Positions 1 through 64,000 of a stretch of 64,000 nt of DNA are shown here, in pieces. Each line of letters opens with the position of its first letter. Positions within the stretch are counted from its first letter, which is position 1. The DNA comes from Aneurinibacillus uraniidurans. Lineage in GTDB: Bacteria > Bacillota > Bacilli > Aneurinibacillales > Aneurinibacillaceae. Under the pieces are notes generated by a model that saw only the letters and a list, made by a program, of their open reading frames with translations, was not told the DNA's origin and made no database searches. Location: contig NZ_CP116902.1 in assembly GCF_028471905.1 (NCBI RefSeq), forward strand, positions 2,268,501 to 2,332,500, given 5' to 3'. Made by a program: the position numbers and the translations under genes.

Positions 1-1
1 T

Positions 2-523
2 CCAACCTTGTTCAGTCAGCGACCTCAGAACACGTTGTATATGATGAGTTTTTCCAAAATGGTTGCGCCTGGTATTCGGATATCAGCAATCATTGGTCCA
101 AAAGAGGCCATTCGTCAGCTTGCCCAAGTCCAAGAATTAACCTATCGTCATCTTCCAATTATGGAGCAATTAACGCTTACTCATTTTATCGAACACGGTC
201 ATTTTATGCGCCATATGAGACGAGTTCGAAATGTATATCGGCGCAGACACGAAGCCATGACGAAGGCTATTATCATGACAAGTCTGAGCGAACACTTCAC
301 ACTAAGCGGCGTAGAAACGGGGTTACATATGCTTCTTGAGGCTGATAAATCGTTTGACGAAGAAGCCGTGACGCACCTAGCGCTCGAAAAAGGCATCCGT
401 GTTTATCCGCTTAGCACATATTGTTTGGAAAGCGATCGTAAAGGATGGGTACTGGGGTTTGCTAAAGTAGATGAAACTGCCATTGAAGAAGGCATTTATC
501 GTCTGGCGGGGATGCTTTTATAG
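2..523 (+). CDS. MocR/GabR-type regulator, C-terminal aminotransferase domain (5' truncated by window)
   Basis: The reading frame is open from the first bases, so the start and the expected N-terminal GntR winged-helix domain lie outside the window. What remains is the C-terminal half of a fold-type I aminotransferase domain. It includes the PLP-lysine motif SFSKMVAPGIRIS, where K is the Schiff-base lysine in family members, followed by the small domain. MocR proteins are PLP-sensing transcription factors that often control PLP, GABA or amino-acid genes. It converges on a reverse-strand group of three B6-related genes whose ends lie 39 bp away, so it may regulate vitamin B6 or amine metabolism. 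That role is inferred. A stand-alone aminotransferase is possible but the wording of the motif favours MocR. Confidence 0.75.
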   Translation, partial: PTLFSQRPQNTLYMMSFSKMVAPGIRISAIIGPKEAIRQLAQVQELTYRHLPIMEQLTLTHFIEHGHFMRHMRRVRNVYRRRHEAMTKAIIMTSLSEHFTLSGVETGLHMLLEADKSFDEEAVTHLALEKGIRVYPLSTYCLESDRKGWVLGFAKVDETAIEEGIYRLAGMLL

Positions 524-561
524 TACAAGTATCCCCGTCCGAGTTTGCCCTTGATTGCAGC

Positions 562-1755
562 TCAATTCGTGCTGCCATCCAGTTCCCTCAGCACATGACC
601 TAGTATGTCGATCGCCTGATCTATTTCATCGTTGGTTACGTATAAGCTTGGCATAAACCGGATGACGTGGGTTCCTCCCGGCAAGACAAGCAGTCCGTTC
701 TGATGTAATTTCTGAATAATTGGCGCAACAGGTTCCGTAAACTCAATGCCAATGAGCAATCCTAACCCTCGAACGGTACGAATGACAGGATAAGTTTTTA
801 AATCATTTCCCAGCTTGTCTAGGGCATACATCCCCGCTTTTTTTGCTCGTTCAAACAATCCGTCCTCCATCAACATTTCAATGGTCGCAAGCCCGGCTGC
901 CGTGGGAAGAGGTGAACCGCCAAACGTGGAAGCATGGCTACCGACTGAAAAGGCATCCCTAAGTTTTTCCTTTCCCATCATGGCCCCGATTGGCAAACCG
1001 CTAGCTAATCCCTTAGCCAGCGTGATGATATCCGGTTCGATCCCATAATGCTCATAGGCAAACATACTCCCCGTTCTCCCTATTCCGGTTTGCACTTCAT
1101 CGACAATCAGGAGAATTCCTTTTCCCTTGCATAACGTAGCTAGATCAAGCACGAATTTTGGTTCGGCAAGATGAACACCGCTCTCTCCCTGTACCAGCTC
1201 CAGCATGATAGCAGCTGTTTTCTGCGTGATCCTGCTTCTTACACTCTGAATATCATTAAAGCGCGCATGCACAAACCCTTCCGGAAGCGGAAGACAACCA
1301 TCCTTGACCTTCTCTTGTCCCGTAGCTGTCAAGGTAGCGAGTGTACGACCATGGAACGATTGTTCAAACGTAATGATCTCGTATCGTTCATTCCCCAGCA
1401 CACGTTGGTGATACCTGCGAGCACATTTGATGGCTGCTTCGTTTGCTTCGGCGCCGCTATTACAGAAAAAAACGAGATCAGCACAGCTGATTGTCACAAG
1501 TTTTTCGGCAAGCTCTTCCTGCGTCGGGATATGAAACAAATTGGATACATGCCATACTTGCTCTAGTTGTTCCTGAATTCGCATCTTTACCCTTTCTGGG
1601 ACGTGACCCAGATTACAAACGGCGAGGCCAGTCATAAAGTCCAAATACGATTTCCCTTCATCATCCCACAGTGTCGTTTTATTTCCTTTCACCAGTGTGA
1701 GCGGGAATTTGTTGTAGGTTGGGAATAAATAACTTCTCTCCAATATAACCACCAC
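562..1755 (-). CDS. Class III PLP aminotransferase, acetylornithine/GABA transaminase type
   Basis: Fold-type I, class III aminotransferase of normal family length (397 aa). Visible landmarks are the N-terminal substrate loop (LAVCNLGH), the PLP-phosphate loop NSGAEANEAAIK near residue 100, the SFHGRT segment near 133, the DEVQTG stretch near 219 whose D binds the pyridine nitrogen, and the catalytic K248 in LAKGLASG. The overall wording is closest to ArgD (acetylornithine or succinyldiaminopimelate transaminase). No other arginine genes lie nearby, so it may instead be a GabT-like or catabolic paralogue, and I give no symbol. It ends tail-to-tail with the MocR-type gene and its start is 36 bp downstream of the yggS-like gene on the same strand, which suggests co-transcription. 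Confidence 0.85.
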   Translation of the reverse strand: MVVILERSYLFPTYNKFPLTLVKGNKTTLWDDEGKSYLDFMTGLAVCNLGHVPERVKMRIQEQLEQVWHVSNLFHIPTQEELAEKLVTISCADLVFFCNSGAEANEAAIKCARRYHQRVLGNERYEIITFEQSFHGRTLATLTATGQEKVKDGCLPLPEGFVHARFNDIQSVRSRITQKTAAIMLELVQGESGVHLAEPKFVLDLATLCKGKGILLIVDEVQTGIGRTGSMFAYEHYGIEPDIITLAKGLASGLPIGAMMGKEKLRDAFSVGSHASTFGGSPLPTAAGLATIEMLMEDGLFERAKKAGMYALDKLGNDLKTYPVIRTVRGLGLLIGIEFTEPVAPIIQKLHQNGLLVLPGGTHVIRFMPSLYVTNDEIDQAIDILGHVLRELDGSTN

Positions 1756-1790
1756 TTTCTGGCACGCTACGCGCCTGATCTATCTCTCTC

Positions 1791-2534
1791 CTAATCGTCC
1801 TGGCGCGCGTTTTCGTTCCAGTAGTAGCTGTCCGGCAAGTAACGTGGACCAAATACACTTGTCCCTACGCGGATGATGGTAGCTCCTTCTTCGATGGCCA
1901 CCTCGAAATCACCGGACATGCCCATCGAAAGGATATCCATTTCTACACGCGGAAACTTTTTCTCCCTAATCTGTGTTTGAATACATTTTAATAATCGGAA
2001 GCAGTGCCGGGTCTCGTCGTTTGTAGCATTCAGTTTTCCAATCGTCATTAAGCCTTTCACGTTTAACGTTTCGAACTGGGACAATTGTTCCACCAACTCC
2101 AGCGCCGTTTCCGGAGAAGCGCCAAATTTGCTTTCTTCGTAGGACGTGTTGATTTGTACCAGAATATCCATGGTCTTGTTCTCTTTGACGAGCTGATGGT
2201 GCAGAGCCTGCCCCAACTTCAAACGATCCACAGAATGAATGAGCGTAACATATTTGACAACGTCCTTCACTTTATTCGTTTGCAGATGTCCGATAAAATG
2301 CCATTCCACTTGATTATATTGCTGCATAAGTGGAAATTTCCCCCGCAGTTCTTGCGCTTTGTTTTCCCCAAATAGAGTCTCACCCGCTTGTATAGCCATT
2401 TGTAATTTTTCGAGCGGTACGGTTTTGGTCGCCAACAATAATTTCACGTCCTCTATCTTGCGCCCTGAGGCTTGGCAAGCCAACTCCATCTGCTGTCTCA
2501 CAGTTTTGAGATTCTCTGCGACTAGATGTCCCAT
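1791..2534 (-). CDS. YggS/PLPHP family PLP homeostasis protein
   Basis: Single-domain PLP-binding protein of the alanine-racemase TIM-barrel fold, 247 aa. The PLP lysine lies in LLLATKTVP, and the family signatures FGENKAQE, WHFIGHLQTNK, LSMGMSGDFEVAIEEG and RVGTSVFG are all present. The family buffers free PLP and affects amino-acid pools, and has no established enzyme activity. I set the start at the ATG preceded by GGAGG with ideal spacing. An upstream in-frame extension of 19 residues has no ribosome site. Most Firmicute copies sit in the cell-division ylm cluster, whereas this one sits beside an aminotransferase and a PPOX-fold protein, so it may be a second, metabolism-linked copy. Confidence 0.9.
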   Translation of the reverse strand: MGHLVAENLKTVRQQMELACQASGRKIEDVKLLLATKTVPLEKLQMAIQAGETLFGENKAQELRGKFPLMQQYNQVEWHFIGHLQTNKVKDVVKYVTLIHSVDRLKLGQALHHQLVKENKTMDILVQINTSYEESKFGASPETALELVEQLSQFETLNVKGLMTIGKLNATNDETRHCFRLLKCIQTQIREKKFPRVEMDILSMGMSGDFEVAIEEGATIIRVGTSVFGPRYLPDSYYWNENARQDD

Positions 2535-2628
2535 GTCTCCTACCCTCCAGAGGAAATAATGCAAATGCTGCCGCATAAGTAACGGCAGCATTCATTTTTT
2601 AAATTCGATAATTTCAGAGAGACTCTAC

Positions 2629-3174
2629 TTACACGGTTTTTCCAGGTTTGAACATTTTTTCTTCTTCAATCGGATTTTCTTTCGCAGTGATATGATATGG
2701 ATCAATTCGGTACACCTGAACCGGACCACCGAATACTGCTGATCGATATTTATCTACGTGCTGCTGGGGTAACGGCCGATTATAGTAACCAGGGACATAC
2801 TTATAAATCATTTCTTGCAACATGTGTGTAGCTTCATCCAGATCGACGATGGGCTGTGCCTTGCCAAAAATCATTACACTCATATATGCTGTGTCCGTCT
2901 TGGCTGGCACCGGATCAGTAATCGTTCCATATTCTTCACAAACCGTAAAACAGACCTCCGGATTCGCATCCATAACCTGATTTCGTCTCCCACCGGTGGC
3001 TCCATGGAAATAAAGCTTCCCATTTGTCCAAACAAAATTGAGCGGAACAACATACGGCAGATGACCATCGACCATTCCAAGATGTCCAATTCGAGCTCGC
3101 CGCAGAAATGTCTCAATCTTGCTCTTGTCCAACACTTCTCTTATCTTGTAACGCACTCCATCCATTGTTATCAC
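2629..3174 (-). CDS. Pyridoxamine 5'-phosphate oxidase-fold flavoprotein (NimA/PPOX-like)
   Basis: A 181-aa split-barrel flavin-binding protein. The N-terminal segment IETFLRRARIGHLGMVDGHLP, followed by a YVVPLNFVW strand, KLYFHGA and GRRNQVMDANPEVCF, is typical of the PPOX/NimA-like group. These bind FMN, F420 or haem, and many are of unknown substrate. It is the first gene of a reverse-strand run with a yggS-like and an aminotransferase gene. The B6 theme makes a role in PLP-related redox chemistry plausible, but sequence alone does not show activity on pyridoxamine phosphate. ATG at the third codon upstream of MDGVRYK is used; an internal ATG three codons later is equally possible. Confidence 0.8.
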   Translation of the reverse strand: MITMDGVRYKIREVLDKSKIETFLRRARIGHLGMVDGHLPYVVPLNFVWTNGKLYFHGATGGRRNQVMDANPEVCFTVCEEYGTITDPVPAKTDTAYMSVMIFGKAQPIVDLDEATHMLQEMIYKYVPGYYNRPLPQQHVDKYRSAVFGGPVQVYRIDPYHITAKENPIEEEKMFKPGKTV

Positions 3175-3441
3175 TCCTATTGTATTGAAGTATTATTATG
3201 GAAGTTTATCAGCCATTGGAATGAAGATAAATGTCCATAATTACAGAAATATACCAATCCATATTTGACACTAAGTAATGCTCCCCTAAGTCAGAACTTA
3301 TGATCAGCGCATACGTATTTTGTCTGTTCCATTTTCACAGTCAATGACGTGAGCACTTGCGTGTCGGGTACCGTCATGCCTGTGAAGTCTATATCGTACA
3401 CATTGATTGGCTACAAGTCTTACAGATAGAAGAGCTTTTTT

Positions 3442-3517
3442 TTCCTGCTAAAAGAAAAAGCACGGATGAAACCAGGTGTTATAGCCTGCTTTTATCCATG
3501 CTCCAGGGAACAATCTT
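3442..3517. repeat. Imperfect hairpin repeat, left-flank copy
   Basis: About 75 bp resembling 24085-24161. The arms at 3459-3476 and 3485-3502 pair over about 18 bp with a few G-T or mismatched positions around a TGTTATAG loop. It lies just outside the left edge of the accessory island in a 425-bp stretch (3175-3599) where I see no convincing gene. The apparent 76-codon frame across it has no ribosome site. Confidence 0.55.
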
Positions 3518-3599
3518 ATCTTTCTGGGAAAAATTATTTTTTTCCTATTTACTGATTTTATTTTACGGATACATAGTAAAGAAATGAACATGACCTATC

Positions 3600-4933
3600 C
3601 TACAGAAGCACATCGATTTTTACTATAACCTCCTCAAGTATTCTTTTCTTGTTGTTCAATACTTGCGTCTCCTTCAACTCATTTAGTATTTTAACAACTT
3701 CATTTTTCGAGGGAGCATGGATAATTTTTTTCTGCTCTTTTCCATAAGGAAAGTACGGACTTGTATCTACCATCTGTTTCAAAGCATGTATAATCGTAGT
3801 TCTATGTCTATCTTCTAAATGAATCCATCTCATGATATCATCCCAAGTCGGTTTAGATACGGCAAAAAGGTCATCCCAACCTTCTGTTACAGGAAAACGT
3901 ACATGTTTTTCCATCCATGAAATAACTTTATTAGAACGGAAATGACAGAGATTTCTCGCGACGTCTGCGTTTGTGTGACCTTCTAGATACGAATATACAA
4001 GCTCTAATCCTTTATCTTCCGCTACACAACATGCACAGTAAGATATGAGCGAAGTTCTTCCTCTATAAGATTGTTGTCTTTCCAAAGTTCAATAACCCAA
4101 TCAGATGCAAACTCACCTAATACTTCTCCAATAATTTTGCAAGCTGTTCTTTTACGATGCCTATCTTCTTTTTTTAAACATATTTTTACTCTTTCAAATA
4201 TTTCATTCTGGCTGTATTGTTCAAACATTTCCTTCTCTAGTTTACCGTGGTTCAATACATACTCAATCACTTGCTCCAAATCATTTGAAATATCTTCCTT
4301 CTTCACCTCTGTTAATAATTTGAGCCAGCTTTTCCACCTAATAGATGCTTCATTAGTAGGATTAAGTCCATTGGAATTCATAAAGGGTTCGTATTGCCAA
4401 ATTTCCGCACCAACACAATATAAATCTGTTAGTTTCTCGATAAACGATAAAAAGCTATCCGCTACCAGAACCACTTCATCTTCTTCATGGCTCCAATAAA
4501 CAACACTTTTTTTATTTCCATCGGAACTCATATCAAATGCTAAAATATCGCCATTACCCACATAAAAAAACTGAAGTTTATTTTTCAGTCCTTGTCCATA
4601 TTCCTCATTCTCCATTTCAATGGAACTAGAAGTTAAATCTTCAATCCATTCTAAGTTCCATCCTAATTCCCCAGAAAAAATCTCACTAAATTCATCAGGT
4701 ACATTAACTTCATCAGGAAGAGACCAGCGAAAATATACCGCCTTCGAAAAATTTAATAATAAATCTTTAAAATCCTCAGGAAGTGAGAAACCTAGTTTGT
4801 ATTCAATATCATTAATTTCTTCTAGTGTTGCGGGACTATCAACAGAAAGGTCTTTTATCTTTCCACCAATCCCATGTATTTTAGACAAGATATCATTCCA
4901 TTGCTCTATAAAAATTGTGTAGTTTTTGTTCAA
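3600..4933 (-). pseudogene. SUKH (SMI1/KNR4)-domain protein, frameshifted
   Basis: Two overlapping reverse frames (4022-4933 and 3600-4085) appear to be one gene broken by a single frameshift near 4025-4085. The upstream part (303 aa, TTG start after AAAGGA) begins with a SUKH domain: ATLEEINDIEYKLGFSLPEDFKDLLLNFS, with conserved acidic and tryptophan positions. The downstream part continues with helical sequence. Both halves contain the recurring phrase EDRHR within similar helices, so they look like successive HEAT-like repeats of one polypeptide of about 440 aa. SUKH proteins are best known as immunity proteins to nuclease toxins. It is the last gene of a reverse run with DUF6414, DUF3841 and GIY-YIG genes. 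A sequencing error or programmed shift cannot be excluded. Confidence 0.65.
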
Positions 4934-5004
4934 AAATTACATATCCTTTCTCTTTATAGAGGATATTGCAAAACGCATACCCTCCTATTCAATAAAATGA
5001 TATT

Positions 5005-5892
5005 TTATGCATAAATTGCAATCGGGATAATTAACATCGCAGGTCCCTCAACTCTTGTACTTATAGTCGGTATATCAAATTCTTCAGGAATACCGGATTC
5101 CATCTGTGAAAACATTTGTTCTAATGTGTTTTGATTAAATAATTTAAAACTTGTATTACGTAAAAGGTTTATTGCTTCATCTGAATTTTTCGGTATTATA
5201 CTCACCACTTTTCCAAAGACAGTGTATTGTCCATCTATTAGCTCATTCATATTCCTATTAAAGAAATAGTCCATATAGACAGGTATTACAGCCTGGATAT
5301 GACTCTCATCAGAAATTAAACAGACAAGATCCATCATTTCTCCTTGCCCTAGTAAACTTTCTTTCATTGTTTTAATTTGTTTTAATATAGTTTGGTCTTC
5401 TGATTTTTTCTTTTGTTTTGAACCCCCTTCTTCAAATCTGATTGCCATAACACCTAATTGCTCAAATGAATCCAAAAGGTTTATTAAAGGATTTTGTTTA
5501 AGAGTTGCTTTAAAAGAAACAAAATCTCCCGTATTAAGTTTACTTAATTCATAATAACTATTAACTGATCTTATAACATTTTTTTCATCTAAAAATGATT
5601 GTAATTTCGCAAATAAGGATGTTGGTGTGTGTATTCTTTCTTCGGTCACTACCTCTTTATCAGCTGAGATACGATTGCTTGTCAAAGCCGAACGTAATTT
5701 TACTCCTAGTAAACTAAAAATATTACTTGCGCCTATCTCACCACTAATATCAGCCGTTAATTTATTTTCAGTATTATGACCAGTCTCTAATTTTCTTACT
5801 TCCGAAAATCCATCCTGGATTACAGCTAATAAATCAAATACAATCTTTTGATTTAAATATATAGTAATCGGATAATCACTTCTTATATTCAC
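5005..5892 (-). CDS. DUF6414-like protein
   Basis: A 295-aa soluble protein that I recognise as close to the DUF6414 family, of unknown function. The N-terminus has the phrase YLNQKIVFDLLAVIQDGFSEV, then a Lys/Glu-rich middle, a charged linker (SKQKKKSEDQ) and a C-terminal alpha/beta part with VYMDYFFNR and YTVFGKVVSIIP. The start is set at GTG because AGGAGG lies exactly nine bases upstream. The longer ATG-initiated frame would place the ribosome site inside the coding region. It sits between a broken DUF3841 gene and a frameshifted SUKH gene. DUF6414 proteins are seen in phage-defence neighbourhoods, so a defence role is a guess. Confidence 0.6.
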   Translation of the reverse strand: MNIRSDYPITIYLNQKIVFDLLAVIQDGFSEVRKLETGHNTENKLTADISGEIGASNIFSLLGVKLRSALTSNRISADKEVVTEERIHTPTSLFAKLQSFLDEKNVIRSVNSYYELSKLNTGDFVSFKATLKQNPLINLLDSFEQLGVMAIRFEEGGSKQKKKSEDQTILKQIKTMKESLLGQGEMMDLVCLISDESHIQAVIPVYMDYFFNRNMNELIDGQYTVFGKVVSIIPKNSDEAINLLRNTSFKLFNQNTLEQMFSQMESGIPEEFDIPTISTRVEGPAMLIIPIAIYA

Positions 5893-5946
5893 AAAGTGTA
5901 ACCTCCTATAAAAACCCAATTTATTGAGATCTTATTTACTTTATAG

Positions 5947-6417
5947 TCATATATTATCATTTTCTATCCTAAGTAAAATTGTTGATAGACTGAATTTCTT
6001 CAATGATTCAAAATCAAATATCCGTTCCCAGCTTTCTTCCTTCGTCATTTTTAATTCTCCACGATAAAAAGCATCCCATTCATTCTCATCCAAAGCTAAG
6101 AAACCATCGTTAAGAATACAATGCCATGCATCAAAGTCGGAAAGCAGGACACATTCACCCGGAATCTCCAATTCGAGAGATACCGCATGCGTCCCTTTCT
6201 CGAAATGTCCGCTCCGTCTTAAATCCGATTTTTCTGTTCACACCCATATCGGATATTCACCGTTGTAATAAGGTAATCGTTTGTTCATTTGTTCCATCAT
6301 CCAATGATAAGACGCTTTAAATTCTCCCCATATATACTCAGGTTTTCCGATAAGGTATCCTGTTTCCAATGCTTCATTCCACGCTTCAATGGTTTGATTT
6401 GTCCAGAAAGTTGCCAT
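5947..6417 (-). pseudogene. DUF3841 protein interrupted by one in-frame TGA
   Basis: One continuous frame of 157 codons with a single internal stop (TGA at 6238-6240). Before it come the family N-terminus (FWTNQTIEAWNEALETGYL) and YHWMMEQMNKR...YPIWV. Directly after it, in frame, come TEKSDLRR, then LEIPGECVLLSDFDAWHCILN. In DUF3841 proteins the position after PIWV/A is typically Trp, so one TGG to TGA change explains the break. The start is the ATG two codons into the GTG-initiated frame, abutting the GIY-YIG gene stop. DUF3841 is uncharacterised. Either the gene recently died, or the assembly has an error. Selenocysteine or Trp readthrough is unlikely because no recoding signal is evident. 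Confidence 0.75.
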
Positions 6418-6420
6418 CAC

Positions 6421-7242
6421 CTAATAATTATTTACCGCTTCTTCAATCAACTTTAATACCATGTCTAAACTTGTTCCTTGATAAATCCACTGACAAGTCC
6501 CCATCTTTTTAGCTTTAGCTTCAGTTTCAGTAAGCACAGTTAACCCAGATACCACTGAAACCGGAACATTAAACTCTACTTTGATTTTGTTAGGGCTACT
6601 TACCAGTTTCAAAACCCTCCCCTTAACTCCAAAAAATGTTACTCCCGTCTTATTAAATTGTGGTTGAAATCCACTTCCAAGTATTGTTTGAACCTTATCA
6701 ATCAATTCATTACTATGATTTAAAAATTGATATTTTTCTTTCTGATTTTGAGTATTGCTTATAAGTTTTGTACTAGTAAAAGTTGTAGACGTTTTCCCCA
6801 AAGAGATGCTTTGGTTTTCCCAATTAAAAATTGGCTTTAAAACTACATCTAACATTTTCTCGACAATTTGTCGGCAATGCTCATCCTCTAATTCACACCA
6901 ATAAACCTCAAGCTCTCCCTGATACAAATAAAAAAAACGATGCCATCTCTTATCTTTCGTATCACCCAGTACTTCCTGAAATGATTCTTTATAATGGCTA
7001 TATAACCTGTTGATTAATGGTTTAGCCTTTCCCACATACAATATCTGACCCATCGAATTCTTATAAATGTATAAACCATTCTTATTTGACACTTCATTAC
7101 GTATATAATTCTTAGTGCTTACTAATTCGTTATTATTTTTCGGTTCTTTATGCTCGATTTTAAAAGAGCACCATCTTTTTTCTCCTTTGTTAAGTGGAAG
7201 AAATTTATTATCAATCAAAAATTGCTCAAACTCGTTTAACAT
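6421..7242 (-). CDS. GIY-YIG nuclease-domain protein
   Basis: 273 aa. The GIY-YIG core lies at roughly residues 55-140: GLYIYKNSMGQILYVGKAK, with the family's tyrosines, RLYSHYKES containing the conserved arginine, and a catalytic-type glutamate in IVEKMLDVVL. The C-terminal 100 residues are a separate beta-rich part (FGVKGRVLKLVSSPNKIKVEF) that might bind DNA or a partner. GIY-YIG nucleases cut DNA in repair, homing and restriction. A perfect AGGAGG site precedes the ATG. It is the first gene of the module and abuts the DUF3841 gene, so translational coupling is likely. As a first gene in a phage-defence-like block it is the most probable effector. That last point is inference. Confidence 0.8.
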   Translation of the reverse strand: MLNEFEQFLIDNKFLPLNKGEKRWCSFKIEHKEPKNNNELVSTKNYIRNEVSNKNGLYIYKNSMGQILYVGKAKPLINRLYSHYKESFQEVLGDTKDKRWHRFFYLYQGELEVYWCELEDEHCRQIVEKMLDVVLKPIFNWENQSISLGKTSTTFTSTKLISNTQNQKEKYQFLNHSNELIDKVQTILGSGFQPQFNKTGVTFFGVKGRVLKLVSSPNKIKVEFNVPVSVVSGLTVLTETEAKAKKMGTCQWIYQGTSLDMVLKLIEEAVNNY

Positions 7243-7336
7243 CTGCTCCCCTCCTAAACAGCATTGTTTTCCACAATTTAACTTAAAATAATTTTAAACT
7301 ATCATTCTACTTCTAACAATCTAAACTCAAGTAAAA

Positions 7337-7376
7337 CAAAAAGCACCTGCTAATTATTCAGCAGATGCCTTTTGCT
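7337..7376. terminator. Hairpin terminator between module and transposable element
   Basis: A nine-base stem (GCACCTGCT against AGCAGATGC, one mismatch) with an AATTATTC loop, A-rich on the left and T-rich on the right, so it could act in both directions. It lies about 95 bp upstream of the GIY-YIG gene start. Confidence 0.6.
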
Positions 7377-7406
7377 TTACTTCTATCTTCTTACTTTCCA
7401 TCCTTC

Positions 7407-7702
7407 TGTACAGAATAAATAAACTCCTGACAAAAAACAGCCCTCCAACCCGCATTTCACCGTTGCCTGAGTAAATAAAGTTTTGCTACGAATCCGGCTT
7501 TTTTCGATTTTTTCTTCTCATTTTTTCTGTCAGAACTTTATTTTTTTCGTAATAATGTTTTGATAAAAAAATAGGGGAAAAGGCTTGATATGACTCGTTT
7601 TCGCCCTTTCCCCTCTTTCCTTTATCCTTGCCAAAAGCAGAACTTTATTTCGATTTTGGCAGATGTTTATTTAAAATAGCAGAACTTTATTTATTGGTTA
7701 CA
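7407..7702. mobile_element. 296-bp non-autonomous Tn7-like element (MITE), copy 1
   Basis: Begins TGTACAG and ends GGTTACA, flanked by a perfect 5-bp direct repeat CCTTC (7402-7406 and 7703-7707). This is the size of target duplication made by Tn7-family transposases. Inside are AAATAAAGT(T/C)CTG-type repeats: about two facing inward at the left and three inverted at the right (near 7550, 7641 and 7680), as for TnsB-binding arrays. No coding capacity. A near-identical copy lies at 14026-14321. An Rho-independent-like hairpin GGGAAAAGGC...CCCTTTCCCC lies in the middle. The lack of a transposase means it must be moved in trans. Confidence 0.75.
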
Positions 7703-7709
7703 CCTTCAA

Positions 7710-7730
7710 ATATAGCCTTACCACGCACTC
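7710..7730. repeat. Shared flank downstream of MITE copy 1
   Basis: ATATAGCCTTACCACGCACT begins eight bases past the end of the element and recurs at the same distance past copy 2 (14329). Since the 5-bp target duplication closes the element before this, the shared sequence lies in the target and not in the transposon. Confidence 0.6.
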
Positions 7731-7812
7731 AACGTGTGTGCTCTGTTCAGTGTGAACAAGCTATACGATGTTCCCTCACCTTTAGGCCCAAGTCAACCTT
7801 AGACCTGTTAAA

Positions 7813-10800
7813 TTAATAGTGATCTAAATCTTCTCTTAGTTCAGCCCTGATATCTTCCTGTTGAGACTTCCTGCTGTACTCGTCAGCAATGGAACGGAGT
7901 ATTGCGGTGGTACGCGGCCAACGTACACTAGTGATATTTGCGTAGGCATTATATCTTTCAGCAAGTTTTTTCTCCTGTGCTCCTCCCTCAGTCGTACTTT
8001 TACTTATAACCCCCCTACTGTTATATACGCCTAGATTAAACCCTCTTTCGAGGTTTGTATTGCTAAATTGCTCTATAACATCTCGTACAGCTTCATGTGG
8101 CCATGCACCATCTTCCCCAACAATGGATGCACTTAAAACTTCTCCAATATGCTGAGCCCCAACTGTACCTCTTCCCAAGTCAAGTGTGGCTTGTAAAGAA
8201 TTACTTACCCAATCAATCAACATTTGCTTATCAACAGTGTTATCTTCCTTTAAACTTGGTACTGTCCGCCAAGATTTTAATAGGTCATAACCTTGAGATG
8301 CACGCTGACGCTCCTCATTGGTAGGTTCTTTCGATTCTTCATTCTCTTCGTTATAGACCAAAGATATTACTTCTGCAAAAAAACTAGGGTTGCGTGCTAG
8401 TTCACGATGAAGAAGCTTAGGAGCATGACCATATCGATCTAGAATAGGGAGGTATGCCCATTCCAAAGATGCTATTTTCCCCTCATCAATGTCTTGAGAA
8501 TTCTCAAGTTTCTTAAACAACTCAGAAAGATGATAAGAAAATGAGTTAGATGGAAAATTGTCTTTTGGTGATACTGCAAGAGATTTTGTCAAGGCCTCCA
8601 CTATTTGATTGGGTTTGGCAAAGCTTTTACGCAATGCTAATAATTCAATTGCTGAATAGGGCAACATGTAATGTAAATACTTATCAACCGCCTTATCTAA
8701 GCCTTTCTCATCTATAGAATACAGTGAGATTAATGACCAGTATCTTCCCTCAACCTCATTACCTAATTGCTGTACTAAATTCCAAGTATCTTCATTAGAA
8801 GGTAAATAGATCAATATTTCTGCTTTTTTATTCGCCTCCCAATCCTTAGCAACTTCTAACATTCCTATTGCCCAATCATTTCCAAGACACTTAATACTAC
8901 CTAAAATATATCCACGAGCGAACTGAGCAAACTTCTTATCGGGAGAGTCTAAGTAGTCTAGAAGAAGATTATCCTCTTCCTTTACAATCAATCGGATTTC
9001 TCCAAGCGTTGAACCAAACTGAAATGGATGCTCTACATTATTCAGTAGATGAATAACTTCTCTAATTCCAAATCTTTCATAGATATTAATTAATGCATTT
9101 GCCCTTACTTCATGAAGTTTTCGCTCACGTTCTTCCCAATCCCCTTCACGTCCCTCTAGCAACTCAGGCCAATCGCTAAAGAGCCAACTATAACGGGGGA
9201 CTAGTTCTTTTGGTTCAAACTTGTGAAAAACTCCTTCTATTCGGTCTACTACTTTTTCAGGTAAAGCCCAGTCTGCATCTGGAAAAGACCGATGCCTCGA
9301 TATTTCTTTTCTGAGTGAGTTCCAAATCTGCCCTTTATCTTCTGAAGCAATGTCTAAATCACCTAGTCTATTAAGTTCATTTAAAACAATTTCAAAGTCC
9401 TCTAAAGGTAACATTGGTAGAGCTTTAATGATTTCATCCCAACGCTCGCCTGAGACTCCTACTTCTGTTATTAGGAGATTCACAATCTCATGGGTTACCC
9501 TGTCGTACTCTGCTACTAAAACATCTCTTTTATGATCTGGAGCCCAATCTCTCCATTTTGGCTTGGGTGTATTGTGTCCTACGCCATGAAACTGTGGTAG
9601 CAAGCTGCATAACAAATCCCAAGCAACTTTCGGCTCCCTTTTTAAAAGTACTTCAAGGGTTTGAAGCCGCTGGTCAATAGAAGCAGAAGTTTGCGGATTC
9701 CAAGACAGAAATATTTCACGAAGACTATTCTTAGGTCTATTAGTTAATTTTCCACCAGGATCTATATTACAGAGCCTAGCTAATAATATCGAAACTCTAC
9801 TTAGGTATTCTGGATTCCAAGCAAGTGTCTCAAGTGCCCAAAGCAGCCCTGTATGCGGAGAAGAACTAAACATAGCATCTTTTTGGTCATTAAATAGTTT
9901 TATAATTACCTCCTCATTTATTATTTCGTCTTCAAGTGCTTGAAGAAACTGTTCTGGTGCTGCCTCTGCAAGAAGTGGGAGGACAGAGGATAATGTAGAC
10001 CACACTTGCCAACTTCCTTTTGAACTTTTAAATAATTCATAAATAATATTAGAGGCATTAGTCCTCAGCGATAAAGCAGGATGAAAAGAGTCTTCCTTAG
10101 ATCCCATAAACGCTAGTGTATCTGCTATATTTTTTATGAAAAGTCCCGAATAATTAGATGAATGACCAATCGCCCCCGCTATCCACTGTTTCTCATTAGG
10201 CAGATCAAATTTAGGATCAATTGTGCTAAGCACCTTCAGAGCCACGGTTCTAAATTTTTCAATATCCGCTGGGGTAACGTAACGAATCAAGAGTGACCAT
10301 GCATCTTCTTTTGAAATTATATACCACGCGTGTCCTATACGACGGATAGGAGGGTCAGATTCATTTGCCCATCTTACTAGCAACTCAGTAAGATCATTGT
10401 AAGAACTTTGTGCCAATTCGATGAGAGCCTCTTTATCACCATCTTTTGTTTCATTCCAAGCACCTGCTAATAATAGCGGAATCAGAGATCGTGCCTCAAT
10501 TGGCCGTGCCCATAGGGGCTGCCTTATTTCTGGACTAAGAGCCGTCCGTCGACGGAATGTAGTAAGTCCTCTTCGAGCTAAAAGTCCGAGTTCACGTGAG
10601 TGGTTTTTATCAATTCCCTTTTCAATTAGGATTTTTGTCACTCTATCACGGGAAAGGCGCGGCATCATCAAAGTGTCTGACGTTGAACTATCGGAACGCC
10701 CCAGAGGTATCATGATGTGATGGCCATTCCTAATTGCACGACTTAAACCTTCTGAATCAAAAGCAGGTATTAGTAAAAGGTTATTTGGGGATGATGATAG

Positions 10801-11574
10801 ATAAGTCCATGCTTCTGAATTATTTACGACTATTGCTTTTGATAGAAAAAAATCCTTCTCTATTGAGGGAAGCAGACTAATAGAGGCAGCAAACACAGCT
10901 ATAGCTTCATCACGTGTTTCTGCTTGTAGCCTTAGTGGAGAATTTGGATTTTTCAGCCACTGATATATTTCTGTTGAAATATTTTCACGCCCTGCTAATA
11001 CCATTTCTGGTGAGATAGCAGGTTGGGTTTCTTCCGACCAATCTGTCCAATAACTACCTAGATCAGTGCAGTTCTGGGGGTGCTTACCTAACAGTACAGA
11101 CAACCAAACATGAACAGTAGGATTTTGGCTCAACCAAGTTTCAAGATCATCGGCATCATAAACACGAACTTCCTTCCAAATTCCTTCTTTTTGCCTTTCT
11201 TCAGTCCATTTATCTTTATCTCTCCACCGCCTAGGTGTGATAAAAACATATGTGGTTTCTGTAGGAATCATAAATAACGGATTTTTGCTTCGTTTCTCGT
11301 AATCGTCATCAGCTTTCCCTTTGACACTTCTGTTTACCCCCATTTCCCACACTGTTGTGCCTTTTGGTATAAAACTATCACTTTCCTCGGCAATAGTAAT
11401 ACCATCCCATCCACCAAGACTCACTCCTTCACCTGCAGCAAAGTTTATTTTTTCAATATGATCGCTACTTGAAAGTATTAAACTTCGAATAAGCTGGGGG
11501 AGTACAGATTGTGAGTCACGTCTATCTGCCCACTGAACTAGATCAGTTGCATCAACGAGTAATTTAGAATGCAT
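7813..11574 (-). CDS. 1253-aa protein with N-terminal restriction-endonuclease-like region and helical repeats
   Basis: A very large soluble protein with no close characterised relative that I can name. The first 160 residues (GGWDGITIAEES, VWEMGVNRSVKGKADDDYEKR, TTYVFITPRRWRDKDKW, VYDADDLETWLSQNP) have the layout I associate with PD-(D/E)XK-like modules at the head of large defence proteins. The acidic pair would be WDG and WEMG, but a clean ExK is not obvious. Residues about 200-300 (AGRENISTEIYQWL) resemble a degenerate STAND/NTPase start without a recognisable P-loop. The remainder is alpha-helical, repeat-like and Trp-rich. ATG follows AGGAGG. It is transcribed alone, between MITE copy 1 and small HTH genes. 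A phage-defence function is inferred from context and architecture. Confidence 0.55.
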   Translation of the reverse strand: MHSKLLVDATDLVQWADRRDSQSVLPQLIRSLILSSSDHIEKINFAAGEGVSLGGWDGITIAEESDSFIPKGTTVWEMGVNRSVKGKADDDYEKRSKNPLFMIPTETTYVFITPRRWRDKDKWTEERQKEGIWKEVRVYDADDLETWLSQNPTVHVWLSVLLGKHPQNCTDLGSYWTDWSEETQPAISPEMVLAGRENISTEIYQWLKNPNSPLRLQAETRDEAIAVFAASISLLPSIEKDFFLSKAIVVNNSEAWTYLSSSPNNLLLIPAFDSEGLSRAIRNGHHIMIPLGRSDSSTSDTLMMPRLSRDRVTKILIEKGIDKNHSRELGLLARRGLTTFRRRTALSPEIRQPLWARPIEARSLIPLLLAGAWNETKDGDKEALIELAQSSYNDLTELLVRWANESDPPIRRIGHAWYIISKEDAWSLLIRYVTPADIEKFRTVALKVLSTIDPKFDLPNEKQWIAGAIGHSSNYSGLFIKNIADTLAFMGSKEDSFHPALSLRTNASNIIYELFKSSKGSWQVWSTLSSVLPLLAEAAPEQFLQALEDEIINEEVIIKLFNDQKDAMFSSSPHTGLLWALETLAWNPEYLSRVSILLARLCNIDPGGKLTNRPKNSLREIFLSWNPQTSASIDQRLQTLEVLLKREPKVAWDLLCSLLPQFHGVGHNTPKPKWRDWAPDHKRDVLVAEYDRVTHEIVNLLITEVGVSGERWDEIIKALPMLPLEDFEIVLNELNRLGDLDIASEDKGQIWNSLRKEISRHRSFPDADWALPEKVVDRIEGVFHKFEPKELVPRYSWLFSDWPELLEGREGDWEERERKLHEVRANALINIYERFGIREVIHLLNNVEHPFQFGSTLGEIRLIVKEEDNLLLDYLDSPDKKFAQFARGYILGSIKCLGNDWAIGMLEVAKDWEANKKAEILIYLPSNEDTWNLVQQLGNEVEGRYWSLISLYSIDEKGLDKAVDKYLHYMLPYSAIELLALRKSFAKPNQIVEALTKSLAVSPKDNFPSNSFSYHLSELFKKLENSQDIDEGKIASLEWAYLPILDRYGHAPKLLHRELARNPSFFAEVISLVYNEENEESKEPTNEERQRASQGYDLLKSWRTVPSLKEDNTVDKQMLIDWVSNSLQATLDLGRGTVGAQHIGEVLSASIVGEDGAWPHEAVRDVIEQFSNTNLERGFNLGVYNSRGVISKSTTEGGAQEKKLAERYNAYANITSVRWPRTTAILRSIADEYSRKSQQEDIRAELREDLDHY

Positions 11575-11839
11575 GAAAATATCCTCCTATTCTTACAAAT
11601 TCCAATTATAACCATTATACTAAATCAAACTAAGATTAACTAATTTGATGTGTATTGGTGCATAGCAAAAGCAATGAAAAATACACACCACATACCAAAA
11701 ATAGATACCAAATGATATAGCGAAACTAGGCGTTTTTTGATGAATGTGTTTTTTCAATAACAATCTTTCACTTCGCTGTTATCCACTTTCGTGAAGTGCC
11801 TAATCTATATAAGATAAGTTATAGGGAGTGTGACTATAT

Positions 11840-12106
11840 GTGATTCATCCAGTTAAAGAATGCATCCAAAAAACAGGCCTCACTCATAATGCATTCGCGG
11901 TATTAAACAAAGTCTCCTTTCAAAGATTAAAAAATTGCCTTTACGGCTATACTTCCTCGATCCCTTAGAAAATCATGTGCGTTATGATTCAAAGTGACTA
12001 CGATGAAAATGACGCTCAGGCCCAGTATCTTAAATGGCGCAGATGGAAAGCGGAACAAGAGCTCCAATCCCCCGCTACCGCGATAGAAGGGAGAATGAAT
12101 CCTTGA
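11840..12106 (+). pseudogene. Small HTH-like protein split by in-frame TAG
   Basis: GTG after GGGAGTG opens a frame reading HPVKECIQKTGLTHNAFAVL, then NKVSFQRLKNCLYGYTSSIP, which resembles a Cro/XRE-type helix-turn-helix. An in-frame TAG at 11966-11968 stops it. The same frame then continues with a charged tail (DAQAQYLKWRRWKAEQELQS) and ends in TGA that overlaps the TTG start of the next gene (TTGA). The conserved downstream coupling suggests that the two parts were one gene. The first half alone (42 aa) could still be a functional mini-HTH. The preceding 265 bp (11575-11839) hold no gene. Confidence 0.4.
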
Positions 12107-12399
12107 AAAGGTTACCGTTAGATACTTTTCTATCCTTGATGCGGCGCGACAACGTGCTTGGTCATGGATTTGATCTTGATGAACTTGTCCAAATATTCGT
12201 CTCTCACGTTAAAGACACGTTGTCACAGGAGCAAGTGAAGCTAGGCCTTGCATATTACCTCGCCAAATCCACCCACAAGGATGTCGTTCATCGGAATCAA
12301 GTATTAACGAAGGTTACTCGGTTCCTGAATCAGTACGGGTGGCATTTGTCAGATTATCATGCTGATTATTACAAAAAATATTTACCGTTGTTTCGGTAA
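12103..12399 (+). CDS. Hypothetical 98-aa protein, coupled to upstream HTH fragment
   Basis: TTG start chosen because GAAGGGAG lies eight to nine bases upstream and the start overlaps the preceding stop as TTGA. The longer frame from 12034 lies inside the upstream reading frame and is unlikely. The product is small, basic and helical (FDLDELVQIFVSHVKDTLS, VLTKVTRFLNQYGWHLSDYH). I do not recognise the family. Its partner and the following HTH gene suggest a regulatory or plasmid/phage-derived pair. A good hairpin terminator follows directly. Confidence 0.5.
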   Translation: MKRLPLDTFLSLMRRDNVLGHGFDLDELVQIFVSHVKDTLSQEQVKLGLAYYLAKSTHKDVVHRNQVLTKVTRFLNQYGWHLSDYHADYYKKYLPLFR

Positions 12400-12436
12400 A
12401 TCTCCCCTGCCGTTATGGGAGGTTTCTTTTTTTTTA
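12397..12436 (+). terminator. Rho-independent terminator
   Basis: Stem AAATCTCCC/GGGAGGTTT (one G-U type pair) around CTGCCGTTAT, followed by C and nine T. It sits at the stop of the 98-aa gene. Confidence 0.8.
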
Positions 12437-12503
12437 AAGCTTAACCGTCAAATCCGCAAGTCGTATAGGGAAAGTAATACACCTACAAAGGAGGAAATAT
12501 TGA

Positions 12504-12866
12504 GTGAAAATATCGGATTACTTGATGACACTTGCTGAGGAGATTGATTTTCAGGTTTGTACTAATAGAGGATATGTAATTACACCAAATTGTGTAAGAA
12601 GGTGTATACGGGTTCCAAAAGAGGAGAAACTAGTTCTTTTCGAGATATACAGTCATTATAACAATGAAAAAGGGTATGCTTCTCCAACCCAACAAACATT
12701 AGCCTTATACCTAGGGATTTCTACTTCAACGGTCAGCAAACATCTGAAAAGCTTAGAGCAAAAAGGATTTATCAAAAGCCGAGGGGGGAAAGGAAGGTCC
12801 AACATCTATTTTCCATCCTTTGATTTGAAGAATAACTTTAATCATGGATTTTCCCCATCATCGTAA
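12504..12866 (+). CDS. Winged-helix HTH DNA-binding protein (HTH_36-like)
   Basis: 120 aa, GTG start with AAAGGAGG nine bases upstream. Residues about 45-100 form a helix-turn-helix with wing: LVLFEIYSHYNNEKGYASPT, then LGISTSTVSKHLKSLEQKGF and IKSRGGKGRSNIYF. This is the HTH_36 type common in replication initiators and in small phage or plasmid regulators. The first 40 residues are unrelated. It follows the coupled small genes and a terminator, so it is separately transcribed. It could control the neighbouring defence genes, which is inference. Confidence 0.7.
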   Translation: MKISDYLMTLAEEIDFQVCTNRGYVITPNCVRRCIRVPKEEKLVLFEIYSHYNNEKGYASPTQQTLALYLGISTSTVSKHLKSLEQKGFIKSRGGKGRSNIYFPSFDLKNNFNHGFSPSS

Positions 12867-12979
12867 CTAATGAAAAAAATAACTGAAGGCTCACATACCT
12901 TCAGTTCCAATATCACATGATATTACCATTACTTCAAAATATTTGTTTCCATGTTACATAAGGCCAACAGTGAAAAAAA

Positions 12980-13921
12980 TCACTGGAATCCAGAATGCTC
13001 TAATATCACCCAACCTATATCCCAATCCGAGGATACATATGGTATTTCTTTAATAATCAAATGTTCAATATCCTTAATTCCCATTTTAGTTTGAATAAAT
13101 AACTCACAAAACCTATTGTGATAAAATGCACTCCAACAATACTTACTAAGAATTCTTTCATTTGATTTAAATAGGGTAATTTTATTCTGAATTATTTCCT
13201 TATGCTGTAACAATTTATCTATATCATAAGTATTATCAGCCAAATTGATTACCGAAAAAAGATAGTTAACAAAATAGATTCCTTCTTCTCCTTTCAGAAC
13301 ATAAGGGATAGTTGAATTTCCACATATATCAAATTCCCTGTTGTATGGGAAAGGCGCCAAAACTTCTTTGTTGTATATCATTCTATCTATCATTTCTATA
13401 ATTCGCTCACCCAGAACTATTCGCGGATATTTTGCATAGTCCGATTCTAATTTATATGCTGATATCAAAGGTTTTCCATATACAATCTTAGAATCCATGT
13501 AAAGCTTACCGTAATCCCATCCCCCTCTCACAAAAAAACCTTCAAGGATCATTGTTAATTGGTAATAAATTACTTGCTCAACAATTTTATTAAAATAATC
13601 TTCATATATCTCAGATAATACATCTCCTGAAGCGTAGCCTGAATAACTATTAACCTCATCTTCAGGACACCAAGCAGCAATTTCGGTAAGCTTCTTAAAA
13701 GGGATACCAATCACTATATTATCAGTAAACAATTTTAAACTATAGTCATCAGTTTCCGAAAATCTTGACATCCCCTTTTCTATTGCTTGTATTAAGCGAA
13801 TGAGATGATTTTGTGAAGTTGCATTATTACTATTATCAATAATCTCTTGACTGAATCCTAGTAAATCCAAGAATAGACAATACGAATTTTCCAAAGCAAC
13901 ATTTTTATATGCCTGATTCAT
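12980..13921 (-). CDS. Nucleotidyl-cyclase-like protein (class III cyclase core motifs)
   Basis: 313 aa. Two strands each end in the aspartate expected of class III nucleotide cyclases: LFLDLLGFS (D19) and LKLFTDNIVIG (D67). These correspond in layout to the metal-binding FxDIxGFT and GD motifs. Further on, RGGWDYGKLYMDSKIVYG and LISAYKLESDYAKYPRIV resemble the cyclase segment that carries the G-rich turn and the N/A/R-type transition-state residues. No membrane segment or sensor domain is visible. Bacterial defence cyclases (Pycsar) have this core, but they come with a TM or TIR effector and none is adjacent. AGGTGAG precedes the ATG. Substrate and role are unknown. Confidence 0.5.
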   Translation of the reverse strand: MNQAYKNVALENSYCLFLDLLGFSQEIIDNSNNATSQNHLIRLIQAIEKGMSRFSETDDYSLKLFTDNIVIGIPFKKLTEIAAWCPEDEVNSYSGYASGDVLSEIYEDYFNKIVEQVIYYQLTMILEGFFVRGGWDYGKLYMDSKIVYGKPLISAYKLESDYAKYPRIVLGERIIEMIDRMIYNKEVLAPFPYNREFDICGNSTIPYVLKGEEGIYFVNYLFSVINLADNTYDIDKLLQHKEIIQNKITLFKSNERILSKYCWSAFYHNRFCELFIQTKMGIKDIEHLIIKEIPYVSSDWDIGWVILEHSGFQ

Positions 13922-14025
13922 TTTAACTCACCTACCTATTTCTTATTAAATGTGCACACCTCACTAAAGCATATAAGAGTACATTCAAATATCCGAAGTC
14001 TCTTGTACATCGGCATTAATTCTCC

Positions 14026-14321
14026 TGTACAGAATAAATAAAGTCCTGACAAAAAACAACCCTCCGGCCCGTATTCCATCGTCGAGTGATTAAATAAAGG
14101 CTTGCTACAAATCTGGCTTTTTTCGAGTTTTTACTCTCATTTTTTCTGTCAGAACTTTATTTTTTTCGTAATACTGTTTTGATAAAAAAACAGGAGAAAA
14201 GGCTTGATAGGACTCGGTTTCGCCCTTTCCCCTCTTTCCTTTATACTTGCCAAAAGCAGAACTTTATTTCGATTTTGGCAGATGTTTATTTAAAATAGCA
14301 GAACTTTATTTATTGGTTACA
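14026..14321. mobile_element. 296-bp non-autonomous Tn7-like element (MITE), copy 2
   Basis: Same length and about 90% the same sequence as copy 1. It begins TGTACAGAATAAATAAAGTC and ends TTTATTTATTGGTTACA, with the same arrangement of about two left and three right AAATAAAGTTCTG-type sites. Flanks are TCTCC and CCTCC, a 5-bp target duplication with one difference. No coding capacity. Positions 14322-14527 hold only the shared flank and AT-rich sequence. Confidence 0.75.
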
Positions 14322-14328
14322 CCTCCCG

Positions 14329-14349
14329 ATATAGCCTTACCACGCACTC
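14329..14349. repeat. Shared flank downstream of MITE copy 2
   Basis: Second occurrence of the 21-bp flank seen at 7710, at the same eight-base offset from the transposon terminus. Weaker similarity continues for about 25 bp. Confidence 0.6.
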
Positions 14350-14527
14350 CACATGTGCTGAGTAGACAGTGATAATATTTTATATTTTCCAATCACATCT
14401 AATCAGGTAGTGAATAGCATTTGCTCCTATCCTTAATTCGAATTATATTGTATAACTATACCAATAAAAATTTTGAAAATATCTCTTTGTAAATTTTCCC
14501 TTTAAAATAATGGTCCTTCTTTTAAAG

Positions 14528-15448
14528 TTAGGTCAACTTTACTTCTTTTGTACGAATTATGTTCCCTGATACATCCGTTAATCTCATATAGCCTTTCAGG
14601 CTTCCTTCAACAAGTAAAGTTGCCGCATAGTCCCTAATTGAATAGTTCTCAAAACAAAAACCAATGTTTGCTCGTACAATATCATTAGGTGGTATTTTTA
14701 TATAGGTATTATCTTTAATTCTATTCCACCGCTCTGTTTGACCTGGAATAAAATAATTAGTATGTTGTAGAACTGCGATTTCAGTTGAATCTTCTAATAA
14801 AACTAATTCACCACTTACAATCATATTAATATTGATACCCGTGTTTAAAACATTTATTATACAAGTCCAATTTGCCTTTCCTTCATCAACCCCGTTAAAA
14901 GAAATGTTAGTAGGATTAGCAACATGTACATCTAATCTGTACGGAGGAACAACAATTTTATTTCTTTCTAAATACATTAAATCTAAATCAAATTTATCTG
15001 CTGGACGAGTCCCCGTAGATTTCCGTATTGGTATAAAATTTTGTATGTTCTTATGTTGTTTAATAATATGGGGCTTGTTGAAAGAACGAGGTACTTCTAG
15101 TACATATATTGTACGACCTTCTACAATGTATGGATAGCTTTCTATAGTCATCGGCTCTTGAATTTTTCTGTATACTAATTGTCCTAATTTAGCTGGGTCA
15201 TTATATTTCCCCTCGCTAGGAAAAGGGGCATCATATAGTTCTCCATTTTCCTCATCTATACCAATTATGAAGTATCCATCTTCACCAGGTGTATTAACCA
15301 TAGCTGCTACATCTTTAATAAACTCCTCTTGTCCTTCCACCCCCTCTAGCTTCCACCATTCTCTCTTTAACTCAATCTTTGGGTTTTCTACTTTTTCTCT
15401 AGCTCTAGCCATCTCGATATACCTTATAACATCTTCTTCCTTTAACAA
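14528..15448 (-). CDS. AlbA_2 / Schlafen-type ATP-binding-domain protein
   Basis: About 306 aa. Residues 1-150 match the AlbA_2 (Schlafen AlbA-like) fold: KIELKREWW, EEFIKDVAAMVNTPGEDGYF, IIGIDEENGE, then a strand reading TIYVLEVPRS and IPIRKSTGTRPAD. The remaining half is beta-rich (ANWTCIINVLNTGININMIV) and may be a sensor or binding domain. AlbA_2 proteins include regulators and, in Schlafen and several phage-defence systems, tRNA/RNA nucleases. The start is uncertain: TTG has AAGGGGGA at good spacing, while the GTG three codons earlier abuts the ribosome site. It stands alone between MITE copy 2 and a transposon-end-like array. Confidence 0.7.
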   Translation of the reverse strand: MLKEEDVIRYIEMARAREKVENPKIELKREWWKLEGVEGQEEFIKDVAAMVNTPGEDGYFIIGIDEENGELYDAPFPSEGKYNDPAKLGQLVYRKIQEPMTIESYPYIVEGRTIYVLEVPRSFNKPHIIKQHKNIQNFIPIRKSTGTRPADKFDLDLMYLERNKIVVPPYRLDVHVANPTNISFNGVDEGKANWTCIINVLNTGININMIVSGELVLLEDSTEIAVLQHTNYFIPGQTERWNRIKDNTYIKIPPNDIVRANIGFCFENYSIRDYAATLLVEGSLKGYMRLTDVSGNIIRTKEVKLT

Positions 15449-15631
15449 AGCTACCACTCCCCCTTATTTCCTAATGAATTACCTTATTTTAACACAAATA
15501 GACATTGTAAAGTATCATGAGGAAGGATTGTGATAATAAGTAATATAATTGGTTATTAGGTGAACTGGGCAGTTAGCTACTTTAAACGGCTCTTGTAAAG
15601 AGTACCTAGTAACAGCGTATCATTCGTCTGC

Positions 15632-15790
15632 TGTCCGTAGAAAATAAAGTACTAGACTAATATTGTTGATTTGACGCAGTTTCTGTATAAAATAAACTCT
15701 TGCCTTAGAAAAATAAGTAGTAGACTATTCGGTCCTTCCGTACAAAAAGCCAGTCAAAACACGACAATAAAGTGTTAGACTGACTTCGGT
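15632..15790. mobile_element. Transposon-end-like repeat array (left end)
   Basis: Begins TGTCCGTAG and then carries four similarly spaced copies of a motif near (A)AATAAAGTACTAGACT (about 15641, 15686, 15707 and 15764). The layout is that of a Tn7-like left end with TnsB sites, but the motif differs from that in the MITEs. No matching right end with a target duplication was found. The 600 bp between the AlbA gene and the next gene hold this array, some CGATA-containing dyads (15795-15870) and otherwise nothing recognised. Confidence 0.45.
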
Positions 15791-16079
15791 TTATTTCACT
15801 ATCGATCTCCGATAGTTCAACAATATTTCCACTATTTGCGATACGGTTCATCGCGATATATCGAAATAAGGTTATAATAACAGGTTTGAAAGACTATTTT
15901 GAATTAAAAAACATGCGGAGATTTCCATAGGCTTTTTCTTGTTACGAGGGAGTCTTTTCATTAGATATGATTCACCGTAACGGTTCTAATAGCGAAATAT
16001 TTTAAAGCATTAATTTGGACGGTACTTATAATTGCAAGTATAATAAATATATCCAATATTTTCTATGGAGGTACAAAAC

Positions 16080-16922
16080 ATGGAGACAGTAAATACATGG
16101 CTTATAGAAATGGTTAAAAAAAATCCTGATTTTAATCTCAACCCTAAAGGCGGGGGCTTTACACCAAGAGCCTATAGATTATCAATAATAAAGGACTTAG
16201 AAGTACATGAAATAATTAACTTTATAAAGAATGACCAGCAGATATCAGATTACAATACCTTGATGGACAAAGTGACTAAAGCGTTTGAACAGCTACGCGC
16301 TGGACTCCCTTCAGTTTACGAAATAGATAAATTATCCTCATTTATTTATTTTATAACTGTTACTAAAAAGTTTGATAGGAACAATATAGATGATGCAGAA
16401 GAATTTTTAGCAGATGTGAAAGAAAAAGAAAATGCTTTCAAATTTATTGAAGACTCAAACTCCATGACTATTGAAAAGTTAGTTTATGTTGGTGAAACAA
16501 TGGACATTAAAAATAGATTCATAGGGGGACATAGTGCATTAACACAAATTAACAAACATACAAGCGCTACTAAGAAAATATACATTGCCCAAGTACATGT
16601 TCTAGAGACTACTAATGAAATGCCTTACGTCAACTTTCCCGAATGTTTGGATGCGGTTAATCCTCCAAAATTAGTAGAAAACATTTTAAAATTTCTTGAG
16701 AGTTTATTTATTACTTACTATGGAATACCAGAATTTAATTATAGAGATAAGGAACCCAAAGTTAAATTCAGTAATGATCCTTGGGAAAAAATAGTAGGTC
16801 CTGAGTTTATTACAATAACTGAATATCAAAATTCAATTTTATTTAGGGATGGGGCACAAATTTTAATGTATGAAATTGATAATTTACTTAAGCCAGTAAT
16901 TGAAAAATTTCTATCAAAATAA
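16080..16922 (+). CDS. GIY-YIG-like nuclease-domain protein
   Basis: 280 aa. The ATG at 16080 has GGAGG nine bases upstream; an ATG at 16065 lies within that ribosome site and is rejected. The C-terminal half carries a degenerate GIY-YIG layout: SSFIYFITVTKKF as the GIY strand, an insertion, then KLVYVGETMDIKNRFIGGHS as the YIG strand with helix and arginine. ENILKFLESLFITYYG supplies the late glutamate and helix seen in the family. The N-terminal 80 residues are helical and unrecognised. It is the only gene between the left-end-like array and the right-end-like sequence at 17090-17205, so it may have travelled as a single-gene cargo. Function is inferred. Confidence 0.55.
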   Translation: METVNTWLIEMVKKNPDFNLNPKGGGFTPRAYRLSIIKDLEVHEIINFIKNDQQISDYNTLMDKVTKAFEQLRAGLPSVYEIDKLSSFIYFITVTKKFDRNNIDDAEEFLADVKEKENAFKFIEDSNSMTIEKLVYVGETMDIKNRFIGGHSALTQINKHTSATKKIYIAQVHVLETTNEMPYVNFPECLDAVNPPKLVENILKFLESLFITYYGIPEFNYRDKEPKVKFSNDPWEKIVGPEFITITEYQNSILFRDGAQILMYEIDNLLKPVIEKFLSK

Positions 16923-17089
16923 TTTTCCACTATCCTTGTGAATTTGATAGCAATTAAGAACCAAAAGAACAAAAACCCCTTTTATATGTATTATCAAGAT
17001 CTTATTGATAAAAATTCAAGAAAATACACAGTTGAGGAAAAGCCTGATTTATCAGGGATTTACGGGTCTACGCCCCTCTTGAAGTAGAA

Positions 17090-17205
17090 AAAAAGCCGAG
17101 GAAAAACGGGAGTAGATACCCGAAATTCGCTCGGCTTTTTGATACGATTTTATAAGTTTTAGGTCGACTTTATAAGCTTTGGGAGGAGTTTATTTGGTTG
17201 TTACA
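17090..17205. mobile_element. Tn7-like right-end sequence with terminator hairpin, copy 1
   Basis: A hairpin AAAAAGCCGAG...CTCGGCTTTTT with an inner CGGG/CCCG stem (17090-17140) is followed by two CTTTATAAG(C/T)TTT repeats and the terminus GTTTATTTGGTTGTTACA. The same string occurs at 23920-24044 and, truncated, at 19943-20015. The hairpin could terminate transcription from either side. The 110 bp up to the CBASS gene hold nothing recognised. Confidence 0.55.
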
Positions 17206-17326
17206 CAGTAGGGATTTGGTTTAATAGGGGTATGGACTCTAAAATTAAACGATACCGCCACTGAGCGTTCTCATTCAATTCTCTCAGAATATTAAAAACT
17301 AACCTTATATTTGGGTTTTTATTTGG

Positions 17327-18613
17327 TCATTTGATCTGCACTCTAACGTAATCTTCACATACAATATTCCCCTGTCGATACACCCTACAAATCATCTTGT
17401 GAACCCCACGATAAGCAGTATGTTCTCTGACGCTTATTCCCTCCTTAAAATGTCCAAGGTCTTTTTCTTCTACACATTCATCACCATCATTTACGACTTC
17501 CCATTCCACTTTTGAAAAGTCGAAAAAGCTTGGTATAGCAGTAAATTGAATGTATTTGTCTTTGGGAATGGGTCCCAACACTTCATTCAGAGGAATAAAT
17601 TCTCCAGGATTCCACTCTACCTGTGCTACAATTTCAACAGTATATCCCCCATAACTTTTCGCCAGCATTATACGATTTTCAGCAGTTTCCGTAATCAACT
17701 CACCCCAATAGGAGTGGTTGAAAAAATCTTTCCATGCTGAGAATGCCTGATTTTCGGTGCAGTCATCTTTAAATAATACATCCAGTTTACTAATGTAGTT
17801 TGTAAGCCTTGTGTGTAAATTCTTTACCTTTTGATGGTCTTTTGCATTTAAAAGCAAACTAGAGTCAGAATCCTTTGGATTATATACTTCCTTGTTATCT
17901 TCAAGGCGATCTCGAATAGCTTTTATCGTATAGTAGAAAGTTTCATCAATGCGGTCTTTCGATTGAATACATTCTTCAGCCAATACGGATTGGATTAACC
18001 CTCCAGGCATTGACCACCCGCTTCTTGATTTGCAAAACATCTTGAGCAAGCGAACCACTTTGCGAATGTTTCCATTTGAATCAGTGTTACTATCATTAAA
18101 CCATTTTGTAATAACTTCTGGATCTCGATTTCGCCAAGCACTGCCGCAATGTTCGTACACGTCATTGCCATCTTCGTCTGTAGATTTGCGATATACGGCA
18201 AAATCAATATGGTATCCACTCGCATATTCTACCCGGACACAATTCGTTTTTGCTTCTGGCTCTGTTTTAAATCTCTTGCATTTTCGTTCTAATGCATCAA
18301 CGATTATGTTTTTTGTTGCGATTGTTCCATCTGGAAGGTCGTCTTTGTTAAAGATGATCGCCACATCGATGTCATATTCATTTTCTTCATTTTGTACGAT
18401 GGTGCTCATTGCCATACTGCCTTGTATTTTGTGATCAATCAGAGTGTGTTTCGTTTTATGTTCTTCGTTATATTCAGCTAGTCCAGACACTAGCCTATCT
18501 ATGTTTAAGTCTTTCTTTTCTTTTAGCTCCGTTTGATCTGTTGCTCGAAGCACAACATGATCATTGTAAAATGCATTAAATTTAGCACTTGCGTTATACA
18601 TGCTAGTTGACAT
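17327..18613 (-). CDS. CBASS CD-NTase (SMODS nucleotidyltransferase with AGS-C sensor)
   Basis: 428 aa. The nucleotidyltransferase core has GSMAMST (G65, S66), the paired aspartates in YDIDVAII (D81, D83) and the third catalytic aspartate in YHIDFAVYR (D137). These are the active-site features of DNA-polymerase-beta-like CD-NTases, which make cyclic di- or trinucleotides on phage infection. The C-terminal 100 residues (EWEVVNDGDECVEEKDLGHF and YRGVHKMICRVYRQGN) match the AGS-C sensor domain of Burroughs and colleagues. The ATG follows GAGGTG. It is 11 bp downstream of its predicted effector gene on the same strand, forming a compact two-gene operon. No Cap2/Cap3 (E1/E2 or JAB) genes are present, so type I CBASS. 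The nucleotide product cannot be read from sequence. Confidence 0.88.
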   Translation of the reverse strand: MSTSMYNASAKFNAFYNDHVVLRATDQTELKEKKDLNIDRLVSGLAEYNEEHKTKHTLIDHKIQGSMAMSTIVQNEENEYDIDVAIIFNKDDLPDGTIATKNIIVDALERKCKRFKTEPEAKTNCVRVEYASGYHIDFAVYRKSTDEDGNDVYEHCGSAWRNRDPEVITKWFNDSNTDSNGNIRKVVRLLKMFCKSRSGWSMPGGLIQSVLAEECIQSKDRIDETFYYTIKAIRDRLEDNKEVYNPKDSDSSLLLNAKDHQKVKNLHTRLTNYISKLDVLFKDDCTENQAFSAWKDFFNHSYWGELITETAENRIMLAKSYGGYTVEIVAQVEWNPGEFIPLNEVLGPIPKDKYIQFTAIPSFFDFSKVEWEVVNDGDECVEEKDLGHFKEGISVREHTAYRGVHKMICRVYRQGNIVCEDYVRVQIK

Positions 18614-18624
18614 CGTTCATCACC

Positions 18625-19704
18625 TCATCCAAATAAGATAAATTGCCCTTTCCTTTGACCGTTTAGAACAATCCCCCACGGATATTTTGGCGTTGATTGA
18701 ACGTTGTATTGATAGTTGACAATGGCTTTCATGCGATTATCGTCAATCAACTTGCCCAATTCAAAAGCAAAACAACTTTGACCTGATATGACGAGATGAA
18801 TATTTTGGAGTTTTGGTAATTTTCGATCCACTTTCATTAGCAAATTGTAGGCAGTATTCACATATTCCTGCAACTGTTCTTTGTATATGATGAGGTTGTC
18901 TGTTGATCCAGAAACAGCAAGATGGATGCAAGGACAGTTAAATTGCGACAACTGCTCGTCTGAAATTTGTGCAGTGAGACTAATTGCTACTACAACTTCG
19001 TCGCAAGTAGAAGCATCGATTGAAGCAAACGGATCCTGAACCTGTGTCGTTAATTGGGGATAACTTTTCCTGAATGGCTTTTTAATAAGCTGATAGTACG
19101 TCTGCTCAAACTTGTTGTATTCGAAGTATTCATCCATACGCTCCCGTTCGAAAAATTTTCCAGCCATCATCACAAATGGAATCGATGCAACACCTGTATA
19201 CCCACGTTTCTTGTCCTTGCTCTCCATCTTGAAAGCATTAACCTTCTGCTCAATTTCTTCGACAATATCATTTGATATGTGTTCATTCACACCTCGTCCA
19301 TATTGTCGAACAAAATCGATTTCTTTTTCTTTGAACTGAAATGAATTCATGCCGACATCCTTGTGATGGTTTTCAATTTTTCGTTGGTGAAACATTCCGT
19401 TAATGTTCATGATGTACATCTTGTTCTTAACATGGAACATCAAAAACAAACCAATAAGGAAAAGCACACCTCCTGTCCCCAATTGAACGAGATTATTTTG
19501 CACTTCATTATGGCTTAAAAATGCAAACACTTTATCATCAAACGTTCCAAATGAAGTGACAATCAGTTCAATACCAACCGTCATAATGAAGTCTGCCACC
19601 GCTTGCTCACTTTGCATATTTATCATGTGCTTGACGAAAAATATCCCACCGATAAGTAGTATGAAAAAAATAATAGTCAATGCTAATTCATAGCTTATAT
19701 TCAT
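18625..19704 (-). CDS. CBASS effector, transmembrane-SAVED (Cap14-like)
   Basis: 359 aa. Two to three hydrophobic helices occupy the N-terminal 95 residues (about 6-24, 38-53 and 75-92). A basic linker follows, then a C-terminal SAVED sensor domain of about 180 residues, recognised by HLAVSGSTDNLIIY, the long helix YKEQLQEYVNTAYNLLMKV, LQNIHLVISGQSCFAFELGK and VNYQY near the end. SAVED domains bind cyclic oligonucleotides made by the partner CD-NTase. In Cap14-type effectors this triggers membrane disruption and abortive infection. It is the first gene of the pair, with GGGGG upstream of ATG. The assignment follows from the SAVED signature and the neighbour; membrane damage is known for the family, not shown here. 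Confidence 0.85.
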   Translation of the reverse strand: MNISYELALTIIFFILLIGGIFFVKHMINMQSEQAVADFIMTVGIELIVTSFGTFDDKVFAFLSHNEVQNNLVQLGTGGVLFLIGLFLMFHVKNKMYIMNINGMFHQRKIENHHKDVGMNSFQFKEKEIDFVRQYGRGVNEHISNDIVEEIEQKVNAFKMESKDKKRGYTGVASIPFVMMAGKFFERERMDEYFEYNKFEQTYYQLIKKPFRKSYPQLTTQVQDPFASIDASTCDEVVVAISLTAQISDEQLSQFNCPCIHLAVSGSTDNLIIYKEQLQEYVNTAYNLLMKVDRKLPKLQNIHLVISGQSCFAFELGKLIDDNRMKAIVNYQYNVQSTPKYPWGIVLNGQRKGQFILFG

Positions 19705-19942
19705 CTCAATGCCCCCTTTCCTATTAGAAGTTATTTTACCATTTTTTCTTCCTAATTTTAAAAATATTAGTTTTTTTGTGATTTAAGATGATTCAAAGGT
19801 CGGTAAGACATGACAATTCATGACAATAGTTTGGTATGAGTTAGCGGGATTATCCAAAAAACGGTAGTGTTCTAAATCATAAAAGGACATGCCTTTTCCA
19901 ACTTCTCTATATATGGGCTTAGGTGCGGGAAAATGATCCGAG

Positions 19943-20016
19943 AAAAAAGCCGAGGAAAGTCAGATGTGATGATCTGAAATTCGCTCGGCTTTTTAACACG
20001 ACTTTATAAGCTTTGA
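19943..20016. mobile_element. Truncated Tn7-like right-end sequence, copy 2
   Basis: The same GCCGAG/CTCGGC hairpin (19943-19994) followed by GACTTTATAAGCTTTG, but the terminal GGAGGAGTTTATTTGGTTGTTACA is missing. The next bases, AGTAGGGAT, match those just outside copy 1, as if the terminus had been deleted. The flanking 230 bp (19705-19942) hold nothing else recognised. Confidence 0.5.
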
Positions 20017-20071
20017 ATAGTAGGGATGAGCCCAAAAGGGGCTAGGATTTAATTTTTCAAAATTTTGATTC

Positions 20072-20983
20072 TCAGACTGGCAACTTATAGTTATATTTAC
20101 TATCTTTAAGATTATATCTTTGACCGTTACTCCAAAAGATAATAGGCACATTGCCATTCTTCTCAATATACCTATCCACGCTCTTTTGAAGTTCATTCTT
20201 AACCCACTCTCTCCAACTATCCATTGGTGGAAGAAAGAAATATCCAGTATCATCATCTCCAATGGCGACATAGGATTCATTAAGAACAAGCATACCTATC
20301 AAACTACAGATTAGAGCAGCTCGTTTTTCATGATCCATTTCTTGGCTCAAACTCGTCCATATTGAATGATCTAAGAAAGTGCTGGATGCACGAAGTTTTT
20401 CAAAGAGACGATTTTTCTGACAGTAATCATATAAACGGTCAAAAGTGTCCCTACGACCTTTTTTCTTTGGAGGTAATTGGTTATAATCATTATCATTAAG
20501 GAGAATTCCCAATACGACATTGGGGCAAGTCTCTATAAAATTATTATCAGGTTCAACTTTTGGAAAATTGGTGATAAGATGTTGTTTATTTGACAGATAC
20601 TCAATGAATTGAACAACTGTATCACCACCTGCTCGACGTAACCCATAGCCCGTATTGCCGACAATCTTATTGTGGCCGTCATAAGTATTCTTGGAATGCG
20701 TATGACCAGGTTTACAACGTGAAGGGAATACCTTGCCTAATGTGAAAAGTGTCTCTACTACACGAATAGCGTTTCCATCAACTCTCTTATTGCTATAAGT
20801 GTTGGGCAATAAAGGAGCATCTACACAAATGAGATCTATCTCCCTATCCAAGTTTAGCACCTCTAATTTGCTGATCTTATCCGAAAAAGTACGGAATACT
20901 TTCGTTTGTTGATTAACGATTTGACATAATCCAGTTGAATTAGTTGTGTACGACAACCCACAGTCGATTCCCAAAATATGCAT
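20072..20983 (-). CDS. DUF429 (RNase H-fold) protein
   Basis: 303 aa. The N-terminus ILGIDCGLSYTTNSTGLC, followed by a strand ending in ICVDAPLLPN, gives the two acidic positions of the RNase H-like fold. RCKPGHTHS, GYGLRRAGGD and FIETCPNVVLGIL are further DUF429 signatures. DUF429 proteins are predicted nucleases or Holliday-junction-resolvase-like enzymes without demonstrated substrate. It is downstream of a HEPN gene on the same strand, separated by about 135 bp, so the two may form a defence pair. The ribosome site (AGGTTGAAG) is spaced somewhat long from the ATG. Confidence 0.7.
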   Translation of the reverse strand: MHILGIDCGLSYTTNSTGLCQIVNQQTKVFRTFSDKISKLEVLNLDREIDLICVDAPLLPNTYSNKRVDGNAIRVVETLFTLGKVFPSRCKPGHTHSKNTYDGHNKIVGNTGYGLRRAGGDTVVQFIEYLSNKQHLITNFPKVEPDNNFIETCPNVVLGILLNDNDYNQLPPKKKGRRDTFDRLYDYCQKNRLFEKLRASSTFLDHSIWTSLSQEMDHEKRAALICSLIGMLVLNESYVAIGDDDTGYFFLPPMDSWREWVKNELQKSVDRYIEKNGNVPIIFWSNGQRYNLKDSKYNYKLPV

Positions 20984-21119
20984 ACCGCTTTCTTCAACCT
21001 CCCTATCATATAAACAATAATACCGTAAGAAGAAAAACTAACCCAAACGGACTATAGATTTTTTATGCTTATTGACTATGAAAACCGCTTATAAAATTCC
21101 CTCTTTTGAAACTGTTCCT

Positions 21120-22496
21120 TTACTTTGCATTTCCCATAATTAATTCTTTAAACTCATCTTCTAAATCATCCAGGGTTTCTAACAAAGTAAGGTCAATTCT
21201 ATCCTTATAAGTTTGGATTAATTCGCAATAAATTCTCTTTCTTGTAATTTCCCATGATCCATACATAGAATTCCTTAGCGATTCGATTCTTCTGTTCAAC
21301 TCTCTAAATGCTCTATTCATAGCAAGGAGCATTTCTTCATCCCATTCCGCATACTCAAACCATGGAATAACTTCCCTCTCCCTGCTTCCAGTATTTCTTC
21401 CTATACTGTCAAAATCTACAGCAAAAAAATATGAACCACTACGAAGTATAAATTTATTAAATACCCTATGTTTTTTCAATACTTCAAGTTTTTCGTCATC
21501 AAAGTCTACACCTCTTATAATACTAAGGTCTATTCGTGAAGTTTCATTTATATCAATTTCACTTGAGTAATCCTTCAATAGTACACATAAAATGTCCCAA
21601 AAAATTGTATTTCTTCTACCAGCTATGAAACCAAACCAATTTCCCATCCATTTTGACAGAGAATCTTTTATAAATCTCCTCTCCAAGGAAACTGCTAAAT
21701 TTAGTATTTGGGGAAAATGTTCATAGAAGCTTATGAAGTAATTGGAGTCACGCATTATACTTCTCACAAAACCCTCTTGAATACTCTCAAATTGTGATTC
21801 AACAATATCTTTCCAAAAGTCAGCATTATGAGCATTTATCACAAAGTGCACACTACTATTAAATCGTTCTAAAAATTTCGAGAAAAAATCTTGAGAGTCG
21901 TGCTTAAAGACAATATTAATATCATTAATCAGCAGTATTTTATTTTGATCGTCTTCAATATCACGATACTTGTAGTAATCCAATAATCTCTCTACAAGAT
22001 ACTCTTTTCCACCAAGTACATAGAACTTACTTAAGTTATCCTGGACATAATTCCAAAAACATTCAACCGTCGAGCTATCAATTGTACCTTTCTTTGCATG
22101 AGCACATTTATTTCTTATATTCTTCCAATAGTTATATTCATTTTTTGCTTCTTCACGATTTTCAAATAAAATAATTGCCCTACTGTATGACCTTGATGTA
22201 GGGTTAGGGTCTGCTTCAATTATTTGATTTAAATGCTTCTCCCATGTGTCATCATCTACTAATGGCTTTAAAATATTTTCTTGCCACTCTGCATCTTTTC
22301 CCTGATATAAGTCTGGTCTATAGGTACAGTTCAAAATCCTATCTTTAATAGTAATTTTAAAAGCAAGATATGACATAAGAAATGCCGATTTATATGCACC
22401 TATCTTATAACAGATAACAGATTCTCGAAATAACTCTTCGGCATTAGCGTCAAATGGTTTAAGTTTATCAACCCATTTTTCAATTTGTAGTTTCAT
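21120..22496 (-). CDS. HEPN-domain protein (R128-xxxx-H133 motif)
   Basis: 458 aa from the ATG with GGAGGAACAAAGAAA directly upstream; 34 further in-frame codons upstream lack a ribosome site. The N-terminal 140 residues are helical (ELFRESVICYKIGAYKSAFL, MSYLAFKITIKDR) and end in YWKNIRNKCAHAKKG. RNKCAH is the R-x4-H catalytic motif of HEPN ribonucleases, and the preceding helix arrangement fits. The rest is helical without a recognised domain (FNSSVHFVINAHNADFWKDI; NSYFISFYEHFPQIL). HEPN RNases act as toxins or abortive-infection effectors. The antitoxin or sensor would be expected next door: DUF429 downstream is the only candidate. Function is inferred from motif and context. Confidence 0.65.
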   Translation of the reverse strand: MKLQIEKWVDKLKPFDANAEELFRESVICYKIGAYKSAFLMSYLAFKITIKDRILNCTYRPDLYQGKDAEWQENILKPLVDDDTWEKHLNQIIEADPNPTSRSYSRAIILFENREEAKNEYNYWKNIRNKCAHAKKGTIDSSTVECFWNYVQDNLSKFYVLGGKEYLVERLLDYYKYRDIEDDQNKILLINDINIVFKHDSQDFFSKFLERFNSSVHFVINAHNADFWKDIVESQFESIQEGFVRSIMRDSNYFISFYEHFPQILNLAVSLERRFIKDSLSKWMGNWFGFIAGRRNTIFWDILCVLLKDYSSEIDINETSRIDLSIIRGVDFDDEKLEVLKKHRVFNKFILRSGSYFFAVDFDSIGRNTGSREREVIPWFEYAEWDEEMLLAMNRAFRELNRRIESLRNSMYGSWEITRKRIYCELIQTYKDRIDLTLLETLDDLEDEFKELIMGNAK

Positions 22497-22904
22497 TTTC
22501 TTTGTTCCTCCTACAATAATATATCCTTTAAAGACACCATTTTCTGTAATTGCTTGTATTATCATTTTAACGAGATAGCAATAATTTGTATACGGCATAT
22601 TGTTTTAGTTGGTTTTAGCTTTTTATAGTTGTATAAACGAATATCGAAATAAACAGTGGAGGGGTTTTGTTGAACGGCAACTTTGTCCATATTGTTGGGT
22701 ATCAAGTACATAGATAAGAACTTTAGGAGAATATGCCTACTAAAAGAATTAGAGAAGGCTCCTGAGATTAGAGACGAAGGGTATTGGAAAAACCGAGGAT
22801 ACCGCACTTGGTTCCCGCTGTTTCACTACATTTATTTTGAATTAAAACGACATTCAAAACGTTTTGATTAATGGAATATATATAGCGGCAGTAACAATCC
22901 AGTT

Positions 22905-23102
22905 ATGAATTGGAGAGATGGTTGGCCCAAGAAGAAAATCCTGAGATGTGACATTGAGTTTTATTGGGAGTTCAACTACGAAGAATTCGTTTTAAAAGTA
23001 TTGTTGGATAAAAATAAAAAGTTGTCTCAAACCGATTTAAATGAGTTGAGGGATAAAATAGCCGTTTTTTGCGACAGCGTAACTCAAAAAATGGACAACT
23101 AA
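22905..23102 (+). CDS. Hypothetical 65-aa protein (weak)
   Basis: Short acidic/basic helical product (CDIEFYWEFNYEEFVLKVLL). Codon use looks natural, but no strong ribosome site precedes the ATG. A 62-codon frame just upstream (22683-22871) may be part of the same decayed gene. The region 22600-23310 is otherwise gene remnants and a terminator. Confidence 0.3.
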   Translation: MNWRDGWPKKKILRCDIEFYWEFNYEEFVLKVLLDKNKKLSQTDLNELRDKIAVFCDSVTQKMDN

Positions 23103-23237
23103 CACAAAATCGCTATGGGACTTTCAACTCACTATACAAATGGAATTTCGACTTCAAAAATCAAGGTTTTACTCACATCATGAAAGATATTGATGAAATA
23201 GTATATCAAAAGATCGAATCACCATAATTGAATTCTT

Positions 23238-23277
23238 ACCCGCAGTAACTGCAACGTGCGAATCTGCGGGTTTTTTA
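23238..23277 (+). terminator. Rho-independent terminator
   Basis: Perfect eight-base stem ACCCGCAG/CTGCGGGT with an 18-base loop and a T6 tail. It terminates whatever reads through from the short forward frames. Confidence 0.75.
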
Positions 23278-23314
23278 TTAATCCATGACATCTAAAAAAT
23301 CTGTCCTATTACAA

Positions 23315-23668
23315 TTATTCTCTAAATGAATTTAGTAGCTTCAAAATACCCTCACTAACATTCTTAGGACGAATCCCTGCTTTTTTCAAGACCTTCCACT
23401 CATTCACCTGTTCCCCTCTCTGTTCTAACTCTTGAATTGCCCACTTGATTTTCCTCAACCGATACTTTTCCCCGTTCTCAAGTACATGGTCTAAAAATTC
23501 TTTGGTTTTCGGCAATTTATCTAAATGCTTCCCCAACAATGCTCGCATGCCGACTACCGCCCCAACTCTGCTGACAGTTATCCTTTTCAGTTTCCCTCCC
23601 ATATTTCTTATTTGTTCGACGGCTTTCTGAACTTTCTCAAAAACTACTGAATCTCTTTCAGTCCAATG
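23315..23668 (-). pseudogene. tnsD: tnsD C-terminal remnant (Tn7-like target selector)
   Basis: An open frame of 117 codons starting just after a stop and lacking the zinc-finger and TniQ N-terminus. It reads WTERDSVVFEKVQKAVEQI, KRITVSRVGAVVG, GKHLDKLPKTKEFL, RLRKIKWAIQELEQRGEQV and NEWKVLKKAGIRP. The WxxRD...V..A, RIT..R(I/V)G and (R/K)IKWAI.EL..RGE..WK...AGIR series is how TnsD C-termini end in Firmicute Tn7-like elements. Intact TnsD is several hundred residues, so this is a 3' fragment. It lies 100 bp from a short end-like element and supports the Tn7-like reading of all the terminal repeats in the island. Confidence 0.65.
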
Positions 23669-23771
23669 TCACCTAAAAATAAAGTCATATCAATCCACCC
23701 ACCCCCACCAATTCCCTCTCAGCCCTACTCCCACAAGGCTTCCCCCTTTTCCACCCTTATTTTCAAGTCCT

Positions 23772-24044
23772 TGTAGTAAAATAAAATCGTCTTAAAAATC
23801 AGGAGTAAGCCAGGGGAAAACTAGAGAAAATTAGGATCAAAAAAGTAAATAAAGTCAGCCCGTGAGGGCAGGGAAAGGCAGGGTGAAAAGCAGGAAAAAA
23901 AGCGGGATGAGGGAAAGGACGTAGGAAGAAAAAGTTGAGGAAAAGCGGGAGTAGATACCCGAAATTCACTCAGCTTTTTGATACGACTTTATAAGTTTTA
24001 GGTCAGCTTTATAAGCTTTGGGAGGAGTTTATTTGGTTGTTACA
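23772..24044. mobile_element. Tn7-like end pair or right end, copy 3 (273 bp)
   Basis: The right half (23930-24044) repeats the sequence at 17090-17205: hairpin, two CTTTATAAG(C/T)TTT sites and terminus TTATTTGGTTGTTACA. The left half begins TGTAGTAAAATAAAATCGTC and includes GTAAATAAAGTCAGCC, which could be a matching left end, making another short MITE. The flanks GTCCT and TGTAA do not match, so the left boundary is uncertain. The stretch 23669-23771 is a C-rich remnant with no gene. Confidence 0.5.
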
Positions 24045-24084
24045 TGTAACCATAAAAATAATTGTTCCCTGCCCGTGTTGCTTT

Positions 24085-24161
24085 CCCTGATAAAAGAAAA
24101 AGCATGAATGAAATCAGGTGTTTAAACCTGCTTTTACCCATTCTTGAGAGAACAACTTTAT
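24085..24161. repeat. Imperfect hairpin repeat, right-flank copy
   Basis: About 75% identical to 3442-3517. Here a larger fold is visible: ATTGTTCC (24061) can pair with GGAACAAT (near 24200), and CCCTGATAAA with TTTATCCAGGG, around the central CAGGTGTTTAAACCTG hairpin. Confidence 0.55.
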
Positions 24162-24310
24162 TTATCCAGGGAAGGAGTTACTTTGCTGAGGAACAATTAT
24201 TTCTTGCGATAACACGAGTATTTTTCACTCTTATATAAATTACTGAGCAATCTAACTTGGTTACCGACTTTAATGTCAAGCAACATCTGCTCTATATAGA
24301 AAAGTCCTAA

Positions 24311-24358
24311 TTACTCTATAGTTAAACTTTTAGCTATATTCCGTGGTCGGTCAACACT
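24311..24358 (-). pseudogene. glmS: glmS 3'-end relic (attTn7-like site)
   Basis: Reverse reading gives SVDRPRNIAKSLTIE followed by TAA, which is the conserved C-terminus of glucosamine-6-phosphate synthase (VDxPRNLAKSVTVE). Nothing upstream is GlmS-like, so only about 15 codons survive. TnsD of Tn7 binds exactly this part of glmS and directs insertion a short distance downstream. Here the last Tn7-like terminus lies about 270 bp downstream (lower coordinates), in the correct orientation. The fragment is far from a real glmS gene. Confidence 0.7.
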
Positions 24359-24383
24359 TAATATCCATACTAAATATACATAA

Positions 24384-24417
24384 AAACATCCAGTCTTGAT
24401 TAAGACTGGATGTTTTG
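24384..24417. terminator. Perfect inverted-repeat terminator
   Basis: AAAACATCCAGTCTT paired with AAGACTGGATGTTTT around GATT; bidirectional. It separates the island from the glnA operon. Confidence 0.75.
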
Positions 24418-24455
24418 TGAGTTTGAAGCATAACCTTGCCGTTTGTATTTTGAAG

Positions 24456-24484
24456 CATAACCCTGCCAAAGCGGCAAGGTTATG
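24456..24484 (-). terminator. glnA terminator
   Basis: ATAACCTTGCC/GGCAGGGTTAT stem (one G-U type mismatch) with a GCTTT-type loop, 16 bp past the glnA stop. The phrase GAAGCATAACC(T/C)TGCC is also directly repeated at 24424 and 24452. Confidence 0.6.
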
Positions 24485-24499
24485 GGTTAAGGAACAAGA

Positions 24500-25831
24500 T
24501 TAGTAATTCATGTACTGCTCGCGCTCCCATGCGTGAACAGTTGTGCGGAACATATCCCACTCGATTTCTTTCGCTTCTACAAAGTGCTCAAGCGCATGTT
24601 CACCAATTGCTGCACATACTACTTCATCTTTCAGCAGCTCTTGAATCGCTTCTTTCAGCGTAGCTGGCAGACTTGCGATACCAGCCTCTTCACGTTCTGC
24701 TTCGTTCATAACATAGATGTTGCGGTCAACTGATGCCGGAGCTGGCAGTTTGTTCTCTACGCCGTCAAGACCTGAAGCAAGCAGAACAGCCAGTGCGAGG
24801 TACGGGTTCGCAGCCGGGTCCGGATTACGAACTTCAATACGAGTGCTCAGGCCACGGGAAGCCGGGATTCGGACAAGCGGGCTGCGGTTTTTCGCAGACC
24901 ATGCCACGTAGCACGGAGCTTCATAGCCCGGTACAAGACGCTTGTAGGAGTTTACAGTCGGATTCGTGATCGCTGCAAATCCACGAGCGTGCTTGATAAT
25001 ACCAGCCAGGAAGTGCATCGCTGTTTCACTCAAGCCAAGCTCAGTAGACGGATCTTCGAATACGTTTTTGCCCTTAGCGAAGAGGGAGAGGTTGCAGTGC
25101 ATACCGGAACCATTAATACCGAACAACGGTTTCGGCATGAACGTTGCATGCAGACCGTGTTTGCGTGCAATTGTTTTAACAACAAGTTTGAATGTTTGGA
25201 TCTGGTCAGCTGCTTCTACTGCATCCGCATATTTGAAGTCAATTTCGTGCTGACCTGGTGCTACTTCATGGTGAGATGCTTCCATATGGAATCCCATTTG
25301 CTCAAGCGTCAGTACGATATCACGACGGCAGTTCTCACCGAGGTCAAGTGGTGCGAAGTCAAAATATCCACCTTGGTCGTTCAGTTCTGTAGTCGGCTGG
25401 CCTTTTTCATCCAGTTTGAAGAGGAAGAATTCTGGCTCTGGTCCAATGTTGAACTGATCGTAACCGAGTTCTCCTGCTCTTTTGAGGGAAGCTTTCAGAA
25501 CTTGACGCGGGTCACCCATGAATGGTTTGCCATCCGGTGTGAATACATCACAGATAAAGCGAGCAACTTTTCCACCTTCTGTAATCCATGGGAATACCAC
25601 GAATGTGTTGATGTCTGGATACAGGTACATATCAGATTCTTCAATGCGAACGAAACCTTCAATTGAAGAACCGTCAAACATCATTTTGTTATCCAGTGCT
25701 TTTTCCAGCTGGCTTGACGGAATCTCAACATTCTTGATTGTACCGAGCAAATCTGTGAATTGAAGACGAATGTATTTTACATTTTCTTCTTCAACCAAAC
25801 GATAGATGTCATCTTTTGTGTACTTTGCCAT
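24500..25831 (-). CDS. glnA: Glutamine synthetase, type I (GlnA)
   Basis: 443 aa, the usual length for the short Firmicute GSI-alpha form without an adenylylation loop. Visible landmarks are the beta-grasp start ([20 protein letters not shown]), [73 protein letters not shown] and [16 protein letters not shown]. It makes glutamine from glutamate, ammonia and ATP. The feedback-inhibited enzyme also controls GlnR and TnrA in Bacillus. The start is the ATG ten bases after AAGGAGG; a TTG two codons earlier overlaps the spacer. It follows glnR on the same strand, 66 bp apart, as in the classic glnRA operon. Confidence 0.97.
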
Positions 25832-25897
25832 CTCCAAACAGCCTCCTTAAGTCTCTCCCTCACTGCTGAGGAAACTCCATTGTGATTTATTGTAATA

Positions 25898-26308
25898 TTA
25901 ATGGAAGAAGCGGGATAGCTCCCCCCGGTTAAGCGGTGTGTGCCCAGGTCGGTTCGCATGTGTAATCATCTGCTGCTTTAACAGCTCGCGCAACTGACGG
26001 TTCGTCAATTCCTTGCGCTTCTCTTCTGTCTTCTCATTGATGATCGTCGCATCAGACATGCCCGTTTCCTTCATTGCTAGCACCTGTTTGATGCCTGCAA
26101 TATTGAGCCCTTTCTCAAGCAGGGATTTAATCTCTAGCAAGCGGTCTACATCATTAAAGGAAAACAATCGCTGATTACCCTTAGTGCGCGCAGGCTCTAT
26201 TAATTCTTGCTGTTCGTAATATCGAATCTGCCGGGCCGTAAGCTCTGTAAGCTGCATTACGATCCCGATCGGAAAAAGAGCCATATTGCGGCGAAGCTCA
26301 TCGTTCAT
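25898..26308 (-). CDS. glnR: GlnR, MerR-family nitrogen regulator
   Basis: 136 aa. N-terminal MerR winged helix (MQLTELTARQIRYYEQQELI, then PARTKGNQRLFSFNDVDRLLEI) and a short C-terminal tail ending RGELSRFFH, the autoinhibitory segment that feedback-inhibited GlnA relieves. GlnR represses glnRA and other nitrogen genes when glutamine is plentiful, binding TGTNA-N7-TNACA. A perfect match to that box lies just upstream (26387-26403), consistent with autoregulation. Confidence 0.95.
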   Translation of the reverse strand: MNDELRRNMALFPIGIVMQLTELTARQIRYYEQQELIEPARTKGNQRLFSFNDVDRLLEIKSLLEKGLNIAGIKQVLAMKETGMSDATIINEKTEEKRKELTNRQLRELLKQQMITHANRPGHTPLNRGELSRFFH

Positions 26309-26353
26309 TTTCTTACTCCTTTCGCCGGTTTGATCTCCTTGCTCCTGAAACTT

Positions 26354-26403
26354 ATTTTACACGTGTCAGCTTTCCTCGTCAATACGTGTGAGGTAACTTT
26401 ACA
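26354..26403 (-). promoter_or_regulatory. glnRA promoter with GlnR/TnrA box
   Basis: On the reverse strand a sigma-A promoter reads TTGACG (26382-26377), 17 bp spacer, TAAAAT (26359-26354). Immediately upstream, 26387-26403 reads TGTAAAGTTACCTCACA, an exact fit to TGTNA-N7-TNACA. A second, poorer half-site overlaps the -10 region. Confidence 0.8.
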
Positions 26404-26413
26404 TGTATTTTTT

Positions 26414-27682
26414 TTAGATTTTACACAATCTTTTCTCAATCATCTCATTCAGTGCCGTTAATACTCCTACTTTGACATGAGAAGCTGTTAAGCCCCCCTG
26501 AACAAAGCCAAGATATGGCGGGCGTACGGGACCATCTGCCGACAGTTCGATGCTTGCCCCTTGAATGAACGTACCGGCAGCCATAATAACCGGGTCCAAG
26601 TAACCTGGCATAGCACCAGGCTGCGGAACAACATGTGAATCAACCGGAGATGCTTTCTGAATGCCCTGACAAAAAGCAATCAACCCTTCTGCTGTACCAA
26701 ACTCAACGGATTGAATCAGATCGGTACGCGGCGCATCCCAGCGCGGATTCGTTTTAAATCCAAGAACCTCCAGCATACCAGCTGTGAATACCGCGCCTTT
26801 CAGCGCTTCTCCAACAACATGAGGTGCTAAGAAAAATCCTTGGAACATCTCCAGCGTGCCGTACAGAGTCGAGCCAACTTCTGCTCCAATTCCCGGAGCG
26901 GTCATGCGATAGGATGCCATCTCAACTAAGTCAGCACGCCCAACGATGTAGCCACCGCTTTTCGCCAGGCCGCCACCTGGGTTCTTAATGAGGGAACCCG
27001 CCATAATGTCAGCACCCGCTTCGAGCGGTTCACGAGCTTCCGTGAACTCGCCGTAACAGTTATCGACGAATACAATCAGGTCCGAACGAATGCCTTTAAC
27101 GAATTCGATCATCTCTTCGATTTGGGATACGGTAAACGATGGGCGATCCGCATAGCCGCGCGAACGCTGAATACCGATTACTTTTGTGCGGTCTGTGATC
27201 GCGTGCGCAATCGCTTCCCGGTCGATTTCTCCAGTTGCCAATAGCGGAATGGATTGATAGCCTACACCGTACTCTTTGAGAGAGCCTTTGCCTGTACCGC
27301 GAACACCAACAATTTCTTCAAGCGTGTCATACGGCGCACCTGTGATGTAGATCAGTTCATCATTCGGACGCAAAAGACCGAACAGCGCAATCGCAATGGC
27401 GTGAGTACCACTCAGGATATGGCTGCGTACAAGGGCGGCTTCCCCACCGAATACGGTGGCGTATACTTTTTCAAGTGTTTCCCGTCCCATATCGTCATAG
27501 CCGTAGCCTGTCGATGGTGCAAAATGAAAGTCACTGACTTGATGCTTTTGGAACGCTTTCAATACTTTGAATTGGTTAAAATCAGCCATTTTCTCAATTT
27601 CGCGCAAGCGCGGCTGAATCATCTCTTCGACCTGCGCAACGTAAGGGGACAATGCTTCCCCGTGTGGTAAATACGAAAACAC
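26414..27682 (-). CDS. ynbB: YnbB-like methionine gamma-lyase family PLP protein
   Basis: 422 aa fold-type I PLP protein of the so-called aluminium-resistance/YnbB family. The PLP lysine is in AGSLIKNPGGGLAKSGGY, VDNCYGEF supplies the pyridine-binding aspartate, and STGYGYDDMGRETLE and RSHILSGTHAIA are family signatures. The true reaction is not established; the annotation as methionine gamma-lyase or C-S lyase is by distant homology. The start is a GTG after GGGAGAG. Its position between hflX and glnR matches the Bacillus order, and it is 19 bp from hflX, so it is probably in the same transcript. Confidence 0.88.
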   Translation of the reverse strand: MFSYLPHGEALSPYVAQVEEMIQPRLREIEKMADFNQFKVLKAFQKHQVSDFHFAPSTGYGYDDMGRETLEKVYATVFGGEAALVRSHILSGTHAIAIALFGLLRPNDELIYITGAPYDTLEEIVGVRGTGKGSLKEYGVGYQSIPLLATGEIDREAIAHAITDRTKVIGIQRSRGYADRPSFTVSQIEEMIEFVKGIRSDLIVFVDNCYGEFTEAREPLEAGADIMAGSLIKNPGGGLAKSGGYIVGRADLVEMASYRMTAPGIGAEVGSTLYGTLEMFQGFFLAPHVVGEALKGAVFTAGMLEVLGFKTNPRWDAPRTDLIQSVEFGTAEGLIAFCQGIQKASPVDSHVVPQPGAMPGYLDPVIMAAGTFIQGASIELSADGPVRPPYLGFVQGGLTASHVKVGVLTALNEMIEKRLCKI

Positions 27683-27700
27683 GTGTATCTCTCCCGACTT

Positions 27701-28966
27701 CTAGATAATATAGTGCGACAGTTCACGGGATACTTGTCCAAGATTACTTCCGCGAACTTCCATATGATAATGCATGCCGTCTTCGCTTACTTCTTCTTTC
27801 AGCACGTGCATGTGACGATGCAAGAGAGCGTGCAAATCACCCCGTGCAATCGGGATACGCAGCACATACCGGCTATGCTGCTTATTAATCTCTTCTTCGA
27901 TTTTGACAAGCAGACGACTCATGTCTTCCTTGCGATAAGCGGATACATACATCGCCTCCCCGGACGTCGGCAGCACCGGACGCTCGGATACTTGATCCAT
28001 CTTGTTAAACAATGTAAGACGCGGAATGGAAAGTGCATCGAGCTCACCTAGCACTTCGTCCACAACTTCCATATGAATCCCCGCCTCTGGATGCGAGGCA
28101 TCCACAACTTGAATGATGAGGTCTGCCTCGGCTGCTTCTTCCAGTGTCGAGCGGAATGCAGCAACGAGCTGATGCGGCAAGTCTTGAATGAAACCAACGG
28201 TATCAGTTACGACAATGTCCTCTCCACCCGGAAGCGTCACTCGACGCGCAGTCGGGTCAAGTGTGGCGAATAGCTGGTTCTCTTCGAGTACACCGGCATC
28301 CGTCAGGCGATTGAGAACCGTTGATTTCCCTGCATTTGTATAGCCGACAAGCGCCACCTGAAATACATCGTTTTTCTTCCGACGTTCCCGGTGCAGCTGA
28401 CGATGGCGTTTTACTTCATCGAGATGCGCTTCAATTTCACTGATGCGGCGGCGGATGTGACGGCGGTCGCTCTCAAGCTTCGTCTCCCCCGGTCCACGCG
28501 TCCCGATTCCCGCACCGAGACGAGACAGTTCGGCCCCTTTACCGGTCAAGCGCGGCAGGCGGTAATTCAGTTGAGCCAGTTCCACCTGCAGCTTGCCTTC
28601 CCGCGAACGAGCACGCTGGGCAAAAATGTCCAGAATAAGCTGGGTGCGATCAATGACCTTGCACGGAATGACACCTTCGAGATTGCGCACCTGCATCGGG
28701 GTTAGTTCATCATTGAAAATGACCAAATCTGCCTCAAGCTGCTCGACCATCCGATTCAGCTCATCCACTTTCCCTTTTCCGATGTACAGGCGTGCATCGA
28801 CATAATCCCGCCCCTGCGTTAGCACACCGGCCACTTCAGCCTGCGCGGTTTGCGTCAGTTCTTCAAGTTCATCCATCGATAGGGCAAACCGACGTTCATC
28901 ACTGCCCTTCTTATAATATCCAACCAGAACGGCACGCTCTGTTTTTTGTTCATCAACAATATGTAT
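27701..28966 (-). CDS. hflX: HflX ribosome-associated GTPase
   Basis: About 420 aa. An N-terminal glycine-rich HflX domain ([55 protein letters not shown]), then a G domain with GYTNAGKST (G1), [18 protein letters not shown] (G3) and FNKMD (G4). HflX splits stalled 70S ribosomes under heat or antibiotic stress. The start is unclear. The best ribosome site (AAAGGAGGG) lies inside the longest frame and points to an ATA codon at 28966 nine bases later; no ATG, GTG or TTG is suitably placed. The longer TTG-initiated frame (to 29023) has no ribosome site. Confidence 0.9.
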
Positions 28967-29028
28967 GGCGAACGCCCTCCTTTTCCTTCTTATCTTACCA
29001 AATGTGGGGGGAAAATACGACAAACTAC

Positions 29029-29307
29029 AAAAAAGAGCTTGAAGGGTTGGAGGCTCCCCAACGTGTAGTGGAGGAGCGGAGAAGGCAGGCGTCTATCACT
29101 TCGGTACGCTTACAAAGAAGCGAATCAAGGCCGCTTCAGGGACCTGACACACTCGCCCATAAAAGGGCAGGATGTTAATCATAGAAGTGTTATGGGCAAA
29201 AGCCCGTGCGTCCGCTCCCTTCCGCTTGGTAGCGCGTACAGGCGTTCCGTGACGCCTGCCTTCTCCACTCCTACCCACGTTTGGGCAGTTAACGATCAAG
29301 CATTTTT
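29029..29307 (+). repeat. Giant structured hairpin, family copy A
   Basis: About 280 bp folding on itself. The outer stem AAAAAGAGCTTGA/TCAAGCATTTTT encloses CCCCAACGTG/CACGTTTGGG, then a 16-bp perfect stem (29078-29093 with 29251-29266). Inside are blocks shared with the other three copies: TTCGGTACGCT, AAGCGAATCAAGGCCGCT, GGGCAAAAGCCCGT, CTTCCGCTTGGTAGCGCGTA. The 16-bp stem sequence is unlike that of the other copies yet fully complementary. It lies upstream of hflX. Reading frames across it have no ribosome sites. It is a candidate non-coding RNA or structured repeat. Confidence 0.7.
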
Positions 29308-29324
29308 ATAGCTTGGCTTCGCGG

Positions 29325-29595
29325 TTTTTATTTTTTGAATCCCAACTTTGTTGGGATGAGAGAAGAGAGAAGCAAGAGAGCGTCTGTACGCGCTACCGAG
29401 CGGAAGGAGGACGGCGAACGAGGTTTTGCCCGCAATCCTTCCATGAAGAAGCATCCCTGTCCCCTTTTTGCGGGCACGTTCGCTGTTCTCCTGGAGCGGC
29501 CTTGATTCGCTTCCCTGCAAAGCGTACCTGAGCGAACGGCTTCTCTCTTCTCTCATTCCACCACCAAAGCCCCTCGATTCCAAAAAAATAAAAAA
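29325..29595 (-). repeat. Giant structured hairpin, family copy B (inverted)
   Basis: The same family on the other strand, facing copy A tail-to-tail. Perfect 18-bp stem 29356-29373 with 29539-29556 (purine-rich GAGAGAAG against CTTCTCTC), and outer pairing of TTTTTATTTTTTGAATC with GATTCCAAAAAAATAAAAAA. The internal stem GCGAACGTGCCCGC/GCGGGCAAAACCTCGTTCGC is well formed. No gene is seen in it. Confidence 0.7.
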
Positions 29596-29627
29596 GGAGC
29601 CCCTCCGTTGACTCACGGACAGCTCCT
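29595..29627 (-). terminator. Terminator of AbrB-like gene
   Basis: GGAGCTGTCCGT/ACGGAGGGGCTCC stem with a GAGTCA loop, followed on the reverse strand by TTTTTTATTTTTTT. It shares its T tract with the foot of hairpin B. Confidence 0.7.
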
Positions 29628-29649
29628 GTCTACCGCATAAGCGGCCTAT

Positions 29650-29838
29650 TTATGTATGATCATCACGGTCGGATGCAGGGGTCCACTGAAAGACGTAATC
29701 CGGCGTTGTTTTTTTCAATATCACACGTTCTCCCTTTACCTCACATTCCACTCGACCAAAGCCTAAAAGCTCATGAATCTCTGGAGGTAATAGGATTTGT
29801 CCATCTTCCGCTACACGGCATACAAATCGCTTATTCAC
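29650..29838 (-). CDS. SpoVT/AbrB-fold small DNA-binding protein
   Basis: 62 aa. Swapped-hairpin AbrB domain: VCRVAEDGQILLPPEIHELLGF, then GRVECEVKGERVILKK. The GTG start has GGGGGAGAG upstream. Such proteins act as transition-state regulators or as antitoxins; no toxin gene is adjacent. It is similar in layout to the 54-aa protein at 44197-44361. A good terminator follows. Confidence 0.8.
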   Translation of the reverse strand: MNKRFVCRVAEDGQILLPPEIHELLGFGRVECEVKGERVILKKTTPDYVFQWTPASDRDDHT

Positions 29839-30018
29839 CTGCTCTCCCCCTTCCTTTTTCCATTATATAACGCATCAATAGAATTGCCTATCGGAACTTT
29901 ATTCCTATAAGGGTATCTCCAAAAACGAAAATTTTGTATGCTATGGACCGTCCGATCATGCTACCTTATGGGAACAGAACTGGCTCACAAGTCATGAGTC
30001 AGCTTCATTTTTAGTCTC

Positions 30019-30558
30019 TCATTTTTGTTTATGTTGTTTAAGCATATCTTCTAAGTATTCTAGAGACTTTCCTTTAGGAACACTTAAAGAAGACCAGTTT
30101 TCATTTTTAATTTGCTTACCAATGTAAACGATTTGCCCAATGTGGTATGAATAGTGGGAAACCTGCCTTTGTATAGCTTTTATAACAGAGTGAGCTTCGC
30201 CACGAATATAAATTGTTTTTAACAGATCATCCTCTGTTAGGCTGTGCAAGGTAGCAAAGAGAATCCCCCATCCATCCTCCCACGCTTGAAGAAGAGCTTT
30301 TTTGGTGGAGTATCCTTCTTCAAATTCATTATCTCGGTTTCTATTAGGCTTTTCACCATCTGTTGTTAGGAAGTCCGTCCATCTTGAAATCATATTTCCA
30401 CTGATATGTTTAATGATAATAGCGATACTGTTTGACTCGCTCGTCGGAGACCAATGTAATTCTTCGATGTCCAACTGAGAAATGATTTTCTCCCCTAAAT
30501 CCTTGATACTTTTGAAGTTAGCAATGACACATTCTAAGTATTCATTTTGAATGCTCAT
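30019..30558 (-). CDS. DinB-superfamily protein (DUF1572 type)
   Basis: 179 aa four-helix DinB-like protein. NSIAIIIKHISGNMISRWTDFLTTDGEK carries the first metal histidine, HSLTEDDL the middle region, and RQVSHYSYHIGQIVYIGK the two C-terminal histidines, which together fit the family's Ni/Zn-binding triad. Family members include bacillithiol- and mycothiol-dependent transferases, and many have unknown function. GGGGGAAGGG precedes the ATG. It is transcribed singly. Confidence 0.8.
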   Translation of the reverse strand: MSIQNEYLECVIANFKSIKDLGEKIISQLDIEELHWSPTSESNSIAIIIKHISGNMISRWTDFLTTDGEKPNRNRDNEFEEGYSTKKALLQAWEDGWGILFATLHSLTEDDLLKTIYIRGEAHSVIKAIQRQVSHYSYHIGQIVYIGKQIKNENWSSLSVPKGKSLEYLEDMLKQHKQK

Positions 30559-30733
30559 TTTCCCTTCCCCCTTTTTAATAACCTATCAATAAAATTATAC
30601 AAAAAAAGGGAATATCCTTCTTAGAGAATTAATGCAAGCACCCAATGACATGTAACAATTATGCAACTTATCGGATCAGGAAGGCGTCTAGAAAGAGACT
30701 TATCTGAAAGCAAGAAAGGGGACTCACCAAACT

Positions 30734-31471
30734 ATGAACCAGAAAAAATTAGGAAAAGCGCTGCTATGCGTGCCACTTCTCAGCGCCTGGCTGCTCACTT
30801 ACACACCAGCTTCTGCACACGCGGAATCGACTACTGCCGTAGCACACACGATCACAGTAACAGGTAAAGGAGAAATTCGCGTTAAGCCAGATACTGCTTA
30901 TATTCAACTCGGACTTACCACTACCGGAAAAACAGCACGGGAAGCCCAGCAAAAAAATGCAACTGAGTTCCAAAACATCCGCAAGACATTAGCAGCATTC
31001 AAAATTGCAGAAGCAGACATTCAAACTGTTCGTTATTCCACCTCCCCTGATTACTCGTGGGACAACAACAAACAAACGTTAAAAGGATATCAGGTAGAAC
31101 AAATCATTTCCATCAAATACCGGGATCTAAATCGCGTCGGAGAACTGCTTGATCAGGCTACTGCGGCAGGTGCGAACCGGATTGACAATGTGACATTTAC
31201 ATCAGAGAAGCTCGATACGTACCGCATGGATGCGACCGACCGAGCAATTGACAATGCTCGACTGAAAGCAGACCGCATGGCAGCCCGTGCCGGGGTCAAA
31301 ATCAATACAGTCCTTGCGATCAGCGATGGCTCCACGCCATCGGTCATATATCCTCTCCGAGACACAATAAGTGTGGGGTCTAGTATGAAAAGTCCAGCTG
31401 AATCATCCAGCCAGCTATCACCAGGCGAGCTTGTTATCGAAGACTACGTTACCGTTACATACGGCTACTAA
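30734..31471 (+). CDS. Secreted SIMPL-domain (DUF541) protein
   Basis: 245 aa with a signal peptide (KKLGKALLCVPLLSAWLLTY, cleavage near SAHA-E). The mature part is a SIMPL domain: ITVTGKGEIRVKPDTAYIQLGL at the start, YRDLNRVGELLDQATAAGAN in the middle, and ERA-type helix ATDRAIDNARLKADRMAARAGVK. The family is extracytoplasmic and linked to cell-envelope or oxidative stress, with no defined biochemical activity. AAAGGGG precedes the ATG, and a strong terminator follows the stop. Confidence 0.88.
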   Translation: MNQKKLGKALLCVPLLSAWLLTYTPASAHAESTTAVAHTITVTGKGEIRVKPDTAYIQLGLTTTGKTAREAQQKNATEFQNIRKTLAAFKIAEADIQTVRYSTSPDYSWDNNKQTLKGYQVEQIISIKYRDLNRVGELLDQATAAGANRIDNVTFTSEKLDTYRMDATDRAIDNARLKADRMAARAGVKINTVLAISDGSTPSVIYPLRDTISVGSSMKSPAESSSQLSPGELVIEDYVTVTYGY

Positions 31472-31472
31472 A

Positions 31473-31516
31473 AAAAGCGGTCCCTCTCGCCATGTTTTGG
31501 CTTTGGGACCGCTTCT
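31473..31516 (+). terminator. Terminator with GCCATGTTTTGGC loop
   Basis: Stem AAGCGGTCCC/GGGACCGCTT, loop containing GCCATGTTTTGGC, followed by a T-rich run. The loop recurs at 35358 and, in variant form, at 63026. Confidence 0.85.
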
Positions 31517-31521
31517 TCTTT

Positions 31522-31704
31522 TTACTGACATTCATCCTGACGAAGCCCTGCACGTTCTTCTGCCTCAGCCATCGACACCATACTTGTACGCGGTTTTTGA
31601 CCGGTCAGCGGAATCTGGCCATCCCGTCCAAACTGATCCAGATCACTCGGATGACTGCGCGGATGCTGCTTATCAAGCGCCTGTTGCTTATTCTTATCGG
31701 ACAT
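31522..31704 (-). CDS. Hypothetical 60-aa hydrophilic protein
   Basis: The start MSDKNKQQ follows AAGGGGTG at normal spacing. The product is polar, with a run HPRSHPSDLDQFGRDGQIPL. The size and composition resemble small spore-associated or YpzG-like proteins, but I do not recognise the family. It is tail-to-tail with the SIMPL gene. Confidence 0.5.
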   Translation of the reverse strand: MSDKNKQQALDKQHPRSHPSDLDQFGRDGQIPLTGQKPRTSMVSMAEAEERAGLRQDECQ

Positions 31705-31775
31705 ACACATGCACCCCTTACTGTTTTCGAAGATGCAGTTAGTATGATCCAAACACGAATTTCTTATTGCTCCAA

Positions 31776-32687
31776 TTACAGAATAAGCTTGTCAATTACT
31801 TTCACTAGATGCACAATCTCCGGCTTGCTCACCTGAGCATTTGCACCGACTTGTTCCCCCTTATGTCGCAGGTCATCTGTAATAAGCGAGGAGAAAATAA
31901 CAACCGGAAGCTTGCGCAAGTCCTTATGCTCTTTAATTCGTTTTGTCAAATGATGACCATCCATCTTCGGCATCTCAATGTCGGTAATCACAAGGCTCAC
32001 ATGATCAGTCACTTCATCACCTGTACGCACAACATGCTCGAGATAATTCCACGCCTCATTCCCATCCTGACAAATCTCAATATGTACATACCCGGCTTCA
32101 TGCAACGTTTCTTCAATTAATTTGCGCAAAATCGCAGAATCTTCCGCAAGTAAAATACGCTTCGTACTCTTATTACGTTCCCCTAATTCTTTCAACTGAC
32201 CAACATTGATGCCGGACTCTGGACTAATATCTACCACGATTTTCTCAAAATCGAGCAGCAGAATAAACCGTTCGCCCATTTTCACAACACCCGTTGTGCT
32301 GTTTTCTACACCGCGTGCAAGCTCTGACGGCTTCTCAATTTGTTCCCACGAAATACGATGAATACGCGATACGGAATGGACGTAGAATGCCACCTTCATC
32401 TGATTGAGCTCAGCGATAATAAGCTTATCCTGCTCCGGGTGATCAGATGGCGGATATCCAAGTGCCTGTGCTAGGTTAATAACAGATAGCACTTCCCCAC
32501 GCAGTTGAATAATCCCCATGACATGCGGATGAATTTTTGGCGTGCGCGTTACCGGAACTGGATTGATAACTTCGCGTACTTTAATAACATTAATACCAAA
32601 GGTATCTCCTCCGATACCAAATTCAATAATTTCCAGTTCATTCGTACCGCTCTCCAGCAAAATTCCTTTTTTATCATCAATTGCCAT
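31776..32687 (-). CDS. cheV: CheV chemotaxis coupling protein
   Basis: 303 aa. An N-terminal CheW-like coupling domain (EIIEFGIGGDTFGINVIKVR, VMGIIQLRGEVLSVINLA) is fused to a C-terminal response-regulator receiver (RILLAEDSAILRKLI, the phosphorylated aspartate in LVITDIEMPKMDGH, K in QVSKPE). CheV links chemoreceptors to CheA and tunes adaptation in motile Firmicutes. AAAGGGG precedes the ATG. It is a single-gene unit; no other chemotaxis gene is nearby. Confidence 0.95.
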   Translation of the reverse strand: MAIDDKKGILLESGTNELEIIEFGIGGDTFGINVIKVREVINPVPVTRTPKIHPHVMGIIQLRGEVLSVINLAQALGYPPSDHPEQDKLIIAELNQMKVAFYVHSVSRIHRISWEQIEKPSELARGVENSTTGVVKMGERFILLLDFEKIVVDISPESGINVGQLKELGERNKSTKRILLAEDSAILRKLIEETLHEAGYVHIEICQDGNEAWNYLEHVVRTGDEVTDHVSLVITDIEMPKMDGHHLTKRIKEHKDLRKLPVVIFSSLITDDLRHKGEQVGANAQVSKPEIVHLVKVIDKLIL

Positions 32688-32826
32688 CTCAAACGGCCCC
32701 TTTCGTTATATCCCTACAGTGAGAAGAAGAAATATATTCCCTTGAGTCTATAGTACCGTATTTTCTATGTTTTACGCTAGATGGTAAACAAAAGAAAAAT
32801 GCGCACGATCTTAAATAACCGCACGC

Positions 32827-33759
32827 TTACTCCTGTTCAAAGTCTTCGGCTTTTAACTCCATCAGCACCTCTTTATCTACCTGTAGAGCCGCATGATCGG
32901 TAACAATGCGAATCGCCTGCTGGCGAATCGCTTTTTCGATCACATTGCGCACGTAGCGGGCGTTACTAAAATGATTTTTCCCATTTTCCCGTTCGCGGGC
33001 AAGCATCCGGCGCAGTAGGTATCGCGAATCACTTGCTAGATAATATGCTTGTTCGTCACACATTGTATCGGCAATGTCTAAAAGCTGGTTCAGTGTATAA
33101 TCTGGAAAATCAAGCTGAATCGGAAAGCGGGAAGGCAGGCCTGGATTCGATGATAAAAACGTATCCATTTCCTCGTTATAACCGGCTAAAATCACAATCA
33201 ACTGTTTCCGGTCATCCTCGAGACTTTTAATTAATGTATCAATACACTCTTTACCAAAGTCTTTCTCTCCGCCTCGTACAAGTGAATACGCTTCATCAAT
33301 AAACAAAACACCGCCGATCGCTTTTTTGATCACGTCCCGTGTTCTCGAAGCTGTATGTCCAATATATTCCCCGACAAGATCAGCCCGCTCCACTTCCACC
33401 AGGTGACCTTTTTCGAGAATGCCCATGTCTTTGAACAGCTTACCGAGAATGCGGGCTACGGTTGTTTTACCGGTTCCCGGATTTCCACGAAACAACATAT
33501 GAAACATATGAGGTGCATTATGCAGTCCCTGCTCTTCCCGGAGCTTACGGATCGTTAAGAATGCATAAATTTCGTACACGAGCTTTTTCACTTCTTCGAG
33601 GCCAACAAGACTCTCCAGCTCTTTTAACGCACCTGATTCATTTTCGAGCGATTTTTCCATGCGTGAACTTATGATTTGCTCCCGGTTGCGGGCAGGCTGC
33701 GTTTCATTGCGGAATACAACTTTAATCTGATTACCACTTATGTGTCCTGTCGCTTTCAT
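32827..33759 (-). CDS. spoVK: Stage V sporulation protein K (AAA+ ATPase, CbxX/CfqX type)
   Basis: About 310 aa. Walker A is FRGNPGTGKTTVARI, Walker B VLFIDEAYSL, and a sensor/arginine-finger region lies around GLPSRFPIQLDFPDY. The CbxX/CfqX family C-terminal helical domain includes NARYVRNVIEKAIRQQA. SpoVK is needed for normal spore maturation in Bacillus; its exact substrate is unknown. The start is MKATG after GGGGTGAGAG. In many Bacilli spoVK lies next to hfq and hflX, while here it is 4 kb from hflX and 24 kb from hfq, so the ancestral cluster has been opened. Confidence 0.93.
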   Translation of the reverse strand: MKATGHISGNQIKVVFRNETQPARNREQIISSRMEKSLENESGALKELESLVGLEEVKKLVYEIYAFLTIRKLREEQGLHNAPHMFHMLFRGNPGTGKTTVARILGKLFKDMGILEKGHLVEVERADLVGEYIGHTASRTRDVIKKAIGGVLFIDEAYSLVRGGEKDFGKECIDTLIKSLEDDRKQLIVILAGYNEEMDTFLSSNPGLPSRFPIQLDFPDYTLNQLLDIADTMCDEQAYYLASDSRYLLRRMLARERENGKNHFSNARYVRNVIEKAIRQQAIRIVTDHAALQVDKEVLMELKAEDFEQE

Positions 33760-33950
33760 TCTCTCACCCCGCATGCTTAGCTTCTATTCACTGTATGCCA
33801 GAGAACAAGAAATTAGTTGCGGACAAGCTGAATTTTTCGCATCGTGATTCCATATGAAATAATTACCACGCATATACATCGGAATTGTATGTTACGATGG
33901 AACAGGTTCAGACGAGCCACTAAATTTATCGCAACAGGAGTGATGACACG

Positions 33951-34667
33951 ATGAAAAAATGGATCGCAGCATCTGTACTGTGCACATCCTTACTCGGGTT
34001 CAACATGGCAGCTACAGAAGCAGCCACTACATGCCCAAACTCAGGTCAGGCAGAAAAGTTTACTGTAGTAAAAGGTCTGACATCATACAATAACGCTGAT
34101 TTACAAGCGCTATTGAGCCAATATTTCAAGAATTGCAAATTCGTAAGCACTGTTCAGCCGACTACAGGTGTAAAACCAGCTCAACCAACTGTAACTACAC
34201 CGCCGAAACAGCCGACTACACCGACAAATAATCAACCAAGTCAACCAGCAACTAAGCCGACTACACCAGCTGCTCCCGTGCAAGGACTGACAGCTGATGA
34301 GCAGCAAATGCTTGATCTTGTCAATAAGGAGCGCACGCAGCGCGGACTTGCTCCGCTCAAAGCTAATCTCGAATTAACAAAGCTTGCGCGTTTAAAAGCA
34401 CAAGATATGATCGATAAAAACTATTTCAGCCACCAGTCTCCGACATACGGCTCACCATTCGATATGATGAACCGTTTTGGAGTCTCCTACCGTACTGCTG
34501 GTGAAAACATTGCCGGTAACTCCTCTGTTACAGCAGCACACACAGCACTGATGAATTCAGCAGGACACCGTGCGAACATCCTGAACACCGCTTACACAGA
34601 AGTAGGTATCGGGATTGTGAAGGGCGGACCGTACGGCGAAATGTTTGTGCAAATGTTTAAAGGCTAA
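33951..34667 (+). CDS. Secreted CAP-domain protein (YkwD/SCP-like)
   Basis: 238 aa. Signal peptide (residues 1-25, ending ATEAA), a short N-terminal cell-wall-like region, a Pro/Thr/Gln-rich linker at about 65-110 (KQPTTPTNNQPSQ), then a CAP domain: DEQQMLDLVNKERTQRGLAP, LTKLARLKAQDMIDKNYFSH, GENIAG and NSAGHRANILN, with the usual histidine/glutamate pocket. Bacillus homologues such as YkwD and SafA-associated CAP proteins occur in spores or walls; their function is unclear. A good ribosome site (AGGAGTG) precedes the ATG. Confidence 0.9.
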   Translation: MKKWIAASVLCTSLLGFNMAATEAATTCPNSGQAEKFTVVKGLTSYNNADLQALLSQYFKNCKFVSTVQPTTGVKPAQPTVTTPPKQPTTPTNNQPSQPATKPTTPAAPVQGLTADEQQMLDLVNKERTQRGLAPLKANLELTKLARLKAQDMIDKNYFSHQSPTYGSPFDMMNRFGVSYRTAGENIAGNSSVTAAHTALMNSAGHRANILNTAYTEVGIGIVKGGPYGEMFVQMFKG

Positions 34668-34684
34668 GCTATCTAAACAAAACG

Positions 34685-34728
34685 AGGCTGTCCCGAAGCC
34701 AGAAAGTGGCGAACGGGACAGCTTTTTT
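34685..34728 (+). terminator. Terminator of CAP-domain gene
   Basis: AGGCTGTCCCG/CGGGACAGCT stem with a GCC...GGC-containing loop and T6 tail. Confidence 0.85.
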
Positions 34729-34735
34729 CTTGGTG

Positions 34736-34991
34736 GATGATTTCTCCAAATTGTGGTGGAGGAGCCGGGATCGGGCGGGGCCTCGTCACTTCGGTACGCT
34801 CGCTACGAAGTTAAGGCTGTCCGCTCCAGGTGCCAGACGAACTCGCCCACAAAAGAGGACCCACGATGTATTCGCATCGAGGGATTGTGGGCAAAAACCC
34901 GTTCGCCTGACTCCTTCCGCTGGGGATCGCGTACAGGCGTTCCGTTGCCCCGCCCGATCCCGCTCCTAACACACTTTGGATAAAAATCATC
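34736..34991 (+). repeat. Giant structured hairpin, family copy C
   Basis: Outer GATGATTT/AAATCATC, then CCAAATTGTG/CACACTTTGG, then a 20-bp stem, 34761-34781 with 34947-34966 (one bulged C), rich in G on the left. It shares the internal blocks TTCGGTACGCT, CTCGCCCACAAAAG/TTGTGGGCAAAA, CTCCTTCCGCT and CGCGTACAGGCGTTCC with copy A. No gene is seen. Confidence 0.7.
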
Positions 34992-35095
34992 AAGCAAAAT
35001 CAAGAGTCCCAGTCTTGCTATGCAGGTAAAAAATAAGGAAGTGGTCTTGCGAAAAGCCAGTGGCTACCGAGAAAATTCATTCTGGCGTCGCATGT

Positions 35096-35358
35096 TTTTT
35101 GTAAAACAAAACGTTGTGCGGGGAGTGGGAGAAGGGAGGAGCACGAGCGCCTGTACGCGTCTACTCAGCGGAGAGAGACCGGCGAACGAGCTTTTGCCCG
35201 CAATCCTTCGGTGAATCAACATCGTCGGCTTTTCTTTGCGGGCACGTTCGCTGGGCTCTCGGAGCGGACAGCCTCCACTTCCCTGCAAGTGTACCGAAGC
35301 GAACGGCTCCTCCCTTCTCCCACTCCCTCACCACCACACGTTGTCGATATTACAAAAA
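35096..35358 (-). repeat. Giant structured hairpin, family copy D (inverted)
   Basis: Faces copy C. The perfect 21-bp stem (35122-35142 with 35306-35326) differs in sequence from the stems of A, B and C. Outer pairing is TTTTTGTAA/TTACAAAAA. The internal stem GCCCGC/GCGGGC flanked by GCGAAC/GTTCGC is the same as in B. The C-D pair fills the 750 bp between two convergent genes, and 34992-35095 hold only a spacer. Confidence 0.7.
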
Positions 35359-35400
35359 GGCTACCCTGTTGCCATGTTTTGGCTTGGGGATAGCCTCTTT
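35358..35400. terminator. Terminator with GCCATGTTTTGGC loop
   Basis: AGGCTACCC/GGGGATAGCCT stem around TGTTGCCATGTTTTGGCTT, T-rich on the right. It directly abuts hairpin D and serves the convergent genes. Confidence 0.75.
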
Positions 35401-35420
35401 AGTTTGAGCTGCGGCTGTCG

Positions 35421-35864
35421 TCAAAACGTAGCAGCCGGTTCAGATGGCTTGATTGTAATCGTAAAGTTGATTTTCGTATTCGGATACGCACGCCCGTTAT
35501 TCTGCACAAGCTCAGCGGAAAATGTATGTGCACCCGGCGTTAAATCCGCCGTATCAAAACGATTGTTGTATACCGAGGTCGTCTGGTTATCGACCATGAC
35601 CCGGACATACCCCTGCCCGGAACGATTGGACTGCTTCTCTCCCGGTTTTACAAACGTAAAATTACGGGTCAAAAATGTCAAATTAACGCTTGCCCCCTCA
35701 ATAGAATGAGAAACAGCAAGCGAAGGTGGCTGGGCCAATACCTCCCGCGTTTCTACCTCCTGAGGCTCGGACCCAGGCGATTTTGCACGAAATGTTCCAC
35801 ATCCGGAACATAGAACTACCACAGTAACTACGAAAAGTAACGTGCGCACCAGATTGATCATCAT
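35421..35864 (-). CDS. Hypothetical lipoprotein
   Basis: About 147 aa from the ATG pair with AGGAG nine bases upstream. N-terminal hydrophobic segment and lipobox VLCSGCGTF. The mature domain is beta-rich with a C-terminal Ig-like stretch: RVMVDNQTTSVYNNRFDTADLTPGAHTFSAELVQNNGR, a pattern seen in FixH/DUF4399-like modules. Unknown function. It is tail-to-tail with the hairpin region and is separated from the efflux genes by a terminator, although on the same strand. Confidence 0.6.
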   Translation of the reverse strand: MMINLVRTLLFVVTVVVLCSGCGTFRAKSPGSEPQEVETREVLAQPPSLAVSHSIEGASVNLTFLTRNFTFVKPGEKQSNRSGQGYVRVMVDNQTTSVYNNRFDTADLTPGAHTFSAELVQNNGRAYPNTKINFTITIKPSEPAATF

Positions 35865-35947
35865 GTATTTCATCTCCTGTCTTTGGTATGCCACTTCTTT
35901 ACACAGCATAGACAAATGAGATGGACACAATACGTGCTACTACATAG

Positions 35948-35985
35948 AAAAAACCGACACGCAGACAAAGCTGCATGCCGGTTTT
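35948..35985 (-). terminator. Terminator of efflux operon
   Basis: AAAACCGGCATGCAG/CTGCGTGTCGGTTTTTT stem-loop on the reverse strand, immediately after the fusion-protein stop. Confidence 0.85.
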
Positions 35986-35993
35986 ACAAATGC

Positions 35994-37388
35994 TTACTGT
36001 GATTTCTTAACCGAAAGTTTTGCATCATCTGAAATAAGTGACTGTCCTTTTACTACTACTTGATCGCCTGCTGCCAGACCATTAACAAGCGATTGGTCAC
36101 TGTTCTGCTCTACAATCGTGATCGTTTTGCGCACTGGCTTATCGCCCTGTGCAACATACACGTAAGACTTACCATCCGCTGATAGAAGCGCTGTCGTCGG
36201 AACAACAATGCCCTGTTTCGTATCCGGTGTCAGTACACTTACCTGCAGAATCATACCGCCTTTAATTTTGCCGTCTTGATTCGGCACTTCGATCGTAACC
36301 GGATACCCTTTGGACTGCTGATTAATCGGGCTGATGCTAGCTACTTTACCAGATCGCTGCAGCTTAACCGACGGAATGTCAATGTTTACGGCTTGTCCCA
36401 TCGCAAACAGATTGATCATATTTTCCGGTACGTTAATAACCGCTTTTGCTGTCTCAAGATTAGCTAAAATCATGAACGGACTTTGCGGCGAAGAGAAGTC
36501 ACCGACTTCCCCGTTAATTGCGCCAATCGTCCCGGAAATCGGGGCGGTAACGACTGCATTGTTCAAATTATCCTGCGCAATCTTCAAATTCAGTTCTGCC
36601 TGATTCAACTGCTGACGAGATACTTCAATTGCTTCTCCCCGTTTGGCGTTGCTTACTTGATCTTGCGCCGTTTGCATAGAGGATTGCGCATTTTTACGTG
36701 ATTGCTCAGCGCTGCGGCGCGATGCATCCGCATTCTGCTTCGAAATTTGTGCCTCTTTTAAGGCAATCTCTGCATTCTTCAGCTGTGTTTGTGCCTGCTC
36801 AAGATTTTGCTTTGTCACAGCGCCTTGCTGGAATAACATAGCTGTTCGGTCAGCGTTTGTCTTCGCATCATTATACCCCTGCTGGGCACGCGTAATCCCG
36901 GCCGCTGCCTGTTCTAGACTATTCTTAGCCTGCTCATACGCTGCATTTGCCTGAGACAGACCATTATTCGCCTGATTCACGCCGGTCTGCGCAGAATCGA
37001 TCCCATTCCGCTGCTGCAGCTGTGCCTGAGCGAGTGAGGCGCGAGAGAGCGCCACAGTTTGTTGGGCCTGGGCAACGGCATTGCGCAAATCTTTATCATC
37101 AAGCCGGAACAACACGTCTCCGGCACTTACTTTTTGTCCAACTTTCACCTGAATGGACGTCACTTTCGCGCTCACTTTTGGCACAATGTTCGCCTGCTGA
37201 AGCGGCTGGGCGGTTCCTGTCAGAACCCGCCCTTTATCTAGTGTACCTTGCTTAGCTGTCATTACCTCAACCGGTACAGTCTTGGCTTGCGGTGCCGTAG
37301 CTGGTTGATCGCTTTTTCCACAGCCCGCCAAAAGAGTGCTTGTCAGCACCAGACTTGTAATCGTCATTCCAATTACTGTTTTACGCAT
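35994..37388 (-). CDS. RND efflux periplasmic-adaptor-type (membrane fusion) lipoprotein
   Basis: 464 aa. Lipobox LLAGCGKS. HlyD/AcrA architecture: barrel-sandwich lipoyl half KVSAKVTSIQVKVGQKVSAG, a long Gln/Ala-rich coiled-coil hairpin (about 110-270), the second lipoyl half VVTAPISGTIGAINGEVGDF, and C-terminal beta-barrel/MP domains. In Gram-positives such adaptors attach RND pumps of the SwrC/YerP type to the wall-side of the membrane. Its start overlaps the end of the pump gene by eight bases (ATGCGTAA), indicating translational coupling. Confidence 0.92.
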   Translation of the reverse strand: MRKTVIGMTITSLVLTSTLLAGCGKSDQPATAPQAKTVPVEVMTAKQGTLDKGRVLTGTAQPLQQANIVPKVSAKVTSIQVKVGQKVSAGDVLFRLDDKDLRNAVAQAQQTVALSRASLAQAQLQQRNGIDSAQTGVNQANNGLSQANAAYEQAKNSLEQAAAGITRAQQGYNDAKTNADRTAMLFQQGAVTKQNLEQAQTQLKNAEIALKEAQISKQNADASRRSAEQSRKNAQSSMQTAQDQVSNAKRGEAIEVSRQQLNQAELNLKIAQDNLNNAVVTAPISGTIGAINGEVGDFSSPQSPFMILANLETAKAVINVPENMINLFAMGQAVNIDIPSVKLQRSGKVASISPINQQSKGYPVTIEVPNQDGKIKGGMILQVSVLTPDTKQGIVVPTTALLSADGKSYVYVAQGDKPVRKTITIVEQNSDQSLVNGLAAGDQVVVKGQSLISDDAKLSVKKSQ

Positions 37389-40300
37389 GGAATGTGTTCC
37401 CTCCTGTTTCCTGTTCGATTCGCTTCATTTTTTTCGCCCGGCGTTCCTCCCGGCGCTGTCTGCGTTTTATAATCCAATCGTCAAACAGGGTGTACACGAC
37501 TGGCACAAGCACAAGCGTAATGAGTGTTGAGAACGTCAGACCGAACACAACGACAACAGCAAGCGGTGCCTGTCCTTCGCTTCCTTCCCCACCTCCAAAT
37601 GCAAGTGGTAGAATCGCAAGGACCGTAGCAAGTGTCGTCATCAAAATCGGACGCAGACGAATTGGTCCCGCCTTTTTAATTGCTTCATTACGCTCCATGC
37701 CTTCTTTACGAAGCGTATTAATGTAATCCACAAGTACGATCGCATTGTTTACCACGATACCAATCAAGAGGATGTACCCCATCATTGCCGCTACACTGAG
37801 CGGCTGCTGTGTGACCAGCAGACCGATGACAACCCCAACCAGCGTCGGTGGAATCGAGAACATGATAATAAACGGATACAGAAGCGATTCGAACTGGCTC
37901 GCCATAACCATATACACAAGCGCAATCGCAAGAAGCATCGCAAGTGCCAGGCTCTGGAATGATTCTGCCATGTCTTTACTTTGACCGCCCTGAACCACAT
38001 AATAGCCCTCCGGCAGCTTCAGATCTGCCAGCTTCTTATCAATCTCCGCTGTAACTTCACTCAGCGGACGCCCGGTAATATCGCTTGTAATCTGTACTTC
38101 GCGCGCCTGATTAGCTCGGGAGATTTGCTGTGGAATCTCAATCTTCTTAATGGTCGCCACCTGGCCAACCGATACTTGTGCACCGGACGGAGTCGAAATC
38201 ATGAGTCCGTCAAGATTAAGCATTTCTGATTTGAAATTTTCCGGGAACTGCAGGCGAATATCAATTTCATCGTCACCTGTACGGTACTGGGTTGCTACCT
38301 GGCCATCAAACGCTGTACGTACCGCTGATAATACCTGATTGGCTGTAATGCCATATTGAGCGGCTATGTTGCTGTTTACTGAAACTTCTAATTGCTCGGT
38401 TGTCTTCTGCAAGGAAGATGTAACGTTACGTGTTCCATCAACCCCTTTCACAAGATCAACCGCAACCTTACTCAAATCCGTGAGCACATTCAAATCGTCC
38501 CCGCGAATGCTAAAGCTAATCGGTGAACCTGTTGGCATGCCGCCTGCTGAGCTTGCCCCAACGGTGATGTCGGCACCGGCAATGTTCGCTACCTGACTGC
38601 GCAGCTGTTCGATGACTTGATCAGTTGAACGCTTGCGCTCATCTTTTGGTACGAGCTTGACACTAATATTAGAAAAATTACTCGTATCAACTTGTGCAAG
38701 TGAAAATCCGCCCGGCTGTCCCACAGTCGTATAGACAAGCTTGCGCTCTGGAATCTGCTTGACATATGCTTCAACTTGCTTCGTAATCGCCTCTGTATCT
38801 TTGAGCTGAGATCCAGCAGGCAGCTCGATTTTGACTGCAATCTCACCCTGGTCGAATTCGGAGATGAACTCTTTCCCAATCAGCGGTGTTGCAAAAATCA
38901 CCGCCGCTGCGATGAACGATCCACCTGCAACTAGCAGTACGCTTTTCCGGTGTGATAATGACCAGGAGATCAGGCGACCATAACGCTCACTTAGCGAATG
39001 GAATCCTTTCTGGAACAGCACCATTGGAGTTTTACGATCGGACTGCACATATTCTTCCTCAGAACGAGGTGGTTTGACAAGCAACTGCGATGACATCATA
39101 GGCACAAGTGTAATGGACGCAATAAGCGCTGCGATGTGCGAGAATACAACGGTCAGCGCAAGCGGCGTAAACAGTTGTGCCGCAAAACCGTTAACAAATA
39201 CGATCGGCAAAAATACCGCGATCTGCGCCAGCGCAGATGCCATAACCGCTGTTCCTACTTCTTTCGTTCCGACAATCGACGCTAGCTTAATGTCAAGTCC
39301 TTCCTGCCGTTTGCGATAAATGCTCTCGAGCACAACGACCGCAAAGTCAACCAGCGAACCAAGACCGAGCGTCAAGCCAGCCAGTGAAATTAAGTTAATC
39401 GTTTGCCCGGAAAAATACATCAACGAGAACGTTCCAATAACCGAGATCGGAATCACGATCGCGACAACAAGTGTCGAACGAAAACTATGAAGGAACAAGT
39501 ACAGCACAATAATCGAGAAAATGGCCCCTTCAATCCCGTGTTGTTTTACTGTATTAATCGAATCTTTAATAAATACAGACGTATCCATGATCGTATCGAT
39601 CTTAACGCCTTTTGGAAGCTGCTTTTTCAATGCCTCAATCTCGGCATTTGCAGCATTGGCTACATTTACCGTATTGGAGCCGGATGCTTTCATTATATTC
39701 AAACCAATGCTCGGCTGGTCGTTCACCGTTGTTTTCTGGGTTGTTTTCTTATACCCATCTGTTACAGTGAGCAGATCAGCCAGTTGAATATTCCCACCAC
39801 CTGGCAGAGCAATTGGGGTTTGTCCAATATCCTGCGGCGTATTAAACTCACCACTAACCTTAATACTAACATTCCGACCACCTTCCACTACATTCCCGGC
39901 GGTTCCGGACAGATTGCGCCCTTTTAAGCTTTGTAAAATCTGGTCAACCGTCAACCCATATGCATTCAATGCATCCGGGTTAATCGTAAGCTGAATTTCT
40001 CTTTTCATCCCACCATTTACACTAACAGACGCAACCCCGTCCACACGTTCGAGGTGGGGTTTCACCGTATCTTCTGCCAGCTTGTCCAACTCCGAGACAC
40101 TCATCGGCCCGGATAAGGCTAACGAGATAACCGGCGAACTATTCGGGTCAATTTTGATAACACGCGGTGCTCCGGCTCCATCTGGAAGCCGATTTCGAAT
40201 CAAGTCAATCTTCTCTCGCATGTCGAGTGCTGCCTGATCCATGTTAGTCCCCCAGTTAAACTGGACAATCACCTGAGAAGCACCATTAATGGATGTCGAG

Positions 40301-40542
40301 GAGAGCTCCTTTATGTTGCTGACCGTACCAATTGATTCTTCAATCGGTTTTGTAATGAGCTTCTCCACTTCTCCAGGTGCGGCCCCGTCAAACGATGTTG
40401 CTACCATCGCAACCGGAACGTTAAGCTCCGGATACAAGTCCACCTTGAGCATCGGCAGAGAAATAACGCCAAACAGTACGATCGTTACCATCAGCATAAC
40501 GATCGTCACGGGCCTTTTTACTGAAAAATCCGCGATTCTCAA
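37381..40542 (-). CDS. RND-family efflux permease (SwrC/AcrB type)
   Basis: 1053 aa, the standard length for HAE-RND pumps. Features include N-terminal MRIADFSVKRPVTIVMLMVT, the first porter domain, a TM block with SLAGLTLGLGSLVDFAVVVLE (position of the proton-relay aspartates), IVFVNGFAAQLFTPLALTV, a second porter domain, and the last TM block with GIVVNNAIVLVDYIN and PLAFGGGEGSEGQAPLAVVV. About 12 membrane helices are expected. In Bacillus SwrC exports surfactin and acriflavine; the substrate here is unknown. It is the first gene of a two-gene operon behind a palindromic operator candidate. No regulator gene is adjacent. Confidence 0.93.
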   Translation of the reverse strand: MRIADFSVKRPVTIVMLMVTIVLFGVISLPMLKVDLYPELNVPVAMVATSFDGAAPGEVEKLITKPIEESIGTVSNIKELSSTSINGASQVIVQFNWGTNMDQAALDMREKIDLIRNRLPDGAGAPRVIKIDPNSSPVISLALSGPMSVSELDKLAEDTVKPHLERVDGVASVSVNGGMKREIQLTINPDALNAYGLTVDQILQSLKGRNLSGTAGNVVEGGRNVSIKVSGEFNTPQDIGQTPIALPGGGNIQLADLLTVTDGYKKTTQKTTVNDQPSIGLNIMKASGSNTVNVANAANAEIEALKKQLPKGVKIDTIMDTSVFIKDSINTVKQHGIEGAIFSIIVLYLFLHSFRSTLVVAIVIPISVIGTFSLMYFSGQTINLISLAGLTLGLGSLVDFAVVVLESIYRKRQEGLDIKLASIVGTKEVGTAVMASALAQIAVFLPIVFVNGFAAQLFTPLALTVVFSHIAALIASITLVPMMSSQLLVKPPRSEEEYVQSDRKTPMVLFQKGFHSLSERYGRLISWSLSHRKSVLLVAGGSFIAAAVIFATPLIGKEFISEFDQGEIAVKIELPAGSQLKDTEAITKQVEAYVKQIPERKLVYTTVGQPGGFSLAQVDTSNFSNISVKLVPKDERKRSTDQVIEQLRSQVANIAGADITVGASSAGGMPTGSPISFSIRGDDLNVLTDLSKVAVDLVKGVDGTRNVTSSLQKTTEQLEVSVNSNIAAQYGITANQVLSAVRTAFDGQVATQYRTGDDEIDIRLQFPENFKSEMLNLDGLMISTPSGAQVSVGQVATIKKIEIPQQISRANQAREVQITSDITGRPLSEVTAEIDKKLADLKLPEGYYVVQGGQSKDMAESFQSLALAMLLAIALVYMVMASQFESLLYPFIIMFSIPPTLVGVVIGLLVTQQPLSVAAMMGYILLIGIVVNNAIVLVDYINTLRKEGMERNEAIKKAGPIRLRPILMTTLATVLAILPLAFGGGEGSEGQAPLAVVVVFGLTFSTLITLVLVPVVYTLFDDWIIKRRQRREERRAKKMKRIEQETGGNTFHA

Positions 40543-40599
40543 CTCAACCTCTCCTTTAATTCCTCTTATAAATTTATCATATAACTTTTAAACTAAACG

Positions 40600-40619
40600 T
40601 GGATTCATACGTGAATCCA
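40600..40619. promoter_or_regulatory. Palindromic operator candidate upstream of efflux operon
   Basis: TGGATTCA-TACG-TGAATCCA, perfect eight-base arms. On the reverse strand a -10-like TATGAT follows about 20 bp downstream and GGAGAGG precedes the pump ATG. The size and place suit a TetR- or MerR-type repressor of the pump. Confidence 0.6.
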
Positions 40620-40742
40620 TGTTCATTTTAAACGATTAGGCAAAAAAATCAAGCAAATTTTAGGTTGATGCTATTCTATATCGCAAGTATGAACAGGATG
40701 TGAACTGAATATGAAACGATCCATCTTCTCCCTCTCAAGTAA

Positions 40743-40778
40743 AAAAGCACCTCAAAAGTCTACCTTTTGAGGTGCCTT
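40743..40778 (-). terminator. Terminator overlapping the end of the 40760 gene
   Basis: GGCACCTCAAAAG/CTTTTGAGGTGC stem followed by TTTTTT on the reverse strand. The left arm includes the last codons and the stop of the gene. Confidence 0.8.
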
Positions 40779-41131
40779 GTCGCGTGCTCGTGCAGCGTCC
40801 GCAAATGTCCGAACACTGATTCGACGTTGTTCATAAAATTCCGCACATCCTGTACCGATTGAGCAATTTGCTTCGCCTTCTCTTTGCGGTCCGACCATGT
40901 TGTGCGGCGACTGCGCTCCCATTCCTTCATAATGGACGTGTAGTTTCCACTTCGGGCCAATGCCTGCACTTTCTCTTGATTTTTTTTGGCCCAGGTGACA
41001 AACTGGGGATTTTTTTTGGCAAACCGCTTCATTTCTCGCCTGTTCATCTTCCCACCCTCTTGTTCCTGCGCTTTCTCTACATTGTACGCATAGAAAGCTG
41101 GGGGCGGAAGAGGGGCAACCGCCCATTCCAT
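40760..41131 (-). CDS. Hypothetical basic helical protein (123 aa)
   Basis: Frame chosen over the alternative overlapping frame because it has natural composition: NRREMKRFAKKNPQFVTWAK, then QEKVQALARSGNYTSIMKEW and DVRNFMNNVESVFGHLRTLH. It is Lys/Arg-rich and helical, probably cytoplasmic or spore-associated. The start at 41131 is five bases after the stop of the upstream small gene, so it would be reinitiated. A second candidate start, MNRRE at 41047, has GAGGGTGGG upstream. I do not recognise the family. Confidence 0.55.
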   Translation of the reverse strand: MEWAVAPLPPPAFYAYNVEKAQEQEGGKMNRREMKRFAKKNPQFVTWAKKNQEKVQALARSGNYTSIMKEWERSRRTTWSDRKEKAKQIAQSVQDVRNFMNNVESVFGHLRTLHEHATRHLKR

Positions 41132-41135
41132 CGTA

Positions 41136-41303
41136 TTAGACGGAGATACGCTCAATGTTGCTAAGCTGAGCCTCTAGCTGTTCAATATCCCGCTCGATCC
41201 GGTTGATATCTTCCTCTAGCATCTCCAACAAGCGGCGCTTTTCCTTCAACAGTTTCCGCATCTGCACAAGTCGCTCTTGCATGTCAAATACACCCACATA
41301 CAT
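41136..41303 (-). CDS. Small coiled-coil protein
   Basis: 55 aa from the ATG after GGGGGG. Almost all of it is a charged heptad-like helix (MRKLLKEKRRLLEMLEEDIN, RIERDIEQLEAQLSNIERI). Unknown function; a two-gene unit with the basic protein downstream. Confidence 0.55.
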   Translation of the reverse strand: MYVGVFDMQERLVQMRKLLKEKRRLLEMLEEDINRIERDIEQLEAQLSNIERISV

Positions 41304-41392
41304 GATTGTAATCCCCCCATCTGTCATTCACACCTTTCCATATATATGTGAATAAAAGCGGGATAGAACATATCTATTCAAAAAAGACTGTC

Positions 41393-41524
41393 CTATTTCT
41401 TCGGATCCTCTTCACTTTTCTCGATCATTTTGGTTCCATATACAAAGAGGAGAATAACCAAAATCATAACAAACGCAAAGCCGCCTAGAAACAGCCCGTT
41501 TAAATGCGTTGCCCCTAATTCCAT
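41393..41524 (-). CDS. 43-aa single-pass membrane peptide
   Basis: ATG preceded by AAGGGGTG at good spacing, then ELGATHLNGLFLGGFAFVM, a membrane helix to ILLFVYG, and a charged tail TKMIEKSEEDPKK. A single hydrophobic helix with a polar C-terminus and a clear ribosome site argue that it is real. Sporulation or respiratory mini-proteins look like this; I do not recognise it. Confidence 0.6.
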   Translation of the reverse strand: MELGATHLNGLFLGGFAFVMILVILLFVYGTKMIEKSEEDPKK

Positions 41525-41623
41525 CCACACTTCACCCCTTGTCTACATGTTATCTGCTTATTGTACCACGCTGTCAGTGAAGTTTTCGCGATAAAACGGT
41601 GAAAGATTCTTCACAATCTTGTT

Positions 41624-41986
41624 TCACTTGCGGGCAGGAGATGGTTTGTTATACCCTTGTTCACCAAACGGCTGCAGCGTATCCAACCATTTTTCTTCCA
41701 ATTTTTTTAATTCATCTTTCAGATCAAAATATCCGGTTTCTTTCTTTTTCAGCACTTCCACAATTTCAAAAACAAAAGCATCTTCGCCGTATTCGTTCCA
41801 TTCTTTTTGCAGCATTCGATTTTCGTGACTGCCCATTTTTAATTGAAACTGCTTACCGTTCAACGTTTTTAAATTCCGGCTGCTCCCAATAAAAATCTTC
41901 CCGTTTACTGTGTTTTTAATCTGATAAACGCCTGCCTCTACTTTTATCTCTTTATATTGCTGCTTTAATTCTTTTTTGCGCTCCAT
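41624..41986 (-). CDS. GIY-YIG nuclease family protein
   Basis: About 120 aa. AGVYQIKNTVNGKIFIGSSRNL gives the GIY-YIG pair with V and F substitutions and the conserved arginine; EWNEYGEDAFVFEIVEVL follows, and the catalytic-type glutamate lies in LKKLEEKWLDTLQPFGEQGYN. This short form is common in Bacilli. The start is MERKK after GAGGGG. It lies 29 bp downstream of a DUF2087 regulator on the same strand, so it is probably co-transcribed. Confidence 0.85.
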   Translation of the reverse strand: MERKKELKQQYKEIKVEAGVYQIKNTVNGKIFIGSSRNLKTLNGKQFQLKMGSHENRMLQKEWNEYGEDAFVFEIVEVLKKKETGYFDLKDELKKLEEKWLDTLQPFGEQGYNKPSPARK

Positions 41987-42014
41987 CTTTATTTTCCCCT
42001 CTTTCCACACGTCA

Positions 42015-42770
42015 TTAATTTTTTACCCAGTACGCACTTCCATCAGATTTCCGATCTAGAAAACCGTACTCGATTAAGTACCGCCGTACGGTGACATGGT
42101 CATCGTACACCGCTTGCAAGATTTCATTGACTTCCTTTTCCTTGTAAATCCGTTCACTTTCAAACCGCTTGATGATTTCCCGAAGCACAATCAGCTTATG
42201 TTTCTCTTTTAAAGCGAACTTTTTTAACCGGCCATCCACTCCGTCCGGAAAATATTTCTTCACAATCTCATCTTGTTCTTTTTGCGTTACATTGTAACGA
42301 TCGTCGACCATCTTCGCTGTTTTATGAACACCTACAAAAGCCGGAGCATGTTTGTCTTTTGTTTTTAAAAGTTCCATCATGGTCAGGAACACTTTGGCCT
42401 GCCGTTCTTTCTCTTTTAAGACAAAGCGATGATTCCGAATAGTGGACGCACTGCCGATTCCTAATTCTTTCTGGACTTCCGAGTCATTTTTCCCTTCATA
42501 AAAAAGGCGAAGCAGTGCATTCTGATGATCGGTAAGACCCGTTACCTTTTTATCGAGCTGAATCAAGTACGTAAATACCGATTGATGTGCTTTCTCAATA
42601 TGAACGCGTATGTACCGCTTTGCTTCATAAAGCTTATCCTCATCCGGATAGATGATTCCTTTTTCAACGTTTTTGCCGCAGAGCAGACATACATACTGCT
42701 CTTCTTCCTCCACATACCCACATGTAAGTTCTTCAAGTGACGCACTCCAAAACTGTTCTGATACATCCAT
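42015..42770 (-). CDS. DUF2087-domain transcriptional regulator
   Basis: 251 aa from the ATG after GGAG at eight bases; 14 upstream codons are dismissed. The N-terminus has a Cys/His zinc-finger-like patch (YVCLLCGKNVEKG, HIEKAH). A LuxR-like HTH follows: LTDHQNALLRLFYEGKNDSEVQKELGI, then GSASTIRNHRF. The C-terminal DUF2087 domain reads VKKYFPDGVDGRLKKFALKE...VNEILQAVYDDHVTVRRYLIEYGFLDRKSDGSAYW. Such proteins regulate transcription in response to unknown signals. It pairs with the GIY-YIG gene. Confidence 0.85.
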   Translation of the reverse strand: MDVSEQFWSASLEELTCGYVEEEEQYVCLLCGKNVEKGIIYPDEDKLYEAKRYIRVHIEKAHQSVFTYLIQLDKKVTGLTDHQNALLRLFYEGKNDSEVQKELGIGSASTIRNHRFVLKEKERQAKVFLTMMELLKTKDKHAPAFVGVHKTAKMVDDRYNVTQKEQDEIVKKYFPDGVDGRLKKFALKEKHKLIVLREIIKRFESERIYKEKEVNEILQAVYDDHVTVRRYLIEYGFLDRKSDGSAYWVKN

Positions 42771-42852
42771 ATAACAAACACTCCTATAATTCGTCAGTTT
42801 TATTATAAACAATATATTATATAGTTTGTTATTTTGTCAACGAAGATAACAC

Positions 42853-42885
42853 AAAAAAGCACCTCATGATAGAAGTGCCTAAGCC
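42853..42885 (-). terminator. Terminator after 29-aa ORF
   Basis: GGCACTTC/GAGGTGC stem with TATCAT loop and TTTTTT on the reverse strand, directly after a short reverse reading frame. Confidence 0.6.
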
Positions 42886-42968
42886 GATTGTACCTGACTT
42901 ACAAATGTTTGGACTTGAGAACTCTCTGTCGAACTGTTTTGTTCAGCAAACCGTATAACCACCGCCAT
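42879..42968 (-). CDS. Possible 29-aa peptide
   Basis: ATG-started frame reading MAVVIRFAEQNSSTESSQVQ and ending at a terminator. Weak GGAAAG upstream. Supported mainly by the terminator, which has no other gene to serve. Could be a remnant. The remainder of 42771-43088 is AT-rich with the forward promoter region of the next gene. Confidence 0.35.
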   Translation of the reverse strand: MAVVIRFAEQNSSTESSQVQTFVSQVQSA

Positions 42969-43088
42969 GTAACTTTCCAGATAATCCACCTAGTATCTTG
43001 AACTATATGATATATTTGTATAATAGGGCATTTAACTGTTTTTACCTATTTAGGAATATTATTTTATATACATAATGAGGTACGCTGT

Positions 43089-43604
43089 ATGGGATTACTC
43101 TATCTATTTTTTATTATCATAGGCGGTATAACTGCACTGTGTAGTGTTATCGTTCTTATCATTAGATTGGCTTTCAGATTGTTTAAAAAAAGACATGCAC
43201 CCGCTCATAAAACGATTTTTATTTTTTTCATCTCCTGCTTATTTTTATTATTAGGCATATATAATCTCTTTTTTAATCTACAAACAGTTCCACGAGGAGA
43301 CTTGCTTCGAGCCACCACTTCCCCTGACGGGAGATATGTACTAAAAACATACGTCTGCGATGATGATCCGTTAAGCGCAAATGCAGCCAGAGGCGAACTT
43401 GTAGATACCAAACAGCATACAAAGAAAACGATCTACTGGAATTACTACGATAACAATCCGTATGTCGAATGGGTAAATCACAATGTTGTTGTAATTGGAA
43501 ATCAAACATTACATATCGATACAAATGAAGTATATGACTGGCGTACGGATGATAAATGGGTACGAGAATACCCTAGACAATTTTCTCAAAACAATAAATT
43601 CTAA
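43089..43604 (+). CDS. DUF5412 family membrane-anchored protein
   Basis: 171 aa. Two N-terminal membrane helices (LLYLFFIIIGGITALCSVIV; TIFIFFISCLFLLLGIYNLF) followed by an extracellular domain with SPDGRYVLKTYVCDDDPLSA, ARGELVDTKQHTKKTIYW and VEWVNHNVVVIGNQTLHI. This matches the DUF5412 layout, function unknown. GAGGTACGC precedes the ATG. It is 15 bp upstream of the zinc-ribbon gene. Confidence 0.75.
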   Translation: MGLLYLFFIIIGGITALCSVIVLIIRLAFRLFKKRHAPAHKTIFIFFISCLFLLLGIYNLFFNLQTVPRGDLLRATTSPDGRYVLKTYVCDDDPLSANAARGELVDTKQHTKKTIYWNYYDNNPYVEWVNHNVVVIGNQTLHIDTNEVYDWRTDDKWVREYPRQFSQNNKF

Positions 43605-43619
43605 AAAGGGGCTGTTACT

Positions 43620-43889
43620 ATGTCCAATCAAAAAGGCTTTTTTCAGCTATTTTCCAAAAAAATCAAACAATCTATCGGACCTGGAAAATACGAAGCTTAC
43701 GGGATTGATGTGATCTGTCCCCATTGCAAGCATGATCAATTTATTCACGGGTATGCCCAGTTAAATACCGCTTTTATGTCTTTTCTTGGTCTAGACTTTG
43801 CCAATCGTTCAGCCGAAATCGTGACATGTGATCGGTGTGGGTATATTCAATGGTTTAACAAGACCGTCAAACGCAAATATGAATCCTAG
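43620..43889 (+). CDS. Small zinc-ribbon protein
   Basis: 89 aa with two CxxC pairs: VICPHCKHDQFIHG and VTCDRCGYIQWF. The family resembles short nucleic-acid-binding zinc ribbons (DUF2082-like). AAGGGG precedes the ATG. Probably co-transcribed with the DUF5412 gene. Confidence 0.7.
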   Translation: MSNQKGFFQLFSKKIKQSIGPGKYEAYGIDVICPHCKHDQFIHGYAQLNTAFMSFLGLDFANRSAEIVTCDRCGYIQWFNKTVKRKYES

Positions 43890-43991
43890 CACAATGATAG
43901 AATTGACTATTCACTATATGTAGCACTCTATCAGTGTGTGAAACTTGTATGAAAAGCAAAAGGAGCCACCGCAGTGACTCCTAAATTCCCC

Positions 43992-44026
43992 TTATCGCAC
44001 CCAGTTATGTACAATCGGATAATGGA
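43992..44026 (-). pseudogene. 3' relic of a DUF4870 gene
   Basis: Reads HYPIVHNWVR-stop on the reverse strand (with V/T variation) and matches the last 35 bp of the gene at 52475 almost exactly. Nothing upstream resembles the rest of that gene, so this is a leftover end. The 44030-44160 stretch holds no gene; it contains a direct repeat of CGGTTGCAA. Confidence 0.6.
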
Positions 44027-44167
44027 ATCTCATACGCACATTTCAGGTAGTATCATATAGTTTTAAAAGTGTTGATGCTGTAAGGGTTTATCTGAAAGCT
44101 GTATACACTTTAGTTCGTCTAATTATAGGTCATTTCATTTGTTACGGTTGCAATTTCGGTTGCAAAT

Positions 44168-44195
44168 AAGAAGCCCGACATTGATCGGGTTTCTT
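44168..44195. terminator. Terminator of AbrB-like gene
   Basis: AGAAGCCCGA/TCGGGTTTCT stem around CATTGA, at the stop of the next gene on the reverse strand. Confidence 0.7.
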
Positions 44196-44196
44196 C

Positions 44197-44361
44197 CTAT
44201 TTATTAAGTATCGAATTGAATGATGCTACAGGAGCTTCTTTCTTTATCATAATCACGTCATCTTCTGCTTCAATCGAAACTGTGCCATATCCAAGCTTCT
44301 TGCGTACTTCTTCTGGGAGTAGTATTCGACCTCTTTCATCAACTCGTAACAGGTACTTCAT
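44197..44361 (-). CDS. 54-aa SpoVT/AbrB-fold protein
   Basis: MKYLLRVDERGRILLPEEV, then KKLGYGTVSIEAEDDVIMIK: a complete AbrB swapped-hairpin domain with a ten-residue tail. GGGGGAGATAAG precedes the ATG. Paralogous in layout to the gene at 29650. Likely a transcription factor or antitoxin; no toxin partner is visible. Confidence 0.8.
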   Translation of the reverse strand: MKYLLRVDERGRILLPEEVRKKLGYGTVSIEAEDDVIMIKKEAPVASFNSILNK

Positions 44362-44510
44362 CTTATCTCCCCCTTTATCCTATTATACAAATAACAGGAT
44401 AAAAGGGAGTAAAATATAAATTTTCTCATAAACAATAGATATAAAGGACTTTTAAATTTTTTACAGAATTATACTTACAATATAAACATAGATAAATAGG
44501 AGTGAATCAC

Positions 44511-44702
44511 ATGGTTCCATGTAAAGTGTGTAAAAAAGAACTAGCAAAAAGCGCTATAACTTGCCCTCATTGTGGTGCGAAACTAAAAATGCATCCAGCA
44601 GGAAAATTTTTCATAGGATGTTCAGTAGGATGTTTAGGTATCATCGTCATTATTGCCTGTGTCGTATTGTTTATCCCATACGTCAGTTACAACTTCAAAT
44701 GA
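44511..44702 (+). CDS. Zinc-ribbon single-pass membrane protein
   Basis: 63 aa. N-terminal ribbon VPCKVCKKELAKSAITCPHC, then a membrane helix (FFIGCSVGCLGIIVIIACVV). The ATG with AGGAG eight bases upstream is preferred over a GTG three codons earlier. This zinc_ribbon_2-plus-TM layout is frequent in Firmicutes, with unknown function. Confidence 0.75.
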   Translation: MVPCKVCKKELAKSAITCPHCGAKLKMHPAGKFFIGCSVGCLGIIVIIACVVLFIPYVSYNFK

Positions 44703-44765
44703 GATTTATGAAGATTAAAAAAGCTTTACAGATAAATTTAAATCTTATAGTCGTGCAGAGAAAAA

Positions 44766-44800
44766 ATCCCCACCACCCAAACGGGCAGTGGGGTTATCTT
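44766..44800 (+). terminator. Hairpin terminator
   Basis: CCCCAC/GTGGGG with the loop CACCCAAACGGGCA, then TTATCTTATTTC. A near-identical loop is reused at 45722. Confidence 0.65.
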
Positions 44801-44918
44801 ATTTCTTGGCTTTCTTCTGTCTCCAATGCAGCGCAATGGCCGTCACGCCAGCTACCAGAGTGGAACCAGCATTCACAAGCGTCTCAGCGTCCGTAGTATG
44901 AAAGTAAAATATACAGAC
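44799..44918 (-). pseudogene. Holin-like C-terminal relic
   Basis: Reverse frame reading TDAETLVNAGSTLVAGVTAI and ALHWRQKKAKK, then stop, resembling the second helix and basic tail of small phage holins. No start or first helix is present. The amidase relic at 47003 fits a lost lysis cassette. Weak by itself. Confidence 0.35.
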
Positions 44919-44939
44919 AAGCAGTAGGAGATTAGTTAT

Positions 44940-45602
44940 CTAAGATGCTATAAATTCTGAAAATGTTTTATGCTTTATATCACAAAATAGATGTTCAATC
45001 TCTACACCTGTCTTAGAATAAAGTTTCTCTCCTTTTTCGTTTAATATGGAAAAGCCTGATTTTACGTATAGATTTTCTAAGATACGTTTTTGTTTTTGAA
45101 ACTCTTCCTTATTAGAATCCTTCACTCTAAAGGGATAAGCTACAAGTATAACCCCATCTATTTCAAGTTCCTTCTTTAACTCTCGAAGTAATAACCAAAT
45201 ATACGGCCTAGCAAATCCCATTCTCCTATACGATGTAAAAATCTCAAAACTATGTAAATAGGCTATTTTTCCTTTTAATCTTACTTTGCTTGTATCCATC
45301 CAAGAGAATGTTTTTCGGAGATCGGACAAAATATTAAAGTGCTCTGGATCACTTTTATTCAGACAATATGAGAGATAATCAGTCTTCGATCCGAAAATCA
45401 ATTCTTCGTTAAAAACAACCAATTTCGCCTTTCCCATATTTCGAGTTTCTCGTATTGATTCACTGACAATATCACCTTTTAAGTCAACATTCACTACAGT
45501 CAAATGGTCTAGTTCGGTCGTAAGTTTTACAGACAACGTTACTGTAGTATCTCCTGAATTATTACTTTCAGTACTCAACGTTCTTCTCATCTCCAGACAC
45601 AA
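44940..45602 (-). CDS. GNAT-like acetyltransferase (putative)
   Basis: Up to 220 aa. The C-terminal half has a GNAT-like acetyl-CoA loop and following helix: HSFEIFTSYRRMGFARPYIWLLL (R/Q-x-x-G-x-G/A position RRMGFA) and a strand GVILVAYPF. The N-terminal half is beta-rich and unrecognised. The start is unclear, as the nearest ATG abuts GGAG. Substrate unknown. Confidence 0.5.
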   Translation of the reverse strand: MCLEMRRTLSTESNNSGDTTVTLSVKLTTELDHLTVVNVDLKGDIVSESIRETRNMGKAKLVVFNEELIFGSKTDYLSYCLNKSDPEHFNILSDLRKTFSWMDTSKVRLKGKIAYLHSFEIFTSYRRMGFARPYIWLLLRELKKELEIDGVILVAYPFRVKDSNKEEFQKQKRILENLYVKSGFSILNEKGEKLYSKTGVEIEHLFCDIKHKTFSEFIAS

Positions 45603-45721
45603 AGTATTTCAACGGAGTTCATTCTACTTCTACTTTGTGTGAGAAATATGTTAAATAAGCCTCATATCATTTCATAGTTTCCCATAGTTTAGCTTGAGCA
45701 CACATTTTTAATCCATGCCAA

Positions 45722-45758
45722 ACACTCCCACCATCCAAACGGGCAGTGGGAGTGTCTT
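45722..45758 (+). terminator. Hairpin terminator
   Basis: ACACTCCCAC/GTGGGAGTGT with the loop CATCCAAACGGGCA and a TTATTTT tail. The 300 bp before the next gene otherwise hold only AT-rich promoter-like sequence. Confidence 0.7.
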
Positions 45759-45920
45759 ATTTTACAAGTATAATCAATACAGGTCATTATACTTAATAAC
45801 CAAATAGGAACTATGTTATACTCACAATTAGATTTTCATGAAATATGTACCTTTAATTACAAAATATACAGAAAGGAGATCTAGTCTATTTAATAATTAA
45901 TTACATACAGGAGGAACACA

Positions 45921-46769
45921 ATGAAAAAAACAACACCTTATAAAAAAATATTCCTATGCCTTATTATTTTAATACTTCAAATTACACTAGTAAAATTACC
46001 AATAGTAAATGCTAAAAGCAGTACAAGTACGCTTTCAAATCTTACAAATAAAGAGTTCGTCAGCCATCAAATTGATAATGTAAGAGATTTAGATTCAATT
46101 TTTTATTTAAAGTTTACATATGATAAAAATAATATCGTGAAAGGAACGTTGTTACAAACGGACCTTGGTGGTTTAAAATTTTCTAGTTACGCAACGGAAG
46201 TTGAATTCTCTGGAACCAAGAAAGGGAACTCTTTAGCAATTAAAGTTAACGAACGGTACCCTTACATGGCCGGTGCTTTTATAGATGGGAATTTTACTAT
46301 TACAAATAATAAAATTGTAGGTAATGGTGATACATTTATTCAGTCATCCCGGAAGGAATATGAAAGGATTAAAGCTGACTTAAAAGAACGAAACAGTGTA
46401 TTTTTCACACTGTTCAATGGATCCAAATTACAATATCAAGTAATCAATCTAGCTAGTAGCTACAATGGTGTATCTCAAGAAACCATCGAAAAAACTTTAC
46501 AACCTAATTTTACATCTCGTTTTATCAACGAATTACTACGAACAGAGTTACAAAAAAAAGGAAGTAAATGGTTTGCTGTGGAGACAGAGTTCACGATTCT
46601 AGACAAATTTACATATGGTCATAAAACTAAAGTTACCTACTCTACAGACAAGAAAAAAGCGTATGTCTCAGAATATATAATTGATAATGGTTATGGAAAT
46701 TATACTGAAACTGTAACCTTATTAAAGTCAGGTAACAGTTGGAAAATAGATTGGGTTCAAGTAAAATAA
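45921..46769 (+). CDS. Hypothetical secreted protein (282 aa)
   Basis: Signal peptide (KKIFLCLIILILQITLVKLP, cleavage near VNA). The mature region has an N-terminal beta domain (IFYLKFTYDKNNIVKGTLL) and a C-terminal domain reading FTSRFINELLRTELQKKG, then TLLKSGNSWKIDWVQVK. The latter resembles the end of DUF3993/NTF2-like secreted proteins. AGGAGG precedes the ATG. Unknown role. Confidence 0.6.
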   Translation: MKKTTPYKKIFLCLIILILQITLVKLPIVNAKSSTSTLSNLTNKEFVSHQIDNVRDLDSIFYLKFTYDKNNIVKGTLLQTDLGGLKFSSYATEVEFSGTKKGNSLAIKVNERYPYMAGAFIDGNFTITNNKIVGNGDTFIQSSRKEYERIKADLKERNSVFFTLFNGSKLQYQVINLASSYNGVSQETIEKTLQPNFTSRFINELLRTELQKKGSKWFAVETEFTILDKFTYGHKTKVTYSTDKKKAYVSEYIIDNGYGNYTETVTLLKSGNSWKIDWVQVK

Positions 46770-46798
46770 GAACGTAATTATAGAGACTACTGCTAAAA

Positions 46799-46845
46799 AA
46801 TACCCCGCTGTCTACCTTACTCAGACAGCAGGGTATTTTTTCTTC
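46799..46845 (+). terminator. Terminator
   Basis: ATACCCCGCTGTCT/AGACAGCAGGGTAT stem with T6. Confidence 0.85.
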
Positions 46846-47002
46846 ACCAGTTCCTTTTCTGTATCTAATACAACATAGTAACAATCATATCAGCGATTTC
46901 AGTAGGATCAGCATTTATAATTCTCCGTCTACATCTCATAGCCAACTAGGATGAGCCCCCTGTTTACAAGCGGGATTGCGAACGGTTTGGCAAGGACGTT
47001 CA

Positions 47003-47347
47003 TCAACAATTTATCTTCTTCATACCAGCTGCCACACGCACCTCATCAGCCAGTCTGCCGATCTCCTTCTGCTCATCCGTACTCTTTGCTGCCTTCCATA
47101 CTGTCTGTAGGTATACGATCACTTTCTCTGCATCTGCTTGTTTCATCTTTGGTTCCTCCTTCTGGATCACCTGCTCTGGTTGCTTCACTGGCACATACGC
47201 TACATCAATGGCAGCCAGTACGCCACGCCCGATTGCTTCAGCTAGTCCAGATAGAAATGCCTGGTCTTTCATCAACGCTGCTTCTTTTGGATTGGAGATG
47301 AAGAAGCATTCGAGTAGCGCTGGTTGCGTTGGCTCACAAAATGTTAC
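47003..47347 (-). pseudogene. N-acetylmuramoyl-L-alanine amidase relic (Amidase_3 C-terminus)
   Basis: Frame reads EPTQPALLECFFISNPKEAALM, then LSGLAEAIGRGVLAAIDVAY, which are the end of the Amidase_3 catalytic domain. It is followed by a linker and a C-terminal helical tail ADAEKVIVYLQTVWKAAKST. The catalytic N-terminal part with its zinc histidines is missing. The frame runs into unrelated AT-rich sequence near 47350. Phage endolysins and cortex hydrolases share this domain. 47348-47578 hold no gene. Confidence 0.65.
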
Positions 47348-47519
47348 GAACGATCTACTTATTACTTTCTGAAAAAAAGCAATACGTTGAAATGCTATCC
47401 GGTGCGTAACCTATAAGTATTTCACCAAAATACACACCCTATACATGGGGATTAAAAAATGATAACCCTTGTTTTCTTATTGTCTTTTTCCGAAAAGGTA
47501 TCATTTTTACACACTGTAT

Positions 47520-48360
47520 CACTTCGTGATTTTCACAGAAAAAAAGCCTTTTTACGTCATGCTTAGGACGTGATCGTTTTACTTCGCAAAAGCTACTGTT
47601 TCTCCAATCTTTAGAAACAGAGGTAATGTATCATTAAATTTATTCTCTTTTTCTGCAAATAAAAAATATGCTACAGAAGTTTTATCCATATACATAATTG
47701 CCAAAATCGTACACTTTTCTTTTTCTTTTTCTATCTCTTCATTTCCTTTAACAACCACAGCGTTTCTATTCTTTGATATTATTAGTGTTTCAACAGGATT
47801 CTTTTGAATAGCTTCCGCTAATTCCTTATCGTTTTCACAAATAACCACTCTATCTCGAGGAACCCAATAATCTCTTAGGATTTCCTTGATATTATTAAAC
47901 ATACGGTCATCTTTCCCAACAGATTTTGTGACTACTAATGGAAGTTTAGATTTATTTTCTTTGTTAAAAGAAAACCCCGATTTAAATTCTATTTCCACAC
48001 CATTCCCATTCGTTTCAGTAGCTCCTTTTGATATCTCTCCAAGAAACTCTTTTGAAAGAGGTTTACTATCCCCTGGAATTTTGTAGCTATACTTAGAATC
48101 CTTGGTGACCACCTCAGTTGTCATCCAAGTCTCTTCAGACTTTTTCTTACTTTCTGTAGAAGCTTTTTGACTTTCAACTGACGTCTGTGAGTCTTTAGCA
48201 GATGTGCAACCAATTACGAACGTTAGCATAAACAGAATGACCCAAACACTTATCCCTAGTTTGACCATTTAAGCAAACATCCCCCTTTTTTTTAGCAACC
48301 TTATATAAATTACATATAGTGGGTTTTTATCCCTCTTCTAAATATAATTTTTTTACATAT
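47520..48360. repeat. Tandem duplication, unit 1
   Basis: Matches 48505-49305 from the downstream motif CCTTTTTACGTCATG through the lipoprotein gene to the upstream TTATATAAATTACATATA. Confidence 0.8.
47579..48268 (-). CDS. Hypothetical lipoprotein, tandem copy 1
   Basis: 229 aa. Signal and lipobox VILFMLTFVIGCTSA, Ser/Lys-rich spacer, then a mixed alpha/beta domain with SKYSYKIPGDSKPLSKEFLGE, VICENDKELAEAIQKNPVET and FAEKENKFNDTLPLFLKIGE. About 85% the same as the next gene. The family is unknown to me; the extracytoplasmic location is clear from the lipobox. The ribosome site GGGGGATG is slightly far from the ATG, the same in both copies. Confidence 0.65.
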   Translation of the reverse strand: MVKLGISVWVILFMLTFVIGCTSAKDSQTSVESQKASTESKKKSEETWMTTEVVTKDSKYSYKIPGDSKPLSKEFLGEISKGATETNGNGVEIEFKSGFSFNKENKSKLPLVVTKSVGKDDRMFNNIKEILRDYWVPRDRVVICENDKELAEAIQKNPVETLIISKNRNAVVVKGNEEIEKEKEKCTILAIMYMDKTSVAYFLFAEKENKFNDTLPLFLKIGETVAFAK

Positions 48361-48504
48361 TTGTAATTTGTATGATTAGAAAGAAGGAGGAGGGCGATAA
48401 CTATACATGGCTATTCACTTAAAAAACTTGGCATAAAAATGACTTTATACCCACTGAATTTATCTTGTTTTATTCCCGTTAACCCTTGTGACCTCATAGT
48501 TCGC

Positions 48505-49305
48505 GCCTACGATTGCAAAATAAAAAACCTTTTTACGTCATGATTAGGACGCGATCGTTTTACTTCGCAAAAGCTACTGTTTCTCCAATCTTTAAAAACA
48601 GAGGTAATGTATCGTTAAATTTATTCTCTTTTTCTGCAAACACAAAATATGCTACAGAATTTTCACCCATATACATAATTCCCAAAATCGTACATTTTTC
48701 TTTTTCTATCTCTTCGCTTTCTTTAACAACCACAGCATTTCTATTCTTTGATATTATTAGTGTTTCAACAGGGTTCTTTTGAATAGCTTCCGCTAATTCC
48801 TTATCGTTTTCACAAACGACCGCTCCATCTCGCAAAACCCAATAATCTTTTAGAATTTCCTTAATACCATTAAACATACGGTCATCTTTCCCAACAGATT
48901 TTGTGGCTACTAATGGAAGCTCGGATTCAGTTTTGTTTTCTGTGTTAAAAGAAAAACCTGATTTAGTTTCTATTTCCACACCATCCCCATTCGTTTCAAG
49001 AGCTCTTTTTGATACCTCCCCAAGCAACTCTTTCGAAAGAGGTTTACTATCACCTGGAATTTTATAACTATACTTAGAATCCTTGGTGACCACATCATTT
49101 TTTATCCAAGCTTCTTTAGACTTTTTCTGACTTTCAGTAGATGTCTGTACATTTTTAGCAAATGTGCAACCCATTATAAACGTTATCGTAAGCAGAATGA
49201 CCGAAATATTAATCCCTAGTTTGACCATTTAAGTAAACATCCTCCTTTTTTTAGTAACCTTATATAAATTACATATACCGGTTTAAATACCTTCTTTAAA
49301 AGATG
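48505..49305. repeat. Tandem duplication, unit 2
   Basis: Second unit of the direct duplication (period about 985 bp). Point differences are spread evenly over gene and flanks, and the gap 48360-48505 is unique. Confidence 0.8.
48560..49228 (-). CDS. Hypothetical lipoprotein, tandem copy 2
   Basis: 222 aa paralogue of the preceding gene with lipobox LLTITFIMGCTFA. The main differences are in the Ser/Lys spacer (shorter by several residues) and single substitutions such as MYMGENSVAYFVF. Both copies keep full reading frames, so both are likely expressed. Confidence 0.65.
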   Translation of the reverse strand: MVKLGINISVILLTITFIMGCTFAKNVQTSTESQKKSKEAWIKNDVVTKDSKYSYKIPGDSKPLSKELLGEVSKRALETNGDGVEIETKSGFSFNTENKTESELPLVATKSVGKDDRMFNGIKEILKDYWVLRDGAVVCENDKELAEAIQKNPVETLIISKNRNAVVVKESEEIEKEKCTILGIMYMGENSVAYFVFAEKENKFNDTLPLFLKIGETVAFAK

Positions 49306-49432
49306 ATTTTTCCACCATTTTCAATTTCGATAAAGTTAGATTGAAGGAGATTAAAAAAAGCCGCTGTTAGAGAGTTTTTATCTTTTCTTCAAATGACTGT
49401 TGCGCTGGCTCGGTTGTAATGTTATGCAAAAG

Positions 49433-49470
49433 AAAAAGACCTACCTCATGAATCATTGAGGCAAGTCTCA
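49433..49470 (-). terminator. Terminator of 42-aa gene
   Basis: AGACTTGCCTCA/TGAGGTAGGTCT stem around ATGATTCA with TTTTTC on the reverse strand. Confidence 0.7.
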
Positions 49471-49481
49471 CTGGTTGGAAC

Positions 49482-49610
49482 TTACTTTGTAGCAACAACT
49501 CTCAACCGCTCATTTTGTTTGAGCAATTGCGCGAAAACATGAGAAGGGGTTGATATAATGCCCGCTCTTCCTCCGTTTTTCCCCTTAAATATCCAAGGTA
49601 CTGGAGCCAT
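49482..49610 (-). CDS. 42-aa small protein
   Basis: A textbook AAAGGAGG five bases before the ATG (AAAGGAGGTTTTAAT) and a terminator just after the stop frame a 42-codon gene: MAPVPWIFKGKNGGRAGIIS, ending QLLKQNERLRVVATK. Soluble and basic, unknown. The ribosome site and terminator make it credible. 49311-49432 hold nothing recognised. Confidence 0.6.
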   Translation of the reverse strand: MAPVPWIFKGKNGGRAGIISTPSHVFAQLLKQNERLRVVATK

Positions 49611-49732
49611 ATTAAAACCTCCTTTCTATATCGCCCTTGATAAATATATTCTAACAGGATATATAAGATGAAAATGTAATCCGAATTACAAATCTCCGTT
49701 TTAGGGTAAAAGAAAAAGCACCGCGCAGGTAC

Positions 49733-50011
49733 TTACTCCTTTTCCATAAACTCTTCAATTTTTCTTTTCTCCCATTCTGGTCCGAACAATCCTCCAAATC
49801 CTAAAACCGCTACACCATGTGCTACTAACCCAATTCCCCATCCAAACAAGGGATAGTAAAACCAGACACTATCACGGGAAAATACCAAGTCAATAAAAAA
49901 CAAACCAATATTGACCAAAACAAAAATAACCAGATGGATATAAAAACCTTTTAATGCTTGCACCCTTTTCTTCGCCCTAAGGTACTTCTCATCTTGTTCC
50001 ACTCGCCTCAC
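49733..50011 (-). CDS. 2TM-domain protein
   Basis: 92 aa: KRVQALKGFYIHLVIFVLVNIGLFFI, a second helix around YYPLFGWGIGLVAHGVAVLG, and the tail FGPEWEKRKIEEFMEKE. These are the hallmarks of the 2TM domain (often N-terminal to LytTR or histidine kinase modules, here alone). The start is GTG; one of two nearby GTGs. Confidence 0.8.
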   Translation of the reverse strand: MRRVEQDEKYLRAKKRVQALKGFYIHLVIFVLVNIGLFFIDLVFSRDSVWFYYPLFGWGIGLVAHGVAVLGFGGLFGPEWEKRKIEEFMEKE

Positions 50012-50059
50012 CTCTCACCAATCACTTCGTCATAAGGAACTATTTTCCTTCAAGCCAGA

Positions 50060-50092
50060 GAAAAAGCCGTCCCATTTGGAACGACTTACTTG
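50060..50092 (-). terminator. Terminator of cohesin-dockerin gene
   Basis: AAGTCGTTCC/GGGACGGCTT stem with AAAT loop and TTTTTCTC on the reverse strand. Confidence 0.7.
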
Positions 50093-50098
50093 TCCATC

Positions 50099-51211
50099 TT
50101 ACGGATTCAGGATTTTCTGTACGATCAGCACCAGGTCATTATCTTCTACTTTATCGTTTTTATCGACGTCAGCTTTCGGGTTTGTCCACTGAGCTTTATC
50201 TTTGGAGTGATGGAATCCGGCAATAGCTACATCACCCAAGCTATACTTACCATCTCCATTAACATCGGCATCGAAGCCACCTGTTACCGTAATTTCCTCA
50301 CCGTCAACAGTTGGTTCTACCTCAGTACCTTTGGAGTCAGCTACTAGACCAGCGGAAATATCAATTTTCCCTTTGCCTGGGACGTTCTTCGCTTTGAACG
50401 TTAGCTTCAGCAGTTGCGCTTCCCCGTTCACTCCATATTGCTCACCATTACTTGCTACGATGAATCGCAGCTCACCAGGTGCTTCTTGCTTCTCATGGTA
50501 AATATGTAAGCCAGTGCTTGCTGGTTCTGCCTTTACGAATTCGAAAAGATTTGTATCGTACTTAACTTTTACATCCTCAGCGTATAGGTCTTTAGCGTTT
50601 TTAACGATAGCGTATGTTGTGAACTCTGTTCCGCCAGCTACAGTCGTTTGTGGAGCTTGGATATCAAGAGTTGGTGCTGTGGTGACAGGAGGAGCGATTT
50701 TCTCCATCATTTCTACTTCTTCAATAGTTACATAGTTTCTAGCTCCATTGTTAGCCGATATATTGATTCTATATTTAGAGTATGCCTTATCATTATCGAA
50801 TACGAATTCATTCCTATTTTTCCAATTTGTTATATTTTCTTGATGATCCAAAACAATCCATTTTTGACCATCAAAGGCTTCGAAGTCCCATGTTTTTGGT
50901 GTTTCTCCTGGGACAACCAGCTGCGTCCTAGTTCTCAAAGTATATTTAGATATTTTTTTAGGAACATCAAATTCATACTCTAACCAACCTGTAGGAACCC
51001 CTTCTTTAGTAGCCCAAGTGTATGTATCACTTCTATTATCAAAGGCTTTTTGTGCAGTAAAAGAAGAGCTCCATGCACTGCTAGCTTTTATATTACCGTT
51101 AGGATTAGTTAAATCTTCTGTATACTCATCAGCGGCTAACACAAAATTTGACCCAGAGAACAATAATGTAGCAATACTAAGTGAAGCTAGTAATTTATAA
51201 GGTCTTTTCAC
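50099..51211 (-). CDS. Secreted discoidin-cohesin-dockerin protein
   Basis: 370 aa, GTG start after AAAGGGGG. Signal peptide (about 1-26, ending VLAA). Residues 30-170 are an F5/8 type C (discoidin) carbohydrate-binding-like domain (SAWSSSFTAQKAFDNRSDTYTWAT, ARNYVTIEEVEM). Residues 180-310 are a cohesin-like domain (FTTYAIVKNAKDLYAEDVKVKYDTNLFEF, GELRFIVASNGEQYGVNGE). The C-terminal 60 residues are a type I dockerin with two calcium loops, DVNGDGKYSLGDVAIAG and DVDKNDKVEDNDLVLI. In cellulosomes cohesins bind dockerins; here one polypeptide carries both, as in some non-cellulolytic surface proteins. Self-association or surface assembly is inferred. No glycosidase is nearby. Confidence 0.85.
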   Translation of the reverse strand: MKRPYKLLASLSIATLLFSGSNFVLAADEYTEDLTNPNGNIKASSAWSSSFTAQKAFDNRSDTYTWATKEGVPTGWLEYEFDVPKKISKYTLRTRTQLVVPGETPKTWDFEAFDGQKWIVLDHQENITNWKNRNEFVFDNDKAYSKYRINISANNGARNYVTIEEVEMMEKIAPPVTTAPTLDIQAPQTTVAGGTEFTTYAIVKNAKDLYAEDVKVKYDTNLFEFVKAEPASTGLHIYHEKQEAPGELRFIVASNGEQYGVNGEAQLLKLTFKAKNVPGKGKIDISAGLVADSKGTEVEPTVDGEEITVTGGFDADVNGDGKYSLGDVAIAGFHHSKDKAQWTNPKADVDKNDKVEDNDLVLIVQKILNP

Positions 51212-51329
51212 AACAAAACTCCCCCTTTTATATGTAACAATCTCACCTCTCTATACTAGCAACACATTTCTATAAATGTAAATGTTTTACTAGGTATAAT
51301 TTTGAATAAAATCCTATGAAAGTAATATA

Positions 51330-51356
51330 AAAAGACCGCTCCCCTCGGAACGGCCC
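51330..51356 (-). terminator. Terminator
   Basis: GGCCGTTCC/GGAGCGGTC stem with GAGG loop and TTTTT on the reverse strand. The following 51360-51620 hold AT-rich sequence without a gene. Confidence 0.6.
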
Positions 51357-51621
51357 CTTCGCTTATCTTCTGACACTATCATCATACCACCCCTATACCA
51401 AAACAGCGCGCCAAGCTTAAGCCAAAATCTCGCCATGTTCACGCCAAACTTCAGATTGTTTTAGCTACCATTCTTCATCAATTCTTAAATATTGTCGATT
51501 CTACCAAACATGTTTACCCACTTATCTTTCGACCCAACAAAAAAGGAACTGCCAAAAATAACATTTCCTATAATTTTTTAATTATATTATCTAGATTGTC
51601 AGATCACCTCAAAAATTACAT

Positions 51622-52260
51622 CTATTCTTCATCATTATTAAATCTTGGAATTATATATCCGAACAATGTTCCCATTAAGGTGAGGATAACTCCAATTATA
51701 GAAAAAGCGTTAAACATATTCGGATGAGATTCCATAATGTCTTCAAGGTTGACTAATACATACAGAGCATAAAATAAAAATATCAGAGCAATAAATGTAT
51801 ATATACACCCCATGTTTTTATCAGAAGAGGAATAGAATATCCCAGCCATCCCCAATACAGTGAAAACGAAGCCAACAATTGAAAAGGTATTTACTACATA
51901 TGAGCTAGAAATGAAATCATTCATCATTATAACTAATACTCCAGCAATAGAAAAACAAAGACAAAATAAAAAATAAAAATAGACAATAAACTTTTTTAAT
52001 AACCATTTGCTAGTACCTTTAAATAATTTTAAATTATTATTTTCAACATAATCAATACCAGAAAATGTGATCTCTAATAAATACCCGTTCTCTACTTCCA
52101 TTATTTTTATTAGTTTTTTATTCTCTAAATATTTGTAACCTAAATATCTTTCATGATACATATCAACGGATAATATGACTAAATGTTCAGTCGAAAAGTG
52201 GTTGTAGTATACTTCTCTTATAAGTTGATCTCTAAATTTCTTCCTTTTCCATATATACAT
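51622..52260 (-). CDS. Hypothetical membrane protein with four TM helices
   Basis: 212 aa from the ATG after AGGAGTGCTGAA (ten upstream codons dismissed). An N-terminal winged-helix-like part (LVILSVDMYHERYLGYKYLENKKLIKIME) precedes four hydrophobic helices (LLKKFIVYFYFLFCLCFSIA onward). No family recognised. The arrangement is that of a small sensor or regulator anchored in the membrane. Confidence 0.6.
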   Translation of the reverse strand: MYIWKRKKFRDQLIREVYYNHFSTEHLVILSVDMYHERYLGYKYLENKKLIKIMEVENGYLLEITFSGIDYVENNNLKLFKGTSKWLLKKFIVYFYFLFCLCFSIAGVLVIMMNDFISSSYVVNTFSIVGFVFTVLGMAGIFYSSSDKNMGCIYTFIALIFLFYALYVLVNLEDIMESHPNMFNAFSIIGVILTLMGTLFGYIIPRFNNDEE

Positions 52261-52474
52261 TTCAGCACTCCTAGTAAAAGTAAAATTCATCTATAATTAA
52301 GTAGTCCAAATTCTAAGATACAATACCAATACCCCCCTAGCCGGTTTATGCCGGCTCTTTTTATTGCGTTAAATGATCTGTAATGCGAACTACTCATGCT
52401 CCATTCATCTCCCGAAAGCGTTGCGCTGCTTGTAGACAAAACCCGCGTTATTACTGACTTTTTTACTTTGATCG

Positions 52475-52783
52475 TTATCGCACCCAGTTGTGCACAATCG
52501 GATAATGGAAAGGACGCTCTTCAATGGCGTACCATATCCCTTTCAGCGGATAATACAGGGCAATAAGTCCAACAATCGGCACAAGCACCAATCCAATTAG
52601 CACAATGATAAGAATCGCGGCAATACCCGCAGCAATTATCATCATCACATGAAACAGCAGCGCTTCCGTCGCTTTCTCTTTCACATAATCATCCTGCGCG
52701 AGCAGCATAAATAAAAGCGGCACAATAATCGGAGCAAAAAACGTACTTGCATGAATAATAATACAGGCAGGTTTTGTATTCAT
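52475..52783 (-). CDS. DUF4870 family membrane protein
   Basis: 102 aa with three helices: IIIHASTFFAPIIVPLLFML, KEKATEALLFHVMMIIAAGI and VLIGLVLVPIVGLIALYYPL, and a tail IWYAIEERPFHYPI. This matches DUF4870 proteins of Firmicutes (often encoded near cold-shock or small membrane genes). A 3' relic of a second copy lies at 43992. 52300-52474 hold a small hairpin (AGCCGG/GCCGGCT, near 52340) only. Confidence 0.8.
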   Translation of the reverse strand: MNTKPACIIIHASTFFAPIIVPLLFMLLAQDDYVKEKATEALLFHVMMIIAAGIAAILIIVLIGLVLVPIVGLIALYYPLKGIWYAIEERPFHYPIVHNWVR

Positions 52784-52916
52784 TATGCGCTACCCCCAAG
52801 TCTTTATATCGTGTATACGGTTCACTCCCGAAATTGTTTCATTAACATCATTTGCTTTTTTTGCAATTCCGTATACACTAGAACTATATCCCATCTTTTG
52901 TTTAGGAGGAAACGAC

Positions 52917-53054
52917 ATGATTACATGCGATAACTGCGGCAAAACAACAAATCAGAACCAGGAGACAGGATCTCACTGGATTTGTGGAGACTGTAAAGTA
53001 GATGAGCCGGCTGAACAAAAGACCGATAGCGATAGCGAAACCCAAGCACACTAG
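52917..53054 (+). CDS. 45-aa zinc-ribbon protein
   Basis: AGGAGG eight bases before the ATG, then ITCDNCGKTTNQNQETGSHW and ICGDCKVDEPAEQ: two CxxC pairs and an acidic tail. Function unknown. The longer upstream frame is rejected because the ribosome site lies inside it. Divergent from the DUF4870 gene. Confidence 0.7.
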   Translation: MITCDNCGKTTNQNQETGSHWICGDCKVDEPAEQKTDSDSETQAH

Positions 53055-53062
53055 TATACAAG

Positions 53063-53102
53063 AGGAACCCGAACAGGATTCATTCCCGTCCGGGTTCTTT
53101 TG
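53063..53102. terminator. Bidirectional terminator
   Basis: AGAGGAACCCG/CGGGTTCTTTT stem; serves the zinc-ribbon gene and the convergent mtnE operon. Confidence 0.75.
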
Positions 53103-53114
53103 TGTCGGTACACC

Positions 53115-54287
53115 TTATCTGAACAATTGTAACTGTGCAATCCGCTCTGCTGCCTCTTCAAGACGCGGTTCATCCACGAGCAGTCCAACACGCACATACC
53201 CTTCTCCTTCTGCTCCAAAGCCAACTCCTGGAGCAACGGCTACATGCGCTTCGTTCAGCAGCAGATCAGCAAATGACGATGATGTATATCCATCTGGAAC
53301 CGGCAGCCAGGCAAAAAAGGAACCAGATGATGGCTTTGCCTGCCAGCCGATGCGCTGTAATGCGTTATACAAGGCATTGCGGCGCGACTCGTATTTGGCA
53401 CACAGATCATACACACACTGCTGGGAAGCGGTTAACGCTTCGACCGCCGCCATCTGTACCGCCCCGAATAGACTGACAAAATAATGATCCTGATACAAAT
53501 TGATCAGCCGAATGACTTCTGCATTTCCAAGCGCAAATCCAACACGCCACCCAGCCATATTGTACGTTTTAGACAACGTATATACCTCAATCCCGGCCTG
53601 CTTCATATCTGGATGAGCAAGGAAGCTTGGCGGTGTCACCCCATCGAATCCAATCGTACCGTACGCATAGTCATGTACGAGCAAAATGTTGTGATCAAGG
53701 CAGAACCGTACCGCTTCCTCGATCAGTTCTGGCGTCGCCACCGCACCTGTTGGATTGTTCGGATAGTTTAGAAACATCATCTTGGCCCGATCCGCAACAT
53801 CAGGGGCAATTTTCGTAAAATCCGGGCGAAAATCGTTTTCAGCACGCAGCGGCATCATTTCCATTACCCCACCTGCCATCGCCACACCAGACCAATAATC
53901 TGGATAACCCGGATCTGGTACAAGGCAGACGTCGCCTGGATTTAAGAAAATGTTGCTTAACTCAACAAGTCCCACCTTGCCGCCAAATAAAATCGCCACT
54001 TCCGTATACGGATCAAGTTCTACACCGCGCTCCTGCTTATACCAGTGCGCAATCGCTTCTTTCAGTTCATCCCGCCCTTGGAAAGGCGAATATTTATGGT
54101 GCAGCGGATTCGCTGCCTCCCGCTGCATCGCTGCGACAATATGCGGCGGTGTGGGCTGATCAGGATTTCCTTGTCCTACATTAATGACATCATGTCCTGC
54201 CTGCACGATGCGGTGTACATTCCGGGTCAAACCGGCAAAAAACTGTGTCGGCAGTCGGTTCATCGCGTCCGAAGGTATAAAACTCAT
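53115..54287 (-). CDS. mtnE: MtnE-type aminotransferase (methionine salvage)
   Basis: 390 aa class I/II PLP aminotransferase. INVGQGNPDQPTPPHIV, NPLHHKYSPFQGRDELKEAI, FLNYPNNPTGAVAT (N for the PLP oxygen), HDYAYGTIGFDG and the PLP lysine in YTLSKTYNMAGWRVGF match the Bacillus MtnE wording very closely. MtnE converts 2-oxo-4-methylthiobutanoate to methionine. The start MSFIPSD has AAGGAG upstream; the longer frame is 5' leader. It is the last gene behind metN and metI under an S-box riboswitch, which supports the methionine assignment over a general PatA role. Confidence 0.85.
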   Translation of the reverse strand: MSFIPSDAMNRLPTQFFAGLTRNVHRIVQAGHDVINVGQGNPDQPTPPHIVAAMQREAANPLHHKYSPFQGRDELKEAIAHWYKQERGVELDPYTEVAILFGGKVGLVELSNIFLNPGDVCLVPDPGYPDYWSGVAMAGGVMEMMPLRAENDFRPDFTKIAPDVADRAKMMFLNYPNNPTGAVATPELIEEAVRFCLDHNILLVHDYAYGTIGFDGVTPPSFLAHPDMKQAGIEVYTLSKTYNMAGWRVGFALGNAEVIRLINLYQDHYFVSLFGAVQMAAVEALTASQQCVYDLCAKYESRRNALYNALQRIGWQAKPSSGSFFAWLPVPDGYTSSSFADLLLNEAHVAVAPGVGFGAEGEGYVRVGLLVDEPRLEEAAERIAQLQLFR

Positions 54288-54408
54288 GTCTCTTCTCTCC
54301 TTACTATCCGAAACTGGTGGAAAATTACGAAAACATATTCGAAAACAAAAGGCGATCTGGCGAAGAAAGCCCCTTACTTTCTCCGCACATGCCGCCTGTA
54401 TACACACG

Positions 54409-55092
54409 TTAATCTTTACGCATCGAGCGGGCAATGAAGTTCCCGATCATTTGCAAACACTGTACCATGACGATCAAAATAACAACCGTGATGACCATGA
54501 CCAGCGTATCCCAGCGTTGGAATCCGTACGTATATGCTACGTTTCCAAGTCCGCCTGCACTAATCAGTCCGCCTGCCATCGCCGTAGCATCAATCAATCC
54601 AATCAATGCAATCGTAATCGCAAGCACTAAAGATGGACGTGCTTCTTTCAACATTACTTTAAAGATAATCTGACGGCGTGTTGCTCCCATCGCCTGAAAC
54701 GCTTCAATGATGCCCGCATCTACTTCTAAGAGAGCAGACTCCATCAGACGCGCGATATAAGGCGCTGCATACACAACAAGCGGCACGATCGCCCCTTCTT
54801 TAAAGATAAACGTTCCTTCTGTCATAAATAAACCTGTTACAAACTTCGTAAACGGAATGATTGCAAACAGCAGAATAATGAATGGCACGGAACGAATAAT
54901 ATTAATAATCGTACTAACAATCTGGTACACGACACGCTGTTCCATAATGTGGCCAGGGCGTGTGATCACAAGCAGCACGCCGAGCGGGATCCCGATGAGT
55001 GTAGCAAAAAACACCGACAGGCCGACCATGTATAACGTGTCCTGCAGCGCGGGAAGATACAAATCCCACTGTGGGTCCATTCCATTAAACAT
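54409..55092 (-). CDS. metI: MetI, methionine ABC permease
   Basis: 227 aa, five to six TM helices. Signatures MVGLSVFFATLIGIPLGVLL and ALLEVDAGIIEAFQAMGATRRQII (the EAA loop contacting the ATPase) identify the MetI/DL-methionine permease. ATG at MFNGMDPQW, overlapping the end of metN by eight bases. The usual next gene metQ (binding lipoprotein) is replaced by mtnE. Confidence 0.92.
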   Translation of the reverse strand: MFNGMDPQWDLYLPALQDTLYMVGLSVFFATLIGIPLGVLLVITRPGHIMEQRVVYQIVSTIINIIRSVPFIILLFAIIPFTKFVTGLFMTEGTFIFKEGAIVPLVVYAAPYIARLMESALLEVDAGIIEAFQAMGATRRQIIFKVMLKEARPSLVLAITIALIGLIDATAMAGGLISAGGLGNVAYTYGFQRWDTLVMVITVVILIVMVQCLQMIGNFIARSMRKD

Positions 55093-56107
55093 GCTCAATC
55101 ACCTCCGCTCCAATTCCTTGCTGCTTCACATACTCTACTGCGTTATCAAGCACCGCACTATCCCCATTAATGGCAATGACGAGATAGCCGAATGGCGTGT
55201 CCTTAATTTGGGTAATGTGGCCAAACAAAATATTCGGCTTCAATTGAAACTTCTCTGTCAACTCAGCTAATACCGGATGCCCGGTGCTTTCGCCAATAAA
55301 CGTTAGACGCACAAGACGGCTCCCAGGCACATGCTGTACTCGATCCAGAAAACCTTCCGGAAGCTGATCATCAAAAATATTACGAATAAAGTTTTTGGTC
55401 GTCTGCTGCTGTGGACGAGAGAATAGTTCGAGAACGGTCCCCATCTCGACCACGTTTCCTTCTTCCATAACCGCTACCCGATCACAAATCTTCTTCACAA
55501 CATGCATCTCATGCGTAATGAGCATGATCGTCAAGTCGTATTTCTTATTAATATCAAGCAAAAGGTCAAGAATGGACTCTGTTGTTTGCGGATCGAGGGC
55601 AGAGGTTGCCTCATCGCACAGCAAAATTTCCGGATCGTTCGCAAGCGCACGCGCAATCGCCACACGCTGCTTCTGACCACCAGATAACTGGGATGGATAC
55701 GCTTGCGCACGATGCGCTAGACCAACAAGTTCGAGCAGCTCGTTTACTTTTTTCTGAACGTCTGCTTTTGGTGTTTTCGTCAGACGAAGCGGTGCTGCTA
55801 CATTCTCAAACACGGTGCTAGAGGATAGTAAGTTAAAATGCTGAAAAATCATGCCGATCTTGCGGCGGGCCTGGCGCAGCTGATCTTGTGATAGTTTTGT
55901 CAGATCCGTCCCGTTAATAATAACCGAACCGGATGTCGGGCGTTCAAGCAAATTAACACAACGGATCAGCGAGCTTTTTCCGGCACCACTAAAGCCGATT
56001 ACTCCAAAAATCTCGCCTTTCTCAATTTCAATCGTAGCGTTTTTAATCGCATGAACAGCCGTGTCGCCACTGCCGTATGTTTTAACTACATTGCGAATGG
56101 AAATCAA
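55085..56107 (-). CDS. metN: MetN, methionine ABC ATPase
   Basis: 340 aa. Walker A GFSGAGKSSLIR, Q-loop FQHFNLL, signature LSGGQKQRVAIA, Walker B EILLCDEATSALDP, and a C-terminal NIL (regulatory, methionine-sensing) domain from about residue 260 (RLVRLTFIGESTGHPVLAEL). First gene of the operon, AGGAGG-type site before the ATG, about 80 bp downstream of an S-box riboswitch. Confidence 0.95.
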   Translation of the reverse strand: MISIRNVVKTYGSGDTAVHAIKNATIEIEKGEIFGVIGFSGAGKSSLIRCVNLLERPTSGSVIINGTDLTKLSQDQLRQARRKIGMIFQHFNLLSSSTVFENVAAPLRLTKTPKADVQKKVNELLELVGLAHRAQAYPSQLSGGQKQRVAIARALANDPEILLCDEATSALDPQTTESILDLLLDINKKYDLTIMLITHEMHVVKKICDRVAVMEEGNVVEMGTVLELFSRPQQQTTKNFIRNIFDDQLPEGFLDRVQHVPGSRLVRLTFIGESTGHPVLAELTEKFQLKPNILFGHITQIKDTPFGYLVIAINGDSAVLDNAVEYVKQQGIGAEVIEHV

Positions 56108-56143
56108 CGAAGGTCCTCCTCATTATAATTTATATATAAAACA

Positions 56144-56300
56144 AAAAACCTCTTTTGTGCAGACAAAAGAGGGGGATGTTTAACTCTCTTATCTCTCAGA
56201 GTACGCGTAAAGCCGCTCCGCTGGAATTGGCACAGCTTATAGCATGATGCCGCCGCTGCCGGGTTTCATCGGGCCAGTCCCTCCACCTCTCTTGATAAGC
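56144..56300 (-). promoter_or_regulatory. SAM-I (S-box) riboswitch with terminator
   Basis: Reverse strand reads CTTATCAAGAGAGGTGGAGG, then GACTGGCCCGATGAAACCCG, GGCAGC and, at the 3' side, CTCTGAGAGATAAGAG. These are the P1, P2 and P3 landmarks of the S-box aptamer (about 56188-56300). A terminator hairpin follows, CCTCTTTTGT/ACAAAAGAGG with TTTTTT (56144-56175). High SAM should stop transcription of metN-metI-mtnE. Confidence 0.93.
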
Positions 56301-56355
56301 TTCATATTAAGTTATAAATCAACAGATATGAATGTATCATGTCAGAACAATCGTG

Positions 56356-57147
56356 TCAATCAGAAAAAATTGCTTTAAACTGCTGATCAGTTATACCTGG
56401 ATGAACAAGAATGCGCTTGAGCATGAGCGGTGGATCACCAGGCTGCACTTTCCCATATTTCGTCGTAAATGCCAGTTCATATCCTGCCTGTTTGACCATC
56501 TTAACGGTTTCCGCTGTATACGAGCCATACGGATAGGCGAAATAACGAGCATGAAACATCTCTTTCGATTTTAGCAGATCGGCAAGCACCGCAGCCTTCG
56601 GTTTCATAATCATGTTGCTAATCCACAATGTTTTATTATGCATGGCATACGTGTGCGATTGAATGTCGAAGACGTCCACATATTTTGGCATATCATCCCG
56701 GCTAATATAATCAAGTTCATCTGGATGAAAGCCAGAGTTACGATCTTGAATCGCATCGCCAATAGCAAATATCGTGGCGGTATATCCGTACTTTTTCAAG
56801 ATCGGGTACGCGTACCGATAGTTGCTGCGATACCCATCATCAAATGTCAGCACGACCGTCCGGTGCGGCAACTTTATTTTTCCTTCTACATATTCCTGCA
56901 GCTGCGGAAGGGTAGCTGTATGATAGCCTGCTTCATGCAAGAACGACATCTGGCGCTCGAACGCTGCCACCGATAATACAGATGGATTGTCGCGAAACTT
57001 CTTATTTTCTTCGTCCCGCAGCAGATGATGATACCCGAGTACCACAACGCCCGTATCCGGCAGTTTTGGTTTTGTTTCTCCAGATACATGATACAGCGTC
57101 ACACACATGAGCAGCACGAATAGAACGACTGCTGTTACCTTTTTCAT
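56356..57147 (-). CDS. Secreted polysaccharide deacetylase (NodB domain)
   Basis: 263 aa. N-terminal signal or anchor (VTAVVLFVLLMCVTLYHV), then a NodB domain with motif 1 TFDDGYRSN (D103, D104) and motif 2 SHTYAMH (H165, H170), which form the zinc triad, and later RYFAYPYGSY (motif 3). Catalytic residues are intact. Substrates in this family are peptidoglycan, chitin or PNAG; none is indicated by neighbours. AGGAGATATAGG precedes the ATG. It lies downstream of the hfq terminator. Confidence 0.9.
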   Translation of the reverse strand: MKKVTAVVLFVLLMCVTLYHVSGETKPKLPDTGVVVLGYHHLLRDEENKKFRDNPSVLSVAAFERQMSFLHEAGYHTATLPQLQEYVEGKIKLPHRTVVLTFDDGYRSNYRYAYPILKKYGYTATIFAIGDAIQDRNSGFHPDELDYISRDDMPKYVDVFDIQSHTYAMHNKTLWISNMIMKPKAAVLADLLKSKEMFHARYFAYPYGSYTAETVKMVKQAGYELAFTTKYGKVQPGDPPLMLKRILVHPGITDQQFKAIFSD

Positions 57148-57253
57148 GTTCCCTATATCTCCTGTCGCTTTTTTCTATCTTCTCTAGTAGCTTCTCTTTG
57201 CTACCGACCTTTATCTTACCCTGTTTTACAAGCAACGTCAGCAGATAAAACAG

Positions 57254-57286
57254 AAAAAAACCGAACAGCAATGTAGCTGTCCGGCT
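57254..57286 (-). terminator. hfq terminator
   Basis: AGCCGGACAGC/GCTGTTCGGTT stem with TACATT loop and T7 on the reverse strand, 16 bp after the hfq stop. Confidence 0.85.
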
Positions 57287-57301
57287 CGATGTGGCCATAC
57301 G

Positions 57302-57541
57302 TTAGTTGTTAGTCGCATTGTCCGGCATCAGGGATACCGGGCGCTGCGGGAGGAATGTCGAGATCGCATGCTTGTATACAAGCTGCTGCTTACCTTCCGT
57401 ATCAATCACAACTGTAAAATTATCAAACGCTTTAATCAGACCACGTAGTTGAAACCCATTCACGAGGTAAATCGTAACAGGCACGTTTTCCTTCCGCAGA
57501 TGATTAAGAAACGTATCCTGAATATTAATTGTATTGGCCAT
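57302..57541 (-). CDS. hfq: RNA chaperone Hfq
   Basis: 79 aa. Sm1 motif [20 protein letters not shown] and Sm2 motif [13 protein letters not shown] are complete. Hfq binds sRNAs and A/U-rich RNA as a hexamer. It follows miaA with a gap of 38 bp, the order found across Firmicutes, and ends at its own terminator. Confidence 0.96.
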
Positions 57542-57579
57542 GTTAAGTACCCTCCTATTTTTATCTTTAAGATTAAGGT

Positions 57580-58539
57580 TTATATATTCGGCGCTTGTCC
57601 GAACTTTCCTTCCGTTAACTTATAAATTGCTTCATAAGTCCCCGCAAGGTCTGTACCCGGTGTAAGATCAAACCAGACGATATCCTTCATCGCCCGGAAC
57701 CATGTCAGCTGACGCTTCGCAAAGTTGCGCGTCCGCTTCTTCACAAGTTCAATCGCCGCCTCGCGTGTCATATGTCCCTGAAGATAGGCGATAATTTCTT
57801 TGTATCCTAGCGCCTGCATAGAGCGCAAGGAGGCATCATACCCCTGCTCAAGCAGTCCGGCTACTTCCTCTATCAGCCCCTGCTCTATCATCATATCAAC
57901 CCGCAGGTTAATACGCTCATACAGAAGAGCTCGATCCATTGTTAAGCCAATCATCAGAAGATCATATGGCGACCGCTCGCTCCGCTCCTGATGTTCCGCC
58001 ATCGACCGCCCAGTCAAATGGTGAATCTCAAGCGCACGAATTACGCGTTTCACATCATTTGGATGCAGTCTGGCAGCTGTCACCGGATCAATCTTCGCAA
58101 GCCTAGCATGAAGCGCCTCTCGTCCATGTACATCGACAAACTGTTCGAGCTCAGCACGATACGCATCATCTTGCCCTGCTTGCGAGAACTGATACTCGTA
58201 CAACACCGACTGCACGTACAGGCCAGTACCGCCTACAAGCATCGGCAGCTTCCTGTTTTCGTTCAACTGTGCGATTAATTCCGTCGTTCGTCGTTGGAAA
58301 TCCGCAACTGTAAATTCTTCATCAGGGCGGCAAATGTCGATCATATGATGGGGCACACGCATTCGTTCTTCTGCAGTCGCCTTGGCAGTCCCGATATCCA
58401 TCCCACGGTAGAACTGCATCGAGTCGCCGGAGATGATCTCTCCATCATGTCTAGCCGCAAGCTCTAAGCTGAGCGCCGTCTTGCCAACGGATGTGGGGCC
58501 GACAATCGCCAGAACACGCTGCCTGCTATTTGTTGTCAT
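57580..58539 (-). CDS. miaA: tRNA dimethylallyltransferase MiaA
   Basis: About 319 aa. P-loop [48 protein letters not shown] and [20 protein letters not shown]-type C-terminal motif (here [17 protein letters not shown]). It attaches the dimethylallyl group to A37 of UNN-reading tRNAs. The ATG overlaps the stop of the upstream methyltransferase gene (TGATG), so the two are coupled. Confidence 0.95.
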
Positions 58540-59324
58540 CACGCATCACCTCCTGTATCGATGATGCCATATGTAAAGGTACGCTCTACTGCCTTCGGAA
58601 TGCGGGTAAATCCAAGCCGTGCAAAATCCGGGCTCCGACTGTGGTTTTTCATCACAACGCGACGACGCGCCACCCGCATCGCTTCCGCCACCGCTTCCTC
58701 GGTAAGCGGCGTGTGATCTGCGAACGGTCGCAGGGGAGAGATGCTCTCCGATGCCTCAATGGGCACAAAAAACATCGGATCAAAGTATACAATATCAAAA
58801 CTATTATCTTCACATTGTGCAAGAAAAGTCAAATGCTGCTCATTCCGCACTTCAATCCGGCGCATCGCCTCATCTAATTCCTGAATTCCGCTTTCGTATC
58901 GGATCAGTCCATCCGTCATGACACGAGCCAGCAGGCTTCTCGACTCTAGACCCACCACACGTCCAGAAGCGCCTACCGCGTACGAGGCAACAATCGCATC
59001 TCCTGCGAGACCAAGCGTACAATCAAGCACCTCATCTCCCGGCATCAGGGCAAACGCCTGAACCATGGCATCAGTATCGCCGCTACGCAAGCGTTTTATA
59101 CGAAGCATTGCCATTCCCGGATGAAAGAACAGCGGTCGCGCTTCTCCTTGACGGTGCGCTTTGAACCCTGCTTCTGTTACCACAAGCACATCCGGGCTAT
59201 GTACATATAGACGAGAGAGCGGCTGCTTACGGCGTTCCACGAACGGCACGTCCCATTTCCGTGCCAGCTCTTGCGCCTGTGCAATTACTGCCGCACCCGC
59301 TTCGTGCGGTGTTGTTACAATCAT
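58539..59324 (-). CDS. Class I SAM-dependent methyltransferase (RsmJ/DUF548-like)
   Basis: 261 aa. Motif I is VLDCTLGLAGDAIVASYAVG, with VVGLESRS as the acidic loop of motif II; FDIVYFDPMF is the (N/D)PPY-type motif, fitting rRNA guanine-N2 methyltransferases of the RsmJ group. The N-terminal region (AQELARKWDVPFVERRKQPL) is the DUF548-like extension. The exact rRNA target is unproven in Firmicutes. First gene of a methyltransferase-miaA-hfq run concerned with RNA. Confidence 0.8.
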   Translation of the reverse strand: MIVTTPHEAGAAVIAQAQELARKWDVPFVERRKQPLSRLYVHSPDVLVVTEAGFKAHRQGEARPLFFHPGMAMLRIKRLRSGDTDAMVQAFALMPGDEVLDCTLGLAGDAIVASYAVGASGRVVGLESRSLLARVMTDGLIRYESGIQELDEAMRRIEVRNEQHLTFLAQCEDNSFDIVYFDPMFFVPIEASESISPLRPFADHTPLTEEAVAEAMRVARRRVVMKNHSRSPDFARLGFTRIPKAVERTFTYGIIDTGGDA

Positions 59325-59400
59325 TGCGAATCACTCGTTCCTTTTCCCAGTTTTGCATCGTATCTATCATACCGCATTTTACCTGGTGAGGAAACCTGTA

Positions 59401-60489
59401 CTACTTGCCCGCTGGTGGGGCCTGTAAGATCGCTTTGCTGCCTCGATAGCCGCGTCCATTCAGGAAGAAAAACTTCGCCGGAAGTGAGCCTGAACGGATC
59501 ATCCAGTGGGCAACCGTGCGCACCATCGGCTGACGGCGCACTTTGCCATCGGATAAATACAGACCAAGAAGACCATCGATAATCATCCGATGAAATTTCG
59601 CATCTGGCAGCACCTCGACATGCTGCTGTGCCTGCTCCACGATGTAATGCAGACGACGATAGATATGCTGTTCATTTCCATAATAGGAGATGAAATTCAA
59701 GTCTCCACCAAGCTGGTCCTCTTCTAAATCAATTAAATAATCAAGCAAGATGTGCAAGGCACATACCCATGGAAAATATGCTTCACGAATCGCCTGCGCA
59801 CGTCCAGCAGTAAGCGTATGTGAAGAGGCCACCTGAAACAGATGAAACACCCCAAGCGTTGATCCAGTAGCTGCCGCGAACTCCTGCCATTCAAGAAGAG
59901 GAGCCAGATGCCGCTTCTCCTGCCACCAGACGAACAGGCGCGACTCCCGCTGTTCAGGTGTCACATGCTTATGTATTTGTAAATCACAGTACAAAGACGC
60001 CAGTTCGATCACGTACTGCCGCACCAGAGCATACTGTGGAAGCCGAGCAATTTCGGCTTGGCATGTCGCAACGAGATCACGCAAATAGCCGCCGTCGTCT
60101 TTTTCTGCGTTATACGCATAATAATAGTCCACATCTCTTGGATGCTCTCCGCTCACCGCATCGAGCATCGCCTGATGAAGTCGGGTAAAATTATCCGCCT
60201 CCGCTGATGTGGAACGGTCGCACAAGTTATCAAGATAATCACTAATCGTCTGATACGCGACGATTAATCGGATGAGCTGCGGTGCACGTTCCATTTCTGC
60301 GGATACATACACACAGCCGCCTTCACAGTGAAAGGTTTTATTTTTGATGCTATCAAGCGCCTGCCTGCGCAATTCAGAATCAGGGATTTGTTCGGCCTGT
60401 GTGCGCCATCGGCTGATCTCCGCTTTTACGGCCGGAAAGATATGACGATACAGGCGGTACATCAGGCGTATCGGTCCTTTTGGGTACAT
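59401..60489 (-). CDS. ytpB: YtpB-like tetraprenyl-beta-curcumene synthase (DUF2600)
   Basis: 362 aa. Family signatures: HCEGGCVYVSAE near residue 54, the aspartate motif TISDYLDNLCDRS (metal-diphosphate binding), DVDYYYAYNAEKDDGGYL, and LHILLDYLIDLEEDQLGGDLNFISYY. Known members (Bacillus YtpB) cyclise heptaprenyl diphosphate to tetraprenyl-beta-curcumene, the precursor of spore sesquarterpenes. GGCGGTGAT precedes the ATG. Single-gene unit. Confidence 0.9.
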   Translation of the reverse strand: MYPKGPIRLMYRLYRHIFPAVKAEISRWRTQAEQIPDSELRRQALDSIKNKTFHCEGGCVYVSAEMERAPQLIRLIVAYQTISDYLDNLCDRSTSAEADNFTRLHQAMLDAVSGEHPRDVDYYYAYNAEKDDGGYLRDLVATCQAEIARLPQYALVRQYVIELASLYCDLQIHKHVTPEQRESRLFVWWQEKRHLAPLLEWQEFAAATGSTLGVFHLFQVASSHTLTAGRAQAIREAYFPWVCALHILLDYLIDLEEDQLGGDLNFISYYGNEQHIYRRLHYIVEQAQQHVEVLPDAKFHRMIIDGLLGLYLSDGKVRRQPMVRTVAHWMIRSGSLPAKFFFLNGRGYRGSKAILQAPPAGK

Positions 60490-60550
60490 GAAATCACCGC
60501 CTTTTTTGTAATATGCGGACTTATTTTATCATTGGATAGCGGGTTCACGC

Positions 60551-60578
60551 AAAAAATGACGGCAATCGCCGCCATCTC
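60551..60578 (-). terminator. Terminator of coat-protein genes
   Basis: ATGGCGGC/GCCGTCAT stem with GATT loop and T6 on the reverse strand. Confidence 0.75.
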
Positions 60579-60585
60579 TAGTTGC

Positions 60586-60879
60586 TTATAGTCTGCTTCC
60601 CGGATCTAAGTTATTCTGCATCGTGTGCTGAACTGCATTGATCTGTTCTGCTGTCGCCTGCGCTACTTGATAGAGTCCTTGCTGCTGCATCGCGGTAAAT
60701 AGCTGCTGCTGATTCGTACAGGCTGTCTCAAAGCTGCGTGTATAAATGCGGCGTAACTCTTCATGGCTCGTCTCCATAAGCGCACTACTGCTGCTGCGAA
60801 TGCGTGCTTTTTCCAGTTCGAGACATAGCTGCATCATTTCCCGATCCGTCAAGCCATGCCCTGCGATATTATTCGGCAT
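60586..60879 (-). CDS. CotF-like spore coat protein
   Basis: 97 aa. HGLTDREMMQLCLELEKARI, then EELRRIYTRSFETACTNQQQL and a C-terminal tail ATAEQINAVQHTMQNNL have the helical CotF-family layout (ferritin-like short coat proteins). Sporulation-dependent expression is expected. Pairs with the next gene, 17 bp apart. Confidence 0.75.
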   Translation of the reverse strand: MPNNIAGHGLTDREMMQLCLELEKARIRSSSSALMETSHEELRRIYTRSFETACTNQQQLFTAMQQQGLYQVAQATAEQINAVQHTMQNNLDPGSRL

Positions 60880-60895
60880 CGTATTCCCTCCTTAC

Positions 60896-61099
60896 TTATT
60901 GCATATGCTTAGCACGATTAAAATATTGAGATAGCTCGCCCACTCGCAACTGATGCTGCTCGGCCATCTGTTCAAGCTGAGTGCGCATCGTCTGATCCTG
61001 ACAGGTAGAAGCACACCAGTTCATCGTTTTGGCTGCCAGTTGTTCCGCGCGGATCTCATCTTCGATCATCATTAATTCACGTACGGTCAGTTGATTCAT
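60896..61099 (-). CDS. Small CotF-related spore coat protein
   Basis: 67 aa from the ATG after GGAGGTGG; the nine preceding codons are leader. NQLTVRELMMIEDEIRAEQL, then MNWCASTCQDQTMRTQLEQM and a HQLRVGELSQYF end, all helical, with the CxxxC pair and the charged pattern seen in small coat or DUF-type spore proteins. Operon with the preceding CotF-like gene. Confidence 0.7.
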   Translation of the reverse strand: MNQLTVRELMMIEDEIRAEQLAAKTMNWCASTCQDQTMRTQLEQMAEQHQLRVGELSQYFNRAKHMQ

Positions 61100-61223
61100 C
61101 CTATCCACCTCCACATGTCTTATCATGAACGGATTTGCCTACTCTATACACACAACATTCGCATACAATTCTCTGCAATTCCTTACACTATGTACACGAT
61201 TATACAAAAAGGGGGGACTGGCT

Positions 61224-62507
61224 ATGCTTCTTCGCGCACTTCTTCTTTTCTGCCTACTGCTTGTATCCGTTCCTACAAGTAGCGCTGCTGATTCTGCTTC
61301 CCTATCAGCCGCATTTATTCGTGACGGGTTCGTCTGGATCAAACAAGGTACAACCGAGTGGAAAATCTCACAGGGACAACCTTGCACATCACCGTGCTGG
61401 TCACCCGATGGCCGATGGGTGGCGTATCTACAAGGAACATCCAAGCAGCAGCTATATGTCTATGATACAAAAACAAAACGGACACATACCGTATACAGCG
61501 GTGGGGCCAGTCAGATTGCCTGGGCGCCGGATCACAATACACTTGCCTTCCAGATTGGTGGCGTGCTAAATGTATCCGACATCACCCCGGACGGCCCGAC
61601 TCCGTTTCGCAATGTGGCACTCGCGGTCGACAACTACAGCTGGCAGCCGGACGGCAGCGGCTTTCTCGTGTCTTCTGCCGCCTGTCTAACCCCGGCTGGC
61701 TGGACAAATCCAAAGCTGTACACCGTCCCGACTGACGCCAAGCTCGATCCAAAAAAAGTACAGCTTCTCTATACGCTGCCAAATGAAATTAGCAAAGACG
61801 GAGCAACCATTCAAGCAATCGGTACCAGTTCGTTCAAATGGTCGCCGGATCACAGCTGGATCGCATTCATCGTCTCGCCTACTGCTTCGTTGTCTATGGA
61901 CAGCGATATGCTCTGCATCGTATCGGCGGATGGCCGGACATTCCGTGTCATTGGAGAGATGTTAAACAGCGATTTGTGGTTTGCCTGGGCACCTTCTGAG
62001 AACCGTCTTGCCTACATCGCAGGTGGTGGACGCTATGCGTTTGAAAACAAGAAGCTGCGCCTTTCCTCTCCAACCGCCGTCCCATCTGCGCCGCTTACGC
62101 CAGACGGCTACGTAGACCGTGATCTGACCTGGGTATCTAACACGCATCTTGTTGTCTCACGTGCAAAAGAAAGCAAACTGTTCGCAAGTACCTCTCCTCC
62201 ACCCTCCCGCTTATATGGCGTTACCATTCCAGGCGGTGTCGCACGTGCGCTAACCGACACACCAATGAATGGTGCGAGCGATATTGCACCTGTATACTTG
62301 CCACGCAGCAACCAGCTCGCCTGGCAGCGGGCACGAGGAACAGAGGCAGATGTGTGGCTTTCCCGCCCGGATGGAAGTGTTCCACGCATCTGGATCAATC
62401 GAATTGATGCTGCCCCTTCGTATTACGGACGCAGCCGGAGCGACGATGTGCTTAGCCTGTATGAGCGGACCGAACAGGCAGAGCAGAGCACGTTTCTACT
62501 TCCGTAG
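61224..62507 (+). CDS. Secreted TolB-like beta-propeller protein
   Basis: 427 aa from the ATG after GGGGGG; the upstream 33 codons lack a signal peptide and are rejected. Signal sequence LLRALLLFCLLLVSVPTSSA. Repeated WSPDGRWVAY, WAPDHNTLAF, WQPDGSGFLV, WSPDHSWIAF, WAPSENRLAY and a late YLPRSNQLAW mark six or so propeller blades of the WD40/TolB/PD40 kind. Function in Bacilli is unknown; such proteins bind the cell surface or ligands. Confidence 0.8.
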   Translation: MLLRALLLFCLLLVSVPTSSAADSASLSAAFIRDGFVWIKQGTTEWKISQGQPCTSPCWSPDGRWVAYLQGTSKQQLYVYDTKTKRTHTVYSGGASQIAWAPDHNTLAFQIGGVLNVSDITPDGPTPFRNVALAVDNYSWQPDGSGFLVSSAACLTPAGWTNPKLYTVPTDAKLDPKKVQLLYTLPNEISKDGATIQAIGTSSFKWSPDHSWIAFIVSPTASLSMDSDMLCIVSADGRTFRVIGEMLNSDLWFAWAPSENRLAYIAGGGRYAFENKKLRLSSPTAVPSAPLTPDGYVDRDLTWVSNTHLVVSRAKESKLFASTSPPPSRLYGVTIPGGVARALTDTPMNGASDIAPVYLPRSNQLAWQRARGTEADVWLSRPDGSVPRIWINRIDAAPSYYGRSRSDDVLSLYERTEQAEQSTFLLP

Positions 62508-62606
62508 CGTTAAAAAACTGTAAAAAAACGATAAACTCAGTCCCCTGTACGAAAAGAGCGTAGTATAATGATGCTGCAACGCCACCTTATTGTTCTGGAG
62601 GATGTT

Positions 62607-63023
62607 ATGAATGTGTCCATAAAAAGGACGGTCCGCTCCATCACCATCTCAACCTTGTTGCAGGGAATACTTAATGCGGCTCTTCTTGTTCTTGCCGCCG
62701 TACTGTGCATCCTGTTAGTTAAAGAAACACGACTGCTCCTACTGTCGCTGACGCAGGCCCCGGCTGTGCATGAAGTGCTCGAACACGTTCTGATTTTCTT
62801 CCTGTATTTTGAATTCATCGCGATGATCGCCAAGTATTTTCAGGAAAACTATCACTTTCCCCTGCGCTATTTCCTGTACATCGGAATTACGGCGATGATT
62901 CGGCTGATTATCGTTAACCACGACAATCCACTGCATACACTGCTATACGCCGGTGTCGTCCTTGTCCTGATTATTGCGTACTTCATCGTAAATTCAACCC
63001 CGCTACGCCGTGACCAACATTAA
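62607..63023 (+). CDS. psiE: PsiE-like phosphate-starvation membrane protein
   Basis: 138 aa, ATG after GGAGG. Four helices: LLQGILNAALLVLAAVLCIL; VLEHVLIFFLYFEFIAMI; FPLRYFLYIGITAMIRLIIV, which is the family signature; and HTLLYAGVVLVLIIAYFIV. PsiE is induced by phosphate starvation in E. coli; the function is unknown. A strong terminator follows. Confidence 0.88.
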   Translation: MNVSIKRTVRSITISTLLQGILNAALLVLAAVLCILLVKETRLLLLSLTQAPAVHEVLEHVLIFFLYFEFIAMIAKYFQENYHFPLRYFLYIGITAMIRLIIVNHDNPLHTLLYAGVVLVLIIAYFIVNSTPLRRDQH

Positions 63024-63025
63024 AA

Positions 63026-63072
63026 AAGGAGCGATCTCCATGCCCTGGTTGGCTTTGGAGACCGCTCCTTTC
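63026..63072. terminator. Terminator with conserved-type loop
   Basis: GGAGCGATCTCC/GGAGACCGCTCC stem around ATGCCCTGGTTGGCTTT, T-rich on the right. The loop resembles those at 31473 and 35358. Between psiE and the convergent kinase gene. Confidence 0.8.
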
Positions 63073-63084
63073 TGATTTACAATC

Positions 63085-64000
63085 TTATTTTACAAACAAC
63101 TGCTGAAATATTTCATCTGCCTGCATGTTATCACGAAGAGTTTGACAGTTGTTCTCTGGTGACTCAATCGTCCAGGCCGCGACCTTCGTACCGCATACAA
63201 CTGCTTCTGCAAGTGTCAAGCCACGAACAAGTCCCATAACCGTACCGGAGAAAAACGCATCCCCCGCTCCGCTTGAATCCACCATTTTGACCGGAAATAC
63301 CGGCTGATAACCCGCTTCTTTCGTGTGGCTATCATAAAATACAGACCCATTCTCACCAAGTGTAACAACGAACTGGCGCAGACCGTGTTTTTCAGCAAAT
63401 GCCGCCAATGCGGCTTGCTGGTCTGCACGTCCAAGATGGGTAAAGTCTATACCGAGCAGCTGATCTGCTTCAAAGTTATTACAAATAAACCCTTCCATCC
63501 CGTCAAGCAAGTCTGGATGCTTCTGAACAATATCCAGATTGCCTGGAATGCCATAGACTGGTCGGTTATAACGATGAGCTACCGTTAGTGTCTCGCGAGC
63601 GATCGCTTCCGTCAGATCGATTTCAAGTACAATATGAGTCGATTCAGACACGAGAGCATCGCCGTGCTGCTTCACTGCCGCTTCCAATGCGCCAAGGTTC
63701 GGCATCTGCGAGATCGAGCCAGCCAGATCGCCGTTCTCATTAAGAATGGCCAGCCACATGCCCATGCCTGCCTTTTCGCATGCTTGTACGTGCTTCGTCT
63801 CCACATTCACCCGCGCCAGGCGCGCGAGCACCTCATCCCCAAGACCTGTCCGATCTACCGACGACACAAGTCCAGTCGGCACTTCCAGGTTTGCCAGATT
63901 CTCCGCAACATTACGCCCTACACCACCGTGTACGAACTGAATGCTGCCAAGATTCCGACCATCTGGCTGGTATGCTTGTGCTGCAAAGCCTTTACAATCA
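63085..64000 (-). CDS. PfkB-family carbohydrate kinase (5' truncated by window)
   Basis: The frame runs off the right end (about 305 codons visible). Upstream of the longest ATG-initiated part, the frame still reads the PfkB N-terminal GG motif VHGGVGRNVAENLANL. Downstream are LVSSVDRTGLGDEV, FICNNFEADQLLG, VVTLGENGSVF and the catalytic DSSGAGDAFFSGTVMGL, with the aspartate base and anion hole. Sugar or nucleoside kinase of ribokinase type (ribokinase, pseudouridine or fructose kinase); substrate not determinable from the visible part. Confidence 0.9.
   Translation of the reverse strand, partial: DCKGFAAQAYQPDGRNLGSIQFVHGGVGRNVAENLANLEVPTGLVSSVDRTGLGDEVLARLARVNVETKHVQACEKAGMGMWLAILNENGDLAGSISQMPNLGALEAAVKQHGDALVSESTHIVLEIDLTEAIARETLTVAHRYNRPVYGIPGNLDIVQKHPDLLDGMEGFICNNFEADQLLGIDFTHLGRADQQAALAAFAEKHGLRQFVVTLGENGSVFYDSHTKEAGYQPVFPVKMVDSSGAGDAFFSGTVMGLVRGLTLAEAVVCGTKVAAWTIESPENNCQTLRDNMQADEIFQQLFVK

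Follow-up and report, generated by a model that had tools for sequence, protein, structure and literature searches.

Results

The window, by which we mean the whole 64,000-nt stretch of Aneurinibacillus uraniidurans DNA that was analysed, contains a glutamine synthetase gene (glnA) followed by a terminator-like hairpin, a 21-nt stub similar to a group II intron 5' end and a 48-nt piece of a glmS 3' end. Beyond this glmS relic stands the right end of a Tn7-like element, which borders a set of cargo genes occupying approximately positions 3393 to 24285 (Table 1).

Table 1. Features of the glnA–relic junction and of the adjoining island (window coordinates).
Feature	Position	Strand	Remarks
IS-like remnant, left limit of the conserved chromosome	3297..3392		Alignment to 3366 with G004, to 3392 with G003 (L024)
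End-proximal repeat, second copy	3440..3573	-	Same orientation, far side of the island
SUKH/SMI1-KNR4 protein gene, cargo	4022..4933	-	
CBASS-type cyclase and SAVED/2TM effector, cargo	17327..19704	-	
TnsD C-terminus remnant, 95 aa	23315..23602	-	PF15978 positions 324-355, E 1.8e-4, below gathering score
End-proximal repeat (AAATAAAGTTGT and hairpin)	24063..24184	-	Also adjoins glmS2 in G005 and in the host genome
Tn7-like right end, type A	24259..24285	-	TGTTGCTTGACATTAAAGTCGGTAACC; same end at glmS2 of relatives
Expected 5-bp target duplication	24286..24290		TCTGC on the + strand; search for a second copy at a left end negative
Spacer	24291..24310		20 nt; attTn7 +3..+22
glmS 3'-end relic	24311..24358	-	15 codons and stop; 36-bp TnsD-binding interval (+23..+58) and 12 bp more
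Stub similar to a group II (IIC-like) intron 5' end	24359..24379	-	21 nt, directly after the terminator; GTATATTTAGTATGGATATTA, degraded from GTACGCCCGGCATGGGTATTA
Terminator-like hairpin downstream of glnA	24383..24416	-	AAAACATCCAGTCTTAATCAAGACTGGATGTTTT; same in G007, first half in G005
glnA (glutamine synthetase), neighbour of the relic	24500..25837	-	Identified by translation; glnA-glnR order common to relatives

The minus strand of the window read from 24358 to 24311 translates to SVDRPRNIAKSLTIE followed by a stop codon and matches the 3' end of glmS. The best 16-mer of the window scored 66 BLOSUM62 units against the GlmS tail, whereas the best score among 200 windows simulated with a first-order Markov model and matched in (dinucleotide) composition was 39 (mean 23.9, sd 3.4). 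The fifteen GlmS codons reported in the initial annotation are thus real, and a chance or convergent resemblance, refuted by this simulation and contradicted by the match of the relic DNA to glmS tails from other genera and by the Tn7-like end at the correct distance from it, may be dismissed. The orientation is also as first described, with the stop codon toward the island, which puts the expected entry point of a Tn7-like insertion at about 24286-24290. The absence of a glmS gene, in contrast, holds only locally, where the neighbour is glnA: the host genome possesses two complete glmS genes, both far from this locus (C1:3629914-3631710 on the minus strand and C1:1451125-1452957 on the plus strand), which makes the relic an extra, partial copy. 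Comparison with the endings of host GlmS2 (HDVDRPRNLAKSLTVE and stop) and GlmS1 (CDVDKPRNLAKSVTVE and stop) places it with the GlmS2 kind.

In E. coli the TnsD site comprises the final 36 bp of glmS, positions +23 to +58 when counted from the centre of the target duplication; seven of them (+31, 33, 42, 43, 45, 51 and 54) are critical for TnsD (PMC2918618). With this numbering, checked on the four bases named in that work (+31 C, +42 T, +43 T and +51 T), the relic spans +23 to +70 and includes the complete TnsD interval. The distance from the relic stop codon to the TGT of the transposon end is 25 nt, that is, 20 nt of spacer and the 5-nt place of the duplication, the same as in the Tn7 geometry. 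By the criteria of the E. coli TnsD, from which those of the local TnsD may differ, six of the seven critical bases are kept in the window and one is lost (+31 C to T), while the compared intact glmS tails all retain seven. With the +31 change the window relic may no longer bind TnsD, and its present function is uncertain. The locus thus resembles attTn7 at the glmS 3' end (PMC2918618) in the 36-bp interval, the stop position, the distance of about 25 nt and the orientation; it differs in that the relic has no glmS gene, lies behind glnA and, in the window copy, carries a change at one critical base. It adjoins glnA instead of terminating a functional glmS gene, and judged from its sequence it is built like an attTn7 and could act like one, but is not the native attTn7.

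The type A end is not peculiar to the window. It occurs past the stop codon of intact glmS2 genes at 25 nt in Aneurinibacillus tyrosinisolvens LL-002 (G007), at 24 nt in G004 and at 35 nt in G006; the relic is thus accompanied, at the customary distance, by an end family proper to glmS2. Because the end lies 25 nt from the relic on the island side, the relic falls outside the element, which does not carry it. The host's own glmS2 is also followed by sequence resembling Tn7-like ends (L006 6961-7300), and the native attTn7 has therefore probably been visited too. No match was found for the relic-plus-end sequence among plasmids, for the type A end among viral contigs or for the TnsD remnant among phage sequences.

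The same glnA–hairpin–stub–relic junction is present in A. tyrosinisolvens (contig C30), where the contig with glnA shows synteny with the window (estimated contamination of this genome, 8%). There the relic retains all seven critical bases and is followed, 29 nt past the stop codon, by a different end, type B. This end is found three times in that genome and nowhere else in it than near glmS tails, namely at both relics and near glmS2, and by its place and its repeats it appears to be a Tn7-like end as well. The second relic of this genome (C23), with five of the seven critical bases, is not at glnA; it carries some 190 bp similar to the 3' region of glnA, but not glnA itself. An IS91-type transposase fragment adjoins this second copy (L048, 198-536 and 770-971), and capture by IS91 rolling-circle transposition could have copied the region. 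Six other genomes of the genus have glnA and no relic, one of them (G005) keeping half of the hairpin. When 84,980 species genomes were scanned for the exact pattern, the two A. tyrosinisolvens copies alone were returned; the pattern was strict and derived from the known relic copies, and the set may lack the genome to which the window belongs.

The stub in A. tyrosinisolvens reads GTACGCCCGGCATGGGTATTA and differs at one of 21 positions from the 5' ends in L057 and L059, of which L057, in a further genome of this family, is identified as a group II intron by its internal matches to Rfam RF02001/RF00029. Group IIC introns insert after terminators, according to the work of Robart (2007) as it is cited in PMC7161350, and the stub has its 21-nt 5'-end motif directly behind the terminator hairpin; unlike such introns, the window keeps the stub alone, fused to the glmS tail. 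No group II match to ribozyme domains or to an intron-encoded protein was found in the window, and the stub is a scar only. On the simplest reading, an intron would have resided behind the glnA terminator and been cut to the stub when the glmS tail was joined, and GGTAT/GGATAT, common to the stub and the G291-type glmS tail, may have served as microhomology. The hairpin sequence CATAACCTTGCC was considered as an interspersed repeat and rejected, its exact copies being found at this locus only. Elsewhere in the window a SAM riboswitch (RF00162) lies on the minus strand at 56186-56301.

Between the window and A. tyrosinisolvens the relic differs at 5 of 48 positions and the adjoining stub at 8 of 21 (Fisher p 0.016), while at the fourfold sites of glnA there are 106 differences in 181. 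Compared with these sites the relic has diverged far less, and must therefore either have been exchanged, being younger than the split, or be constrained. Recombination importing the A. tyrosinisolvens glnA 3' end was rejected as the route: identity along glnA does not clearly rise toward the end, and there is no sign of a long tract. As to the source of the tail, the window relic shares 31 of 48 bases with host glmS2 and 34 to 36 with glmS2 of more distant genera; for the A. tyrosinisolvens relic the values are 33 and 36 to 40, and it is 88% identical over 48 nt to glmS of G291, from another family, with the same NVDRPRN residues. A copy of the host's own glmS2 is disfavoured by the 31 of 48 bases alike. 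The closer fit of the relic DNA to certain foreign glmS tails than to that of the host makes an external source probable, and more likely than local duplication, although 48 bp cannot prove origin. A search for the donor in the family of G291 returned intact glmS genes only.

The island beside the relic is decayed. The TnsD fragment, 47% identical over 76 aa to a complete TnsD of G005, is the only tns part, and no tnsA, tnsB or tnsC was recognised among the main island ORFs scanned. An intact left end was looked for and not found, nor was a second copy of the target duplication beside one, the only TCTGCTGT in the island lying at 15627 with no recognisable end there; this is a sign of decay, and the limits given above for the island are approximate. 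The far-side copy of the end-proximal repeat suggests a truncated, older element in tandem, that is, stacked elements. The SUKH gene lies in a stretch (3582-4935) that has 83% identity with a portion of the G005 island adjoining glmS2. The same genome has two complete tnsABCD-type operon sets on one contig (C16; L076, L077), with metal-related cargo nearby. Further content of the window island comprises a duplicate stretch (7543-7692 and 14162-14311), each copy with three equally spaced AAATAAAGTTCTG repeats and possibly representing a duplicated element end or promoter region, a 1253-aa protein (7813-11574) with no Pfam match and a faint match to PADLOC PD-Lambda-4_A (E 9e-5), and a 303-aa protein (20072-20983) weakly matching the PADLOC candidate family PDC-S44. 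Tn7-like islands are found downstream of glmS in Bacilli, for example BCEGI-1 of B. cereus ATCC 10987 (PMC2359905), which likewise combines cargo and Tn7-like genes next to a glmS tail; there, however, the island follows an intact glmS, while in the window the glmS part amounts to 15 codons and the tns genes are reduced to the TnsD remnant.

Discussion

The data favour the view that the 48 bp are an ectopic attTn7, an extra, gene-less glmS 3' end that was joined to the intron stub behind the glnA terminator and probably used in place as a transposition target. The TnsD of an arriving element would have bound the relic as it binds glmS and recruited the transposase, placing the insertion on the island side with the right end turned toward the relic; elements stacked by repeated visits would later have decayed to a cargo island with a scrap of TnsD. 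The relic would thus be a target outside the element and not its cargo. This reading is supported by the occurrence of the type A end at glmS2 in G004 and A. tyrosinisolvens, by the recurrence of the junction in a second lineage with a type B end, by the TnsD remnant and by the cargo common to a glmS2 island of the same genus. The lost +31 base, the missing second duplication and left end, and the lack of recognisable tnsABC count against it. The spacers past the relic also differ between the window and A. tyrosinisolvens, which makes a common target DNA for the two lineages only a possibility, and the relic could have come with an element in tow.

The proposal of a displaced attTn7 made in the initial annotation is therefore supported by the full TnsD-site interval and by a Tn7-like end exactly 25 nt past the stop codon, as at a real glmS; the combination that would have spoken against it, a dissimilar intact glmS together with absence of the relic from related islands, was not found. 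Of the two origins offered there, a rearranged chromosome is only loosely right, insofar as a short, additional glmS 3' end became fused to the intron stub behind glnA, and wrong if it implies that a host glmS was broken. The other, an element family carrying its own target site, is not supported, given the position of the relic outside the right end and the same ends adjoining intact glmS2 in G004, G006 and A. tyrosinisolvens.

The main rival is that a glmS 3' end moved into the glnA-intron site as a block with Tn7-like elements already attached, the relic being a passenger that was never a target here. We consider this possible but rather unlikely. Such a relocation would yield the exact 25-nt spacing without a new insertion and agrees with the foreign look of the relic DNA. 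The window spacer, moreover, weakly resembles the glmS2 spacer of A. tyrosinisolvens (TTCTATAT), and GGTAACCTGACA, 3' of the relic in that species, resembles a piece of the A end, so that both lineages may descend from a relic–A–B array. The difference between the A end of the window and the B end at 29 nt, however, demands at least one change of element after the join, and the glmS part is just 48 bp, cut near the TnsD site. Overall, use of the relic in place is favoured over its arrival with an attached element.

Alternatively, the relic could be an attTn7 cassette under constraint that is spreading: along with the 3' region of glnA it would be retained, or passed from species to species, because landings there are harmless. 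The low divergence of the relic compared with the stub and the glnA fourfold sites points in this direction, as does the C23 copy with its glnA-3'-like sequence; but the sample is tiny, the GC-rich stub may have mutated faster toward AT, the C23 copy is short of two critical bases and the relic is absent from six genomes of the genus. We regard this as improbable.

That the element carries a glmS tail within its own end as a portable target appears very unlikely. The glmS homology does start near TGTTGAC, which is similar to the TGT of a transposon terminus, and the C23 relic moved with flanking DNA. Against this, the A end lies 25 nt further in from the relic, the same end stands at glmS2 of G004 and A. 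tyrosinisolvens without a relic of its own, two lineages that differ in their elements have identical joints between terminator, stub and relic, and on sequence inspection the bases before TGT mismatch an intron-derived target duplication. An element terminus inside the relic, with TGTTGAC as the end, was rejected on the same evidence.

Genomes with several glmS genes, such as those of Burkholderia, hold several attTn7 sites. The ectopic attTn7 proposed here would similarly give more than one attTn7 per genome, with the difference that the Burkholderia-type sites belong to complete glmS genes. In the open-access literature, most subscription journals lying outside this scope, we found no description of a natural attTn7 without glmS.

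A glmS-free attTn7 might even be a mobile landing pad, a cassette copied and exchanged across species with its flanks and recognisable through continued use by Tn7-like elements; we hold this to be unlikely, but if it were true, the target of a transposon would spread as well as the transposon. If such a site works, the relics with seven, six and five of the critical bases would form a set of natural target variants for testing TnsD specificity. Tn7-like elements are thought to be safe for their home in an essential gene, which cannot be lost. If an attTn7 lacking glmS works, the target is separable from the gene, and it would provide a second genomic site for defence islands.
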